NCBI GenBank assembly: GCA_945883435.1
Contig: CAMCXK010000009.1
Span: 1 to 55,225 of the forward strand
From: Chthoniobacter flavus
GTDB lineage: Bacteria > Verrucomicrobiota > Verrucomicrobiia > Chthoniobacterales > Terrimicrobiaceae
Reading direction: 5' to 3'
Length of the DNA stretch: 55,225 bases
The position numbers and the translations under genes are program-made. Each line of letters begins with the position of its first letter. The first letter of the stretch is position 1. Of the stretch, positions 1 through 55,225 are shown piece after piece. The notes beneath the pieces were generated by a model. That model did no database searches, had not been told where the DNA came from, and saw only the letters and a program-made list of their open reading frames with translations.

Positions 1-358
1 TGACGAGGGAACCATCGGTTTGTGCATAAACCGAGGTGCTCCCCGTAAACAAAAGGCGCTGCGGTTGGAAGGCCGAGATCGCATTTTTTAAACCCTCGAA
101 GTAAACCGCTCGATAGTCTTCGGTCGAACCCCGGCGACTGCTGGCGCAATGAATCAAAACGTGAGGCCGAAAAAATCCTTCGGGAGCCTGGAATGGCTGT
201 GTGATATCCAAGGCGGCTGCCGAGAATTCCGTCAACCGGGCAACCGAATCCTCGCTCGCGCACAAGCCCAGAACCCGCCACCCCGCCTTCAAAAACAAAC
301 CGGCTGTGGCTTCTCCAAGGAAGCCACAGCCGGCGACAACAACGGACCGGTCGTCCAA
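1..358 (-). CDS. NAD-dependent epimerase/dehydratase-like protein, partial (C-terminal end beyond window)
   Basis: The reverse strand translates as an open frame from a TTG at 358 to the window edge, about 119 residues. The N-terminus carries a beta-strand and glycine motif, VVVAGCGFLGEATAGLF, typical of the NAD(P)-binding Rossmann fold of extended SDR/epimerase proteins. Downstream come an HCASS stretch and FTGSTSVYA, which matches the catalytic-Ser/Thr strand of the YeeZ-like NAD-dependent epimerase group. The frame starts two nucleotides after the rpsU stop codon, so it is probably cotranscribed and translationally coupled to rpsU. No ATG is present at the junction; TTG is the most plausible start. 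The catalytic Tyr-x-x-x-Lys and substrate-binding half lie outside the window, so the substrate cannot be judged. Confidence 0.72.
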   Translation of the reverse strand, partial: MDDRSVVVAGCGFLGEATAGLFLKAGWRVLGLCASEDSVARLTEFSAAALDITQPFQAPEGFFRPHVLIHCASSRRGSTEDYRAVYFEGLKNAISAFQPQRLLFTGSTSVYAQTDGSLV

Positions 359-360
359 AT

Positions 361-567
361 TCAGGAGACAGGGTTGAAATTGAAACGGATTTTGAGCTTT
401 GCGCGCTTCGCATTGTTTTTCGCCTTGCGGCGCACGCGCTGCACGGGAGTCTCAAATGCGCGCAGACGGCGCACCTCGTCCATGAGTCCCTCGGCGTCGA
501 TTTTTCCTTTCAAACGCTTCAGGGCTCTGTCGATGGGCTCTCCTTTACGAACAATAATTTCCGGCAT
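361..567 (-). CDS. rpsU: 30S ribosomal protein S21
   Basis: A 68-residue, strongly basic protein opening MPEIIVRKGEPIDRALKRLK, which is the bS21 family signature, with a Lys/Arg-rich C-terminal helix. Length fits the family (about 58-75 residues). bS21 sits in the small ribosomal subunit near the anti-Shine-Dalgarno end of 16S rRNA and supports initiation. The ATG at 567 is preceded by AGGTG about seven bases upstream. A good sigma70-type promoter lies at 602-630. The following gene, an epimerase-like frame, begins two bases after the stop. Confidence 0.95.
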   Translation of the reverse strand: MPEIIVRKGEPIDRALKRLKGKIDAEGLMDEVRRLRAFETPVQRVRRKAKNNAKRAKLKIRFNFNPVS

Positions 568-601
568 GATTTCACCTACTTTCTAAAAACAGGGGGTGGC
601 T

Positions 602-630
602 TTCATACCGGACACCCTCCACCCGGTCAA
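602..630 (-). promoter_or_regulatory. sigma70-type promoter for rpsU
   Basis: Read on the minus strand, TTGACC (630-625) and TATGAA (607-602) are separated by exactly 17 bases. They match the consensus hexamers at 5/6 and 4/6 positions. Transcription would start near 595, leaving a leader of about 28 bases that contains the AGGTG ribosome-binding site of rpsU. The rest of 568-755 holds no coding sequence that I can support. Confidence 0.65.
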
Positions 631-761
631 GGCCCGGAATTCATTTCCTTAAATAAACACAAGATCGTGGGCCTTCATTTTCAGGCGTTCCGGATGTCCG
701 GATCGCGTTTGATCGCCTCTCCGGAATCGACAATCCGCCCGATCTATGGGAGTCGATGGGA

Positions 762-1547
762 ATGGATGCTATACTTTTTGACTTGGACGACACTTTGATC
801 GTGGACGAGGCAGTGTCCCGCGAATCGATGGAATCAACCGCCCGTCAGGCGGCTGTTCAGAGCGGTGTCGAGGCGCGCAGGTTTTTCACGGATGCCTCGC
901 GTCATGGTTCGCAACTCTGGAAGGAGGGGCCTTGCCATGCGTATGTTCGGTCGATTGGCATCAGTTACCACGAGTGCCTGTGGGGCAAGTTCGAGGGCGA
1001 CACGCCGGAGCTTGCCAGCCTTCGCGAGTGGGCCACGGCCTACCGGGTGGAGGTTTTTCGCAAGGCGCTTCAGGATCAAGGACACTCGGATCAGGACTTG
1101 GCCGAGTCACTGGCCGGGCATTTCAGTGCCCGCCGCCGGGCGCTGCAGCGCTTGATGCCCGATGCAAAAGAGGTTCTCACCCGCCTGCGCCAAAACCACA
1201 AGCTGGCCCTTCTCACGAACGGGGCTCCCGACCTTCAGCGCGAGAAAATCGCCGCCTCCGGATTGGGCGGATTCTTCGATGCCATCGCGGTCTCGGGGGA
1301 ACACGGCATCGGCAAGCCGCAACCGGGCATTTTTCAGATTCTCCTCGACCAGCTCGGTGTTGAGGCCCGCCGTGCCGTCATGGTCGGAAACAGTCTTGAA
1401 CGCGACATCGCCGGGGCGAGGAACGCCCGTCTTGCCGCGGCCATCTGGATTCAAATCGAGGGTTCCGAGGAGCCGGCCGATGTCGTTCCCCACCACTCGA
1501 TCCGCGGGTTGCACGAGTTGCCATCTTTGATTCCCACGCTGGGCTGA
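762..1547 (+). CDS. HAD-superfamily hydrolase (subfamily IA phosphatase)
   Basis: A 261-residue protein with the four HAD motifs in order: the nucleophile motif FDLDDTL near residues 5-11, LLTNGAP (motif II Thr/Ser), a conserved Lys in GKPQPGIF (motif III), and VGNSLERDIAGA (motif IV acidic residues). The insert between motif I and II is helical, as in the C1-cap IA group that includes YjjG and N-acylneuraminate-9-phosphatase. The likely role is phosphomonoester hydrolysis in the cytoplasm; substrate unknown. I prefer the ATG at 762 over the one at 756 because GGGAG (748-752) is then nine bases away. It stands alone, convergent with the SDR gene. Confidence 0.85.
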   Translation: MDAILFDLDDTLIVDEAVSRESMESTARQAAVQSGVEARRFFTDASRHGSQLWKEGPCHAYVRSIGISYHECLWGKFEGDTPELASLREWATAYRVEVFRKALQDQGHSDQDLAESLAGHFSARRRALQRLMPDAKEVLTRLRQNHKLALLTNGAPDLQREKIAASGLGGFFDAIAVSGEHGIGKPQPGIFQILLDQLGVEARRAVMVGNSLERDIAGARNARLAAAIWIQIEGSEEPADVVPHHSIRGLHELPSLIPTLG

Positions 1548-1568
1548 TCCCGAGCGGAAGGTTTGTTT

Positions 1569-2381
1569 TCAAATCGTTTGGCAAAGGAATCCGCCATCCA
1601 CACGCAAGTCGGATCCGGTGACAAATGAACTGGCTTGCGGGCTGGCCAGAAAAACCACGGCCCCCGAAAGTTCCTCCGCTTCCCCAAAGCGTCCCATGGG
1701 TGTGTGGTTGAGGATCGCTGCGGCACGGGGTGTCGTGGACCCGTCGGGGTTGAAAAGCAGGCGAAGGTTTTGCTCGGCTGGAAAAAAACCCGGCGTGAGT
1801 GAATTCACCCGCACACCCGCGGGAGCCCATTCGCGGGCGAGAAACTGCGTCAAGTTCAACACGGCGGCTTTTGCCGCCGAGTAGGCCACCACCCGGGAAA
1901 GGGGAATGTGCGCGGATGCGCTGGCCACGTTGATGATACTGCCGCGCCCGGCGTCGACCATCGCCTGTCCAATCACCTGACAGGGGATCAGCGCGCCGCC
2001 CACCAAATTCAAATCGAAGTTTGCCACCCAATCCCCGGCGTCGATCCTCGAAAAGGGGTTCTCGGGAGTAACCGTCACACGGGGATCGTTGCCTCCGGCA
2101 GCATTAACGAGAACGGTGGGAACACCAAGCGTGGAAACAGTGGACTCCAACAAAAATTCCACGCTGGAGCGCTCGATCGCATCGCACTCGATGAACACCG
2201 CCCGTCCGCGCCGCGACTCGATATCCTTCACCCGTGCGGCACCCCGCTCTGTATTCCGTCCGGCCACGACCACGGTGGCTCCAGCGGAAGCCAGCGCGTT
2301 TGCCATGCTGCCCCCGAGAACACCTGTGGCTCCGATGACGATGGCAATTTCTCCGGTGAGGTCGAAAAGTTGGGATGACAT
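1569..2381 (-). CDS. SDR-family oxidoreductase
   Basis: About 270 residues of classical short-chain dehydrogenase/reductase. The N-terminal Rossmann motif reads GATGVLGG, the NAG-type motif is VNAAGG, and the catalytic Ser-Tyr-Lys set is visible as a Ser in INVASASAHI followed by YSAAK. The C-terminal VTGSDLRVDGGF is the usual SDR ending. It uses NAD(P)H to interconvert a hydroxyl and a carbonyl; resemblance to fructuronate/gluconate-type reductases is suggestive only. A TTG at 2390 would add three residues, but the ATG at 2381 is preferred. It is divergent from folE2, 82 bases apart. Confidence 0.88.
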   Translation of the reverse strand: MSSQLFDLTGEIAIVIGATGVLGGSMANALASAGATVVVAGRNTERGAARVKDIESRRGRAVFIECDAIERSSVEFLLESTVSTLGVPTVLVNAAGGNDPRVTVTPENPFSRIDAGDWVANFDLNLVGGALIPCQVIGQAMVDAGRGSIINVASASAHIPLSRVVAYSAAKAAVLNLTQFLAREWAPAGVRVNSLTPGFFPAEQNLRLLFNPDGSTTPRAAAILNHTPMGRFGEAEELSGAVVFLASPQASSFVTGSDLRVDGGFLCQTI

Positions 2382-2463
2382 GAAGGCCAATTAACCACCT
2401 GCCTGCCGATCCGCACGGCTTTTTTGTCTTGGGGCGGCGAGTCTTGAAACTCAATCTCGCGCC

Positions 2464-3240
2464 ATGCTCAAGGACACGCAAAACGAACCCGACATCCGCG
2501 GCCTGCCGATCGACCGCGTGGGTGTGAAGGCCCTCCGCTACCCTCTCCAGGTGCGCGACAAGGAACACTCCATCCAAAGCACGGTCGCAACCGTCCAAAT
2601 GACCGTGGACCTTCCGCACCACTTCAAAGGGACCCACATGAGCCGCTTTGTGGAGGTGCTGGCGGCCCATGGACCAGTCATTCACGTCGAAAATATCCGC
2701 GATATCCTTTCGGCGATGTGTGCGCGCCTGGAGTCCAATTGCGCGCATCTGGATTTCGAATTCCCCTTCTTTCTGGAGAAAAAGGCACCGGTCACCGGGG
2801 CCGCCGGTCTGCTCGACTACACTGTGCGATTCAACGCGACCCTCCAGAGCGGTCGCCTCGATCTTGAGGTGACGACCGTCGTGCCAGTCACCACACTATG
2901 CCCTTGCTCGAAAGCGATCAGCCGGTCCGGAGCCCACAATCAACGTGGCCATGTCACCCTCTCGGTGCGCACCCGGCACCCGATGTGGATCGAAGACATG
3001 GTCCGCCTGACCGAGGATTCCGCGAGTTCGGAACTTTACAGCCTGCTGAAGAGACCAGACGAAAAACACGTGACCGAACGCGCCTATGACAATCCGGTGT
3101 TTGTCGAAGATCTGGTGCGGAACGTGGCCCAGCGTTGTGAGGCGGACCCGAATATCGAGTGGTATCGGGTGGAGGCGGAAAACTTCGAGTCGATCCACAA
3201 CCACAGCGCCTACGCTCTGATTGAAAAACCGCGCCTTTGA
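2464..3240 (+). CDS. folE2: GTP cyclohydrolase FolE2
   Basis: A 258-residue protein of the FolE2/MptA (type IB GTP cyclohydrolase I) family. It converts GTP to 7,8-dihydroneopterin triphosphate, the first step of folate and queuosine-type pterin synthesis. Recognisable blocks are the N-terminal IDRVGVKALRYPL, the catalytic-cysteine segment LCPCSKAIS (Cys148 being the expected catalytic residue) followed by GAHNQRG, and the C-terminal ENFESIHNHSAYA. Family length is about 260-300 residues. FolE2 enzymes accept metals other than zinc, but I see no zinc-responsive operator upstream. The 3' end overlaps a hairpin that works as a terminator for the opposing gene. Confidence 0.95.
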   Translation: MLKDTQNEPDIRGLPIDRVGVKALRYPLQVRDKEHSIQSTVATVQMTVDLPHHFKGTHMSRFVEVLAAHGPVIHVENIRDILSAMCARLESNCAHLDFEFPFFLEKKAPVTGAAGLLDYTVRFNATLQSGRLDLEVTTVVPVTTLCPCSKAISRSGAHNQRGHVTLSVRTRHPMWIEDMVRLTEDSASSELYSLLKRPDEKHVTERAYDNPVFVEDLVRNVAQRCEADPNIEWYRVEAENFESIHNHSAYALIEKPRL

Positions 3241-3247
3241 GGCGCGG
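3223..3247 (-). terminator. Rho-independent terminator of the M29-like gene, overlapping the folE2 stop
   Basis: On the minus strand the sequence reads CCGCGCC, a TCAAA loop, GGCGCGG, then TTTTTC. That is a perfect 7-bp GC stem followed by a U-tract, placed 12 bases after the stop of the minus-strand gene at 3259. The hairpin covers the last codons and stop of folE2 on the other strand. Confidence 0.8.
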
Positions 3248-3258
3248 AGCTCGCCGGG

Positions 3259-4425
3259 TCAGCGCAAGAGTCCGTTGATATAACTGGAAGGCTCGTAGTT
3301 CTCGATAAGCACTACCGTCTCCCCGTTGCGGCGCATCCGGGCCTGCGTCACGAGAATTTCGGAGGTTTTGTGCGGAGCGAACAAAATATCGTCGTGGGTG
3401 GCATTGTGGTGCTCTGCGAACTTGTCGGGGGTGAGACTTCCACCCAGATGGTCGCTGCGTCCGGTTGCGACGTGAATGGTCCCCCGGATTTTCTCGTCTT
3501 GGATGTCACGGCCCGAAACCGGAAGAATTTGGGTCCCGAAACCAAGTTCCCCGAGTTCGCCAGTAACGGGATCCGAGGAGAGTTTGGCATTGTGCGCCTC
3601 GACGACGGAGGAATCGCCGTTGAGGAGTTCGGCCCGTTGGATGCGTCCACCTGCCACATGCATGAGACCGATCGTGCCATCCTCGTATCGCATGGGGAAG
3701 TGGCCCTCCGCGCCGGTTGGCACGAAATAAATTTCCCCGGCCGGGAGGTTCGCCACATCCGGTTCGCTTCCGCGGCAGAGGCCATGGCTTTTCTGGGCCT
3801 CCTGTCCACCGAGGTCGAGGCGCAGCGTGTGCGTGGTGCCGTTGTGCAAAAAATCGATTTCCACCCAGTCGGCACCGGTCATGCCCAAGCGCATTTTCTC
3901 GGCATCGATGCTGACATCGTCATAGCTCACCGCCAATCCAGTGCGGAGAATCGTGTGGTTGACGCCATGGAGTGTGGCCCCGCGGAAGCCGTGTTTCTTC
4001 GCGAAGGCGGTGAGGGGCGCGGTGGCGGAGTAGGTGGAAATACAAAGGATGATGTCGTGGTGCGGATAAACATCCCTCTCGAGACTCACACAGGCGCCCT
4101 CCGGCGTGAAGGCCTCGTCGGGAAGATCCAGATTGCTGCCGCCAGTGACACGGTAGGCATAAAAACCCCCGCCCTGCAGGCCCAGTTCCGACATCACCCG
4201 TTGATGCAAGGGCTCATGGAAAAAAGAAACGGCATTTTTCTGAATCGTCAGTTCCGGATTTTTCAAAAACGCAAATCCTCTTGCGTCGGCAGGCTCGGGA
4301 AGGTCGATCAAAACACAAATCCGCTGGCCGGGCTCGGGCGCGAACGTGCTGCGCAGCAGGTTGGCGAGGTCGAAAGCGGGAAACACGCGCTTGGCTGCTT
4401 GGGTCGGAATGGATTCTTGGTTCAT
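3259..4425 (-). CDS. M29-like aminopeptidase-related protein
   Basis: A 388-residue cytoplasmic-looking protein without signal peptide. The C-terminal half resembles thermophilic M29 aminopeptidases: NLPAGEIYFVPT (a predicted metal-ligand Glu), then ELGFGTQI, then DEKIRGTIHVATG and a late His-rich stretch (AEHHNATHDD). The N-terminal half, with LRSTFAPEPGQRICVLIDLP, fits the M29 N-terminal domain but is less clear. If active it would remove N-terminal residues using two metal ions. Not all ligands can be assigned by eye, so peptidase activity is an inference. It lies 38 bases downstream of the sigma-factor gene, probably in the ispE operon, and ends at a clear terminator. Confidence 0.6.
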   Translation of the reverse strand: MNQESIPTQAAKRVFPAFDLANLLRSTFAPEPGQRICVLIDLPEPADARGFAFLKNPELTIQKNAVSFFHEPLHQRVMSELGLQGGGFYAYRVTGGSNLDLPDEAFTPEGACVSLERDVYPHHDIILCISTYSATAPLTAFAKKHGFRGATLHGVNHTILRTGLAVSYDDVSIDAEKMRLGMTGADWVEIDFLHNGTTHTLRLDLGGQEAQKSHGLCRGSEPDVANLPAGEIYFVPTGAEGHFPMRYEDGTIGLMHVAGGRIQRAELLNGDSSVVEAHNAKLSSDPVTGELGELGFGTQILPVSGRDIQDEKIRGTIHVATGRSDHLGGSLTPDKFAEHHNATHDDILFAPHKTSEILVTQARMRRNGETVVLIENYEPSSYINGLLR

Positions 4426-4463
4426 GTCAACTTATCATACGCCCCGTTGGCAAAATCGGACGA

Positions 4464-5036
4464 TTATTTTTCGATTGAATTCTCCCCGAGCCAGCCCGAC
4501 AGGCGGGCCCTCAATTCCTCGCGTGCCCTGAAGAGAAGGCTCTTTACCGACGGCACCGAGGTTTTCAAGACCTCGGCGATTTCCTCATAGGCCAGGCCAT
4601 CGTAGCGCCGGAGGATCAGGGCCATGCGTTGTTGCGGCGGCAGGGCTTCGATGGCGGCATCCACCGCTTCCCGCAATTCCTTGTCGGCATGTTCCTGCGC
4701 CGGAGTGCGTGTGGCCGGGTCCGGCCACTGGCACACGGTCTCCTCGTCATCCATCGATACATTCCGTGCATGCCGCCGGTTGTCCCGCACCGCGTTGAAA
4801 ACCAGATTCCGGGCGATGGTCAAAAGCCAGGTGGTGAACTTGGCCGATGGCTTGTAGCGCGAGGCGCTTTTCCAGGCGCGAACGAAAACCTCCTGGGCGA
4901 TATCCTCGGCATCCCCCCGGTGGCCGAGCATGCGCGCCACCACTCCCAAAACGAGTCCCTGGTGCCTTTCCACCAGTGTTTCAAACGCCTTTTCGTCGCC
5001 CTCTGCGATGCGGCGCATGAGGGTGGCATCATCCAT
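4464..5036 (-). CDS. ECF-type RNA polymerase sigma factor
   Basis: A 190-residue sigma70-family protein of the extracytoplasmic-function type. Region 2 is visible as DAEDIAQEVFVRAWKSA followed by FTTWLLTIARNLVFNAVRD. Region 4 carries LPPQQRMALILRRYDGLAYE, then the helix-turn-helix SVPSVKSLLFRAREELR. It would direct RNA polymerase to a dedicated promoter set. The ATG at 5036 is one base after the ispE stop (TGA-G-ATG), so a longer frame reaching 5174 is an artefact of overlap with ispE. No anti-sigma gene is adjacent: the downstream gene is an M29-like peptidase, so the controlling signal is unknown. Confidence 0.9.
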   Translation of the reverse strand: MDDATLMRRIAEGDEKAFETLVERHQGLVLGVVARMLGHRGDAEDIAQEVFVRAWKSASRYKPSAKFTTWLLTIARNLVFNAVRDNRRHARNVSMDDEETVCQWPDPATRTPAQEHADKELREAVDAAIEALPPQQRMALILRRYDGLAYEEIAEVLKTSVPSVKSLLFRAREELRARLSGWLGENSIEK

Positions 5037-5037
5037 C

Positions 5038-5883
5038 TCAGTTTCCACAATCGCTCCTCCCGGCTGCCAGCCGGGTTTGGCAGGTCCAGAATGTCGGGCC
5101 GAATGCCTCCGCCACGCGCCGCTCCCAATCTTGGCTGCGATCGCCCTCCAAAAGCGCGAACACCGTCGAGCCACTGCCGGAAAGCATTGAGCAACGCACG
5201 CCGGGCTGCTCCCGCAGCCAGTCTCTCAGAGCGGGAAGAACGAGAAATTTTGCGAAAACAGGCAACTCGAGATCGTTCACACACTCATTCCAACACGGAT
5301 TCTGGCCGGTTGTTGCGGAGGAATACCGGCCGCGGGCCCACTCCGCATACGCCCAGGCCGTTGGAACGGGAAATGGCGGCTTGACCAGAAGAATCTCCCC
5401 CTCGGGAGGCCTGGCGACGGGCTCGATCCGTTCACCCCGTCCGCGGCAGATCGCGGGAACACAACGCACAAAAAATGGAACATCCGATCCGATGCCCGCA
5501 GCCATGTTCTCCAGGTCTGCCATTCCTAGACCCAGGCCCGAGAGCATGTTCAATCCCACCAGAACGGCTGCCGCATCACTGCTACCCCCGCCCAGGCCCG
5601 CTCCGTGGGGAATACGCTTTTCGAGCGTCATGGAAATTCCGGACGACCACCCGGTGGCCTCGAAAAAGGATTGGGCTGCCCGCACCGCAAGGTTTGCCCC
5701 GTCGACCGGCAGAGTTTGGTCCGAGCATTGGAAGCGAACCCCCGGCTCCGCCGAAAGGTCGATGCGCAATCGATCCGCCAAGGCCAGGGGGACCATGAAT
5801 GTTTCGAGATCATGGTATCCGTCGGCCCGGCGTCCCGTGATGCGGAGCGAGAGGTTGACTTTGGCGGGAGCGTCCAGTGTCAT
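5038..5883 (-). CDS. ispE: 4-diphosphocytidyl-2-C-methyl-D-erythritol kinase
   Basis: A GHMP kinase of about 281 residues. It phosphorylates CDP-methylerythritol in the MEP pathway of isoprenoid synthesis, which supplies the undecaprenyl carrier used by MraY. The N-terminal APAKVNLSLRITGRRADGYH is diagnostic of IspE, and PHGAGLGGGSSDAAAV is the GHMP ATP-binding motif. The C-terminal SGSGSTVFALL is motif 3. I choose the ATG at 5883, which places APAKVNL four residues in, over the in-frame start at 5922 that would run into pyrF. The stop is one base before the sigma-factor ATG. Confidence 0.93.
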   Translation of the reverse strand: MTLDAPAKVNLSLRITGRRADGYHDLETFMVPLALADRLRIDLSAEPGVRFQCSDQTLPVDGANLAVRAAQSFFEATGWSSGISMTLEKRIPHGAGLGGGSSDAAAVLVGLNMLSGLGLGMADLENMAAGIGSDVPFFVRCVPAICRGRGERIEPVARPPEGEILLVKPPFPVPTAWAYAEWARGRYSSATTGQNPCWNECVNDLELPVFAKFLVLPALRDWLREQPGVRCSMLSGSGSTVFALLEGDRSQDWERRVAEAFGPTFWTCQTRLAAGRSDCGN

Positions 5884-5903
5884 GCGCGTCCAGTCTTTCG
5901 CCG

Positions 5904-6608
5904 ATGTCCGCTCCCGCAACACAAAAAATCATCGTGGCCCTCGACGCTCCCGATGCCGAATCCGCACTGCGCCTGGCCGGACCGCTTATGGATACCGGCT
6001 GCCTTTTCAAAATCGGGCTTCAATTGTTCACCGCCGGGGGGCCTGCTGTCGTCCGCCGCTTCCGGGAGGCCGGGGCCAGGGTTTTTCTCGATTTGAAATT
6101 CCACGACATTCCCAACACCGCCCGCGAGGCCGTTTCCTCGATTCTGCCGCTCGATGTGGAAATGACTACCATCCACCTGGCGGGAGGGCCGGACATGGTT
6201 GCGAGCGCTACCGGGGTGGCACTCGAGAGCCGTCTGTTGGTGCTCGGCGTGACCGTGCTGACAAGCATGGATGCCCGCAGCCTCGCGGCCACCGGCGTCC
6301 TTCGCACCCCCGAGGAGCAGGTTCTCGCCCTTGCTGAAATGGGCGTCTCGAACGGTCTTCGGGGTGTGGTGGCGAGCCCGTTGGAAATTGTCCCGCTTCG
6401 CAAACGCTTCGGCCGCGATTTGGTGATTGTCACCCCGGGAGTCCGTCCGCCGGGCGCCGATCCCGGCGATCAGAAGCGTGTCATGGCACCTGCCGAGGCG
6501 GTGGCCGCTGGAGCCGACTACCTCGTCATTGGCCGTCCTGTGACCTCCGCCTCCTCGCCGCGCGACGCCCTCTTGAGAATTGCCGACTCCCTCGCCGACC
6601 CGGCTTGA
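5904..6608 (+). CDS. pyrF: Orotidine 5'-phosphate decarboxylase
   Basis: A 234-residue TIM-barrel enzyme that decarboxylates OMP to UMP in pyrimidine synthesis. The N-terminal IIVALDAPDAESAL and the catalytic motif FLDLKFHDIPNTAREA (the Asp-x-Lys-x-x-Asp set) are clear, as is the phosphate-binding VTPGVRPPGAD and the C-terminal YLVIGRPVTSA. The ATG at 5904 is chosen over a GTG at 5877, which would overlap ispE. With ispE starting at 5883 on the other strand, only 20 bases separate the two start codons. Confidence 0.94.
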   Translation: MSAPATQKIIVALDAPDAESALRLAGPLMDTGCLFKIGLQLFTAGGPAVVRRFREAGARVFLDLKFHDIPNTAREAVSSILPLDVEMTTIHLAGGPDMVASATGVALESRLLVLGVTVLTSMDARSLAATGVLRTPEEQVLALAEMGVSNGLRGVVASPLEIVPLRKRFGRDLVIVTPGVRPPGADPGDQKRVMAPAEAVAAGADYLVIGRPVTSASSPRDALLRIADSLADPA

Positions 6609-6645
6609 CGAGGTCAGCGTCCCGGCTTTAATTCGCTGACACTTT

Positions 6646-7257
6646 ATGCATCGCACCGCCGCTTGCGCCCTTGCCCCGCTGATTCTTGTCATGGCCTCCT
6701 GCGCGAACTACGACCGAAGACTCACCAGCACGACCACGACCTACCTCGGCACGGACGGATCCATCGTCTCCCGCTCCGCCGCCTCCACACTCGCCGATCG
6801 AAACTCCTACTGGGATGGCGACGGAGTGGAAGGCGCTCCCTCGATTGTCATCGACCTTTCGGATCAGAAAGCCAAATTTTTCAAGGGCGGAAAACTCGTC
6901 GGCGTTTCAGCGATCTCGTCCGGCCGCGAAGGTTACGGCACCCCCACCGGCCAATACAAAATCACCCAAAAAAACCCGGACCATGTATCGAACCTTTATG
7001 GGGACTATGTGAACGCCCAAGGCGACGTGATGGTCCGCAATGTCTCGAAAGGCAAGGATCCAATGCCTCCGGGGGCGAGGTTTGCCGGTTCTCCCATGCC
7101 GTATTTCATGCGCCTGGGCCGAACGGCCGTGGGTCTCCATCAAGGATTCCTTCCCGGGGTTCCCGACAGCCATGGCTGCATTCGAATGCCGGAAAAGATG
7201 GTCAAGGCCTTTTTCAACCACGCTCCGCCGGGCACTCCGGTGAGTATCGTGGATTGA
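6646..7257 (+). CDS. L,D-transpeptidase (YkuD) lipoprotein
   Basis: A 203-residue protein with a lipobox: the N-terminal hydrophobic run ends LVMASC, so Cys19 is the expected lipidated residue. The YkuD catalytic motif is present as a His in GLHQG followed by SHGCIRM, with the nucleophile at Cys178. Such enzymes form 3-3 peptidoglycan cross-links or anchor proteins to the wall, working in the periplasm. It lies 37 bases after pyrF on the same strand, but no functional link is evident. Confidence 0.9.
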   Translation: MHRTAACALAPLILVMASCANYDRRLTSTTTTYLGTDGSIVSRSAASTLADRNSYWDGDGVEGAPSIVIDLSDQKAKFFKGGKLVGVSAISSGREGYGTPTGQYKITQKNPDHVSNLYGDYVNAQGDVMVRNVSKGKDPMPPGARFAGSPMPYFMRLGRTAVGLHQGFLPGVPDSHGCIRMPEKMVKAFFNHAPPGTPVSIVD

Positions 7258-7348
7258 GAACGCAGGCGGGTTCGAGCCTGTTGCAAATCCGAATTTTGTC
7301 AGGCTTACTCACCGTGGACAGCTGAGGCGGGTTGGTTAGATTGAACCC

Positions 7349-7921
7349 GTGACTTTTGCCAATCAGATTACGATCCTGCGCATCCTGCTTATTCCGGTCT
7401 TCGTGCTTTTTTGCGCGTATTACGGGCGCAGCGTGTCTGTCGGCACGCCTGACGAGGCGCTTCGCATGTGGGCGATTGCGATCTTCGTTTTCGCTGCGGC
7501 CACCGATGGGCTGGATGGTTTCATCGCGCGGCATTTCCACCAAAAAAGCCGTTTGGGTGCCGTGCTGGACCCGATCGCCGACAAGGGTCTGCTGCTCACG
7601 GTGATCGTGACATTGAGTTTCTCCGACTGGCACTCGGCCTTTCCCATCTGGTTCCCGATCGTTGTGATCGCACGGGATGCCGTCATTCTTGCAGGCTGTG
7701 GAGTATTGTATTTTCTGGACCAGAATCTGGAAATCCGCCCCAGCTGGACGGGCAAGACCGCGACGGCCTTGCAAATGGTGGCCATCGCATGGATCATGCT
7801 GCAGCTCCCACACCCGGCCGTGATCGTCTGGGCGGCGGGAGGCCTCACACTGGCGAGCGGGCTTGAATACCTCGTTCGCGGCGCCAGCAAGCTCCGCCAC
7901 CATTCGCAGCCACATTCCTGA
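7349..7921 (+). CDS. pgsA: CDP-diacylglycerol--glycerol-3-phosphate 3-phosphatidyltransferase
   Basis: A 190-residue integral membrane protein with the CDP-alcohol phosphatidyltransferase signature D-x2-D-G-x2-A-R-x8-G-x3-D-x3-D present without deviation (DGLDGFIAR through LDPIAD). It makes phosphatidylglycerol phosphate, the first committed step to phosphatidylglycerol and cardiolipin. The start is GTG at 7349, giving VTFANQITILRI, the usual N-terminus. Four or more hydrophobic segments follow. It is probably cotranscribed with der, which begins seven bases after its stop. Confidence 0.92.
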   Translation: MTFANQITILRILLIPVFVLFCAYYGRSVSVGTPDEALRMWAIAIFVFAAATDGLDGFIARHFHQKSRLGAVLDPIADKGLLLTVIVTLSFSDWHSAFPIWFPIVVIARDAVILAGCGVLYFLDQNLEIRPSWTGKTATALQMVAIAWIMLQLPHPAVIVWAAGGLTLASGLEYLVRGASKLRHHSQPHS

Positions 7922-7928
7922 CTTTTTC

Positions 7929-9299
7929 ATGCGCCACGTTGCCATCATCGGCCGACCCAATGTCGGTAAATCCGCCCTTTTCAACCGTCTGGCCGGGCGG
8001 CAAATCTCGATTGTTCACGACCAACCGGGAGTCACGCGGGACCGGATTGGAGCCACCTGCGCCTTGGGCCGGGCTCCTTTCGAAATTACCGATACCGGCG
8101 GTATCGGCTCGGATCCAGACCCCGACTTTGCGGAATCGGTGCGCCAAGGGGCATTCATCGCGATGGAGAGCGCCCAGGTCATCTTGTTTGTCACCGATTC
8201 GATCGACGGAATGACTCCCTTGGATGGCGAGATCGCGCGCCTTGTGCGAAGCGCGGCGCGACAGGTGATTCTTGTGGTGAACAAGGTTGACACCCCCGCC
8301 CATGAATCCCGCGGGTTCGAGTTTGCACGCCTCGGGTTCCGCCAAACCCTGACCGTGAGCGCGGCCCACGGGCGCGGCATTTCGGAGCTGGTCCATGCCA
8401 TCGAATCCATGCTTCCCGAGCCGTCGCCCGCAGAGGATGCCGCACCAAGGGAAACACCACGCCTTGCGCTGGTGGGGCGCCCGAATGTGGGAAAATCCTC
8501 CCTGGTCAATGCGATTCTTGGAGAAGCCCGCACCATGGTCAGCGAGGTGGCCGGGACGACACGCGACGCGGTCGATGTCGAAACCTGCTTTGAAGAGCGC
8601 TCCTACATCCTCTGCGATACAGCTGGCATCCGGCACCGCTCGAAGCACAGCACCTCGGTGGAGGTGTTCAGCGTGATGCGCTCGGAAAAAACCATCCGTC
8701 GCGCCGATATCAACATCCTCGTGATCGATGCCACGACGGGCGTCACCTCCCAGGACAAAAAAATCGCAGGGCTCATCCAGAAGGCAAAAAAGCCCGCCGT
8801 GATCGCCCTCAACAAATGGGATCTCGTTCCCCGTGCCGACCGTCCCGAATCCGAGGTGATGCGCGAACGAATCGACCACATCCGGGCGGAACTGTTTTTT
8901 TTGGACTACGCCCCGGTTGTCGTTCTCTCCGCCCTCACAGGGGAAAATCTGCGGAGGCTTTTCACCACGGTGGAAAAAATCCGCCAGCATTCAACCCGCC
9001 GCGCGGGAACCGGGGAACTCAACCGAGTCCTCCGCGCGGCCATGGAGCGTCAACCCGCCCCCTCCCGGGGTTCCCGTCGCTTCAAGCTGCTCTACGCGGC
9101 GCAAGCCAAGGAAAGTTCCTCCGCGCGCATCCAACCGCCGTTGTTCATTCTTTTCGTGAACGATCCCCGGCTTCTTCCCGATAGCTACCAGCACTATCTC
9201 GCCGCCCGGATTCGCGAGGAATGGGAGTTCCCCGGGCTGCCCATTCTCATGAGGTTGCGCGGCCGCGAAGGAGTCAATGCGGAAATGGACCCCGTTTAA
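7929..9299 (+). CDS. der: Ribosome-assembly GTPase Der (EngA)
   Basis: A 456-residue protein with the two tandem G domains unique to Der. The first P-loop is GRPNVGKSAL (residues 8-17) and the second GRPNVGKSSL (near 183-192). Each has its own NKxD motif (NKVD, NKWD), and DTGGI and DTAGI are the two G3 motifs. A KH-like domain forms the C-terminal ~110 residues. Der binds the 50S subunit late in assembly. The ATG at 7929 gives the canonical MRHVAIIGRPN start; a frame beginning at 7863 overlaps pgsA and is rejected. Confidence 0.96.
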   Translation: MRHVAIIGRPNVGKSALFNRLAGRQISIVHDQPGVTRDRIGATCALGRAPFEITDTGGIGSDPDPDFAESVRQGAFIAMESAQVILFVTDSIDGMTPLDGEIARLVRSAARQVILVVNKVDTPAHESRGFEFARLGFRQTLTVSAAHGRGISELVHAIESMLPEPSPAEDAAPRETPRLALVGRPNVGKSSLVNAILGEARTMVSEVAGTTRDAVDVETCFEERSYILCDTAGIRHRSKHSTSVEVFSVMRSEKTIRRADINILVIDATTGVTSQDKKIAGLIQKAKKPAVIALNKWDLVPRADRPESEVMRERIDHIRAELFFLDYAPVVVLSALTGENLRRLFTTVEKIRQHSTRRAGTGELNRVLRAAMERQPAPSRGSRRFKLLYAAQAKESSSARIQPPLFILFVNDPRLLPDSYQHYLAARIREEWEFPGLPILMRLRGREGVNAEMDPV

Positions 9300-9344
9300 A
9301 ACGGTTCCATCACGGCCCGGGAGGGTTCCATCGACCACTGGCTT

Positions 9345-10235
9345 TTATTCCATATGCACCCAGATTCCGCTGCTGAGGGGCGCATCACGATAGTCTTCCG
9401 GAACACCGGCTTCTTCAAACCTCGCGGGGATCCGCATATCGGCGCGAACGGCCCTCTGAAGATGACCGCTGGTCCAGCCTCCACAATTGGTCGAAAGCAA
9501 TAAGGCCCCCCGGGGTGTCAATACGGCTTTGGTCAAGCGAAGCAGATCGCCCAGATCCTTCTCGAAACGGAACACGCGCCCTCCACCTCCGCGCCCGAAT
9601 GTCGGGGGATCGAGAATGACCATATCGAATGTCTCGCCGCGCCGGGCGAGACGGCGCAGATAAGTCGCTGTATCCTCGACCACAAACCGGTGGCCTTCGG
9701 GTTGAAGATTGTTGCGCAAAAAATTTTCCCGCGCCCTGTTCAGAAAGGCTTTCGAAGCGTCGACGCTCACCGTCTCCGCGCCCTCCAAAGCGGCGGCGAC
9801 GGAAAAGGCCCCGGTGTGCGCGAACGTGTTCAAGATCCTCCGGGGCTTGAGCGAACGCAGACGCACACGGTTGTCGCGTTGATCGGGGAAAACTCCGGGA
9901 TTGTAGCCGCTGCCGAATTCCACACCCAAACGCAACCCGTTCTCCAGGACCTCTTCGCACGGCGGAGAGGTTCCGTTATCAAGCAAAAGCCGGGGCGTGT
10001 CACGGCCTCCCGGTTGCTGCACCAGCGGCCGCTCATACACGCGGGATACGCTGACTCCCCGCTCCCCTGCGAGGTGGACCGCCTCGCCGACCGCCGGATG
10101 ATGGGATCCTCGTGCCGAGATCAGCAGCACGTTCCCGAATGCCTCCACCCGGCCATCGGCTCCCGCTGCGAGGCAGAGGGCTGTGCTCCCGGAGTCCAGA
10201 ATCCGACGGGCGAGTTGCGGGGGAATCCACTTCAT
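9345..10235 (-). CDS. RlmI-like class I SAM-dependent methyltransferase
   Basis: A 296-residue protein of the RlmI/YccW 23S rRNA (cytosine-C5) methyltransferase family. The pre-motif FPDQRDNR, SAM motif I LNTFAHTGAFSVAAA, the acidic VSVDAS, and DPPTF (motif IV) are all in the expected order, with a Cys in LLLSTNCGG. Family members such as E. coli RlmI are about 400 residues with an N-terminal PUA domain; that domain appears to be missing or reduced here. The target base is therefore uncertain. The ATG overlaps the stop of the M48 protease gene as ATGA. Confidence 0.82.
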   Translation of the reverse strand: MKWIPPQLARRILDSGSTALCLAAGADGRVEAFGNVLLISARGSHHPAVGEAVHLAGERGVSVSRVYERPLVQQPGGRDTPRLLLDNGTSPPCEEVLENGLRLGVEFGSGYNPGVFPDQRDNRVRLRSLKPRRILNTFAHTGAFSVAAALEGAETVSVDASKAFLNRARENFLRNNLQPEGHRFVVEDTATYLRRLARRGETFDMVILDPPTFGRGGGGRVFRFEKDLGDLLRLTKAVLTPRGALLLSTNCGGWTSGHLQRAVRADMRIPARFEEAGVPEDYRDAPLSSGIWVHME

Positions 10236-11920
10236 GGAGAAAAATCGAGGCGCTGTCCAAGGGCATCGGCCACCACTCGCAAAAGAGCTTGGGTATCATC
10301 CTTTGGAGTCGGGCCAAGCGAGTCGATCAAGCCCGCGACAAACATCCTTTTCCACTTCTCCGGCGCGCAGGCGAGCCTTTCCAGGGCGAAACTGGTCTTG
10401 GACCAATCAGCCTCTCCGGGAGGCGTATACCAGGCAAATCGCTTGCAAAGGGCCTGCCATGATCCGGAGTTGGCATCCACAGCCGCCAGAAGGGCGCCTA
10501 CTGCCATGGCATCGGCTTCCGCAGCGGGCGTGCGCGTGTGAATCCGCCGCGGATTGCGGGATTCCCGCAGATGCCTCAATACGAGATCGCGCAACGCCCA
10601 CTCGAAAATCTCAACCCGGCTGTCGGCCGAGATCAACGACTCCATGTGCCTGCAAAAATCCTCTGCCTGCCCGGGAGACAGCATCCGGAGCGAGGGCAGG
10701 GCCAATTCAACCAGGGCGATTTTTTTGGAAGCCGGCAGATGAACAGCCTCCACACAAGTTTGGAGCGCCAACCCGCGCAATCCAGGCGTGTCCGGCAATT
10801 GTGTGAGTTGGTGTTCCCGCACGGTTTCGTCGCGGTCGAGAAGCAGGCCGAAAACGACCCCTTCCGCTCCAAGCGGATCCCTGCGCCTTGCATCAAGGGA
10901 ACTCGAAACCGCGATGCTCTCGGGCAGTGGCGCCGGAGTCGGTTTCGGCGATTCGATGGCCGCACCCTGGATTTCCTGGATGCGCCGCTCCAGTGGCGGG
11001 TGGGTGGCAAACATTCCAAACCAACCCGCCCGCAATGCTTCGCCAAAAAACAAATGTCCTGCCTCCCGGGCCGGCTCTGCCTCGATACGCGATCCCTCCG
11101 TTTGCAATTTTTTCAACGCTCCCGCGAGCCCCCCCGGGTTGCGGGTGAATTGCACCGCCGAGGCGTCTGCCAGATATTCCCTTTGCCGGCTCACCGCCGC
11201 CTGGATCAAGCGTCCGAAAAAAACACCAATCCACCCTGTCAGGTAAAGCCCCGCCCCGCAAAGCACGAGCAGGGCGGGAAGGGAATTGTTGTTTTTGGAC
11301 CCGCGCCGCCCCCCTCCGCTGTGGAGACCGATGCGGGCGAGCAGTCCCCCAGTGGCAGCAATGAAAAAAATCCCGTGAAGCCAGCCGATCAGATGCACAT
11401 TCAGCCGCATGTCGCCGTTCAGGATATGGCTGAATTCGTGTCCCACGACGCCTTGCAGTTCTTCCCGCGAAAGGCTGTCCAAGGCTCCTTGAGTCACTCC
11501 CAGCGCGGCATCGCTCGTGCTGAAGCCGGCCGCAAATGCATTGATGCCGTGTTCGGGCAAAACATACACCAGCGGCACGGGGACCCCGGATGCCAGTGAC
11601 ATTTCCTCGACCACGTTCAACAAGCGGCGATCCCCGGGCGCTTCACTGGCCGCAGGCACCAGTCGTCCCCCGAGCATCGAGGCAACTGCCGGACCGCCCG
11701 AGGCGAGTTCCCGCGTTTTAAGCGCCCAACCAATCACGACAAATGCCAGCACACCTGTCGCGATGCCGGCAAAAACCCTTGGCTCGAAAAGCGGAAGTTC
11801 CAGCGCCCGCGTGGCTGCAAGGTGCAGTGCGGCCACGATGCAAAAAACCGAGGCGCCAAAGCCCGCTACGAGCCAAACCGTGCGCCGGCGGGCGTTGTCC
11901 TGTTTGTCGAAAAAAACCAT
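10232..11920 (-). CDS. M48-family membrane metalloprotease
   Basis: A 562-residue membrane protein. The zinc motif HEFSH is at residues 161-165, within VVGHEFSHILNGD, and a downstream Glu in the REYLADASAVQFTRNP segment is the expected third ligand. Two transmembrane segments precede the catalytic domain and more follow it, as in HtpX/Ste24-type proteases. The C-terminal ~250 residues are a soluble region that I do not recognise. The start at 11920 (MVFFDKQDNARRR) avoids overlap with nuoA, whose stop is 31 bases upstream. The role is probably membrane-protein quality control; the substrate is unknown. Confidence 0.86.
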   Translation of the reverse strand: MVFFDKQDNARRRTVWLVAGFGASVFCIVAALHLAATRALELPLFEPRVFAGIATGVLAFVVIGWALKTRELASGGPAVASMLGGRLVPAASEAPGDRRLLNVVEEMSLASGVPVPLVYVLPEHGINAFAAGFSTSDAALGVTQGALDSLSREELQGVVGHEFSHILNGDMRLNVHLIGWLHGIFFIAATGGLLARIGLHSGGGRRGSKNNNSLPALLVLCGAGLYLTGWIGVFFGRLIQAAVSRQREYLADASAVQFTRNPGGLAGALKKLQTEGSRIEAEPAREAGHLFFGEALRAGWFGMFATHPPLERRIQEIQGAAIESPKPTPAPLPESIAVSSSLDARRRDPLGAEGVVFGLLLDRDETVREHQLTQLPDTPGLRGLALQTCVEAVHLPASKKIALVELALPSLRMLSPGQAEDFCRHMESLISADSRVEIFEWALRDLVLRHLRESRNPRRIHTRTPAAEADAMAVGALLAAVDANSGSWQALCKRFAWYTPPGEADWSKTSFALERLACAPEKWKRMFVAGLIDSLGPTPKDDTQALLRVVADALGQRLDFSP

Positions 11921-11951
11921 CGCCGGCGCCCTCCGCGAACGCCTCCCCGGC

Positions 11952-12323
11952 TTAGCGGGTCCAGTCCAGCGCACCCTTGCGGATGGCGTAGACGTAGCCG
12001 AAGAGCAGGATCAGGACGAAGCTTAGCATGCTCCACAAAATCGTGGTGCCCACCCGGGCGATGAAGTCCTGGTAAACAACGGCCCAAGGATACATGAAAA
12101 TAATCTCGATATCGAAAAGGATGAACAGCATCGCCACGAGGTAGAACTTCACGCTGAACCTTGGCTGGCCACCCTCCGCAACCATACCGCATTCGTAAAC
12201 GGAGTCTTTGGCAGCATTCCGCTTCCCGGCGCGTCCCAGAACAATGTTCGCGATAGAGGCCGATGAGGCAAAGCCCACAGCGACGATCACGTGCAATAAA
12301 ACCGGAAAGTAGGTTTCCAACAT
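11952..12323 (-). CDS. nuoA: NADH-quinone oxidoreductase subunit A
   Basis: A 123-residue protein with three transmembrane helices and the family hallmark YECG, then a Phe-x-Val-Lys-Phe-Tyr motif running into AMLFILFDIEIIF and YPWA. NuoA lies in the membrane arm of complex I next to NuoH/NuoJ. It is complete and of normal length. It is unusual in that no other nuo gene is adjacent: upstream is a prepilin peptidase and downstream an M48 protease. Confidence 0.95.
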   Translation of the reverse strand: MLETYFPVLLHVIVAVGFASSASIANIVLGRAGKRNAAKDSVYECGMVAEGGQPRFSVKFYLVAMLFILFDIEIIFMYPWAVVYQDFIARVGTTILWSMLSFVLILLFGYVYAIRKGALDWTR

Positions 12324-12375
12324 GGCTTATGCATTTATCGCCTCGTCGTGCCTCTGGCAACTGCGATCTGAGCCT

Positions 12376-13518
12376 TTAATGCATCCACCCGCCGCCAAGA
12401 TACCATGCGGCAAGGTCGCTCCCCCCCAGTATCCAGGCCAAAGCGCCTGCTGCCAAAAACGGTCCAAACGGGATCCTCACCCCGGCCCGGTCGCGGGCGA
12501 GCGCAAGACCGGCCACCCCCGCCAGCGCGCCGGTGATTGACGCGAAAAACAGAATGAAAACAATCGACTGCCATCCGAGAAACGCCCCCAGACACGCCAT
12601 GAACTTGACATCGCCGAACCCCATGGCCTCCCGGGGCAGGGTGATCCTTGAGCATCGGCCTTCCGCCTTGCGAAAGTCGCCCAGCGGCAAAACGCTTCCG
12701 TTGAGACGGCACTCGCCGTAACGGAATACAACCTCCCTGCTCTCAAATTCGGATTCGTCGATCCGCACCGCCCCGACCGGCTCGATGCGGATTTCGTCCT
12801 TGGCCCTCGCAAAAAGCTCGGCCCAAGGCAACACCTCGCCTGCGATTTCGAGCACCGGTTCGGCCCCGCTCGCATCAATTGAAAAAGATTCCGCCGGCTC
12901 GAAGGTGTGGGTGATGCGGCCGAATGCAAGCTTGCCCAGTTCCACAATCGCCAGCACCACGCCGAATCCCAGTGCGGCCCCTCCCAGGGAGTGCAAAAGG
13001 GCCTCCACGGGTGATTGAACGCCCATCAACCCCGGATACACCAACGAAGCCGCGACTCCGCACGCGGCGCCTCCCCAGGTGATTTCGTCGGGGATGATGA
13101 AATGTTCCAGATCGATGAATGTGGCCGCGACGAGCAGGCTGCAAAACAACCAGTAAACCGGGGCGGCAGGCCAACCATGGAGAATGGCCATCCCTGCGAA
13201 GAGCGCGGTGGTTAAAAGCTCGACGATCCAATACCGGAGCGGAATCCGCCATTCGCACACGGCGCATCGTCCGCGCAACAAGGGCCAGCTCAGAAGCGGG
13301 ATGTTGCGGTGCCAGGGAACCGGCCGGTTGCACCCGGGGCAAAAGGATCTGCGGGGCTCGCCCAGTTTGATGCCGCGCGGCAGGCGGTGGATAACGGCGT
13401 TCAAAAACGAGCCGACGATGGCCCCCAGCACACCGGCAAGCCACGGCCCCATGATCGCTTCCTGCAACAACCTCACGGGCTCGACTGAACCGTTTTCCAG
13501 CCGATCCAACAAGGCCAA
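12376..13518 (-). CDS. Prepilin peptidase/N-methyltransferase with a large cytoplasmic insert
   Basis: A 380-residue A24-family enzyme that trims and N-methylates type IV pilin or type II pseudopilin precursors at the inner membrane. The N-terminal GSFLNAVIHRLPRG, the two CxxC pairs (CPGC, CAVC) and both catalytic Asp motifs (FIDLEHFIIPD and GFGDVKF) are present. Between the transmembrane helix ending VELGKLAFG and the second Asp motif lies a polar insert of about 100 residues, absent from the common 250-290-residue enzymes. An internal ATG at 13452 is an alternative start. Neighbours are a D,D-carboxypeptidase upstream and nuoA downstream; no pilin gene is nearby. Confidence 0.9.
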   Translation of the reverse strand: MALLDRLENGSVEPVRLLQEAIMGPWLAGVLGAIVGSFLNAVIHRLPRGIKLGEPRRSFCPGCNRPVPWHRNIPLLSWPLLRGRCAVCEWRIPLRYWIVELLTTALFAGMAILHGWPAAPVYWLFCSLLVAATFIDLEHFIIPDEITWGGAACGVAASLVYPGLMGVQSPVEALLHSLGGAALGFGVVLAIVELGKLAFGRITHTFEPAESFSIDASGAEPVLEIAGEVLPWAELFARAKDEIRIEPVGAVRIDESEFESREVVFRYGECRLNGSVLPLGDFRKAEGRCSRITLPREAMGFGDVKFMACLGAFLGWQSIVFILFFASITGALAGVAGLALARDRAGVRIPFGPFLAAGALAWILGGSDLAAWYLGGGWMH

Positions 13519-13533
13519 TCCCGCAAGCAGAGT

Positions 13534-14352
13534 CTATCCCGGTCCGGCAGGAAATCGCTTTTCATGCCACCGGAGAAGACGCCTGGCATCCGGAAAAACG
13601 TCCTCGGGGGTGCCGCCGAGCAGAACAATCAGAATACGTCTCCCGTGGGAGCGAGCGCTCGCCACGAGGCATTTCCCGCCCTGCAGCGTGAACCCGCTTT
13701 TCAATCCGTCAAAACACTCCTCCCGGTCCCAGAGCAGTTCGTTTGTGTTCTCGGCGAGCATCCAATCGCCGCCGGACCTCTCCAGCAGCACAGTCCGCGT
13801 CGCCGCAAAACGCCGGACCAGGGGATCGCGCAAAGCCGCACAAGCGATCAAGGCCATGTCGCGGGCTGTGGAAAACTGCCCGTTCTCATCCAGTCCATGA
13901 GGGTTCGTGAAGTTCGAGTTCCGGGCTCCGAGACGCGCGGCGTGCCGGTTCATTCCCGCGATGAAGCTGGCGCGGTCGCCATCGGCATGGCTCAACGCGG
14001 AGGCGGCGTCATTGGCGCTGGTCACCAGCATCGCGCCAAGCAGGTCGATTTTGCGGTGGCGGGATCCGGGCTCGAGCCCAAGGCGGCTGGGTGGTTGCGC
14101 CGCATCCAATGCGGTGATTTCCACCCGTTTTTCCAACTGTCCCGCACGGATGGACTCGATTGCGGTAAGAAGTTTCTGGGTGCTGGCGACTGGCATGCGC
14201 ACGTCGTCGTTTTTCTCATACACGGCCACGCCGCGATCCACGTCCCAGACGATGGCCGCCCGTGCGCCGACCCGCGGCCCTTGCCCGCTCCGGTCCACCA
14301 CCGCACACCCCGCCACCAGCGCCGGGAGGATTAGCCACGATATCAATTTCAT
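13534..14352 (-). CDS. D-alanyl-D-alanine carboxypeptidase (peptidase S11) lipoprotein
   Basis: A 272-residue penicillin-binding protein of the DacA/DacF class. The three active-site motifs are ASTQK (SxxK), SAN (SxN) and KSG (KTG equivalent, in GLKSGFT). It removes the terminal D-Ala from peptidoglycan stem peptides in the periplasm. The N-terminal hydrophobic stretch ends LVAGC, a lipobox, so the protein is likely lipid-anchored rather than held by the usual C-terminal amphipathic helix. The ATG at 14352 yields this signal; the longer frame from 14382 does not improve it. It heads the minus-strand run that continues with the prepilin peptidase. Confidence 0.9.
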   Translation of the reverse strand: MKLISWLILPALVAGCAVVDRSGQGPRVGARAAIVWDVDRGVAVYEKNDDVRMPVASTQKLLTAIESIRAGQLEKRVEITALDAAQPPSRLGLEPGSRHRKIDLLGAMLVTSANDAASALSHADGDRASFIAGMNRHAARLGARNSNFTNPHGLDENGQFSTARDMALIACAALRDPLVRRFAATRTVLLERSGGDWMLAENTNELLWDREECFDGLKSGFTLQGGKCLVASARSHGRRILIVLLGGTPEDVFPDARRLLRWHEKRFPAGPG

Positions 14353-14452
14353 AGTGCCACGATCCTCCGCCTTCCGGCCCACGCCAGGGGGGTGTGGAGC
14401 GGGCGGACATCACCCCATGGTGGCGCGTGGATGCTTGCGGCAGCCTTTTTCC

Positions 14453-16561
14453 ATGAGCCCATCGAACCATGTCACGACGCCCCGGACCGCCCGCCGCCTT
14501 TGGATTTTCTCAGCCCTCGTGCTGGCGGGGGCGGTTGCCACGGTTTTGTTTTTTCTCATCACACGCAGCCCGGCGCAGGCCGGCGGCACGGTGACGCTGC
14601 TTTTTTTCGACCGCAACGGGAATGCCCTCACCCCGGCGCAGGTCCGGACGGTTTCGAACAACGGCGGCGCGGGATACAACAGTGATTTTCTCGTCCATCC
14701 GGCCAATTTGCGCGCCATCTCGAGTGGTCCGCTTTTCACTTCCGGATCGAATCTGGCATTCAACATCCCGGGGCAGGCCGTCGCGCTTGCGCTTAACTGG
14801 CCGACGCTTCCGGGCGGTTTTCAGCTTCTTCTTGTCGACAACGGGGGATCCGGATTCAGCACCGGAGGCACTATCAACTTCACCTACCAGGCGGCCCGCG
14901 ATGTGAAGCGCAAGCTCGATGCGGCCCGTGCCGAACGTCCTGATTATGTGCCCTCGGGCAACTTCACAGCCGCCTATCAAGCGGCTTCGTCCCAACTCGC
15001 CTCGGTGGACGCCTACAGCCCGGAAAGTGCGAAAGGCAAGGCCGGCCAATTGGCGCTCGACCAGCTGGCGGTCGCCTACGATGCGCTTCTCGCGGAGCAC
15101 GGCCCGGTGTATGCGGCGGCTAACAAGGCCACGCTTCCTCCCGCGTTGGGCTTCACCATCGATACGGTGAGCGGCTATCAGGCGAATCTGGATCTCGCAG
15201 CCAGTCTCGCCGGACCCTTTGGATGGGTGCGGGTGGTTTTCGATGCAGGTGAACCGCCCTCGAGCTACTCGGCTCTTGTCCAGTATGCGAAGTCGCGCGG
15301 GTTGAAGGTCCTCGGCCAGCCGGTTGACTCGACCTACGACCGTGGCTACACCCGCGCCCAATACAAGCAGCGTTTCATCGATTTCATCACGGCATTTCCC
15401 CAAATCGACGCCTGGGAGGTCGGCAATGAAGTCAATGGAACCTGGCTCAGCAGCGATATCGCCCTCCGCATTGCCGACGCGGCGGCCGAAGTCAAAACAC
15501 GCGCCCCCGGAAAAAAAACCCTGCTCACGTTCTTCTGGCAGTTGAACACCGATACGGTGCCGAATTCGATGTTCAACTGGATCAATACCAATCTTCCCGC
15601 CTCCACGCGGGCAAACCTCGACATCGTTACCCTGTCCCAATACCAGGAGCAGGCTCCCATGGGGGTGGCGTTCGACCAGGTCATGAAAACCCTCCGGCAG
15701 GAATTCCCGAGCCAGCAAATTGGCATCGGCGAGTTGGGATACTGGATTCCGGGCCAGCAATTCTGGTGGGCCTACAACCAGACCGATCCGGCAGCCGCCA
15801 AACGTGCCGTGGCGCAGCAATTTTATAATGCCGCCTTCGATTTTCCGGGAAGCATCGGCGGGGTCTTCTGGTGGACGTTTATCCCGGATTTCAAAACCGA
15901 CCCGGCTCTTCAAATGGTCGTGACCCGTTTGCGTGACACCTTTCTCGCGGGAGGAACGACGCCAATCCCTTCTCCCACCGTCACCGCATCGCCCACGCCT
16001 TCACCGAGCCCCAGCGCCACACCCTCTGCGACACCGGTCGTGAGCCCCTCTCCGACTGCGACACCAACACCAACCGCCAGTCCCACGCCCACACCCGGTC
16101 CCTCCCCGACATCCACGCCCGGGTTGAATGTCTTCAACGGATCCTGGGCGCTGGTGGCTCAAATTCCCGCCAAAGCGACATTCAAGGATTTTTATCAAGT
16201 GGTTCGTGTGGATCCCGGTTCGACCTGCACGGCGAGCGTGTGGGTGAAAGGCAGCGGTTCGCTGGAACTTCAAATCTGGGGCAACGCCCGGTGGACCCAG
16301 CGACTTGCCTCCGTGCGCATCAACGGCACCGGATCGTGGACGAAATTCACCACACCGGCGTTTCGTGTCGGGTCCCGCCAGCGCGTTTGGATAAGCTTCG
16401 ACACCGCTTATGCGAATGCGGCTGGAACCCTCTACTTGGACGAGGTTTTTCTGGGAACCGCTGGCGGTGCGAACCGGACGTCCAACGCGGGCTTCGAGTC
16501 CGGGAACACGGGATGGACATCCACAGCGCCGGCCGTTTTCAGCATTCGCCAAAACCCCTGA
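14453..16561 (+). CDS. Secreted modular glycoside-hydrolase-like protein with Pro/Thr/Ser linker and C-terminal carbohydrate-binding-like module
   Basis: A 702-residue protein. An N-terminal hydrophobic segment (IFSALVLAGAVATVLFFLI) acts as signal or anchor. An approximately 120-residue beta-rich domain and a short helical stretch precede a TIM-barrel-like domain from about residue 230 to 490. There, EVGNE (Glu326) and IGIGELGYW (Glu427) fit the acid/base and nucleophile pair of clan GH-A enzymes. A low-complexity linker rich in Pro, Thr and Ser spans roughly 500-560, followed by a ~140-residue beta-sandwich-like module resembling carbohydrate-binding domains. The exact GH family cannot be set by eye. 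A longer frame reaching upstream to 13907 overlaps the carboxypeptidase gene and is rejected. Confidence 0.75.
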   Translation: MSPSNHVTTPRTARRLWIFSALVLAGAVATVLFFLITRSPAQAGGTVTLLFFDRNGNALTPAQVRTVSNNGGAGYNSDFLVHPANLRAISSGPLFTSGSNLAFNIPGQAVALALNWPTLPGGFQLLLVDNGGSGFSTGGTINFTYQAARDVKRKLDAARAERPDYVPSGNFTAAYQAASSQLASVDAYSPESAKGKAGQLALDQLAVAYDALLAEHGPVYAAANKATLPPALGFTIDTVSGYQANLDLAASLAGPFGWVRVVFDAGEPPSSYSALVQYAKSRGLKVLGQPVDSTYDRGYTRAQYKQRFIDFITAFPQIDAWEVGNEVNGTWLSSDIALRIADAAAEVKTRAPGKKTLLTFFWQLNTDTVPNSMFNWINTNLPASTRANLDIVTLSQYQEQAPMGVAFDQVMKTLRQEFPSQQIGIGELGYWIPGQQFWWAYNQTDPAAAKRAVAQQFYNAAFDFPGSIGGVFWWTFIPDFKTDPALQMVVTRLRDTFLAGGTTPIPSPTVTASPTPSPSPSATPSATPVVSPSPTATPTPTASPTPTPGPSPTSTPGLNVFNGSWALVAQIPAKATFKDFYQVVRVDPGSTCTASVWVKGSGSLELQIWGNARWTQRLASVRINGTGSWTKFTTPAFRVGSRQRVWISFDTAYANAAGTLYLDEVFLGTAGGANRTSNAGFESGNTGWTSTAPAVFSIRQNP
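15963..16122 (+). repeat. Low-complexity Pro/Thr/Ser linker coding repeat
   Basis: Degenerate repeats of short units such as PSPT and TPTP encode the interdomain linker of the modular glycoside hydrolase. The bias is purely at codon level (CCN and ACN). This is a flexible, possibly glycosylated spacer, not a mobile repeat. Confidence 0.8.
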
Positions 16562-16594
16562 CACGGGCAAGCCGTCCACACCCGCTTGAAAATT

Positions 16595-16625
16595 CATCGC
16601 CCGGCGATACCTTCGTCGGGCGATG
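16595..16625 (+). terminator. Hairpin after the glycoside-hydrolase gene, possible terminator
   Basis: CATCGCCCG (16595-16603) and CGGGCGATG (16617-16625) form a perfect 9-bp stem around a 13-base loop, 34 bases after the stop codon. There is no U-tract after it, so intrinsic termination is uncertain; it may be a Rho-dependent or mRNA-stabilising structure. Confidence 0.45.
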
Positions 16626-16713
16626 CGATTATTGAACGACCGACGTGACCGGCGCCCGACCCCCTCCGTAACCAATGGGCGTGACGACACACGCACTCAG
16701 CAGGAGGTCCGGT

Positions 16714-18489
16714 TTGACGGCCGTTGAGCGGAAGCGCATGGTGGAGGCGCGGATCACCTCCTCCTTCGGATGGCGAATCATTCACTGGCTGGGCTCGTTG
16801 CGTCTGGCTTTGTTGTTGCTCGCAACCATTGCGATCGCCTGCGCCGCAGCCACCATCGCGGAATCCGAGTTCAGCACGAAGATCGCGCAGGTGTATATTT
16901 ACAAAGCCCCTTGGTTTCTTGTGTGGCTGGGCGTGCTGTGTGTGAACCTTTTCGCTGTCACCCTCACCCGGTGGCCATGGGAGAAGAAACACACCGGCTT
17001 CATCGTCACCCACTATGGAATTATCCTTTTGCTGGCGGGAGCCATGGTAGGCCTGCATACCGGCTTTGAGGGCAATGTGACACTTCATAAAAACAAGCCG
17101 CCGGAGCGCAAAATTACTGTCAACCGTAGCATCATCCAAGTCGAGAGTCCGGGCGACACGGCCCTTTACGTCATGCCATTCGACGCTGCGGCCACGCGTC
17201 CAAGCCCCGGTAAAAACCGTGTGTTCGAGGTCCCGAGGACCGACCTTCGCATCGTCGCCGACGATTTCAGCGACAATCTAATCAAGGAGGAGTCGCTCGT
17301 GCCCTCGGATTCCGGCACGGCAGGCATTCTCCTGCGCCTCTCCAGTGCCCGTTTGAACCAGACGATCGACTTTCCCATGGTTCTCGCGCCGGGTCAGGCA
17401 TTGGAAAAGGACTTCTTTGGCCTGGCGCGGTTGACGTTTCAATCCACGCTGCCGGCCCCGAAACCGCCCGGTGGCACGGAAACCCAGATGGTTTTTGGAC
17501 GGTTCGCGCCGGTGGTGCAGCAGGCTGAAAAGTCCTCCGGGGTCTCGGTTTCCTTGAGCGCCGACGGATCGAAAGTTGTCATCTCCTCCGATAGCGACTT
17601 GGCGGCCACCTATCTGCGCGAGGAAATTTTCAAAAAGCCCGTCTCGCTCGCTGGAGCGGTGGTGACCGTGGAGGATTATTGGCCCGACTTTGAAATGCGC
17701 GAGGGCAAACCCGCCACCAAATCCGCGGACCCTCTCAACCCCGCCATTCTGGTGCGTGTCCAGACTCCGTTGGAATCCGGCGGATTGCCGCAGCTTGCGC
17801 TCGCTCCCGCGCAAGGCGGAGCCCGCTGGCAGCTTCAAGGCCGCGACGGAGGCACCTTGGCCTCGGGACTTGCGGTGCCCGGGAAATCCTTTGCAACGGG
17901 TTGGGCGGATTGGCAGGCCGAGGTGGTCGAGTCTTTCCCGCAAAGCGCCGTGCGGACAACTGTCGTTCCGGGTCCCCCGCTTGCGAAGGGGGAAACCGGG
18001 GTGCCCGGTTTCCGAGCCCGTCTGGTGTCGCCTGCCATTTCCGATGCTCCCCCGCGATGGGTTCCCAGCGGAGAAGTCACCGCTCTGACCGACGGACGGA
18101 ATGTTGTGCGCGTGGGCTACGGGCTGGAGCTTCGCCCGGTTCCTTTTACCATGCGGCTTCTGGATTTTGAAGTGCCCCGCTACGAGGGAACCGAAACGCC
18201 TTCAAATTTCATTGCCACCATCGAATTTCGCAACAACGCCACAGGGGAAACCCAAACGGGCACCGCCCGTATGAACCATCCCGCAGGATTCCCGGGCACG
18301 CTGTGGGCAAACCTCTCCGGCATCAACTACAAATTCTCGCAAGCCGAGTGGAACCCGAAGGACCTCGGCGAAACCACCCTTCAAGTCCTCTACGACCCGG
18401 GTTGGTTGCTCAAGTGGCTTGGTTCCCTCGCCATCTGCGCCGGGATCACCATCATGTTTTATCTGAAACCCCGAAACCGCTCCGCATGA
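16714..18489 (+). CDS. resB: Cytochrome c biogenesis protein ResB
   Basis: About 591 residues. The N-terminal part has the ResB pattern: a transmembrane helix after GSLRLALLLLATIAIACA, a second one at WFLVWLGVLCVNLFAVTL, and a third at THYGIILLLAGAMVGL. A large extracytoplasmic domain follows, then a final helix near the C-terminus (WLGSLAICAGITIMFYL). With CcsA it forms the system II haem-delivery and cytochrome c synthase complex. A perfect AGGAGG at 16702-16707 sits six bases before an in-frame TTG at 16714, so I choose that over the ATG at 16675, which lies upstream of the ribosome-binding site. The stop overlaps ccsA as ATGA. Confidence 0.87.
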   Translation: MTAVERKRMVEARITSSFGWRIIHWLGSLRLALLLLATIAIACAAATIAESEFSTKIAQVYIYKAPWFLVWLGVLCVNLFAVTLTRWPWEKKHTGFIVTHYGIILLLAGAMVGLHTGFEGNVTLHKNKPPERKITVNRSIIQVESPGDTALYVMPFDAAATRPSPGKNRVFEVPRTDLRIVADDFSDNLIKEESLVPSDSGTAGILLRLSSARLNQTIDFPMVLAPGQALEKDFFGLARLTFQSTLPAPKPPGGTETQMVFGRFAPVVQQAEKSSGVSVSLSADGSKVVISSDSDLAATYLREEIFKKPVSLAGAVVTVEDYWPDFEMREGKPATKSADPLNPAILVRVQTPLESGGLPQLALAPAQGGARWQLQGRDGGTLASGLAVPGKSFATGWADWQAEVVESFPQSAVRTTVVPGPPLAKGETGVPGFRARLVSPAISDAPPRWVPSGEVTALTDGRNVVRVGYGLELRPVPFTMRLLDFEVPRYEGTETPSNFIATIEFRNNATGETQTGTARMNHPAGFPGTLWANLSGINYKFSQAEWNPKDLGETTLQVLYDPGWLLKWLGSLAICAGITIMFYLKPRNRSA

Positions 18490-20081
18490 CCCAACTCCGC
18501 CTCGCTCTCGCCTTGTTCGCAGCCTCCCTGCTGACGGCCTCCGCGCTTGATCTCGACCGCCTCGCCTCCGTCCCCATCCAAGAGGGCGGGCGCAAAAAAC
18601 CGTTCCTTGTCTTTGCCGAGGAATCGGTGCTCGGTCTCACGGGAAAATCCAAACTCGACCGGCAGGGGGTCCGCATCGACGCGCTTACACTCACCGCCTC
18701 GCTCTGGCTCACGCCGGTGGGCTGGGAGGATGAGGCGATCATTCTTGTTTCCAACAAGCCTTTCAAAGAGCGCCTTGGACTTGATGCCTCGCGAAAACTT
18801 TTCAGCTACCGCGAACTCGCCGCCAGCGCCCCCTTGCGTGACGCCCTGCGCGATGTGTCCGCCCTGCGGGCAAAAAATCCCAAAGCCCAACTCGACACGG
18901 CCCAGCGCGAAGCCTCCACCGTGGGCATGCGCCTCGCTGTTTTCGAGGGCCTCGTGAGCGGTCGCCTCGTGACGCTTCTACCCACCGGCGCGGCGGCTTG
19001 GTCGCCTCTTTCGGAGTTGGATCCGGCGCTTGCCAAGCTCCGTGACGGCTTCCGCGACCAAAACCAGTCGCTTTTCGATCACGGCATTTCCGACCTGCTT
19101 GCCGAGCAATCCCGCGAAGAGGCGCGTTTTCAAGCCGACCCCGCAAAAATCGCCGTCGAATTGGCCTACCAGCGCCTGCACCCTTTCCGGTGGGCGTGGA
19201 TTCTTTACCTGATCGCCGGCATCGGGCTTCTGGTCCTGCCGGGTCGCGCCGGGTATGTTTTCGGCTGGTCATTTGGCCTCGCCGGCTTCCTGCTTCAACT
19301 CGCGGGCTTCGTTTTGCGCATTCTCATCTCGGGCCGTGCGCCGGTGACCAACATGTATGAATCGGTGATCTGGGTGGCCTTCGGCACGATTTTCTTCGCT
19401 CTCGTTTTTGAAGCGATCTACAAAAGCCGGTATTTCCTCCTGGCAGCGGTGCCTGTGGCGGTGGCCTCGCTGATTCTGGCCGATACCCAACCGGTCATCC
19501 TCGACCGCTCGATCACGCCACTCGTTCCGGTTCTTGCCGACAACTTCTGGCTGACCACCCACGTGCTGACCATCACGCTCAGCTATGCGGCTTTCGCCCT
19601 CGCCTTGGGAGTCGGTCACATTGTGCTCGGCCAGTCGATTCTGGGCAAAAAATCCTCGCCGGCGCTTCACAACTATCTTTACCGGACGCTCCAGATCGGC
19701 GTGCTTCTCCTCGCGATCGGAACGATTCTCGGCGGTGTGTGGGCCAATTACTCCTGGGGCCGCTTCTGGGACTGGGACCCAAAGGAAACCTGGGCACTGA
19801 TCGCCCTTCTGGCCTATCTCTTCCTGCTTCATGGCCGCATCGCCGGCACTTGGGGCGGCTTTGGAATGGCGGTCGGTGCCATCATCGCCTTCCAATGTGT
19901 CATCATGGCATGGTATGGTGTGAACTTCGTTCTGGGCGTTGGCTTGCACAGTTACGGATTCGGAAGCGGCGGTCTTCCCGGGGCGGTGGCCTTTGTCCTT
20001 GTCGAACTCGCTTTCGTGGCGCTCGCCGTTGTTCTGCGCCGACTTCGCACCCCGGCAAAATCCTCTGCCGTTGCGGCGTGA
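18486..20081 (+). CDS. ccsA: Cytochrome c biogenesis protein CcsA/ResC with N-terminal extracytoplasmic extension
   Basis: A 531-residue membrane protein. The haem-handling WWD motif is WGRFWDWDPKETWAL starting at Trp424, and conserved His residues flank it (TTHVLTITLSY, GLHSYGF). It partners ResB in system II cytochrome c maturation. The C-terminal ~300 residues are the standard CcsA core of about eight helices. The N-terminal ~220 residues begin with a signal-like helix (LALALFAASLLTASA) and continue as a soluble, probably periplasmic, domain that typical CcsA proteins lack. The ATG at 18486 overlaps the resB stop. Confidence 0.9.
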   Translation: MTQLRLALALFAASLLTASALDLDRLASVPIQEGGRKKPFLVFAEESVLGLTGKSKLDRQGVRIDALTLTASLWLTPVGWEDEAIILVSNKPFKERLGLDASRKLFSYRELAASAPLRDALRDVSALRAKNPKAQLDTAQREASTVGMRLAVFEGLVSGRLVTLLPTGAAAWSPLSELDPALAKLRDGFRDQNQSLFDHGISDLLAEQSREEARFQADPAKIAVELAYQRLHPFRWAWILYLIAGIGLLVLPGRAGYVFGWSFGLAGFLLQLAGFVLRILISGRAPVTNMYESVIWVAFGTIFFALVFEAIYKSRYFLLAAVPVAVASLILADTQPVILDRSITPLVPVLADNFWLTTHVLTITLSYAAFALALGVGHIVLGQSILGKKSSPALHNYLYRTLQIGVLLLAIGTILGGVWANYSWGRFWDWDPKETWALIALLAYLFLLHGRIAGTWGGFGMAVGAIIAFQCVIMAWYGVNFVLGVGLHSYGFGSGGLPGAVAFVLVELAFVALAVVLRRLRTPAKSSAVAA

Positions 20082-20097
20082 CCCCTGCATTTTCCCT

Positions 20098-20125
20098 TTG
20101 ACACGATCCGCCCATCCACTAATGT
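20098..20125 (+). promoter_or_regulatory. Candidate promoter for the tRNA-Thr/tuf operon
   Basis: A perfect -35 hexamer TTGACA (20098-20103) is followed 16 bases later by TAATGT (20120-20125), a weak -10 box. Transcription would start near 20132 and run through the hairpin at 20150-20197 into tRNA-Thr at 20262. It lies 17 bases after the ccsA stop. Confidence 0.45.
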
Positions 20126-20149
20126 TCCCGTCCCTGCGGGCTCTGAGAG

Positions 20150-20197
20150 ATGACGCACACCACATCGCGAACCCCATTGCGATGTGATCTGCATCAT
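20150..20197 (+). repeat. 19-nt-arm imperfect inverted repeat upstream of tRNA-Thr
   Basis: The arms 20150-20168 and 20179-20197 are complementary at 16 of 19 positions, including a perfect inner 8-bp block (CACATCGC with GCGATGTG), around a 10-base spacer. No U-tract follows. It could be a leader hairpin of the tuf operon transcript, a regulator binding site, or a structure ending ccsA mRNA. Confidence 0.6.
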
Positions 20198-20261
20198 CAC
20201 TCCTTGTCGCAGCAACACGAAAACGGTTGATGAATAAAAACGCGGATACACACCGCCCAAC

Positions 20262-20337
<76 letters not shown>

Positions 20338-20381
20338 CCATCACCGCCCCAAAAAAACACAAATCCAACCAACAATCCCAA

Positions 20382-21566
20382 ATGGCTAAAGAACAATTCC
20401 AGCGCAACAAACCGCACGTCAACATCGGCACCATCGGCCACGTCGACCACGGCAAAACCACCCTTACCGCCGCAATCACCACCGTGCTTGCAAAATCCGG
20501 CAAGGCCCAAGCGAAAAAATACGACGAAATCGACGCCGCTCCCGAAGAAAAAGAGCGCGGCATCACGATCAACACGGCCCACGTCGAATACGAAACCGAC
20601 AACCGCCACTACGCCCACGTTGATTGCCCCGGCCACGCCGACTACGTGAAAAACATGATCACCGGTGCGGCCCAAATGGACGGCGCCATCCTCGTGGTAA
20701 GCGCGGCGGACGGTCCGATGCCCCAGACCCGTGAACACATTCTTCTGGCCCGTCAGGTCGGGGTGCCTTCGATCGTCGTTTTCATGAACAAAGTGGACAT
20801 GGTGGACGACAAAGACCTTCTGGAACTTGTCGAAATGGAAGTGCGCGAACTCCTCAGCAAATACGAGTTCCCGGGTGACACGATTCCAATCATTAAAGGC
20901 TCGGCCTTGAAAGCCCTCGAAGGCAACGCCGACTTCGAAAAAGAAATCCTCAACCTCATGGCAGCCGTTGACGAATACGTCCCGCAGCCCGAGCGTCCGA
21001 AAGATATGCCCTTCCTGATGCCGGTCGAAGACGTGTTCAACATCGAAGGCCGCGGCACCGTTGCTACCGGTCGTGTGGAACGCGGAATTCTCAAAAAAAT
21101 GGAGGAAGTCGAAATCGTCGGTCTTCGTGACACCAAGAAGACCACGGTCACGGACATCGAAATGTTCCGCAAGCTCCTCGACAGCGCCGAAGCCGGTGAC
21201 AACGTGGGCGTGCTCCTCCGCGGCACCAAGAAAGAGGAAATCGAGCGTGGCCAGGTGATCGCCAAGCCCGGCACGATCAAACCCCACCGCAAATTCAAAG
21301 CCGAAGTTTACGTCCTCTCGAAAGACGAGGGCGGACGCCACACCCCGTTCTTCACGAACTACCGCCCACAATTTTACTTCCGCACGACCGACGTGACCGG
21401 AACCGTGAAATTGCCCGATGGCGTGGAAATGGTCATGCCTGGCGACAACGTCTCGGTGGAAGTCGAACTCATCACTCCGATTGCGATGGAGAAAACCATC
21501 CGCTTCGCGATCCGCGAGGGTGGCCGCACCGTGGGTGCCGGCCGCGTCGCTGAGATTCTCGACTAA
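20382..21566 (+). CDS. tuf: Elongation factor Tu
   Basis: A 394-residue translation GTPase that delivers aminoacyl-tRNA to the ribosome. The P-loop [10 protein letters not shown], the switch segment [13 protein letters not shown] and NKVD are all present and canonical, and length is normal. The start at 20382 gives [20 protein letters not shown]; a longer frame from 20328 runs back into the tRNA and is rejected. It is flanked by tRNA-Thr and tRNA-Trp, the arrangement seen for tufB in many bacteria. Codon choice is strongly biased to C-ending codons, as expected for a highly expressed gene. Confidence 0.98.
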
Positions 21567-21599
21567 CACGCACCCTGCCACGGGTCGGACACTCTCCGA

Positions 21600-21672
21600 A
21601 GGTCAGTAGCTCAATTGGTAGAGCAGCGGTCTCCAAAACCGCCGGTTGGGGGTTCGAGTCCCTCCTGGCCTG
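21600..21672 (+). tRNA. tRNA-Trp (anticodon CCA)
   Basis: Cloverleaf with acceptor AGGTCAG/CTGGCCT, D-arm GCTC/GAGC, anticodon stem GCGGT/ACCGC with loop CTCCAAA, and T-arm GGGGG/CCCTC. The anticodon is CCA. No CCA end is encoded (TGGC follows). It sits between tuf and secE, a widely conserved position. Confidence 0.96.
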
Positions 21673-21689
21673 TGGCACAACGCCCCTTC

Positions 21690-21905
21690 ATGTTTTCCAA
21701 AATCCGCAAGTTCACCACCGAGGTCCGGGTCGAACTCTCGAAAGCCCAGTGGCCATGGGATCCCACCCAAAAGGGATTTCGTCGCTACAAGGAACTCACC
21801 GATTCGACCGTCGTGGTGTTCATAGCCATGCTGCTCCTGGGCGGCTACATCGCGTTTTTTGACTTTGTCCTGATCAATGTGGTGGGCTTCTTGACCCATC
21901 CCTGA
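21690..21905 (+). CDS. secE: Preprotein translocase subunit SecE
   Basis: A 71-residue single-span membrane protein. The amphipathic helix KFTTEVRVELSKAQWP precedes the transmembrane segment (TVVVFIAMLLLGGYIAFFDF), the minimal SecE architecture that clamps SecY. The start at 21690 follows tRNA-Trp by 17 bases; a longer frame extends back into the tRNA and is discarded. It is followed 27 bases later by nusG, the classical secE-nusG pair. Confidence 0.95.
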   Translation: MFSKIRKFTTEVRVELSKAQWPWDPTQKGFRRYKELTDSTVVVFIAMLLLGGYIAFFDFVLINVVGFLTHP

Positions 21906-21932
21906 ACTCTCCCTCCCCCCGATCCGTTTTTT

Positions 21933-22496
21933 ATGCCACTCGCCCCGAAAGACCAATGGTTTGTTGTGCACGTCCTCTCCGGCCAAGAGCAAAAGGTGCT
22001 TGATAACATCCAGCGCCGTATTGTGACCGATGAGATGGGCGATCATGTTTTCGAGGCATTGATTCCCACCGAGCGGGTGCAGGAAATCAAACGGGGCAAA
22101 AAAACCGAATCCACCCGCAAATTTTTCCCAGGTTATATCATCGTCAACATGCACCTTCTCGATGAAAACAACAAACTCATCGATAAAACCTGGTATTTCA
22201 TCAAAGACACCCCAGGCGTGCTGGGATTTGCCGGCACCAAGGATGCTCCCATCCCGATGCGTCCCCGCGAGGTGGATGCCCTCCTTGCTCAGGTCCGCGA
22301 CCGGGAAGACACAGTCACTCCCAAAATCCACTTTGAAATCGGCGACAAGGTCAAAGTGGCCGATGGACCTTTTCAAAACCAAAACGGGATCGTCGAGGAA
22401 ATCGACCCGGAGCGCGGCAAACTCCGTGTGTCCGTCAGCATTTTCGGCCGCGATACCCTGGTCGATTTGGAATACTGGCAGGTCGAAAAAGCTTGA
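21933..22496 (+). CDS. nusG: Transcription termination/antitermination factor NusG
   Basis: A 187-residue protein with an N-terminal NGN domain (QWFVVHVLSGQE, then FFPGYIIV) and a C-terminal KOW motif (FEIGDKVKVADGPFQNQNG). NusG links RNA polymerase with Rho or with the ribosome via S10. It is the last gene of the tuf-secE-nusG block here: a terminator-like hairpin and tRNA-Met follow instead of rplK. Confidence 0.97.
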   Translation: MPLAPKDQWFVVHVLSGQEQKVLDNIQRRIVTDEMGDHVFEALIPTERVQEIKRGKKTESTRKFFPGYIIVNMHLLDENNKLIDKTWYFIKDTPGVLGFAGTKDAPIPMRPREVDALLAQVRDREDTVTPKIHFEIGDKVKVADGPFQNQNGIVEEIDPERGKLRVSVSIFGRDTLVDLEYWQVEKA

Positions 22497-22497
22497 C

Positions 22498-22533
22498 CTG
22501 CGGGGGGAGGGTATGGCTCTCCCGCGCTTTTTT
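22498..22533 (+). terminator. Terminator after nusG
   Basis: A GC-rich stem formed by GCGGGGGGAG and CTCTCCCGC, with a short loop and one bulge, is followed by a run of six T at 22528-22533. It begins immediately after the nusG stop and probably ends the tuf-secE-nusG transcript. Confidence 0.65.
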
Positions 22534-22599
22534 CCGCTTCGGGCGACCGATTGCAGCTTGCCCCTTCATGCTCGATCGTTCACAACAAACCCCTCTCCC

Positions 22600-22672
22600 G
22601 GGGGCATAGCTCAATGGTTAGAGCAGGCGGCTCATAACCGCTTGGTTGTCGGTTCAAATCCGGCTGCCCCCA
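22600..22672 (+). tRNA. tRNA-Met (anticodon CAT)
   Basis: Cloverleaf with acceptor GGGGGCA/TGCCCCC, D-arm GCTC/GAGC, anticodon stem GGCGG/CCGCT with loop CTCATAA, and T-arm GTCGG/CCGGC. The paired first acceptor position argues against an initiator tRNA. A CAT anticodon could also be tRNA-Ile read after lysidine modification; the gene alone does not settle this. No CCA is encoded. Confidence 0.93.
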
Positions 22673-22727
22673 AATCCGGCAGGGTCTTGCGGACACAGGG
22701 TTTTTCCTGCACTTTGATTTTGCCGAC

Positions 22728-24632
22728 ATGACCCCGACCGAAACGCAACTGGCATTTGAGCGCACCCGCGCCCGGATCGAGTCGAATTTGGAGAAAATCT
22801 CCCGCCTCTCCCAATCGGAGGTTTCCCCCGCTGCGTTTTTTCCGCAATTTTTGGAATGGGCCGCCGACAGCTTGAACGCGACGGGCGCTGCTTTCTGGAT
22901 ATGGGAGAACAACGAGCCGCGCTGTGTGGCGGATTGGAAGGGTGCCACCTCGGGAGCAGCGGATCATCCTTCCCAGGCGCGTTGGATCGATGCGGTCGTG
23001 CGCCGTGTTTTTGAGTCCTCCCGTCCCCATATCGTGGCTGCCTCCGAAGGCCAAGAGGTCGAGATCGACGGCATCTCGAATGCCACGCCCCATCCCTTTT
23101 TCTACCACCCGGTGGTCGCCGGAGACCGTCCCGCCCTCGTGCTGCAAATCTGGCTTCCCGAGGCGGGCGATCCTCGCACCTACAACGATATCATGGCGTT
23201 CATCGCCCGGTTGTGCGGCGAGGCCGTGCAATTCGTTCGCTCGCGGCAATCGTTGAATCTTACCGATCAATTGCGAAAAGCGGGGATTCGTTTGCGCTAC
23301 GAAGCCGAGTTGGTGGGGCAATTGGAGGCATCCCGGCTTTATTCCCTCGGGGCCAACTATGCCGTGGACCTTGTCACCAGCGATATCGCCTGCCTTTTCA
23401 GGCGTTGCGGCGACGGGTGGCGCTTGGAATCCGCCAGCAATCAGGAGGTCGTGGATGCCAAAGCCGTGCGATCCCGCGCGCTGGCCGGCTTGGCCCGTTG
23501 CCTCCCGGAGAACACGGAAGGGGGCCAAAACTCCACAATGCCCGAACTCGAGGCTGCCGGTCTCACCTCGGTTGTGTGGGTGCATTTTTCCACTTGCCCG
23601 GAAGCGGGCCTCGACGGCCTTCTTCTGGCCGGGCGCCACACCGGTCCGGCGTTTTCTCCCGATGAAACGCGCGTTTTGAAAGAAACCGCCACCTCGCTTG
23701 CGAAGGCGTTGGATTCGGCTTCGCAGATCCAATATCTTCCCCTGCGTCCACTGAATCTCGCGTTCGCGCGTTCGCTCAGGGCATGGTCCCAAAACCGCCG
23801 GGCCCGGTTTTTTATCTGGGGACTTCTGCCCATCCTGCTTGTGGGCGCGGTTCTGGCTTTTCCCTTCCCCTGGCGCGTGTCGGTCGATTGTTTTCTGGTG
23901 CCGAAACGCAAAGTTTCGGTGGTTGCCGAAACATCGGGCAAAATCGTGTCGGTGCCGGTGCGGGACGGTGATCATGTCCTCCCCGGCCAGGTGATCGCAA
24001 AGTTGGACGATGCCGACCAATCCACGCAGCTTGCCGTTCTGCGCCAGCAACTCCTCCGCGCGCGGATCGAAATTGCGAAGGCCCAGTCCACCGGTCAGGA
24101 GGCGGATCGCAAAATTGCCGAAATCCAAGCCCGGCGCGAGGAGGAGGCGATCCGTCGATTGGAGTATTTGCAATCCCGCTCCGAGTTGCGCGCGCCCTTG
24201 GCCGGCATAATTTTGACAAAAGGCCTGAGACACCGCGAAGGGGAGGCGATCGAGTCGGGACGCGTTTTTTGTGAAATTGCGGCGGATGGTGGTTATGACC
24301 TCCAGGTGGATATTCCTCAAGACCACCTCGGGGTCTTGCTGTCCGAACTCCGCAACGGGCGTTCGCTTCCGCTGGACTTTTTGTTGCATGCCCATCCCTC
24401 GACGCGCCTCTCCGCGTCTCTTGCCGGAGAAACCGCTGTCTCCCAACTGCCGGAGGCCCGTGGAACCTCGACTGTTTTCACCGCGCGGGTGCCGTTCCCC
24501 GGGAACGCTCTTCCACTTGATGCCTTGAAGGCGGGCTACTCCGGCAAGGCCAAGATTTTATTGGGAACCCGCCCTTTGGCTTGGATTTGGTTTCATCCCT
24601 TCCTGACCCGCCTTCGCACATGGACATTGTAA
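22728..24632 (+). CDS. GAF-like/HlyD hybrid membrane protein of an M50-associated export-like system
   Basis: A 634-residue protein. The first ~350 residues are soluble and look like two successive GAF-type sensor domains (about 30-170 and 200-340). One transmembrane helix follows (IWGLLPILLVGAVLAFPF, about 363-380). The rest is a HlyD-type adaptor: a lipoyl half-motif SGKIVSVPVRDGDHVLPGQV, a coiled-coil helical hairpin rich in Gln, Glu and Arg, and a second lipoyl half (ELRAPLAGIIL). The end overlaps the next adaptor gene by 13 bases, and the third gene is an M50/HlyD fusion. No transporter ATPase or outer-membrane factor is adjacent. Domain assignments are by eye; function is unknown. Confidence 0.65.
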   Translation: MTPTETQLAFERTRARIESNLEKISRLSQSEVSPAAFFPQFLEWAADSLNATGAAFWIWENNEPRCVADWKGATSGAADHPSQARWIDAVVRRVFESSRPHIVAASEGQEVEIDGISNATPHPFFYHPVVAGDRPALVLQIWLPEAGDPRTYNDIMAFIARLCGEAVQFVRSRQSLNLTDQLRKAGIRLRYEAELVGQLEASRLYSLGANYAVDLVTSDIACLFRRCGDGWRLESASNQEVVDAKAVRSRALAGLARCLPENTEGGQNSTMPELEAAGLTSVVWVHFSTCPEAGLDGLLLAGRHTGPAFSPDETRVLKETATSLAKALDSASQIQYLPLRPLNLAFARSLRAWSQNRRARFFIWGLLPILLVGAVLAFPFPWRVSVDCFLVPKRKVSVVAETSGKIVSVPVRDGDHVLPGQVIAKLDDADQSTQLAVLRQQLLRARIEIAKAQSTGQEADRKIAEIQARREEEAIRRLEYLQSRSELRAPLAGIILTKGLRHREGEAIESGRVFCEIAADGGYDLQVDIPQDHLGVLLSELRNGRSLPLDFLLHAHPSTRLSASLAGETAVSQLPEARGTSTVFTARVPFPGNALPLDALKAGYSGKAKILLGTRPLAWIWFHPFLTRLRTWTL

Positions 24633-25342
24633 GAATCCTGATTGTTTTGACCCTTGCCCTCCTGCCTGCCGCCGCGGAATCCCCTGCCGGCCTGAGGGTC
24701 GATGGACTGCTGGTGCCGGTCGAGCACGCCCGCATCGCGAGCCGCGCCCGCGGTTTGATTGCCAATGTGGCCGGCGAGGGCGAGCGGGTCGCGAAAGGCC
24801 AGCCGCTCTTGGAATTGGAAAAACGCATGGAGGAGCTCCAAATCGCCCAGCAACGCCAATTGGTCGAACTCCGCACTCTCGAGTGGGAATCCCATCGCGA
24901 ACTTCTTGAGAAAAAAGTCGTCGGCAAAAACGAGGCGGAGCAACGCCGGGTGAGCCTGGAAATCGCCCGGAGCCAATTGGAGCAAACCGAACACCTCCTC
25001 GAGCAACGCAGTGTGCCCGCTCCATTCGATGGTGTCGTGGTCGAGCAGCTCCGCAGGGTGGGGGAGGCCGTGGAGGAATTCACACCGGTCGTTCATTTCG
25101 TGAACCCCGCCGTTTTGCACTTGGAGGTTTTTCTCCCTGCGGATCATGCCCCGCGCCTTCGTGAGGGTCAGCGCGTCGCCGTGGAAGCGGGCGGCGCGTT
25201 TGAAGGCACCGTTGAAAAACTCACGGGCACCGTGAATGCCGCCAGCGGGGAATTCAAGGTGCGTGTCCGGGTTCCGAATGCGGATGGACGTCTCCTTCCT
25301 GGAACCACCGCCACTGTGGTCTTTCCGCTGGATATGCCGTGA
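24620..25342 (+). CDS. HlyD/RND-type periplasmic adaptor protein
   Basis: A 240-residue protein with a cleavable signal (IVRILIVLTLALLPAAAES). Lipoyl half-motifs (ARGLIANVAGEGERVAKGQP and VPAPFDGVVVEQL) flank a short coiled coil, and a beta-barrel domain (LHLEVFLPADHAPRLREGQ) completes the membrane-fusion-protein layout. Such adaptors bridge inner-membrane transporters to the outer membrane. It is smaller than typical adaptors. Its start lies inside the end of the previous gene and its stop overlaps the GTG of the next one (GTGA), so the three genes are coupled. Confidence 0.85.
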   Translation: MDIVRILIVLTLALLPAAAESPAGLRVDGLLVPVEHARIASRARGLIANVAGEGERVAKGQPLLELEKRMEELQIAQQRQLVELRTLEWESHRELLEKKVVGKNEAEQRRVSLEIARSQLEQTEHLLEQRSVPAPFDGVVVEQLRRVGEAVEEFTPVVHFVNPAVLHLEVFLPADHAPRLREGQRVAVEAGGAFEGTVEKLTGTVNAASGEFKVRVRVPNADGRLLPGTTATVVFPLDMP

Positions 25343-27513
25343 TCAAGCCGCAAACGCCCGTCGCTCCCGACCCCTCCCGGCGCGCTCCCCCGCCGCTTCG
25401 ACAGGATTTGGTGGAGCGCCACCAACGGCACCTGGGGAGGGCCTACCATATCCTGAAAAACCCGCTCAGCCTGGCCTACTTTCGTCTCCCGGCCCCTCAT
25501 CTCGAGGCCGCCCGTCGCTTCGACGGCACCACGCCACTGGCGCTCCTCCTCCCGGTCCTTCGCTCCTCCTCGCGCTATTGGCGGTCGCTTCCGGAACCGG
25601 CGGCTCTGGAAGAACTCTCGGCCCTTGCCAACCAGCTTGCGGCTGCGGGTCTTCTTCGGGTTCCCGCTCCCGGTGCGGAGGAGCGGGCCCGCCGTCTTCG
25701 CGAGTCCAAAAAAAACCACCGATTGGAAACGTGGGTTGGTCATGCCGTGTATTTCAAAAAGTCACTTTTCGATCCGGACGACCTGCTGAACCGCATCACT
25801 CCGGCTTTTGCTTGGATTTTCACCCCGGCTTGCCTGCTTCTGCTCGCCGGGTGTGTTCTCTTCACCCTGTGGGTCGTCTTGGGGCACGCGGACCGCTTGC
25901 ACGCATCGAGTGCGAATTTTTTCACCCTTCAAAATCTCATTTCCACCTGGCTGCTGTTCATTGGGGTGAAGGTGGTGCACGAGTTTGGCCACGCCATCAC
26001 CTGCAAGCGCTTCGGGGGAGAGGTTCACGAAATGGGGTTCATGTTCATCCTTTTCACCCCTTACCTCTTTTGCAACGTGAGCGACTCGTGGTTGGCCGAA
26101 AAACGCCAGCGCATTGCCGTGACCGCAGCGGGCATGCTGGTGGAAATCCTCCTTGCCTGCATCGCCGCCTGGGGATGGTTTGCGACCCAGCCCGGACTCC
26201 TTCACCAACTGTGCTTCAACACCATGGTCCTCTGCAGCGTCTCGACCGTGTTGTTCAATGGAAATCCCCTCATGAAATTCGACGGCTATTACATTTTGAC
26301 CGATCTTTTGGAAATTCCGAACCTGCGCGCGAAAAGCAATGCCTGGGTCACCGCCTGGGCCCAGCGCCACCTTCTCGGCATCGCTCCCAAGACCGCGCTG
26401 CCAGACACCCGCGAGATCGGGCCGGTTTTCGGAGTTTATGCCGTGGCGGCCTATCTTTACGGGTGGTTCCTGACATTTGCCATCGCGGGGCAAATCTTTG
26501 ATATCCTCAAGCCTCATGGCCTGGAAATCCTCAGCCGCACCTACGTCGGGTTGTTTCTTTTTGTCTCGCTCGGCTTGCCGTTTCTGCGGTTGCTCCGCAG
26601 TGTGAAGTCTTCCGGTGCCTCCATTCTCACCCCCAGGGCGCGTTGGATCGCTCTCTCGGCCCTAGGTTGCACCGGTGTTCTGTTTCTGATCCCGTTCACC
26701 GAGCGGGTGACCCGGTCCGCAGTGCTGGAACACCCCGCCGTCCATCACCTCTCGCCGCCGATTCCCGCGACGCTCACCGCCATTCTGGCCACCGAGGGAC
26801 AAGTGGTAAAAAAAGGCGATGTGCTCGCCTCCATGGAAAGCCGCCCGCTGGAGGCACGGCTCGCCGACTTGGCGTTTCAACGCGAGGCCGCCCATGTCCG
26901 CCTGCGCGCCGCCATCGCCTCCGGCACGGAAGAAGCCCGTCTTCTGGTCCCGGTCCAGGAAAAACACCTCCGTGAAATCGAGGAGGAGCTTCATGCGTTG
27001 GAAGCCCGCCGGGCCGCTTTGCAGCTTCTCGCCCCCTCGGATGGCATCGTGAGAACCCCGCGAACCTACGACCTGGTCGGCCGGGTCTTTTCTCCGGGCC
27101 AAGCCGTTCTTTCCCTGGGCGCCCTGCCCGGCGACCGCGTTCTTATCCCTTTGGACGAGAAGCAGGCCAAGCGGGTTCATGCCGGCCAAGAGGTGGAATT
27201 CTACTGGGACGCCCTGCCTCATACGACCGGAAGAGGGCGCATTGCCATCGTTCACCCCGGCCCGAGCGAATACCTTCCCGCGCCGGGACTGGCCAATCTT
27301 TTTGGAGGCGATGTTCCTGCGGAGATCGATCCCGCCACCGGTCAGCCCCGTCCCTCGATTCCCGTTTACGAAGCTGAAGCCGTTCTTGATGAGCCCTTGG
27401 CGCTTCGTCCGCAGGCCACCGGTCGCGCCTGCATCACCACCGCCCGATCCACCCTCGGATCGGCTCTCAAAGATCGAATCCTCGATTTGCTGAATCCCGA
27501 CTGGCGTCTCTGA
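25339..27513 (+). CDS. M50 site-2-protease/HlyD fusion protein
   Basis: A 724-residue multi-span membrane protein. The N-terminal ~130 residues are soluble and helical (HILKNPLSLAYFRLP and following), perhaps a PqqD-like winged helix. The M50 core has the zinc motif HEFGH at residues 214-218 and the third-ligand motif NPLMKFDGYY with Asp315, so the protease looks intact. After several helices, a C-terminal periplasmic part from about 460 has two lipoyl half-motifs around a coiled coil (ILATEGQVVKKGD and LAPSDGIVRTP), as in HlyD adaptors. The start is GTG at 25339, overlapping the upstream stop. It probably acts with the two preceding adaptors; substrate unknown. Confidence 0.8.
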   Translation: MIKPQTPVAPDPSRRAPPPLRQDLVERHQRHLGRAYHILKNPLSLAYFRLPAPHLEAARRFDGTTPLALLLPVLRSSSRYWRSLPEPAALEELSALANQLAAAGLLRVPAPGAEERARRLRESKKNHRLETWVGHAVYFKKSLFDPDDLLNRITPAFAWIFTPACLLLLAGCVLFTLWVVLGHADRLHASSANFFTLQNLISTWLLFIGVKVVHEFGHAITCKRFGGEVHEMGFMFILFTPYLFCNVSDSWLAEKRQRIAVTAAGMLVEILLACIAAWGWFATQPGLLHQLCFNTMVLCSVSTVLFNGNPLMKFDGYYILTDLLEIPNLRAKSNAWVTAWAQRHLLGIAPKTALPDTREIGPVFGVYAVAAYLYGWFLTFAIAGQIFDILKPHGLEILSRTYVGLFLFVSLGLPFLRLLRSVKSSGASILTPRARWIALSALGCTGVLFLIPFTERVTRSAVLEHPAVHHLSPPIPATLTAILATEGQVVKKGDVLASMESRPLEARLADLAFQREAAHVRLRAAIASGTEEARLLVPVQEKHLREIEEELHALEARRAALQLLAPSDGIVRTPRTYDLVGRVFSPGQAVLSLGALPGDRVLIPLDEKQAKRVHAGQEVEFYWDALPHTTGRGRIAIVHPGPSEYLPAPGLANLFGGDVPAEIDPATGQPRPSIPVYEAEAVLDEPLALRPQATGRACITTARSTLGSALKDRILDLLNPDWRL

Positions 27514-27580
27514 GCCGCCTGTTTGGAACCATCCGCCGAACCTCGCTGGCCGCATGACCCCGTCGCAAATCCGGGCAGCC

Positions 27581-27789
27581 ATGCGAATGGTTCTTCACGG
27601 AATTTCGTGGGTAAAACTGAAGCGCAAAGCGCTTGAAGGAGTAAAACAGCCAATGATTGATTCGCGACGCGATCCCATACCAACTTGCTTGCGTGGGAGT
27701 TGTGTCGCAGGGAGATCATTGGCACCCCGCCCCCAAAGGGGGATGAATTGGGCTTCCACCCACAAAAATCCACGAAGAACCATGCGAAT
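27581..27789. mobile_element. MITE-like element with imperfect terminal inverted repeats and 8-bp target duplication
   Basis: A 193-bp stretch (27589-27781) is bounded by inverted repeats. The left end begins GGTTCTTCACGGAATTTCGT and the reverse complement of the right end begins GGTTCTTCGTGGATTTTTGT; the first 24 positions match at 20. The sequence ATGCGAAT stands directly outside both ends (27581-27588 and 27782-27789) as a perfect direct repeat, the expected target-site duplication. No credible gene lies inside, so it is non-autonomous. Two internal hairpins are present (AAGCGC/GCGCTT at 27620-27634 and CCCCC/GGGGG at 27730-27742). GG-starting ends and 8-bp duplications recall ISL3-type elements, which is only a suggestion. 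Confidence 0.85.
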
Positions 27790-27866
27790 CTCCAGAAAAC
27801 CGTCCGCCGTGCCCTCCACCAATCATGAAGCCGTTTGATCGCGCGATACTTGGGAGGTTGATTTGC

Positions 27867-27901
27867 AAAAAAAGGCAGAACCAAGAGGTTCTGCCTTTTT
27901 T
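27867..27901 (-). terminator. Rho-independent terminator of the HU-like gene
   Basis: A perfect 9-bp stem GGCAGAACC/GGTTCTGCC (27874-27895) with a 4-base loop is flanked by an A-run on its left and a T-run on its right. It can terminate transcripts in either direction. It lies 25 bases beyond the stop of the minus-strand HU-like gene. Confidence 0.9.
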
Positions 27902-27925
27902 GAAAGTTTAAAAAGCGGTTTGAAA

Positions 27926-28246
27926 TCAGGCAACCGACTTGCTGCGCAACTCCTCCGTGCGCTGCAGAACACGCTGGCGCATGATCTTGCCCGAGGAAAA
28001 TTTTACGATCGCGCGGGGAGGGATTTCCACCTCGTCTTGTGGACGTTTCGGATTGCGCCCCACACGTTTCTTGGTCAGACGCACTTCGAAAACGCCGAAG
28101 TTGCGAAGTTCCACATTCTTTCCGGTGGCAAGGCCGTCCGTGATGCCCTCCAACGTGAGTTGGATGACGTCGAACACCTCTTGTTGGGTGAGACCGGTTT
28201 TTTTGCTGATGTCGATCACAAGATCGCGCTTGGTAAGGTTTGCCAT
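27926..28246 (-). CDS. HU/IHF-family DNA-binding protein
   Basis: A 106-residue nucleoid protein. The N-terminal helical part (MANLTKRDLVIDISKKTGL, then VFDVIQLTLEGI) and the beta-arm region with GRNPKRPQDEVEIPPRAIV, whose Asn-Pro marks the intercalating tip, are typical. The arm sequence and the length over 95 residues are closer to IHF-alpha-like proteins than to HU, but a single subunit type cannot be decided. It bends DNA and could assist sigma54 activation, since rpoN lies directly upstream on the same strand (83-base gap). Confidence 0.93.
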   Translation of the reverse strand: MANLTKRDLVIDISKKTGLTQQEVFDVIQLTLEGITDGLATGKNVELRNFGVFEVRLTKKRVGRNPKRPQDEVEIPPRAIVKFSSGKIMRQRVLQRTEELRSKSVA

Positions 28247-28329
28247 AGGGTTTCGTGATTAACGTATTCCAAAGAAATTGGCAAGGCTCTTTTTTTAAGA
28301 GGCCCAGCCGGATAACCGCGGCGGGGCAG

Positions 28330-29706
28330 TTAAACTTCAAACGACTTGCGCAGCGGACTTGGCAAAATACCCAGTTGCTCGCGGTATTTGGCGACTGTTC
28401 GTCTGGCCACAGCCAACCCGCGTTCGGCAAGAAGTTTGACAATCGCCTGATCGCTGAGCGGATTGCGCCCATCCTCCTCGCGCACGATTTGGGCGATTGC
28501 TTGGCGCACGCTTTCATTGCTGACCGTTTCCCCGTCGGAGTTCGTGTAGCCGTGCGTGAAGAAGTATTTCATTTCAAAGACTCCCTGCGGAGTGGTCATG
28601 AATTTTCCTGCCACCGCCCGGCTCACAGTGGTTTCATGCACGCCCACGGCATCCGCCACTTGACCCATGGTCATTGGCTTGAGTTGGGCGGCGCCGGATT
28701 CCATGAACTCGCGTTGGCGCTGCACGATCTCGCGCGCAATTTGGAGGATCGTGTGCTGGCGTTGTTGGATGCTTTTAATGAAAAAATTGCCCCCCCGGAT
28801 TTTATCGCGGAGGTAATCGCGCACTTCTTTCGATTGGTCGCCGAGCATGTCTTTGTAATCATCGGAAATGCGCAACCTCGGCACTTCGTCGCTGTTCAGG
28901 CTGACAGAAAAATCCTCCCCGTCCCGCTCCACAAGCACTTCCGGTGTCACGGTGGAATTTGTATCGAGTCCATAAGCCCTTCCAGGAACGGGATCCAGCC
29001 GCGAAATCACCTCCGCCGCGCGCTGGACCTCCGCCAGATCCACATCCAAGGCTTTTGCAATCTCCCCCAGGCGCCGCCGGCCCAGTTCGTCCAAATAGTG
29101 CCGGACAATCCGTCCCTCGGTGCCGTATTGACGCCCTTGGCTGCGCAGTTGCAGAAAAAGCGCCTCCCCCAGTGTGCGGGCCCCCACGCCGGGAGGATCG
29201 AAATCCTGCACTTTTTCAAGAACCCGCTCCACGACTTCCGGCGGGGCTTCAAGTGATTCCGCAATTTCGGCTGTGGACACGCGGAGATAACCGCCCTCGT
29301 CAAGATTGCCGATCATTTCGGCGCCGATGCGGGCCTCCATGGCGGGCCAAGAGGCGGTGAGCAATTGCTCCAGCAGATGCTCGCGCAACGTGGGGGGACG
29401 CACCTGGGAATCCAAAAAATGCTCCCGGCGTTCCAGCGACTCGCGGGTCCAAGGCTCTGCCACGGCGCGCTGCGCGTAATAATCGTTCCACTGGTCGTCC
29501 AGCGTTGTGGAGGCCTCCCGCTCGGCCGGTTCCGTGGGTTTTTCCGGAACCATTTCCTCAAGGGCGGGATTCGCCCGCAGTTCCGCGTCCACCAGTTGGC
29601 GCAACTCGGCCAGCGGAGCCTGCAATACCTGCAGGCTCTGCTGCATCTGCGGCGACAATGCCTGCTGCATTGCCATCCGTGCGACTTGTTGCATCCCGGT
29701 TGCCAT
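28330..29706 (-). CDS. rpoN: RNA polymerase sigma-54 factor
   Basis: A 458-residue protein. The N-terminal Gln/Leu-rich activator-interacting region I reads MQQALSPQMQQSLQVLQAPL. The core-binding region follows a short acidic linker. The C-terminal DNA-binding part has a helix-turn-helix (MGQVADAVGVHETTVSRAV) and the RpoN box ARRTVAKYRE. It recognises -24/-12 promoters and needs AAA+ activators, none of which is in the window. The ATG at 29706 gives MATGMQQVARM; an in-frame start at 29745 is less likely. Confidence 0.96.
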   Translation of the reverse strand: MATGMQQVARMAMQQALSPQMQQSLQVLQAPLAELRQLVDAELRANPALEEMVPEKPTEPAEREASTTLDDQWNDYYAQRAVAEPWTRESLERREHFLDSQVRPPTLREHLLEQLLTASWPAMEARIGAEMIGNLDEGGYLRVSTAEIAESLEAPPEVVERVLEKVQDFDPPGVGARTLGEALFLQLRSQGRQYGTEGRIVRHYLDELGRRRLGEIAKALDVDLAEVQRAAEVISRLDPVPGRAYGLDTNSTVTPEVLVERDGEDFSVSLNSDEVPRLRISDDYKDMLGDQSKEVRDYLRDKIRGGNFFIKSIQQRQHTILQIAREIVQRQREFMESGAAQLKPMTMGQVADAVGVHETTVSRAVAGKFMTTPQGVFEMKYFFTHGYTNSDGETVSNESVRQAIAQIVREEDGRNPLSDQAIVKLLAERGLAVARRTVAKYREQLGILPSPLRKSFEV

Positions 29707-29772
29707 GAACGAACCAAAATTCAGGCACGGGGATTGCTTTCGCAAGCAATTTTCACGCCATCAAATCGATTC

Positions 29773-31320
29773 TTAAACAAGATCTCCCGCGTCAAGTTTC
29801 CGCAAAAAACCGGCGGCCTCGCCAAGGATGGCTTCGCGCTCGCCCGCGGGGCGTTTCAGCCAGGCCTTGACCATCATGGCTGTGCGGGGATTCCGCCCGA
29901 GGAGTTGGGTGTGGCGGTCGTAGAAATCCCAGTAGAGCAAATTGAACGGACACGCGCCGGAGCCGGATTTTTTAGCCGGATCATAGGAGCATCCGCTGCA
30001 GTAGTTGCTCATTTTTGAAATGTAGGAGGCCGACGAGGCGTAGGGTTTCGTGGCCATGAAGCCGCCGTCCGCATGAAGAGCCATGCCCAGCACATTGGCG
30101 GCCATCACCCACTCGTGCGCGTCCACATACATGTCTAAAAACCAATCGTGGGCCTGCTGAGGATCGATTCCGGCGATCAGGCAGAAGTTTCCCAGAATCA
30201 TGAGGCGCTGGATGTGATGGTTGTAGGCCGAGTCGATCGCCTCGCGAAGCACCGTGGACAGGCAATGCATGCGTGTGTTTCCGCTACGGAAAAATGCTGG
30301 AAGACGGCGCCGGGCCTCGAGAGCGTTCACTTGCAGGTAATCCGGCATTTTCAGCCAGTAGACTCCGTTGACGAATTCCCGCCAGCCAATGATCTGCCGG
30401 ATGAACCCCTCGGTGGCTGCCAGTGGTGCGAGACCCGCACGATAAGCACTTTCGGCCGCGCGCACACATTCCAGAGGCGCCAGCAAGCCGATATTCAGGG
30501 GGCCGGAGATGAGGCTGTGAAACATGGTGGGCGAGTCTTGAAGCATCAAATCCTGGTAGTCGCCGAACCGGACCAATCGTTGACGAACGAAGGTGTCGAG
30601 TCCCTCCAAAGCCCCTTCGCGGGTGACCGGAAGCCAACAATTTCCTGCCGGGCCGGTGCCCTCGGGAAAGGCCTCTTCCACATCCCTCGAGACTTGTGCA
30701 ACCAGGGAACTGGGATCGGCTTGAACGACCGGCGGGCGCGGAGGCCGGGGAGCGCCATCGCGTTTCCAATCAGACACCGTGCGACGATTGGCGGCATCAA
30801 AATTCCAAGCTCCCCCGGTAGGGGTCCCGTCGGCCTCGACCAAAACCCCCAATCGTGAGCGCACGGCGCGGTAGTGGTTTTCCATCAGCAACCGTTTCTT
30901 TCCGGCTGCCCCCTTGGAAAACTCGGCACGGGAGACGAGAAATTGGCGGGTCGGGAAAATCCGGCAGGTAGTCCCTGTGAAATCGGCCATGTTTTCGATC
31001 ACGCGGGCTTGAGACCAAGTATTGGCTTCCATGAGCCAGAGACCATCCGGAGAGAACTGGCGGACATGCTCGCGCCACGCCTGGTCCAAACCCGTTGAAC
31101 TTGGAAGCGCGTGGTAATCGACGTTCCATCCTTCGCTTCGCAGCCACTCAGCGTGATGTCGCATGGCCGAGTAGTGGAAAACCCGTTTGGAGCGATGCAT
31201 GCGAGGAAATTCCTCCCGGGCCTCCACCATCAGAAGCTGATCCCCGGCTTGATCGGCGGCTTCCAGCGCCGGGTGGTCTCGGCACAGTTGGTCTCCCAGC
31301 ACAAGAATGGTTCGTCCCAT
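29773..31320 (-). CDS. Cryptochrome/photolyase-family protein (FeS-BCP type)
   Basis: A 515-residue protein of the iron-sulfur bacterial cryptochrome/(6-4) photolyase group. The N-terminal domain starts TILVLGDQLCRDHPAL, typical of this group. The C-terminal FAD domain includes the helical region around GWREFVNGVYWLKMP and HHIQRLMILGNFCLIAG. Cysteines for the [4Fe-4S] cluster appear in NYCSGCSYD and CPFN. It would repair UV photoproducts or sense light. The start at 31320 gives MGRTILVLG; a start four codons earlier is possible. It is oriented like rpoN, 66 bases upstream. Confidence 0.92.
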   Translation of the reverse strand: MGRTILVLGDQLCRDHPALEAADQAGDQLLMVEAREEFPRMHRSKRVFHYSAMRHHAEWLRSEGWNVDYHALPSSTGLDQAWREHVRQFSPDGLWLMEANTWSQARVIENMADFTGTTCRIFPTRQFLVSRAEFSKGAAGKKRLLMENHYRAVRSRLGVLVEADGTPTGGAWNFDAANRRTVSDWKRDGAPRPPRPPVVQADPSSLVAQVSRDVEEAFPEGTGPAGNCWLPVTREGALEGLDTFVRQRLVRFGDYQDLMLQDSPTMFHSLISGPLNIGLLAPLECVRAAESAYRAGLAPLAATEGFIRQIIGWREFVNGVYWLKMPDYLQVNALEARRRLPAFFRSGNTRMHCLSTVLREAIDSAYNHHIQRLMILGNFCLIAGIDPQQAHDWFLDMYVDAHEWVMAANVLGMALHADGGFMATKPYASSASYISKMSNYCSGCSYDPAKKSGSGACPFNLLYWDFYDRHTQLLGRNPRTAMMVKAWLKRPAGEREAILGEAAGFLRKLDAGDLV

Positions 31321-31374
31321 TCGCCTACCCAACGCGATCCGGAGGTGTTGTGCAATCGGCGAGTCTCAGGCCAA

Positions 31375-31408
31375 CAAAAAAAGACACCCGCCGTTTAAAG
31401 CGGGTGTC
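31375..31408 (-). terminator. Terminator of the RRM protein gene
   Basis: GACACCCGC (31383-31391) and GCGGGTGTC (31400-31408) form a perfect 9-bp stem with an 8-base loop, followed on the minus strand by a run of eight T (31382-31375). It lies 28 bases after the stop of the RNA-binding protein gene and separates it from the photolyase gene. Confidence 0.9.
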
Positions 31409-31435
31409 CTGTGTTGAAAAACCTGTGAGCAGATT

Positions 31436-31858
31436 TTAGCGACGGCCGAAGTCGCGGCGTCCACCACCGCCTCCTCCACCACCACCGCGGTAGTCACGGC
31501 GGTCATCGCGGTATCCACCGCCTCCTCCGCCACCGCCACCGCCGCCACGGAACTCACGACGGGGGCCGTCAAACCGGCCACCGCCACCACCACCACCCGG
31601 AGGGCGGTCTTCGCGTGGGCGAGCTTCATTGACGGTTAGCGCCCGGCCATCGAGCTCTTTGCCGTGGAGTTGATTGACGGCGGCCTGCGCTTCGGCGTCG
31701 CTCGCCATGGTGACGAATGCGAATCCGCGTGAGCGGCCGGTGAATTTGTCTTGCATCAGCATGACTTCGGAAACCGCACCGCACTGCGAGAACAGGTCCT
31801 GGATGGCAATCTCGGTCGTGTTGAACGACAGGTTGCCGACGTAGAGTTTATTACCCAT
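31436..31858 (-). CDS. RRM-domain RNA-binding protein with glycine/arginine-rich tail
   Basis: A 140-residue protein. The RNA recognition motif occupies about residues 3-82, with RNP2 KLYVGNLSF and RNP1 RGFAFVTM. The remaining ~55 residues are poly-Gly tracts interrupted by Arg, Asp and Tyr, resembling eukaryotic-type glycine-rich and cyanobacterial Rbp proteins, which are often cold-induced. Role: binding single-stranded RNA, perhaps as a chaperone. The start at 31858 ([10 protein letters not shown]) is chosen because the frame upstream of it is non-conserved leader. A palindrome and a candidate promoter lie in the 5' region. Confidence 0.92.
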
Positions 31859-32189
31859 GTTTTTGTATTGGAATGCTTGGAGATCGAGGCCTGTTCCCGA
31901 CTGCCGGGTTTCAAACTGCCCGGAAATCCGATTTCCGGGAGGTCCACCAAATCCTGATCGCTTCTGCAAGTTTTCTTATTCGCCTTTTTCCTGCGGTTGG
32001 CAAATAGAATTTTCTCTCCGCTTGACAATCAAAGCCCTGCGGCGCTCGCCTCGGGAAAGAAGTCTCCGGTAAAAGGCCGGATCGCGAACCCTGTATTTCT
32101 GGAGGGGCAGGGGATCTGAGTCCCTGCCGGGAGGGGCGCTCCACACCCGATTTCGCGCCGCCTCCCGGCCCTGAACTCCGGGGGAAATT
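31859..32189 (-). promoter_or_regulatory. Long leader and candidate promoter of the RRM gene
   Basis: This 331-base gap has no supportable gene. On the minus strand TTGTCA (32028-32023) and TATTTG (32006-32001) are 16 bases apart, a plausible promoter, giving a leader of about 135 bases. Within the leader CCCGGAAA and TTTCCGGG (31919-31939) form a perfect hairpin about 60 bases before the start codon. Further upstream GGCAGGG/CCCTGCC (32106-32128) could form another hairpin near the end of the 62-residue gene. Confidence 0.5.
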
Positions 32190-32378
32190 TCAACGGGCGT
32201 ATTCCACTTTCACACGGCGGAGACGGCCGTTTTTGCGAATGACAACGCGTCCGCTTTCCAGAAGGTCGACCATCGCGGCGATGGTTTCACGGCTGTTGCG
32301 GGCGCAGGATCCGACGATTGAAACGAGTTCGCCGAGGGAGTATTTGGTCCGGTTGATTTTTTTGTAGATGTTTTTCAT
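32190..32378 (-). CDS. Small basic protein of unknown function (62 residues)
   Basis: I do not recognise a family. The protein is compact and basic (MKNIYKKINRTKYSLGELV and onward) with a helix-rich centre (NSRETIAAMVDLLESGRV) and a beta-hairpin-like basic end (IRKNGRLRRVKVEY), a pattern compatible with a small winged-helix nucleic-acid-binding fold. The ATG at 32378 is chosen; a GTG at 32411 would add eleven residues. Neither start has a convincing Shine-Dalgarno sequence. It lies between the RRM gene and the end of the dcw-aroE cluster, all on the minus strand. Confidence 0.55.
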   Translation of the reverse strand: MKNIYKKINRTKYSLGELVSIVGSCARNSRETIAAMVDLLESGRVVIRKNGRLRRVKVEYAR

Positions 32379-32442
32379 ATGATGAGTGGTTGTTATCTTT
32401 GACAAACCCACACCCGGAGCCGTTCAAACTTTTTTTGCCTCA

Positions 32443-32748
32443 TCAAAAGAGGCTGAAGCACGCGGCAAAAAATGTCAGAGCCACGGCGGTCGCAACAAGC
32501 CCTCCCGTCCACCGCACAAGTCCTTCGCGCAAGCCTCCCCGCCCATTGTGGAGCAAAAGGCCCGCACACGCCATCCAAACAAGGGGAACTACAAAAAACC
32601 AAAAGCTGTGTTCGGCAAGCCAGACGGGAAATACCGGGAAGGAATCCGCCACGTTGGCGGCAAATCCCGCGGATTTAAGCAGGACATGCAGAGCAAGAAT
32701 TCCGAGGGAGACAAAAACAAACTGGGTGAGCGCGATAGTGAGGATCAT
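32443..32748 (-). CDS. Small membrane protein of unknown function downstream of aroE
   Basis: A 101-residue protein with three probable transmembrane helices (ILTIALTQFVFVSLGILAL, WFFVVPLVWMACAGLLL, and GGLVATAVALTFFAACF). The ATG overlaps the aroE stop as ATGA, so it is translated as part of the aroE end of the dcw cluster. No family is recognised. The position suggests envelope function, but this is inference only. Confidence 0.65.
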   Translation of the reverse strand: MILTIALTQFVFVSLGILALHVLLKSAGFAANVADSFPVFPVWLAEHSFWFFVVPLVWMACAGLLLHNGRGGLREGLVRWTGGLVATAVALTFFAACFSLF

Positions 32749-33671
32749 GTGTTGGAAAGAAGGGCTCTGCGCATCACGTCGAGTGGTGCAATGCGGTGGA
32801 ACCAGCATTCAAAAGACAGTGCTCCCTGGTGGAGAAGCATGGCGAGGCCATTTGCCGCTTTCGCTCCCGCTCCCCGGGCGGCGACGACCAAGGGAGTATC
32901 CCCGCCGGCGTAAACCGTGTCGTATACCATCAAGCCGCGCCGCATCGCATCGACGGATAGTGCCGGTGGATCCCCCGGGCGCATGCCGATGGACGAAGCG
33001 TTGACCACCAAATCCACATTCGCGCACTCGGCTGCAAGAGCTGCGGTGTCCCAAGGAACGGACTTCACGCCGGTTCCATGCCTTTGGGAAAAAAACGAGT
33101 CGAGGTCGTCCGCTATCGCCTTGGATTTTTCCATGGTTCGATTGACCAGAACGAGTTGCTGACAGCCTTGCATGGCGCAATGGACCGCAATCGCCCGTCC
33201 CGCACCTCCGCCGGCCCCGAGGACCATAATGCGCAATTCGGCAATGGCGGCTCCGAATTCCTCCAGAACAGCGGCCGCGAAGCCCGGCCCGTCGGTATTC
33301 CGTCCGATCGTCCGCCCGTCTTCAAAAAGAATGGTGTTAACGCTTCCACTGCGTCGAGCGAAGTCGTCCGCTTCATCCACAAAATCCAAAGCGGCAGCCT
33401 TGTGCGGGATTGTGACATTCAAGCCGCGGCATCCCTGCCTCGCCAAAGCGGCCACGGTCTCCGCGAACAATTCCGGTCGCGCATGAACGCGGGCGTATTG
33501 CATTTCCAGACCGCACGACCGAAGGGCCGCGTTGTGAAAAAACGGCGACTTCGAGTGGGAGACAGGATCGCCTACAACAGCTAGTCCAACCGGGGGATGG
33601 AATGAGCGGAGATCGAGTTTTCCGGACAGCATGTCGCCGGCTGGAATCACCTCGGGCAAATAATCGCTCAC
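32745..33671 (-). CDS. aroE: Shikimate dehydrogenase
   Basis: A 308-residue enzyme that reduces 3-dehydroshikimate with NADPH in aromatic amino-acid synthesis. Diagnostic pieces are VVGDPVSHSKSPFFHNAAL, LNVTIPHK (catalytic Lys), GRNTDGPGF (catalytic Asp) and the Rossmann motif VLGAGGGAGRA with the NRT NADP-phosphate site. The start is GTG at 33671; an ATG at 33632 is an alternative that still includes all motifs. It follows ftsZ by 49 bases on the same strand and is coupled to the small membrane protein after it. Confidence 0.93.
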   Translation of the reverse strand: MSDYLPEVIPAGDMLSGKLDLRSFHPPVGLAVVGDPVSHSKSPFFHNAALRSCGLEMQYARVHARPELFAETVAALARQGCRGLNVTIPHKAAALDFVDEADDFARRSGSVNTILFEDGRTIGRNTDGPGFAAAVLEEFGAAIAELRIMVLGAGGGAGRAIAVHCAMQGCQQLVLVNRTMEKSKAIADDLDSFFSQRHGTGVKSVPWDTAALAAECANVDLVVNASSIGMRPGDPPALSVDAMRRGLMVYDTVYAGGDTPLVVAARGAGAKAANGLAMLLHQGALSFECWFHRIAPLDVMRRALLSNT

Positions 33672-33720
33672 CCTTCGAGAAAACCATGCCGTGCCATCGG
33701 GCGCAAGCCGGTGAAAAAAC

Positions 33721-34908
33721 CTACTTCCGGGCCTTGAGGCGGACGAAGGTTGGAACGTCCAAGTCCTCCTTGCCGAAAAGCGTGGGCTGGCTGCGGTCGA
33801 AGGGGCCCTTGCTCACGGGATCGAGGGGCAGGTCCTCCTGCTTTGCCTTTTTGACAACGGGCTTGGGAGGTTCGGCCGTGAGCGTCAAGTCAGCTGTCCC
33901 GGGCTTGGCTGCCGGAGTCTCCGTGGCCTGCGCCGGGCGGGCCTGTCCTCCGCAGCGTCCGATTAAAGTCACTCCAACCTCATGGCCCTGGGAAATATCG
34001 ACCGCAATATGGAGAAGCGAGGAGTCGGCTGCTTTCGCGGACACCGCCTGCATAACGGTGGCAACCTCGTCGAACCGGAGATTCCCGGGTCCCGAGATGT
34101 GCACCAGGATTTTGGCGGCTTCGCGAAGAAGGCGGCCCTGGTCGAGAAGGGGAGATGCCAGAGCCCCGGCCACCGCGTGAACGGCCCGATCGTCACCCTC
34201 CGCGCGGTGGGCCCCGAAAACAAAGCCGCCGCTCGACGACCTCAAGACGGCCAGAAGATCGTTGCGCGAAACCGGCAGGGGCGCGCCTCCCCGTGCCAGA
34301 TTGGCAATCGCTCCGACAGCCTGCAAAAGGATGCGGTCGCACTCGCTGAAGGTTTCGCGCACATTGTTCAGGGGTTTTTGCAAATCGGCCATGCGGTCGT
34401 TTTCAAAATGGACCACGGCGTCGGCGTGTTTTTCGAGCGCCTTCAGTGACTCTCCGGCCTGCAATGCGCGCCGGCGTCCTTCGAAGGAAAAGGGAGTGGT
34501 AACGACGGCGGCGACCATGGCGCCGGGGGACCGCGCAAGTTCGGCAAGAAATGGCAAGGTGGCGCTCGCGGTGCCCCCTCCGAGGCCACCGCAAAGGATG
34601 AGGACATCCGCGCCGGCAACACATTTCTGAAGATCCCCGCGCGATTCGCGGGCGGCTTCGAGAGCCAGCTCCGGATCGCCTCCCGCTCCAATTCCATGTG
34701 TGGTGAGGGGACCAAGGTCGATGCATTGGACCCCGGGCGACGAGGGTTTGGATGATCGGTCGGAATCGATGGCGACCACATCCACGAGTCCTCCAAGGGA
34801 ACGGGCTGCATGGTCGGCGATATGACTGCCGGCATTCCCCACGCCGATCAGGCGGACCACCGGCGCTTGGCCGTCCCGCAAGGCAAGGTTTCGAGGATAC
34901 AGAATCAT
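33721..34908 (-). CDS. ftsZ: Cell division protein FtsZ, divergent
   Basis: A 395-residue tubulin homologue that builds the Z-ring. The N-terminal GTP-binding half is present (VVRLIGVGNAGSHI, GIGAGGDPELALEAA, TTPFSFEG), but the tubulin signature GGGTGTG reads GGGTASA (residues 110-116). In the T7 loop the usual NVDFAD reads PVSRND (212-217): the last Asp is kept while the Asn and first Asp are replaced. The C-terminal tail ends with DVPTFVRLK, a good match to the conserved peptide that binds FtsA. The ATG overlaps the ftsA stop. Function as FtsZ is very likely; GTPase strength is uncertain. Confidence 0.92.
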   Translation of the reverse strand: MILYPRNLALRDGQAPVVRLIGVGNAGSHIADHAARSLGGLVDVVAIDSDRSSKPSSPGVQCIDLGPLTTHGIGAGGDPELALEAARESRGDLQKCVAGADVLILCGGLGGGTASATLPFLAELARSPGAMVAAVVTTPFSFEGRRRALQAGESLKALEKHADAVVHFENDRMADLQKPLNNVRETFSECDRILLQAVGAIANLARGGAPLPVSRNDLLAVLRSSSGGFVFGAHRAEGDDRAVHAVAGALASPLLDQGRLLREAAKILVHISGPGNLRFDEVATVMQAVSAKAADSSLLHIAVDISQGHEVGVTLIGRCGGQARPAQATETPAAKPGTADLTLTAEPPKPVVKKAKQEDLPLDPVSKGPFDRSQPTLFGKEDLDVPTFVRLKARK

Positions 34909-36122
34909 AAAATGCGAAGCCGGCCGCTGAAGAGGCTCTTGACCCTGCCGATGAGCGAACCGTCATCGGGTGCGGCGTCGTAGGTGCGGGCGTAGTGGAC
35001 CAGACCGATCGCCGTCGAGAGGCCTGGATTTTTGAGGGCTGCCAATGGCCCGTCGGTGGCATGCGCGCGGGCGGCGGTGACCGGCATTCCGTTGAAAACC
35101 GATTCGGCGAGTTCACTCAACCCCTCGAGAAGACTTGTTCCTCCGGTGAGAAACACACCCGCCCCGATCGCATGGTCGGGGATGTCCTCCGCGATCCGGT
35201 CGCGCACGATCTCCAGAAGTTCCTGCATCCGCACCCGCACGACATAATTGAGAAAGTCCCGCTCGATATCACGGCCGAAAAATCCGATTTCGCTGGCCAT
35301 GGTGATTTTCGCCTTCGCCGGGTCGATGGTTTGCGAAACCGATCCCTCGTCGATTTTAAGACGCTCGGCCCGCGCGTTCGGGAGGCGCAAGGCGATGCAA
35401 ATGTCGTTGGTCACGTGATCCCCTCCGACCGCGACGACTCCCGAGTGGGCAAGCGCTCCTTCGACAAAAACCGCGTAGTCCGTGGATCCTCCCCCGATAT
35501 CGATGACGATGGCTCCATCGCGCTTCTGCTGCTCCTCGAGCACAACCATCGAGGAGGCCAGCGGGGAAACGACCAGCGAGGCCACCCGCACATCGCACGC
35601 CTCCACGCACTTCACCGAGTTCTGAATGCGGTTCAATGACCCGTGCACGATTTGAAAGTCGGCTTCCAGAAGCCGTCCGGTCATGCCGACCGGATCAAGG
35701 ACCCCCTCCTGCCCGTCCACGAAGTAGCGCTGCGCGATGGCATGGATGATTTGGTTCTCCCTGGGAATTCCCGATGTCGCGGCTTGAACCTCGAGATTGT
35801 CCAAGTGCTCGTTGCCGATCGTGGTATCCTCCGGCAGCGCCAGGCTGCAACGTTGCTTGAACGACTGGACATGGCCGCCGGTGACAGCGAGGTAGACCTG
35901 GTCAATATCCTTGTCACAGCGGTCCTGTGCGTCGGCAAGGGCGTCATGCACACATTTCGAGGCGTTGTTGAAATCCACGATTTCCCCCTTGCGGACGCCT
36001 CGCGACTGGGCCTCTCCGATTCCAAGGATGCGGGGATACTCGTGTTCACTGGACTCCGCCACCACGGCGCGCACCCGGGTGGTGCCGATCTCCAGGCCGA
36101 CATGGATCGATCTACGGGACAT
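34905..36122 (-). CDS. ftsA: Cell division protein FtsA
   Basis: A 405-residue actin-like protein that tethers FtsZ to the membrane. The phosphate-1 motif VGLEIGTTRVRAVV, the central IVIDIGGGSTDYAVF, and LTGGTSLLEGL are canonical. The C-terminal GRVKSLFSGRLRIL is an amphipathic membrane-targeting helix. The start at 36122 (MSRRSIHVGLEIG) overlaps the end of ftsQ by 11 bases; the ORF reaching 36197 lies within ftsQ. Immediately followed by ftsZ through an ATGA overlap. Confidence 0.95.
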   Translation of the reverse strand: MSRRSIHVGLEIGTTRVRAVVAESSEHEYPRILGIGEAQSRGVRKGEIVDFNNASKCVHDALADAQDRCDKDIDQVYLAVTGGHVQSFKQRCSLALPEDTTIGNEHLDNLEVQAATSGIPRENQIIHAIAQRYFVDGQEGVLDPVGMTGRLLEADFQIVHGSLNRIQNSVKCVEACDVRVASLVVSPLASSMVVLEEQQKRDGAIVIDIGGGSTDYAVFVEGALAHSGVVAVGGDHVTNDICIALRLPNARAERLKIDEGSVSQTIDPAKAKITMASEIGFFGRDIERDFLNYVVRVRMQELLEIVRDRIAEDIPDHAIGAGVFLTGGTSLLEGLSELAESVFNGMPVTAARAHATDGPLAALKNPGLSTAIGLVHYARTYDAAPDDGSLIGRVKSLFSGRLRIL

Positions 36123-37044
36123 TGGGTTTTGAGGTTTTGGATTTTTTTGAAGGAGCCTTGGCGGGCGGCGGAGGCGGCTCCGCCATGGCAAAAACAACCG
36201 GCGTGTTCCGCGTCACCATGAGATTCGCCGAGACAAGCTGGCGCCCGGTTTCGCGGCAATGGCCGAGAAGGCGGCCCAGCTTGTCGAGTTGCGCAGGAAA
36301 GCCGCCCGCCGCGAACTTGACCTTCACGCCGTCCGCCATTGTCGCATCCAGGCAATAGCCTTTCGAGATGTCGAGGGATTCGATCGAGAAGCCTCCGTCC
36401 GGCCGGGCACGCATTTCCCGCAAGAGCGCCAGCGCGTTCCCCAGATCGTCGCTTTCCAACAACCGGCCTTGCTGGACCTCGTTCACACGCACTCCCTGGA
36501 CCACCGGCAATGCAAGGTAGGCGGACTTCATCAGAACCGGTCTCATCAAGAATCCGGTGTCGTCCACAAGCAATGGAGCAGCGGATTCCTCCCGCCCCGG
36601 TTCATCGACCCGCGCCACCGCATGGCGCGAGGACAGGCGAACGGAAAGCCGCCCGGGCAGTTCCCGTTCCACCGACACGTTTTGAACTGTGGGAACGCCT
36701 CTCAAGGCGGCATCCACAGCGACAAGATCCAGGCGGAAGATGTTTTTTCCGCACTCCACGCCTGTGAGGCGGCGGAAATCCTCCGGCCCAATCAGACCGT
36801 CCAACTCAAGGTCGAGATCCACAAGATTGTAAGCGGGATTTTGAAAGAAAAACTTGTCGAGCGACCGGCTGATCCCGAACCAAAGCAAGCCGCACACGAG
36901 AGCGCAGGCCACCAGAAAAACGCTCAACTGGAATGCCAGATCCCTCCGCTGGCGGCTCGAAGCCCGGAATCGCTGCATCCCGGGCCGGCGGATGCCGCGT
37001 GGGGAGCGTCCGAAGTCCGGAGTCTGTGGCTGCGGGTGGTTCAT
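36112..37044 (-). CDS. ftsQ: Cell division protein FtsQ
   Basis: A 310-residue bitopic protein. A basic cytoplasmic N-terminus precedes one transmembrane helix (LAFQLSVFLVACALVCGLLW, about residues 36-55), then a POTRA domain (LELDGLIGPEDFRRLTGVECG, with ALRGVPTVQNVSVERELPG). A Pro/Lys-rich tail ends the protein. FtsQ scaffolds the divisome with FtsL and, where present, FtsB. The start at 37044 overlaps the ddl stop as ATGA. Sequence similarity is low overall, so the call leans partly on position. Confidence 0.87.
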   Translation of the reverse strand: MNHPQPQTPDFGRSPRGIRRPGMQRFRASSRQRRDLAFQLSVFLVACALVCGLLWFGISRSLDKFFFQNPAYNLVDLDLELDGLIGPEDFRRLTGVECGKNIFRLDLVAVDAALRGVPTVQNVSVERELPGRLSVRLSSRHAVARVDEPGREESAAPLLVDDTGFLMRPVLMKSAYLALPVVQGVRVNEVQQGRLLESDDLGNALALLREMRARPDGGFSIESLDISKGYCLDATMADGVKVKFAAGGFPAQLDKLGRLLGHCRETGRQLVSANLMVTRNTPVVFAMAEPPPPPAKAPSKKSKTSKPNVP

Positions 37045-37955
37045 TTCTTCAAAAGCGAGAGTCCGGCGATTTCCTCGCACAATGCCGGAAACGCCAACCC
37101 CGCAGCCGCGGCGGCTTTGGGAAGCAGGCTGAGTTCCGTCATTCCGGGAATGGTGTTGATTTCCAGAACGGCCAGGCCACCCGAAGGGGCGAGGAGCACA
37201 TCCACTCGCGAGTAAACCTCCAAATTCAAAGCCCGGTGTGCCGCCAGGGCCGTCTTCTGCACTGAAAGCGCAACTGAGGGGTCAAGTGGCGCAGGGATGA
37301 AATAGCGTGAAGCCCCCTTCGTGTATTTGTGCTCGTAATCGTAAAACCCGTCCTCCGGGACGATCTCGACCACGGGCAATGCTTCGTCGCCCAAAATGCC
37401 GACCGTGAGTTCCCGTCCGGTAAAAAAGGCCTCCACTAAAACCTCCTTGCCGAAACGCCGGCAGTCGGCGAGGGCACTGGCAACGGTCGAGGAGTCGCGG
37501 ATAAGATGCACGCCCACGCTCGAGCCTTGCCTGGGCGCCTTGAGCACGAAGGGCAAGGGCATGCGGGGAAGATCATCAGGTCCCAAGCGCTCCCAGGCGG
37601 GGGTGGGGACAGCGTGGGTCTCAAAGGCCACCTTGGTCAGTATTTTATCGAACGCCTGGCGGCTCCCCCTGGCTCCCTCTCCGGTGTAGGGGATCCCCCG
37701 GTCGTCGAGGAGGGCCTGCAATTGACCATCCTCGCCAAACGTGCCGTGAATGACGTTGAACACGAGTTCGGTTGCCTGCGGGATTTCAAACCCGCCGTCC
37801 CGCACATCCAAAGGCGTCACCTTCGCTCCCGCTTCATGCAGGGCCTTCGCAACCGCTTCTCCCGAGCGAAGCGAGACGGCGCGCTCCTCGCCCGGGCCGC
37901 CCTGCAGGAGCAGCACGTTCCTTCCCGACAAACAACCTTGGAATCTTTGTTTCAT
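37041..37955 (-). CDS. ddl: D-alanine--D-alanine ligase
   Basis: A 304-residue ATP-grasp enzyme that makes D-Ala-D-Ala for the pentapeptide. Visible motifs are LVFNVIHGTFGEDGQLQA, the ATP-grasp loop APRQGSSVGVHL, EAFFTGRELTVGIL and the metal-binding end EINTIPGMTELSLLP. The start at 37955 overlaps the murCB stop (ATGA). Placement directly after murCB and before ftsQ matches the common dcw order. Confidence 0.96.
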   Translation of the reverse strand: MKQRFQGCLSGRNVLLLQGGPGEERAVSLRSGEAVAKALHEAGAKVTPLDVRDGGFEIPQATELVFNVIHGTFGEDGQLQALLDDRGIPYTGEGARGSRQAFDKILTKVAFETHAVPTPAWERLGPDDLPRMPLPFVLKAPRQGSSVGVHLIRDSSTVASALADCRRFGKEVLVEAFFTGRELTVGILGDEALPVVEIVPEDGFYDYEHKYTKGASRYFIPAPLDPSVALSVQKTALAAHRALNLEVYSRVDVLLAPSGGLAVLEINTIPGMTELSLLPKAAAAAGLAFPALCEEIAGLSLLKK

Positions 37956-40231
37956 AAATCCTCGCCCACGATCTGGACCTCCGTCTCGAGTGACACTCCC
38001 CGCCTGGAAAGGGCCTCGGAACGGATTTTCTCGATCAGGGCCAGCACATCGGCCGCGCTGGCCCGTCCCTCGTTCACGATAAAATTCGCATGCACCTCCG
38101 AGACCCGGGCTGGCCCCACCGAGAGGTTTTTCAATCCCAGCTCCTCGATGAGCCGTCCGGCGGGAATGTTCCCGGGGTTCTTAAAGATGCATCCCGCGCT
38201 GGCCGCCACCGGTTGGGAGAATTTTCTCTTGGCCGCGGAGGCTGATTCCAGGGCATCGATGCGATCCGGACTGGACGGCTCTCCGCGAAGGACCGCCGAG
38301 AGGGCATAGTGGGTTTTCAGAATCGGAACGTTGCGGTAGCGGACCTCCAAATCCGCCGGCGTGCGGGTGAAGATATTGCCGTCCTGGTCGCAAAACCGAA
38401 CGCGCACAACCTGGTCGAAGGTTTGGATACCCATGGCGCCCGCATTCATGCGCAGGCCCCCGCCGAGGTTTCCGGGGATGCCTTCCATCCACTCGAAGCC
38501 GCTCAGGCCCGCCTTCCGCGAGATCGCAGCCAGTTGCTTGAATTTGACCCCCACCCCCGCATGGATTTCGGAGCCATCGACCGAGTGTGCCAGAAACTCC
38601 CCGCGGGCAAGGTGGACAACCACGCCGGCAATGCCGCCATCGCGCACGATGAGGTTCGATCCCCGGCCCATGACCATCAGTGGGATTGAGGCGTCGAAGC
38701 AGTGGCGCACGAGGTCGGCGAATCCCGCCTCGGTTTCGGGTTCCGCCCAAAACCGCGCAGGACCACCGACCCTCATGGTGGTGTGCCGGGAGAGGGGTTC
38801 ATGAAGGCGGATGCTTCCCGGGCCCATCACATCGAGCAGTTGGTCGCGCAGGGCAAGGTCCGCGGCCAAACGGGCTCCTGCCTCGTGGATGTTTCCGGCC
38901 CCCATGCTCAAAATCCAGTCCCCGTCGCGGAGGGCATTGGCCAGCGCCTTGTGAACGTCCTCCACCCGTGGAATCGAGGTGGCGCTTTCGTGGCGCAGCG
39001 CATTGATTTTTTCCACCAGGAGTTCTCCCGCGATTCCCGGAATCGGCAGTTCGCCCGCCGGGTAGATTTCAGTGACAAAAGTGTGGTCCGCCCGCGCAAA
39101 AGCGCTTCCAAATTCGTTCTGCAGGGCTTTTGTGCGGGTGAAGCGGTGCGGTTGGAACATCACCATCACACGCCCTGAAGCGGCAGCACGGGCTGTTTCA
39201 AGCGTCGCGGCGATCTCGGTGGGGTGGTGGCCGTAGTCGTCCACAATCGTATGGCGGAGGCTTTCAAAAACTTTTTCAAACCGACGGCGGGCACCCCGGA
39301 ATTTCCCCATTGCGGCAGCCGTGGCTTCGAATGGCACTCCGAGTTCGCAGGCGAGGGCCACGACGGCAAGTGCGTTGAGCGCGTTGTGCGCGCCGGGAAT
39401 AGCCAATTGGATTTCGCCCATGGCAAGCCCCCGGTTTGTGGCGGTGAATCGCGTCCCTCCGGTCTCCTGGCGAAAGTCCCGCATCCCAAAATCAGCCGTC
39501 TCCGAGGTGCCATAGGAGACCCCGTGGGCCAATCCACCGCAAACCCTCAAAGCTCCGGGGTCGTCCGCGCAGTAAATCACCTGGTTGCGGGTTTGCGCAC
39601 ACAGGCGGCTGTAAACGGCATCGATCGCGGCAAGATCGGGGTAGAAGTCGAGATGCTCGGGTTCGATGTTGAGAACAATGGCGCGGGATGGCGAGTAAAG
39701 TGCCAAAGTCCCGTCGCTTTCGTCCCCTTCGGCAACCAGGTGAGCTCCCTCCGAGTCCCAGCCGGCGTTGGTGCCAAGAATTGGGATTTCGGCTCCCACA
39801 TAATGCGACGGTTTCAAGCCCGCCGCGCGAAGAACATGGGCCGCCATGGCGGAGGTGGTTGTTTTGCCGTGCATTCCGGACACAACAATGCCCTCCTTTG
39901 TTTCGAGGAGCGCGGCTAGCACCTCGGCCCGCCGTGCGATGGGAATATGGCGCTGCACGGCGGCATCGAAGGCGGGATTGCCCGGCTTGATCGCGGAGGA
40001 ATAGACCACCAGGTCGCAACCTTCCACGCAGGTTCGTGAATGGGGGCTTTCAAACAACAACCCTTTTTTGACAAGCCGCCCGACTTCCAAGGTGTCGACT
40101 TTGTCTGAGCCGCTCACGCGGTGTCCGAGGCCCAACAGCAGTGCGGCGATGCCGCTCATTCCCGAACCCGCCACTCCGATCAGGTGGATGCGCAGCGGCT
40201 GTGCTCCAGCCAGATCGAACGGCAGGCTCAC
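37952..40231 (-). CDS. murC-murB: Bifunctional MurC-MurB fusion: UDP-MurNAc--L-alanine ligase / UDP-enolpyruvoyl-GlcNAc reductase
   Basis: A 759-residue protein. Residues 1-~460 are MurC: HLIGVAGSGMSGIA at the N-terminus, the ATP loop GMHGKTTTS (119-127), NIEPEHLDFY and DDYGHHPTEI. From about 465 it continues without a break as MurB: HTTMRVGGPARFW (FAD domain), MGRGSNLIVRDGG, GIPGNLGGGLRMNAGA, AGCIFKNP (Cys at the place of the usual catalytic Ser/Cys), and VHANFIVNEG. MurB makes UDP-MurNAc and MurC adds L-Ala, so the fusion joins consecutive steps with the order reversed along the chain. The GTG start at 40231 overlaps the murG stop (GTGA). Confidence 0.93.
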   Translation of the reverse strand: MSLPFDLAGAQPLRIHLIGVAGSGMSGIAALLLGLGHRVSGSDKVDTLEVGRLVKKGLLFESPHSRTCVEGCDLVVYSSAIKPGNPAFDAAVQRHIPIARRAEVLAALLETKEGIVVSGMHGKTTTSAMAAHVLRAAGLKPSHYVGAEIPILGTNAGWDSEGAHLVAEGDESDGTLALYSPSRAIVLNIEPEHLDFYPDLAAIDAVYSRLCAQTRNQVIYCADDPGALRVCGGLAHGVSYGTSETADFGMRDFRQETGGTRFTATNRGLAMGEIQLAIPGAHNALNALAVVALACELGVPFEATAAAMGKFRGARRRFEKVFESLRHTIVDDYGHHPTEIAATLETARAAASGRVMVMFQPHRFTRTKALQNEFGSAFARADHTFVTEIYPAGELPIPGIAGELLVEKINALRHESATSIPRVEDVHKALANALRDGDWILSMGAGNIHEAGARLAADLALRDQLLDVMGPGSIRLHEPLSRHTTMRVGGPARFWAEPETEAGFADLVRHCFDASIPLMVMGRGSNLIVRDGGIAGVVVHLARGEFLAHSVDGSEIHAGVGVKFKQLAAISRKAGLSGFEWMEGIPGNLGGGLRMNAGAMGIQTFDQVVRVRFCDQDGNIFTRTPADLEVRYRNVPILKTHYALSAVLRGEPSSPDRIDALESASAAKRKFSQPVAASAGCIFKNPGNIPAGRLIEELGLKNLSVGPARVSEVHANFIVNEGRASAADVLALIEKIRSEALSRRGVSLETEVQIVGEDL

Positions 40232-41334
40232 GCGCCCTCCTTCCGGGAGGCGTTCTCCAGAATGTCGGCCACTTTCCCCGCAGCATCGGCAGGATTCAAA
40301 GCCAGTGCCCGGCGGGCCATTTCGGAGCGCCTTGTTCCATCCCCCAACAGGTTCGAGACCATGGCGGCAAACACCTCCGGAACCACCTCCTTCTCGGGAC
40401 AAAGGATTGCGGCACCGGCCGCGGAGAAAATCCGCGCGTTCACCCGCTGATGATCGTCGGTGGCATAGGGGTAGGGGATCAGAATCGATGCCAGTCCGAA
40501 GCTGGCCAATTCACCCAAGCTGGATGCGCCCGCGCGGGATACCACCAGATCCGCCACCGAATAGGCTTCTTCCATCCGGTGGTGGAAGGGCGCCACAAAA
40601 TGGGGGATTCCCTCGCGCTGATAGTTTGCAGCCGCGAGACGGTCGTCGTTTTTTCCGGTGAGATGGATGATTTGGAGGCCCGGGGACGCAAAGAACGGAG
40701 CGCAGCGGAACAGAATCTGATTGATGCCGCCCGCTCCCTGGCTGCCGCCGGTGACAAGCAGGACAGGCTTCGCGGGGTCGAGTCCAAATCCCCGCATCGC
40801 AAGAACGCGATCCAAACGGCTGCCGAGGTTGGCCCGCACGGGAGTCCCGGTCACCAGGCATTTCGATCCCGGAAAAAACGGACGGCACTCGTCGAATCCG
40901 AGCAGCACATTGTCGGTGAAACGGGCGGCCAGCTTGTTGGCGCGTCCGGGAATGGCATTCGACTCGTGGACGAAGCAGGGGATTCCTTTGAACCGGGCGG
41001 CGATGATCGGCGCGGTGGAAGTGAACCCCCCCATTCCGAGCACGGCGTGGGGTTGCCACTTTTTGATTATCGCTCGGCATTGCGAGTAGCTGGATCCGCA
41101 ACGGCGCAGGAATCCCACGAGGGCCGGCGAAAGAATCGAGGATGGCATCCCGACGGAGGGAAGTTTCTCGGCCTGGAATTGCGGGTGGGCCTTCAAAGCG
41201 GTGGCATCGATTTCCTTTTCGGAAACGAGCAGCAGGATTTCGTGCCCCCGCTGGTGGAGCACTTCGGCAACGGCAAGTCCGGGGAAAAGATGGCCTCCCG
41301 TGCCGCCACAGGCGATGATGAAACGGCGGGTCAT
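40228..41334 (-). CDS. murG: UDP-GlcNAc:lipid I N-acetylglucosaminyltransferase
   Basis: A 368-residue GT28 enzyme that converts lipid I to lipid II at the inner face of the membrane. The N-terminal IACGGTGGHLFPGLAVAEVL, the lipid-side VLGMGGFTSTAP, and the UDP-GlcNAc-binding LLVTGGSQGAGGINQ and SRAGASSLGELA are canonical. The start at 41334 overlaps the ftsW stop (ATGA); the longer upstream frame lies over ftsW and is rejected. Confidence 0.96.
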   Translation of the reverse strand: MTRRFIIACGGTGGHLFPGLAVAEVLHQRGHEILLLVSEKEIDATALKAHPQFQAEKLPSVGMPSSILSPALVGFLRRCGSSYSQCRAIIKKWQPHAVLGMGGFTSTAPIIAARFKGIPCFVHESNAIPGRANKLAARFTDNVLLGFDECRPFFPGSKCLVTGTPVRANLGSRLDRVLAMRGFGLDPAKPVLLVTGGSQGAGGINQILFRCAPFFASPGLQIIHLTGKNDDRLAAANYQREGIPHFVAPFHHRMEEAYSVADLVVSRAGASSLGELASFGLASILIPYPYATDDHQRVNARIFSAAGAAILCPEKEVVPEVFAAMVSNLLGDGTRRSEMARRALALNPADAAGKVADILENASRKEGA

Positions 41335-42473
41335 GCCGGTGCCTCCGTTGCAGGCCGCAGGATCGTCGGAGCCAGGCTGGACGATGGTTGGCGGCCTTGC
41401 CGGTGGATATTGATCAAGAGTCCAACCAGCGAAAGACATAAAACGAGGTTTGAGCCTCCATAGCTGATGAAGGGGAGTGGCATGCCCTTGTTGGGCAGAA
41501 GCGACGTGGTGACGCCGATATTCACCATCGCCTGGATCGTGATCAGAAAAACCGCGCCGATGGCCAGTGCGAATCCCGAGCGGTCCTTGGCTTCCACGGC
41601 CACCATGCATCCACAAATGCACACCACGAGAAATCCGAACACCGTGAGCAGTGTGATATACATCCCGCATTCCTCGCCAATCATTGGAAAAATGAAGTCC
41701 GTGTGGGCGTAGGGCAGATACAGCATTTTTTGCCTTCCCTCGCCGAGGCCCAGTCCGTCGACGCCTCCCGATCCAAAAGCGATCAGGGCCTGCCATTGTT
41801 GCAGCCCCTCGCACAGCCTGTATTTCTCGGGATTCATGAAGGCCAGCAGACGCCCTTGGCGTTCGTCCACCTGCGTTCCAAGAAAAAGAATCCCTCCCAG
41901 ACCGGCGACAACGAGTGTGCTGAACCAGCGCAATGCAAGGCCTGCGCAAAAGAGAACCACAAGCGCCGTGGCGCCGATCAGCGCGGTGTTTCCCATGTCC
42001 ACTTCCAAAAGGATTGGAACCAAAAGCAGGGACAGCACCGCCATGGGCATTAGAAAGCCCTCCCGGAGCGATTGCACGGCGGTCCCTTTGACCGAGACCC
42101 AGTGGGCCAGAAAGAGAATTGCTGCAAGCTTGGCCAGTTCGCTGGGTTGGAAATTTGTGAAGCCCGCATTAATCCAGCGGGAACTGCCGTTGATCCGCTG
42201 CCCGAAGGGCGGGATGAAGCACAGAATCAACAAGACCACCGAAATCCCGAAGACCGGCCGCCAGAAGCGGACCAGCAGATTGTAGTCGACCATCGCCAAA
42301 ACCGCCGCCGCTGCGACCCCGATGCACAGCCACATTGTCTGTTTTTTGATGAAGGCGTGCGGGTCCCCGTGGCTTTCCTGGGCGAAGGCACTGGTGCTGT
42401 AAAGCATCACGAGGCCCAAGGTGACGAGCCCGGCAACCACGGCGATAAGGATGTGGATGGCTTGGCGCTGCAT
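41331..42473 (-). CDS. ftsW: Peptidoglycan polymerase FtsW (SEDS family)
   Basis: A 380-residue protein with about ten transmembrane helices. SEDS landmarks are GSSRWINAGFTNFQPSELAK, the periplasmic loop with a conserved Asp (LLEVDMGNTALI), AHTDFIFPMIGEE and the C-terminal LPFISYGGSNLV. FtsW polymerises lipid II at the septum with the transpeptidase FtsI, also encoded in this cluster. It starts six bases after the LysM gene. The same motifs occur in RodA, but the dcw context favours FtsW. Confidence 0.95.
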   Translation of the reverse strand: MQRQAIHILIAVVAGLVTLGLVMLYSTSAFAQESHGDPHAFIKKQTMWLCIGVAAAAVLAMVDYNLLVRFWRPVFGISVVLLILCFIPPFGQRINGSSRWINAGFTNFQPSELAKLAAILFLAHWVSVKGTAVQSLREGFLMPMAVLSLLLVPILLEVDMGNTALIGATALVVLFCAGLALRWFSTLVVAGLGGILFLGTQVDERQGRLLAFMNPEKYRLCEGLQQWQALIAFGSGGVDGLGLGEGRQKMLYLPYAHTDFIFPMIGEECGMYITLLTVFGFLVVCICGCMVAVEAKDRSGFALAIGAVFLITIQAMVNIGVTTSLLPNKGMPLPFISYGGSNLVLCLSLVGLLINIHRQGRQPSSSLAPTILRPATEAPA

Positions 42474-42479
42474 GGCGGC

Positions 42480-43256
42480 TCAGGGAATCGTGATACGCTG
42501 GCCGATCTGAAGTTTTTTGGCGTCTTCGATGCCGTTGGCTTTCATGAGTGCGGCCGGGGTGACACTGAATTTTTTGGCGAGCGAATACGGGTTGTCCCCC
42601 TTGGCAACCACGTAGGTTTTTCCGGGTTCCCTGATGTTGGGCGCTGGCGTTGACTCCGGCTTGGAAGTCTTCTGCGCGGCGGTGGTTTCAGAGGTTTTCG
42701 GTTTTTCCTTTGCGGGTTCCTTCGCTGCGACGGGAACGGCTTTTTCGGATGTCGCGGGAGATTGTTTGGACGCTGTGGACGATGCTGCGGGCGGCGGGGA
42801 TTTGCTCTCGTAGGCGAGAACCTGGCCCACACGAATGACCGAGTTTGCCTCCAACGCATTCATCTTTTCCAAGTGCTCGATTGAAGTGCCGGTTTTTCCT
42901 GCGATTTTCTTCAGCGTGTCCCCCGCAACCACGGTGTATTGGTGCTGGAACTTTTCGACTTTCGGTTTCTCCGCCGGTGCGGCCGGAGTGGCCTCGCGGG
43001 AAACGGCCGCTGCGTCCCGGGGAGTCTCCGCAGGAGTGCTTTTTTTCTGAAGCTGGCTGAAACCATAGATCCCCAGCACGGCGATGATGTGCAGAAGGAG
43101 GACCACAAGGAAGGCTTGGGAAAGCTTCATGGTGGGTTCGCCCTCGTAGTCGTCGACTTCCGAGGAGGAGGCGGCGGCGCGGGCGCGCAGGATTCTTCTG
43201 GCTGGAACCCTCCGGGCGGGAGGGCGCGTGGCGGGTGTCGATTTTTTGAATATCAT
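42480..43256 (-). CDS. LysM-domain membrane protein in the dcw cluster
   Basis: A 258-residue protein not part of the classical dcw set. A basic cytoplasmic segment of ~43 residues precedes one transmembrane helix (SQAFLVVLLLHIIAVLGIYGF). A Pro/Ala/Lys/Thr-rich periplasmic region follows with two LysM domains: YTVVAGDTLKKIAGKTGTSI (from about 107) and YVVAKGDNPYSLAKKFSVTP (from about 214, to the C-terminus). LysM domains bind the GlcNAc-rich glycan backbone. The ATG overlaps the murD stop; an internal ATG at 43130 is possible. Likely a septal or wall-associated scaffold; function is inferred from context. Confidence 0.85.
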   Translation of the reverse strand: MIFKKSTPATRPPARRVPARRILRARAAASSSEVDDYEGEPTMKLSQAFLVVLLLHIIAVLGIYGFSQLQKKSTPAETPRDAAAVSREATPAAPAEKPKVEKFQHQYTVVAGDTLKKIAGKTGTSIEHLEKMNALEANSVIRVGQVLAYESKSPPPAASSTASKQSPATSEKAVPVAAKEPAKEKPKTSETTAAQKTSKPESTPAPNIREPGKTYVVAKGDNPYSLAKKFSVTPAALMKANGIEDAKKLQIGQRITIP

Positions 43257-44551
43257 GGTGTGGTGTGGAGTTGTTGGACGAGGTTTCGGAAGGTATCTCC
43301 GCGGTGTTCGTAGTTGCGGAACATGTCGAACGACGAGGTGCCAGGGGAAAAAAGAACCGTGTCCCCCCTTTGTGCGATGTGGGCGGCGGTGGCGACAGCC
43401 TCCTCAAGGCTGTCGGCGGTGTGGCAGGCTGTCCGGGGCCACGCCGAGGCAATCCGGTGCCGCATTTCACCGATGAGAACGGCGGCGCGCACCCGCCTGG
43501 AAACGGTATCAGCGAGAGGTTCGAATCCGAAGCCTTTGTCTTTGCCTCCGGCGACCAGCACCACGGGGCGGTCTTGCGAAAAAAGCGCTTTTTCAAGGCT
43601 GTCCAGATTGGTGGATTTTGAATCGTTGATCCAATCCACTTCGCCTGTCCGCCGGATCCATTCGCAGCGGTGGGGAGGCGGGCGGAAGGTATGGAGTGCC
43701 GGAACCAGCTTTTCCAAAGCGAGCCCGAGCGCGAGCCCCGCTCCCAGTGCCGCCATGGCATTCTCAAGATTGTGCGCGCCGGCGAGCGCGGTTTCCCTCA
43801 AGTCAACGATCAATCTTCCGCGGTGTTTGATCCGGGTGCCCTCGGCGGTGAAATCCGCATTGCTCGAAAACGCGCTGAACGTCGTCCGTTGCGCCACCAG
43901 TTCCGGCAAATCGGACAGCGCATTCACCACCGCATGGTCCTCACCCTTTTGATTTTCAAAAATCCGCAGCTTCGCCTGCTTGTAAGCCGCCATATCGGGA
44001 TAGCGGTCAAGGTGGTTCGGGTTGAGGTTCAGCCAGACGGCGACAGCCGGGCGGAATGATTGGATCGATTCCAGTTGGAATGAACTGACCTCGACCACGA
44101 GAACCCCGGGGCGGGTGGCTTGCACGACCTCGCACAGCGGAGTGCCGATGTTTCCACAGGCGCGTGACTCGACACCGGCAGCTTGCAACATCGCCTCCAA
44201 CAACGAGGTGGTGGTTGTCTTTCCATTCGTGCCGGTGACGGCCACCACAGGGCAAGAGGCTTCGCGGAATCCGAGTTCGAGCTCTCCGATGACCGGGATT
44301 CCCTTGCGGAGAACGTTGCCGACAAGCGGAACCGCAGGGTCGATCCCGGGGCTGAGGATTGCCAGGTCGTAGCGGGTCGAATCCTTTTCCGCATCCGCTC
44401 CACGCAAAACATTGAACTCCTCTGTCGCCACCACCGCTCGGGACGAATCGGCGATCGTGACGCGCGCGCCTCGGCTGGCCAGCAGGCGGGCGGCCGCGAG
44501 GCCGCTGCGGCCGTGGCCAAGCACAACGCACGATGATCCGGAAAGTGTCAT
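43253..44551 (-). CDS. murD: UDP-MurNAc-L-alanine--D-glutamate ligase
   Basis: A 432-residue Mur ligase that adds D-Glu. The N-terminal CVVLGHGRSGLAAARLL binds UDP-MurNAc-L-Ala, VAVTGTNGKTTTTSLLEAML is the ATP loop, NLNPNHLDRYPDM is the central-domain motif and WINDSKSTNLDSLEKAL belongs to the C-terminal domain. It begins one base after the mraY stop and ends in an ATGA overlap with the LysM gene. Confidence 0.95.
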   Translation of the reverse strand: MTLSGSSCVVLGHGRSGLAAARLLASRGARVTIADSSRAVVATEEFNVLRGADAEKDSTRYDLAILSPGIDPAVPLVGNVLRKGIPVIGELELGFREASCPVVAVTGTNGKTTTTSLLEAMLQAAGVESRACGNIGTPLCEVVQATRPGVLVVEVSSFQLESIQSFRPAVAVWLNLNPNHLDRYPDMAAYKQAKLRIFENQKGEDHAVVNALSDLPELVAQRTTFSAFSSNADFTAEGTRIKHRGRLIVDLRETALAGAHNLENAMAALGAGLALGLALEKLVPALHTFRPPPHRCEWIRRTGEVDWINDSKSTNLDSLEKALFSQDRPVVLVAGGKDKGFGFEPLADTVSRRVRAAVLIGEMRHRIASAWPRTACHTADSLEEAVATAAHIAQRGDTVLFSPGTSSFDMFRNYEHRGDTFRNLVQQLHTTP

Positions 44552-44552
44552 G

Positions 44553-45683
44553 TCAACGAAGTTTCAAAGTGGCGAGGCCAAGGAGTGCAAAGAGGACCGA
44601 AAGAATCCAAAACCGCACGATCACGGTGTTTTCCTTCCACCCGCTGAGTTCGAAGTGGTGGTGGATCGGGGACATTTTGAAGATGCGCTTGCCCGTGCTT
44701 TTGAAGCTGGCGACCTGCAGGATGACCGAGAGGGCCTCCATCACAAAAACCCCGCCGACGATAACCAGAAGAAGCTCTTGCTTGCAGCAAATCGCAACCG
44801 CTCCCAGCATCCCCCCAATCGCAAGCGATCCCGTGTCGCCCATGAAAACGCGTGCCGGATGGGCATTCCACCAAAGGAAGCCGAGGCACGCTCCCAAAAG
44901 GGCCAGGCAAAGGACGCACAACTCGCCCGCGTAGGGAACGAACGGCACTTGAAGATAGGTGGCCGCTTTGATGTTGCCGGCGACATACACCAGAACGGCG
45001 TAGGTGGCGGCCACGGTCGATGTGCAGCCCGTCGCGAGTCCATCCAGCCCGTCGGTGAGATTCACGGCGTTCGAGGTTCCCACGATCACCAGGAGGTAGA
45101 ACACAAAGGTCAATGCGCCCATGCCGAGAAGCACCGGTTCCTTGAAGAAGGGGATGAAAAGTTGTTGGGCGGTTTCCGAGAGCCTCGGATTCAACAGGAA
45201 AAACAGTGTGAAAATTCCCGCCAGAACGCATTGCAGTGCGAACTTCAGACGGCTGCTGATGCCATCGGAGCTTTTCTTGGAGACTTTGAGCCAATCGTCA
45301 TAAAAGCCGATGGCACCCAGGAAGAGCGTGCTGAAAAGGACAAGCCAGACGAACGGGTTTTCGGGTTTCGCCCACAGCAGGGTCGAGGCCACGATGGATC
45401 CGATGAGAAGAACTCCCCCCATGGTTGGGGTGCCCTTCTTCGCTCCGTGAAGCTCGAAAAGTTTATGAACCTCCGCCGCCGTCCGGATCGGTTGTCCGAA
45501 TTTCAAGGAGATCAGCTTGCGGATCACACGTTCGCCAAAAAGCACGCTCAGCAAAAATGCCGTCACCCCCGCGCAGATTGCCCGGAACGAAATATACGAA
45601 AACACATTCAGGGCCTTGAGCCAGTCGGCTTCAAATCCCCGCTGGGCGGCCCATGTTGGAAGTTCGGAGAGGTAGTAAAGCAT
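44553..45683 (-). CDS. mraY: Phospho-N-acetylmuramoyl-pentapeptide-transferase
   Basis: A 376-residue polytopic enzyme that transfers phospho-MurNAc-pentapeptide to undecaprenyl phosphate, forming lipid I. The motifs KKGTPTMGGVL, AIGFYDDWLKVSKK (Asp pair), NAVNLTDGLDGLATG and FMGDTGSLAIGG are canonical. About ten hydrophobic helices are visible. The start overlaps the murF stop by one base (TAATG). A long open frame on the opposite strand here is a shadow. Confidence 0.96.
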   Translation of the reverse strand: MLYYLSELPTWAAQRGFEADWLKALNVFSYISFRAICAGVTAFLLSVLFGERVIRKLISLKFGQPIRTAAEVHKLFELHGAKKGTPTMGGVLLIGSIVASTLLWAKPENPFVWLVLFSTLFLGAIGFYDDWLKVSKKSSDGISSRLKFALQCVLAGIFTLFFLLNPRLSETAQQLFIPFFKEPVLLGMGALTFVFYLLVIVGTSNAVNLTDGLDGLATGCTSTVAATYAVLVYVAGNIKAATYLQVPFVPYAGELCVLCLALLGACLGFLWWNAHPARVFMGDTGSLAIGGMLGAVAICCKQELLLVIVGGVFVMEALSVILQVASFKSTGKRIFKMSPIHHHFELSGWKENTVIVRFWILSVLFALLGLATLKLR

Positions 45684-47050
45684 TAGAAAGATTCAAAAAC
45701 GGCTTCCATCCCCGCGGAGCGGCTGCCTTTGACGAGCACGATGTCGCCGGGGCGCGCCAGCTGGGAGAGCATGCGGGCGGCGGATTGAACGGATTCGGTC
45801 TGGTGGATCCGGGTCAGTCCCGAGTCCCGGGCGGCCCGGGCGAGGGGTTCGGTCTCTTGTCCCACCGGGATCAGAATATCCGCGTGGGCCGCCGCCGCGG
45901 TTCCGACGCGCCGGTAACCCTCGGTGGCATGGTCGCCGAGTTCGCCCATCTTCCCCAGAACCGCAATCCGTCGTCCTTCGCCCGGAATCTCGCGCAGTGT
46001 CAGCAAGGCGGCTTCGGTGGAATCGGGATTTGCGTTGTAGGTGTCATCCAGGAAATGAACGCCCCGGATGGATTTGCGCTCCAAGCGTCCGCCGACCAGG
46101 CTGGCGGAGCGCAAGGCATTCAGGGCGCCTTTCCAATCCACACCAAGGAAATGGCCTGCCGCAACAGCCAGAAGGGCATTTGAGACCATGTGGCGTCCAG
46201 GCACCGGCAGAACGGCCTCGTGGGATTCCCCGGCTGGAGCGCACCGGACAGTGAACGCCGTTCCTTCTGGACAGGGTCGCAAGTTCATGGCCTGAAAGTC
46301 GCCCTTGTGGATTCCGGCGGTGAGAATCGCAGCCCTGGAGCGGGCTGCGATGGACGGAGTGAAGGGGTCGTCGGCATTGAGAACCACGCATCCCGTCGAA
46401 GGCACGGCTTCGGCAAGGCGGCCTTTCTCGATGGCGATGGCGTCCTGCGTTTTCAGGAATTCGATATGGGCGGTTCCAATGTGGGTGATAAGCGCACAAT
46501 CGGGCGAGGCCAGTTCGGCCAAGGGGGCGATTTCGCCGGGATGGTTCATTCCAATTTCCCAAACGGCGGCCCCGTCCGCGCGCGAGGCGGCAAGAATCGA
46601 AAGGGGAAGTCCGATATGGTTGTTGAGATTGCCTGATGTTTTGGTGGTTCGAAACTTGGTCGAGAGCACACGGGCTGCAAATTCCTTGGTGCTCGTTTTT
46701 CCGCTGCTTCCGGTGATGGCGAGAACTCGGCAGTCGAGTTCGCTCCTCCATGCGCGGGCCAGGTCCGTGAGGGCTTTCAACGAATCTTGAACCAGAAGAA
46801 CCGGGCCAAGGGAGCTTGTTTGTCGAGCCTCGGAAGGGGAATCCATGACAACGGCAGCGCATCCTTTGGCAAAGGCCTCGGCGGCGAACCGGTTTCCGTC
46901 GAAGCGGTCCCCGCGCAAGGCCAGATAGAGGTCTCCCGGCCCGATCGCCCGGGTGTCCTTGGAGATCCCATTGATGGCCGCCGCATCCTTGTCTCCGAGA
47001 AGTTCGGCATTGGTCCAGTGCGCGATTTGGCGAAGCGGGAGGGAATCCAT
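45683..47050 (-). CDS. murF: UDP-MurNAc-tripeptide--D-alanyl-D-alanine ligase
   Basis: A 455-residue Mur ligase that adds the D-Ala-D-Ala dipeptide made by Ddl. The N-terminal domain includes ISKDTRAIGPGDLYLALRGD, the ATP loop is LAITGSSGKTSTKE, and WEIGMNHPGEIAPLA and DDTYNANPDSTEAAL mark the central and C-terminal domains. The ATG at 47050 lies one base after the murE stop; the longer frame to 47323 overlaps murE and is rejected. Confidence 0.95.
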   Translation of the reverse strand: MDSLPLRQIAHWTNAELLGDKDAAAINGISKDTRAIGPGDLYLALRGDRFDGNRFAAEAFAKGCAAVVMDSPSEARQTSSLGPVLLVQDSLKALTDLARAWRSELDCRVLAITGSSGKTSTKEFAARVLSTKFRTTKTSGNLNNHIGLPLSILAASRADGAAVWEIGMNHPGEIAPLAELASPDCALITHIGTAHIEFLKTQDAIAIEKGRLAEAVPSTGCVVLNADDPFTPSIAARSRAAILTAGIHKGDFQAMNLRPCPEGTAFTVRCAPAGESHEAVLPVPGRHMVSNALLAVAAGHFLGVDWKGALNALRSASLVGGRLERKSIRGVHFLDDTYNANPDSTEAALLTLREIPGEGRRIAVLGKMGELGDHATEGYRRVGTAAAAHADILIPVGQETEPLARAARDSGLTRIHQTESVQSAARMLSQLARPGDIVLVKGSRSAGMEAVFESF

Positions 47051-47051
47051 A

Positions 47052-48521
47052 TCAGCCTCCCCCCTTCTTGTCCGAGATCGCCCGGGTGGCCACGGCGACA
47101 TCATCGAACGGCACGGTTTCGCCCGCGAGAATCTGGGTTTTTTCATGGCCCTTGCCGGCCACAAGAACAATGTCGCCCGGAGCGGCGAGTTCCACAGCCC
47201 GGCGAATCGCCAATGTGCGATCTTCAACAATTTCGTGGTTTCCCCGCCGGAAGCCTTTTTTCGCGTCGGCGATGATTTTCGCGGGATTTTCGCTTCGGGG
47301 GTTGTCGCTGGTGAGAACCACAAAGTCCGAAAACTCCTCGGCGGCGGCGGCCATGAGGGGGCGTTTTGCCGAGTCGCGGTCTCCCCCGCAGCCGAACACC
47401 GTTAAAAGGCGGGCGGGTTTCAGTTCCCGCACCGCGCTCAGCGCGTTTCTCAACGCATCATCGGTATGGGCGTAGTCGACAAAGACCTGAAAGTTCCGTC
47501 TCGACGGCACCCGCTCCATGCGGCCCGGCACTTGTGGCGCGGCCGCCAGGGCATCCACCGCACGCCGCACATCCACGCCGCATGTCACGCACGCGGCCAA
47601 AGCCGCCAGGGCGTTGTAAACATTGAACAGGCCGATGAAAGGCGAGCGGACGAGATAGCTTTTACCGCGCGCCTCTAGGGTGAACTGCGTGCCGGTCTGG
47701 GATTGCTGAATGCCGGAAGCCCGGAATTCGGCATGCACGTTGCGTCCGTAGGTAATGATTTTGAGTTTTTTGGAGAAGGAATCGATCAGACGCTGTCCGT
47801 GGCGGTCGTCCGAGTTGATGATGGCGCGGCCGTGCTTTCGCGTTTGCGAGGCGAGGGCTTCGAAAAGGCCTGCCTTGGCTGCGAAGTAGGTCTCCATCGA
47901 TCCGTGGTAATCCAAGTGGTCCTGCGTGAGATTGGTGAAGACAGCGGCATCGAATTCGAGTCCGCGCACGCGGTGTTGCACGACCGAGTGGCTTGAGACC
48001 TCGAGCACAGCGGCTTTTTCGCCGGCATCCCGCATGAGAGAGAGCATGCGCTGGATTTCCGGCGCCTCGGGAGTCGTGTGCGAGGCTGGAAAAACAGAGC
48101 CTGCCACCACATATCGGACCGTGCCGAGGAGCCCCGAGCGAAGGCCCGAGGAGTTGAAAATGTGATGTGCCACAAAGGCAGTTGTGGTTTTGCCGTTCGT
48201 TCCGGTGATGCCCACGCACTTCAAATCCCCGGAGGGATTCCCGTAAAAAGCAGCAGCCAGATCGGCTGTGGCGCGACGGGAATCGGGGACGGTGCGCAGT
48301 GGCACCTCCAAGCCCGGAATCTCGGTTTCCGACACAATGGCAACAGCCCCCTTTTCAACGGCTTCTTGAATGAACTGCGCTCCGTTGTGGCGCGATCCCG
48401 GCAGGGCGACAAACAAATCGCCCGGCTTGACCGAGCGCGAGTCGATGCAAAGCCCGCTGATTTCCGGATTCGAGGGGCCCGGATCGATGCCTGCGGATTC
48501 AAAAAGGGATCGAAGCTGCAT
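47052..48521 (-). CDS. murE: UDP-MurNAc-L-Ala-D-Glu--meso-diaminopimelate ligase
   Basis: A 489-residue Mur ligase that adds the third residue of the stem peptide. The ATP loop is GTNGKTTT (107-114), with TTPEAPEIQ and NLTQDHLDYHG in the central domain. The amino-acid specificity motif reads DNPR (406-409), the form associated with meso-diaminopimelate rather than lysine. Gly-rich VAGKGHEKTQ lies near the end. It starts three bases after the ftsI stop. Confidence 0.95.
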   Translation of the reverse strand: MQLRSLFESAGIDPGPSNPEISGLCIDSRSVKPGDLFVALPGSRHNGAQFIQEAVEKGAVAIVSETEIPGLEVPLRTVPDSRRATADLAAAFYGNPSGDLKCVGITGTNGKTTTAFVAHHIFNSSGLRSGLLGTVRYVVAGSVFPASHTTPEAPEIQRMLSLMRDAGEKAAVLEVSSHSVVQHRVRGLEFDAAVFTNLTQDHLDYHGSMETYFAAKAGLFEALASQTRKHGRAIINSDDRHGQRLIDSFSKKLKIITYGRNVHAEFRASGIQQSQTGTQFTLEARGKSYLVRSPFIGLFNVYNALAALAACVTCGVDVRRAVDALAAAPQVPGRMERVPSRRNFQVFVDYAHTDDALRNALSAVRELKPARLLTVFGCGGDRDSAKRPLMAAAAEEFSDFVVLTSDNPRSENPAKIIADAKKGFRRGNHEIVEDRTLAIRRAVELAAPGDIVLVAGKGHEKTQILAGETVPFDDVAVATRAISDKKGGG

Positions 48522-48524
48522 CGC

Positions 48525-50285
48525 TCAAAGTCGCCGGTTGGGTGTCGTGGCGGAGACCACCGGTGCCGTCTGCAGCGGCACAGACGGGGCGGTGGGAATC
48601 AAGTCCAGATGTCGTGCGGCCCGCTCGGCCACGCGTGAAAAGATCGGAGCCGCCTGAATGCCTCCGTAGTTCACACTCGAATCCACTTTGGCATCGTCGA
48701 TCATGACCAGCAGAGTGAAGCGCGGGTTTTCGGCCGGCATGTAGCCCACAAACGAAACCACGTATTTTCCCGGCGCATAGCCGCCCTTTTCGCTCACTTT
48801 CTGCGCGGTGCCGGTTTTCCCGGCCACTTCAAAGCCGTTGACTCGTGCTTGGGTGGCGGTGCCTCCCGGTTGGGTGACTCCGACAAGTGCGTTTCCAATG
48901 AACGACGCGGTTTCTTTCGGGACCACATCGCGAATGACGCGCGGTGGATTCGCCCGGAAAACAGTGCCATCGGGTTCTTCAATGGTCTTGACGACCGTGG
49001 GTGCCATCAACCGGCCGCCATTCGCGATGACCGACATCCCCATCGTGATCTGGAGCGGGGTCACGGCGATCGAGTGTCCCATTGGCATGCGGGTGATCGT
49101 GAGCTTGTCCCAGCGGTTCGGGGGGTGGACCAAGCCACGGATTTCGCCGGGGAGTTCGATTCCAAGGCGCTCCCCGAAGCCGAAGCGCCGCACATACTCG
49201 TGGAATTTCTCCCCGCCCATCATCAATGCCATTTTTGCCGAGCCGATGTTGGAGGATTTGACGAGGATTTCATGAACATCCATGTGTCCATAGCCGTGGT
49301 GGTCTTTCAGGGTGCGGCCGCCGTAGGAGAACCGGCCATTTTCGCAGAAGATCGAGCTTTGCGGGGTGACCGTGCCTTCGTTCAAAGCCCCGGCGGCAAC
49401 CACGATCTTGAACGTCGAGCCGGGTTCCACCATGTCGATGATGGCGCGGTTTTTCATTTGTGACGGCTGGAAATCGCCCGGGCGGTTGGGATCGAACGCC
49501 GGCCTGCTGACCATGGCCAGAATTTCGCCGGTGGAGGGGTCGACCATTACGGCGTTCATGGTTTCCGGTTTGAGTTTGTCAAATGCCGCGTCGACCTCCG
49601 ACTCGAGGATCGACTGCAGGCCCATGTCGATGGTGAGGCGCACGTTTTTGCCATGTTCGGCCGGGGCCTCCGCGCCGCGATAAAGCATGATTTCCTTGCC
49701 GGTGCGGTCGCGTTCGATGAACCGGTGGCCGTCGACTCCGGCGAGTTCCTTGTTCATCGTGCATTCCACGCCCTGCACGCCGTTCCGTTCGTGGTTCAAG
49801 TATCCCAGAATGTGCCCGAGCATGGCCCCGTTCGGGTAGGTGCGGATCGAATCGTTTTCCAGATAAATGCCGCGGAGTTTCCGTGCTTGCAGTTCGTTTT
49901 GAAGAGCCACCGCCACCTCATCGGGAACCATGCGCTTGAGAACGATGTATTTTTTCCCGGTCGAAATCTTTTCCAAAACGGCTTCCTTTTCCAATTCGAG
50001 CCGGGCCGCCACGAGGCTGGCGAGTTCGTCGGGGTTTTGAATATGGGAGGCGTCGGCCACAATCGTCCGGACCGGCAGGTTGGTGGCCAGGATTTCTCCG
50101 TTGCGGTCGAGAATCATGCCTCGTTTGGCTTGAATGGGCTGACGGAACGAGTGTTTCTCGGCGGCAAGGCGCGCGTATTCCTCGTGCTTGACGACATGAA
50201 GATCCACAAGTCGTGCCGAGTAGGCCGTGCAAATGATCGCAATGCCTGCGACTGCGAATCCGGTGCGGCGCGCTTGGAGGTTCAT
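48525..50285 (-). CDS. ftsI: Septal peptidoglycan transpeptidase FtsI (PBP3)
   Basis: A 586-residue class B penicillin-binding protein. One N-terminal transmembrane helix (GFAVAGIAIICTAYSARLV) is followed by the dimerisation/pedestal domain (IQAKRGMILDRNGEILA). The transpeptidase domain has SxxK at STFK (290-293), SSN, and KTG in VAGKTGTAQ. It cross-links septal peptidoglycan with FtsW. No PASTA domain is seen, unlike the FtsI/SpoVD of some lineages. The ATG overlaps the ftsL stop; a frame extending to 50741 lies over ftsL and rsmH and is rejected. Confidence 0.95.
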   Translation of the reverse strand: MNLQARRTGFAVAGIAIICTAYSARLVDLHVVKHEEYARLAAEKHSFRQPIQAKRGMILDRNGEILATNLPVRTIVADASHIQNPDELASLVAARLELEKEAVLEKISTGKKYIVLKRMVPDEVAVALQNELQARKLRGIYLENDSIRTYPNGAMLGHILGYLNHERNGVQGVECTMNKELAGVDGHRFIERDRTGKEIMLYRGAEAPAEHGKNVRLTIDMGLQSILESEVDAAFDKLKPETMNAVMVDPSTGEILAMVSRPAFDPNRPGDFQPSQMKNRAIIDMVEPGSTFKIVVAAGALNEGTVTPQSSIFCENGRFSYGGRTLKDHHGYGHMDVHEILVKSSNIGSAKMALMMGGEKFHEYVRRFGFGERLGIELPGEIRGLVHPPNRWDKLTITRMPMGHSIAVTPLQITMGMSVIANGGRLMAPTVVKTIEEPDGTVFRANPPRVIRDVVPKETASFIGNALVGVTQPGGTATQARVNGFEVAGKTGTAQKVSEKGGYAPGKYVVSFVGYMPAENPRFTLLVMIDDAKVDSSVNYGGIQAAPIFSRVAERAARHLDLIPTAPSVPLQTAPVVSATTPNRRL

Positions 50286-50668
50286 CGGGTGGCGCTGCGG
50301 GAGGGAACGGTGTTGAGCGCGGTCCGAGTGGCGGAATCGCCCTCGTCGCTGGCCGGAGGAGTCAGGCGTGCCACGCGGTCGGCCGTGATGTAGTTTGCGG
50401 CAATCTTGGATTGGGCCACGAGGCTGGTCAGGTGTTGGCGCGAGGACAACCGGGTGACTGCGGCCAGGAGAACCTCGTTTTCCGAACGGAGGCGTGTGAC
50501 CGCGCGTTCGGTTTTGCGGATCTCCTCCGCCACGGCATGTTGGGAGAGTTTGATGGAAACAAACCCCAATGCTGTGCACAGGATAACCGACAGAACCGCA
50601 ACGGTGATCAGGATCGGGCGAAGGCGGATGCGGTTGGCGGACCGGATGGTGAGGAATGAGAGGTTCAT
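50282..50668 (-). CDS. ftsL: Cell division protein FtsL-like
   Basis: A 128-residue bitopic protein with one transmembrane helix (LITVAVLSVILCTALGFVSI) and a periplasmic coiled coil (IRKTERAVTRLRSENEVLLA), the architecture of FtsL. FtsL sequences are poorly conserved, so the call rests on topology and position between rsmH and ftsI. It would form a coiled-coil complex activating FtsW-FtsI. Start and stop both take part in ATGA overlaps with rsmH and ftsI. Confidence 0.82.
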   Translation of the reverse strand: MNLSFLTIRSANRIRLRPILITVAVLSVILCTALGFVSIKLSQHAVAEEIRKTERAVTRLRSENEVLLAAVTRLSSRQHLTSLVAQSKIAANYITADRVARLTPPASDEGDSATRTALNTVPSRSATR

Positions 50669-51654
50669 GGATGTGGGAGTTTTTCAACAACACGGAGTTT
50701 GGCGCTCCGCGATCTGGGGTTTCGCTGCATTTCGCCCTCACTCGGTGTGATCGGGTGGGGCGTAAGAAGATGGAATTGGCGGTCCGGATTGCGCTTCGGC
50801 CGGGGCCACTCGGGCCGGTCGATCCATTCGCGGCTGTGCTCGCGGAAGAAGACCTTCACAATCCGGTCCTCCAGCGAGTGAAACGTGATAACCGCCAGGC
50901 GGGCGCCGGGCGCGAGAAGTGGCGGGATCGATTGCAATGCTTGGCGAAGCGCGCCGAGTTCATCGTTAACTGCGATGCGAAGGGCTTGAAACACCTTCGT
51001 CGCCGGATGTTTGGGCCCGCGCTTGGGAACCACTTCCAAAACGGCCTCCGCAAGGTCGCGGGTGGTTTGAAGCGGCCGCTGCGCACGGCGAGCCACGATA
51101 TGGGAGGCGATCCGGCGGGCCTGGGGTTCCTCCCCGAAGTTGGTAAAAATCTCCTCCAGCGCTTTGGCCGGGAGGTTGTTCAGCAAATCCGCGGCGGTCT
51201 GTCCCCCGCTTTTGGCCATGCGCATGTCGAGCGGACCTTCGGATTGAAAGGAAAATCCACGCTCCGCCTGGTCGAGTTGGTGCGAGGACACGCCGATATC
51301 CAGCAACACGCCATTCAGCGCTCGCGCTTCTCCCAGGGACGCCAATGCGTCAGCCGCATTACGGAAATTCGAGTTTGCCAACCTTACCCGGCTTTCAAAC
51401 CCCGCGAGATTTCTCCCGCAGGCCTCCAGGGCCTCCGGGTCCTGATCCAAGGCGATAACCTCCGCCCCCGCCTCCGCCAGAAGGCGTGTATGGCCTCCTC
51501 CGCCGGCGGTTCCATCCAAAAAAAGCATGCCGGGAGCGGGTTGAAGACAGGCCTTGACCTGCTTTGTCATGATCGGCGTGTGGTAGTGGGCGTCGGGCAT
51601 GTCAGGGTGAACCGGAAAAACTCCCCAGAGGATGTCGGCATCGAGGTCTTTCAT
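50665..51654 (-). CDS. rsmH: 16S rRNA (cytosine1402-N4)-methyltransferase
   Basis: Up to 329 residues (311 if started at the ATG at 51600, before HYHTPIM, which fits the family N-terminus better). SAM motif I is LDGTAGGGGHTRLLAE, followed by LLDIGVSSHQLDQAERGFSF, then RIAVNDELGAL and ITFHSLEDRIVK, all diagnostic of RsmH/MraW. It methylates the decoding centre of 16S rRNA. The second gene of the dcw cluster, as usual, separated from mraZ by about 120-180 bases; coupled to ftsL by an ATGA overlap. Confidence 0.94.
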   Translation of the reverse strand: MKDLDADILWGVFPVHPDMPDAHYHTPIMTKQVKACLQPAPGMLFLDGTAGGGGHTRLLAEAGAEVIALDQDPEALEACGRNLAGFESRVRLANSNFRNAADALASLGEARALNGVLLDIGVSSHQLDQAERGFSFQSEGPLDMRMAKSGGQTAADLLNNLPAKALEEIFTNFGEEPQARRIASHIVARRAQRPLQTTRDLAEAVLEVVPKRGPKHPATKVFQALRIAVNDELGALRQALQSIPPLLAPGARLAVITFHSLEDRIVKVFFREHSREWIDRPEWPRPKRNPDRQFHLLTPHPITPSEGEMQRNPRSRSAKLRVVEKLPHP

Positions 51655-51776
51655 GGCGTTGGGTGGTTGGGTTTTTCATCGCTCGACCGCTTTCGGGCCC
51701 TTGCCAGGCTGTCCGGCGGGTGGCGTGCGTCAGTTTTCGATCATTGGCGGAATGGTTTTGGAAAAATCATCGCGGG

Positions 51777-52229
51777 TTAGAGTCCGATTTCGAAAGTCAC
51801 CCGCTTGTAGGCTTCCAGCGTGGCCGGTTGGTTTGCGGAGTGGCGGTCCTTCGACCAGATTTCAAAGCGTCCCCCGGCGCCGACGAAGACGATCTCTCCG
51901 CTGATACCAGCCGATGCCGCATGGGTGTCCGGGATTAAAATACGTCCTTGCTTGTCGGTCAGCACGCGGTGGGCGGCTCCCAGAAATTGGCGGATCGCCA
52001 TGCGTTTCTCATGAGGGGCGATGCCCGAGTCCTTGATCTGCTGCTCGGTGGCCCGCAACTCCGCCTGGGGCATTACCATCAGTTGGCCGTCCACCGGATG
52101 TGGCACGACGAAAAACTCCACATCCTCGCCGGAAACCCAAGCCGCCGGAACCGCCACGCGATTTTTCGCGTCGAGCGTCCGCTCAAAAGTGCCCGAGTAG
52201 AAGGGCCGGTCTGGAGTTTCGGGTGTCAT
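51777..52229 (-). CDS. mraZ: Transcriptional regulator MraZ
   Basis: A 150-residue protein with two AbrB-like swapped-hairpin repeats: FYSGTFERTLDAKNRVAVPA at the N-terminus and LTDKQGRILIPDTHAAS in the second half, both with the characteristic D-x-K/Q-x-R/G core. MraZ forms a ring that binds direct repeats in its own promoter and represses the dcw genes. Four such repeats lie 25-64 bases upstream of its ATG at 52229, consistent with autoregulation. A frame extending to 52709 covers the divergent thiC leader and is rejected. Confidence 0.93.
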   Translation of the reverse strand: MTPETPDRPFYSGTFERTLDAKNRVAVPAAWVSGEDVEFFVVPHPVDGQLMVMPQAELRATEQQIKDSGIAPHEKRMAIRQFLGAAHRVLTDKQGRILIPDTHAASAGISGEIVFVGAGGRFEIWSKDRHSANQPATLEAYKRVTFEIGL

Positions 52230-52253
52230 GGGTTCAAAGTTGCGAATCAAATA

Positions 52254-52293
52254 CTCTCGCCACTTTTCACCACAATTACCCATTTCTCCCCAC
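52254..52293 (-). promoter_or_regulatory. MraZ operator: four contiguous 10-bp direct repeats
   Basis: On the minus strand, four uninterrupted 10-base units read GTGGGGAGAA, ATGGGTAATT, GTGGTGAAAA and GTGGCGAGAG, sharing a TGG core once per helical turn. This matches the known MraZ box, which is a set of TGG-core repeats at 10-bp spacing. The block starts 25 bases before the mraZ ATG. I could not place a convincing -10/-35 pair; a promoter overlapping the repeats is likely. Confidence 0.85.
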
Positions 52294-52372
52294 TTTGGCA
52301 ATGGATTTTCTATTTTTTCTGAATTTTTTTCTTTGGCGATTGACCGCGGCGGGATGGCAGTGGAGGATGACC

Positions 52373-54483
<2,111 letters not shown>

Positions 54484-54543
54484 TGGAGTAACCGCCCGTC
54501 CGGGGGGTGCCCGGGCAACCCGTTGGCGCTCGCGGTTTCCGGT

Positions 54544-55225
54544 TTACTGCTTGTCCATGACATTGTCCGGTTGCGGCAGGATGCGGATGGAGAGAGGCCG
54601 CGGCGTGTCGAGGTGGATGTCGCGCTGGGGAAAGGCGAGTGCGATTCCCTCGGTGCCGAACGCATTGTAGATGGCAAGCCGCAGTTGGCTTGGCACGCGG
54701 GTGCCCGAGCCGAGAAGTCCCTTGTCCACCCAGAAGAAAAGCCGTAGGACCACGGCATCGCTTCCGAAATCGTGGAAGAGAGCCTCGGGTTCGGGCGACT
54801 TCAGGACATCCGGATGGTTCCGCGCGATGCCGAGAATGATCTCGCAGGCCCGCTCGACCGGGGATCCATAGGCGATACCGATCAAAACCTCCTCGCGGGC
54901 ATGGCGGTCGGTGAGCGTCCAGTTGACCACGGTGCTTTGGAGAATGGCGCTGTTGGGAATGAGGATTTCCACGCCATCCCCGCGGCGGAGGCGGGAGCAG
55001 CGCGAACCGATGGCGGTAACGGTGCCGGTGAACGAGCCCACATCCACGAGGTCGCCGATACGGATGGGGCGTTCGAAAAGGAGGATGATGCCGCTGATGA
55101 GGTTGTTCACCAGTTGCTGAGCGCCGAAGCCGACTGCGATGGCGGTGGCACCTCCGAGAAGGGCAAAGATGGTCAGCGGAATTTTCACCACCGCCAGCGC
55201 AACCAGGCTGATGAGAACCACGAGT
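54544..55225 (-). CDS. MscS-family mechanosensitive ion channel, partial (N-terminus beyond window)
   Basis: About 227 residues of the C-terminal half; the gene opens upstream of the window edge. The pore-lining TM3 (LLGGATAIAVGFGAQQLVNNL, given here as its Gly/Ala pattern) is followed by the MscS beta domain (RPIRIGDLVDVGSFTGTV, then GVEILIPNSAILQSTVVNWT) and the alpha/beta cage with a short charged tail. MscS channels open under membrane tension to release solutes. It is convergent with thiC, 60 bases from its stop. The full length, and whether it has MscK-like extra domains, cannot be told. Confidence 0.9.
   Translation of the reverse strand, partial: LVVLISLVALAVVKIPLTIFALLGGATAIAVGFGAQQLVNNLISGIILLFERPIRIGDLVDVGSFTGTVTAIGSRCSRLRRGDGVEILIPNSAILQSTVVNWTLTDRHAREEVLIGIAYGSPVERACEIILGIARNHPDVLKSPEPEALFHDFGSDAVVLRLFFWVDKGLLGSGTRVPSQLRLAIYNAFGTEGIALAFPQRDIHLDTPRPLSIRILPQPDNVMDKQ

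Follow-up and report, generated by a model that had tools for sequence, protein, structure and literature searches.

A 193-bp non-coding element, very probably an ISL3-type MITE, between two convergent genes of Chthoniobacter flavus

A short intergenic segment in Chthoniobacter flavus, bounded by inverted ends and by an exact repeat of eight bases, raises the question of what kind of element it is and which transposase placed it there. The segment lies in the window analyzed here, a stretch of 55,225 nucleotides that corresponds to contig C9 of a 2.84-Mb draft genome (126 contigs, 97.6% complete). The first-pass annotation of this DNA had described a 193-bp segment with inverted ends matching at 20 of 24 positions and an exact 8-bp duplication, and a direct reading of the sequence showed this description to be correct to the base. 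The octamer ATGCGAAT is present without mismatch at both 27581-27588 and 27782-27789, and the segment between the two copies, 27589-27781, is 193 bp long. The left end reads GGTTCTTCACGGAATTTCGTGGGT and the opposite end, on the complement, reads GGTTCTTCGTGGATTTTTGTGGGT; 20 of the 24 positions are identical and both ends begin GGTTCTTC, with GG as the first two bases. When the 55-kb window was scanned for inverted ends that match at 18 or more of 24 positions and lie between perfect 8-bp repeats, 27581-27789 was the sole locus returned, and the combination appeared in none of 20 base-shuffled windows. The longest stop-free stretch within the element is 64 codons and there is no transposase gene, which agrees with the earlier description of the segment as non-coding. 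Its placement between the M50/HlyD and HU genes was likewise confirmed, the neighbors being the convergent 3′ ends of M50/HlyD (ending at 27513, plus strand) and HU (ending at 27926, minus strand). The features of the locus are as follows.

27547-27588, and a few more bases past 27789, plus strand: target, a 3′-terminal remnant of a Fic-family gene (homology to G011:C131 and G013:C82)
27581-27588, no strand: left copy of the target duplication, ATGCGAAT (direct reading; single-copy counterpart in relatives, L109/L106)
27589-27781, plus strand: the element, very probably a non-autonomous, non-coding MITE of 193 bp (sequence, ends, copies, longest stop-free stretch 64 codons)
27589-27612, plus strand: left terminal inverted repeat (96% identity to ISL3 ends in two sister genomes over the first 24-25 bp)
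27649-27723, plus strand: internal imperfect hairpin with about 31 predicted base pairs (folding; no covariation support from the diverged copy)
27758-27781, minus strand: right terminal inverted repeat (direct reading)
27782-27789, no strand: right copy of the target duplication, ATGCGAAT (direct reading)

Copies of the element in its own genome were counted by sequence search, which gave a total of three, the window copy included. One copy, on contig C25 of the same genome (G000:C25:28772-28964, minus strand), matches the full 193 bp at 99% identity; the other, at 76% identity and with decayed ends, is on the same contig (15740-15934, plus strand). The first-pass annotation had named further copies with different 8-bp duplications as confirming evidence. 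The copies themselves were found, but neither has a recognizable duplication; the flanks of the 99% copy read AAATCGA and TATGAAAG, and a later rearrangement, or an assembly mis-joined at the repeat, would explain the missing duplication there. A search for an empty site of the 99% copy found no congener aligning over both flanks, and no match to the element was found among 72,556 plasmid records. Contig C25 contains a stretch of lower G+C content, about 41-49% as against about 60% in the surroundings, with glycosyltransferase-, flippase-, and methyltransferase-like genes, as named from their translations alone. A short palindromic dispersed repeat, GGTCATAGACCGCCGCTACA, occurs on the same contig (L002 1934-1953 and 2761-2780). 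This repeat is found again in the own genome and in several congeners, and the window contains no copy of it.

A search of the 16 genomes of the genus identified only two others with a match, G008 and G011, and in both the match covers only the first 24-25 bp of the element and lies directly after the C-terminus of an ISL3 transposase. In G011, an uncultured Spartobacteria MAG, the matching end (G011:C119, CALFPA010000119.1) comes after the stop codon of a gene whose 438-aa product is recognized by PF01610 (Pfam DDE_Tnp_ISL3, E=1.8e-73) and scores over the cut-off of the NCBIfam model transpos_ISL3 (NF033550). The complete element there (L023 2494-3689) is 1,196 bp long, has the ends GGTTCTTCACGGAATTTTGTGG and GGTTCTTCACGGAATTTCATGG with inverted repeats identical at 20 of 22 positions, is flanked by the exact 8-bp duplication CTCGAAAA, and shares the first 24 bp of the window element almost exactly. 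Judging from the split reading frame, it appears to lie inside an IS5-like transposase gene, one IS within another. In G008 (JAPLTI010000329.1, a Verrucomicrobia MAG), the matching end, located at the edge of a contig, adjoins the C-terminus of a transposase of the same type. This genome also has a second ISL3 element, 1,317 bp long, with inverted repeats identical at 22 of 22 positions and the 8-bp duplication AGAAAAGA. In G001, GGTTCTTCAAGGAATTTCATGG occurs close to an ISL3 transposase gene. A full-length IS sharing the ends, which the first-pass annotation had named as confirming evidence, is therefore present in both G011 and G008, and that annotation's ISL3 assignment is confirmed by ends that are common to ISL3 elements with 8-bp duplications.

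The G011 element resembles the window element in the first 24 bp of its ends and in its 8-bp duplication, and differs from it in length and content, since the window element has 193 bp and no transposase. Ends of this type would also be expected if a full-length ISL3 element had decayed at this very site by internal deletion, and the segment were its remains and not a MITE that had moved as such. We consider this very improbable, because the 99% identical copy of 193 bp at another locus with different flanks argues that the short form itself multiplied. In addition, the genus search found no similarity between the interior of the window element and the IS interior, and because the interiors do not match, derivation from the exact G011 IS by internal deletion is left unsupported.

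The two flanks were joined without the element and used as a query, which matched G011:C131 at 91% over 45 bp that end shortly beyond the octamer, and G013:C82 at 80% over 51 bp. In both relatives the homologous sequence is the C-terminal end of an intact Fic-family gene (Pfam Fic), and these genes (L109/L106) carry a single octamer, ATGCCAAT or ATGCAAAT, in place of the two that enclose the insert in the window. Because the relatives have the intact end with a single octamer, we interpret the window sequence as the remnant of a Fic gene end interrupted by the element. On the right of the octamer the homology extends for just 3-10 bases, and the Fic genes of the relatives do not adjoin M50 or HU genes; the site is therefore a homologous and not an allelic empty site. 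Thus, the empty site that the first-pass annotation had called decisive was found in the form of a single octamer in two sister genomes, but in a homologue that is not syntenic and is not the same locus.

The element also has a pronounced secondary structure, as it folds far better than dinucleotide shuffles on both strands, with z about -6.9. Together with the location between convergent genes, this could point to a structured RNA gene or a regulatory hairpin, for example a double-ended terminator for M50/HlyD and HU, that is only transposon-like. Several observations leave this reading with hardly any probability. The sequence is copied at two other loci and, IS-like ends excepted, is absent from the 15 other genomes of the genus; an Rfam search found no family within the element; and the diverged 76% copy folds no better than shuffles, with a both-sided, pair-keeping change in only 2 of 72 pairs. 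Because the diverged copy loses the fold and shows few compensating changes, there is no sign of a selected transcript, and an RNA gene was rejected as a candidate on the missing Rfam match and the lost fold. Moreover, the interval is already served by a separate terminator-like hairpin. Nested palindromes are usual in MITEs. The separate hairpin, at window positions 27868-27901 between the convergent genes, is a perfect 15-bp hairpin, AAAAAAGGCAGAACC...GGTTCTGCCTTTTTT, and is likely a two-way terminator for them.

Outside the own genome, no full-length relative of the element was found in 26 genomes of the family, 213 of the order, and 388 of the phylum, which gave end-length matches only. 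A wider scan for exact GGTTCTTCnnGGAnTTTnnTGGGT across 84,980 species genomes returned 58 loci, mostly in Planctomycetes and Verrucomicrobia, and also in Chlorobi and a few others. At some of these loci the ends enclose an ISL3 transposase with about 48-50% identity to that of G011; a Pirellulaceae MAG has a 1,309-bp ISL3 element with the duplication AAAAGAAA, and Spartobacteria AMD-G4 encodes an ISL3 transposase 85% identical to the G011 protein. At other loci the ends bound short non-coding elements flanked by exact 8-bp duplications, in Chlorobaculum thiosulfatiphilum (224 bp), a Limisphaerales MAG (224 bp), and a Planctomycetota MAG (240 and 154 bp). The filling of the C. thiosulfatiphilum element occurs once in that genome, but its ends are repeated at many positions, several of which coincide with contig edges, and the genome also contains fragments of ISL3 transposases. 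In one Planctomycetota MAG, the elements at L029 1357-1596 and L040 3534-3687 share their ends and parts of the interior, differ in length by 86 bp, and contain nested CCCCTCTTGA-type hairpins.

The 24-bp end is thus fused to ISL3 transposase genes both in congeners and in other phyla, which argues against mobilization by a different DDE family. Such a family would be compatible with the octamer, as 8-bp duplications are made by several IS families, and with the lack of an ISL3 transposase in the own genome; given the fused ends, we regard it as highly unlikely. Compared pairwise with the window element, the short elements have only about 24-34 terminal bp in common, and their interiors are unrelated between most genomes. 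A better fold than shuffles was obtained for 11 of 13 compared sequences (z -3.6 to -16.9), the exceptions being L024 and the decayed copy on C25. It is conceivable, if rather doubtful, that in Planctomycetes, Verrucomicrobia, and Chlorobi alike one ISL3 end type, GGTTCTTCnnGGAnTTTnnTGGGT, bounds many short elements that arose independently, with interiors that are mostly unrelated and mostly strongly self-complementary. If this were true, ISL3 transposases would repeatedly make or favor foldback fillings, the window element being one.

Taken together, we are highly confident that 27589-27781 is an ISL3-type MITE, with ISL3 transposase-recognition ends around a short, non-coding, self-complementary filling. 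It is smaller than about 500 bp, lacks a transposase gene, has inverted repeats and a target duplication, and occurs in more than one copy at unrelated sites; an autonomous partner with the same ends is available in the sister genomes and was not found in the own draft. As for the derivation from ISL3, the element has GG-starting ends in common with an ISL3-transposase-coding element as well as an 8-bp duplication. A profile search of the own 97.6%-complete draft with PF01610 found no ISL3 transposase, while control genomes were positive; the genome is a draft of 126 contigs and a collapsed repeat could therefore be missing. Because none was found in the draft, we infer mobilization in trans by an ISL3 transposase of the same end class. 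An ISL3-family DDE transposase, supplied in trans, would bind both ends, mobilize the element, and ligate it into the target at a staggered cut, and gap repair of that cut would produce the 8-bp duplication ATGCGAAT; this catalytic route is likewise proposed. The original interpretation of an insertion by a DDE-type transposase is supported by the ends, the duplication, the copies, the matching ISL3 elements, and the single-copy target in relatives.

ISL3-type MITEs have already been described, and the window element adds a further host to this known kind. In Microcystis aeruginosa PCC 7806, an ISL3-linked MITE of 187 bp with a stem-loop, GGCTCTTCG ends, and 8-bp duplications is present in 31-33 identical copies, new insertions have been observed, and ISL3 elements have the same ends (PMC11448079). 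The window element is likewise short and non-coding, with a stem-loop, imperfect inverted ends, 8-bp duplications, and matching ISL3 elements; in contrast, it has three copies and its own draft yielded no ISL3 transposase, and the sequence likeness seen is that of the end type. In Methanosarcina acetivorans, an ISL3 MITE of 179 bp linked to ISMac21 is present in six copies (PMC3852290). It is similarly short, non-autonomous, and ISL3-linked, although its host is archaeal and the likeness is one of description, not letter by letter. Among the papers searched, none linked ISL3, Verrucomicrobia, and inverted repeats, and the matches listed for the string GGTTCTTC included no pertinent paper. Sequence alone sufficed to assign this small mobile element to a family and to a likely source, with full-length partners identifiable in the genus. 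Furthermore, short non-coding elements from several phyla carry these transposon ends, which provide an annotation handle for unnamed repeats of Planctomycetes and Verrucomicrobia.
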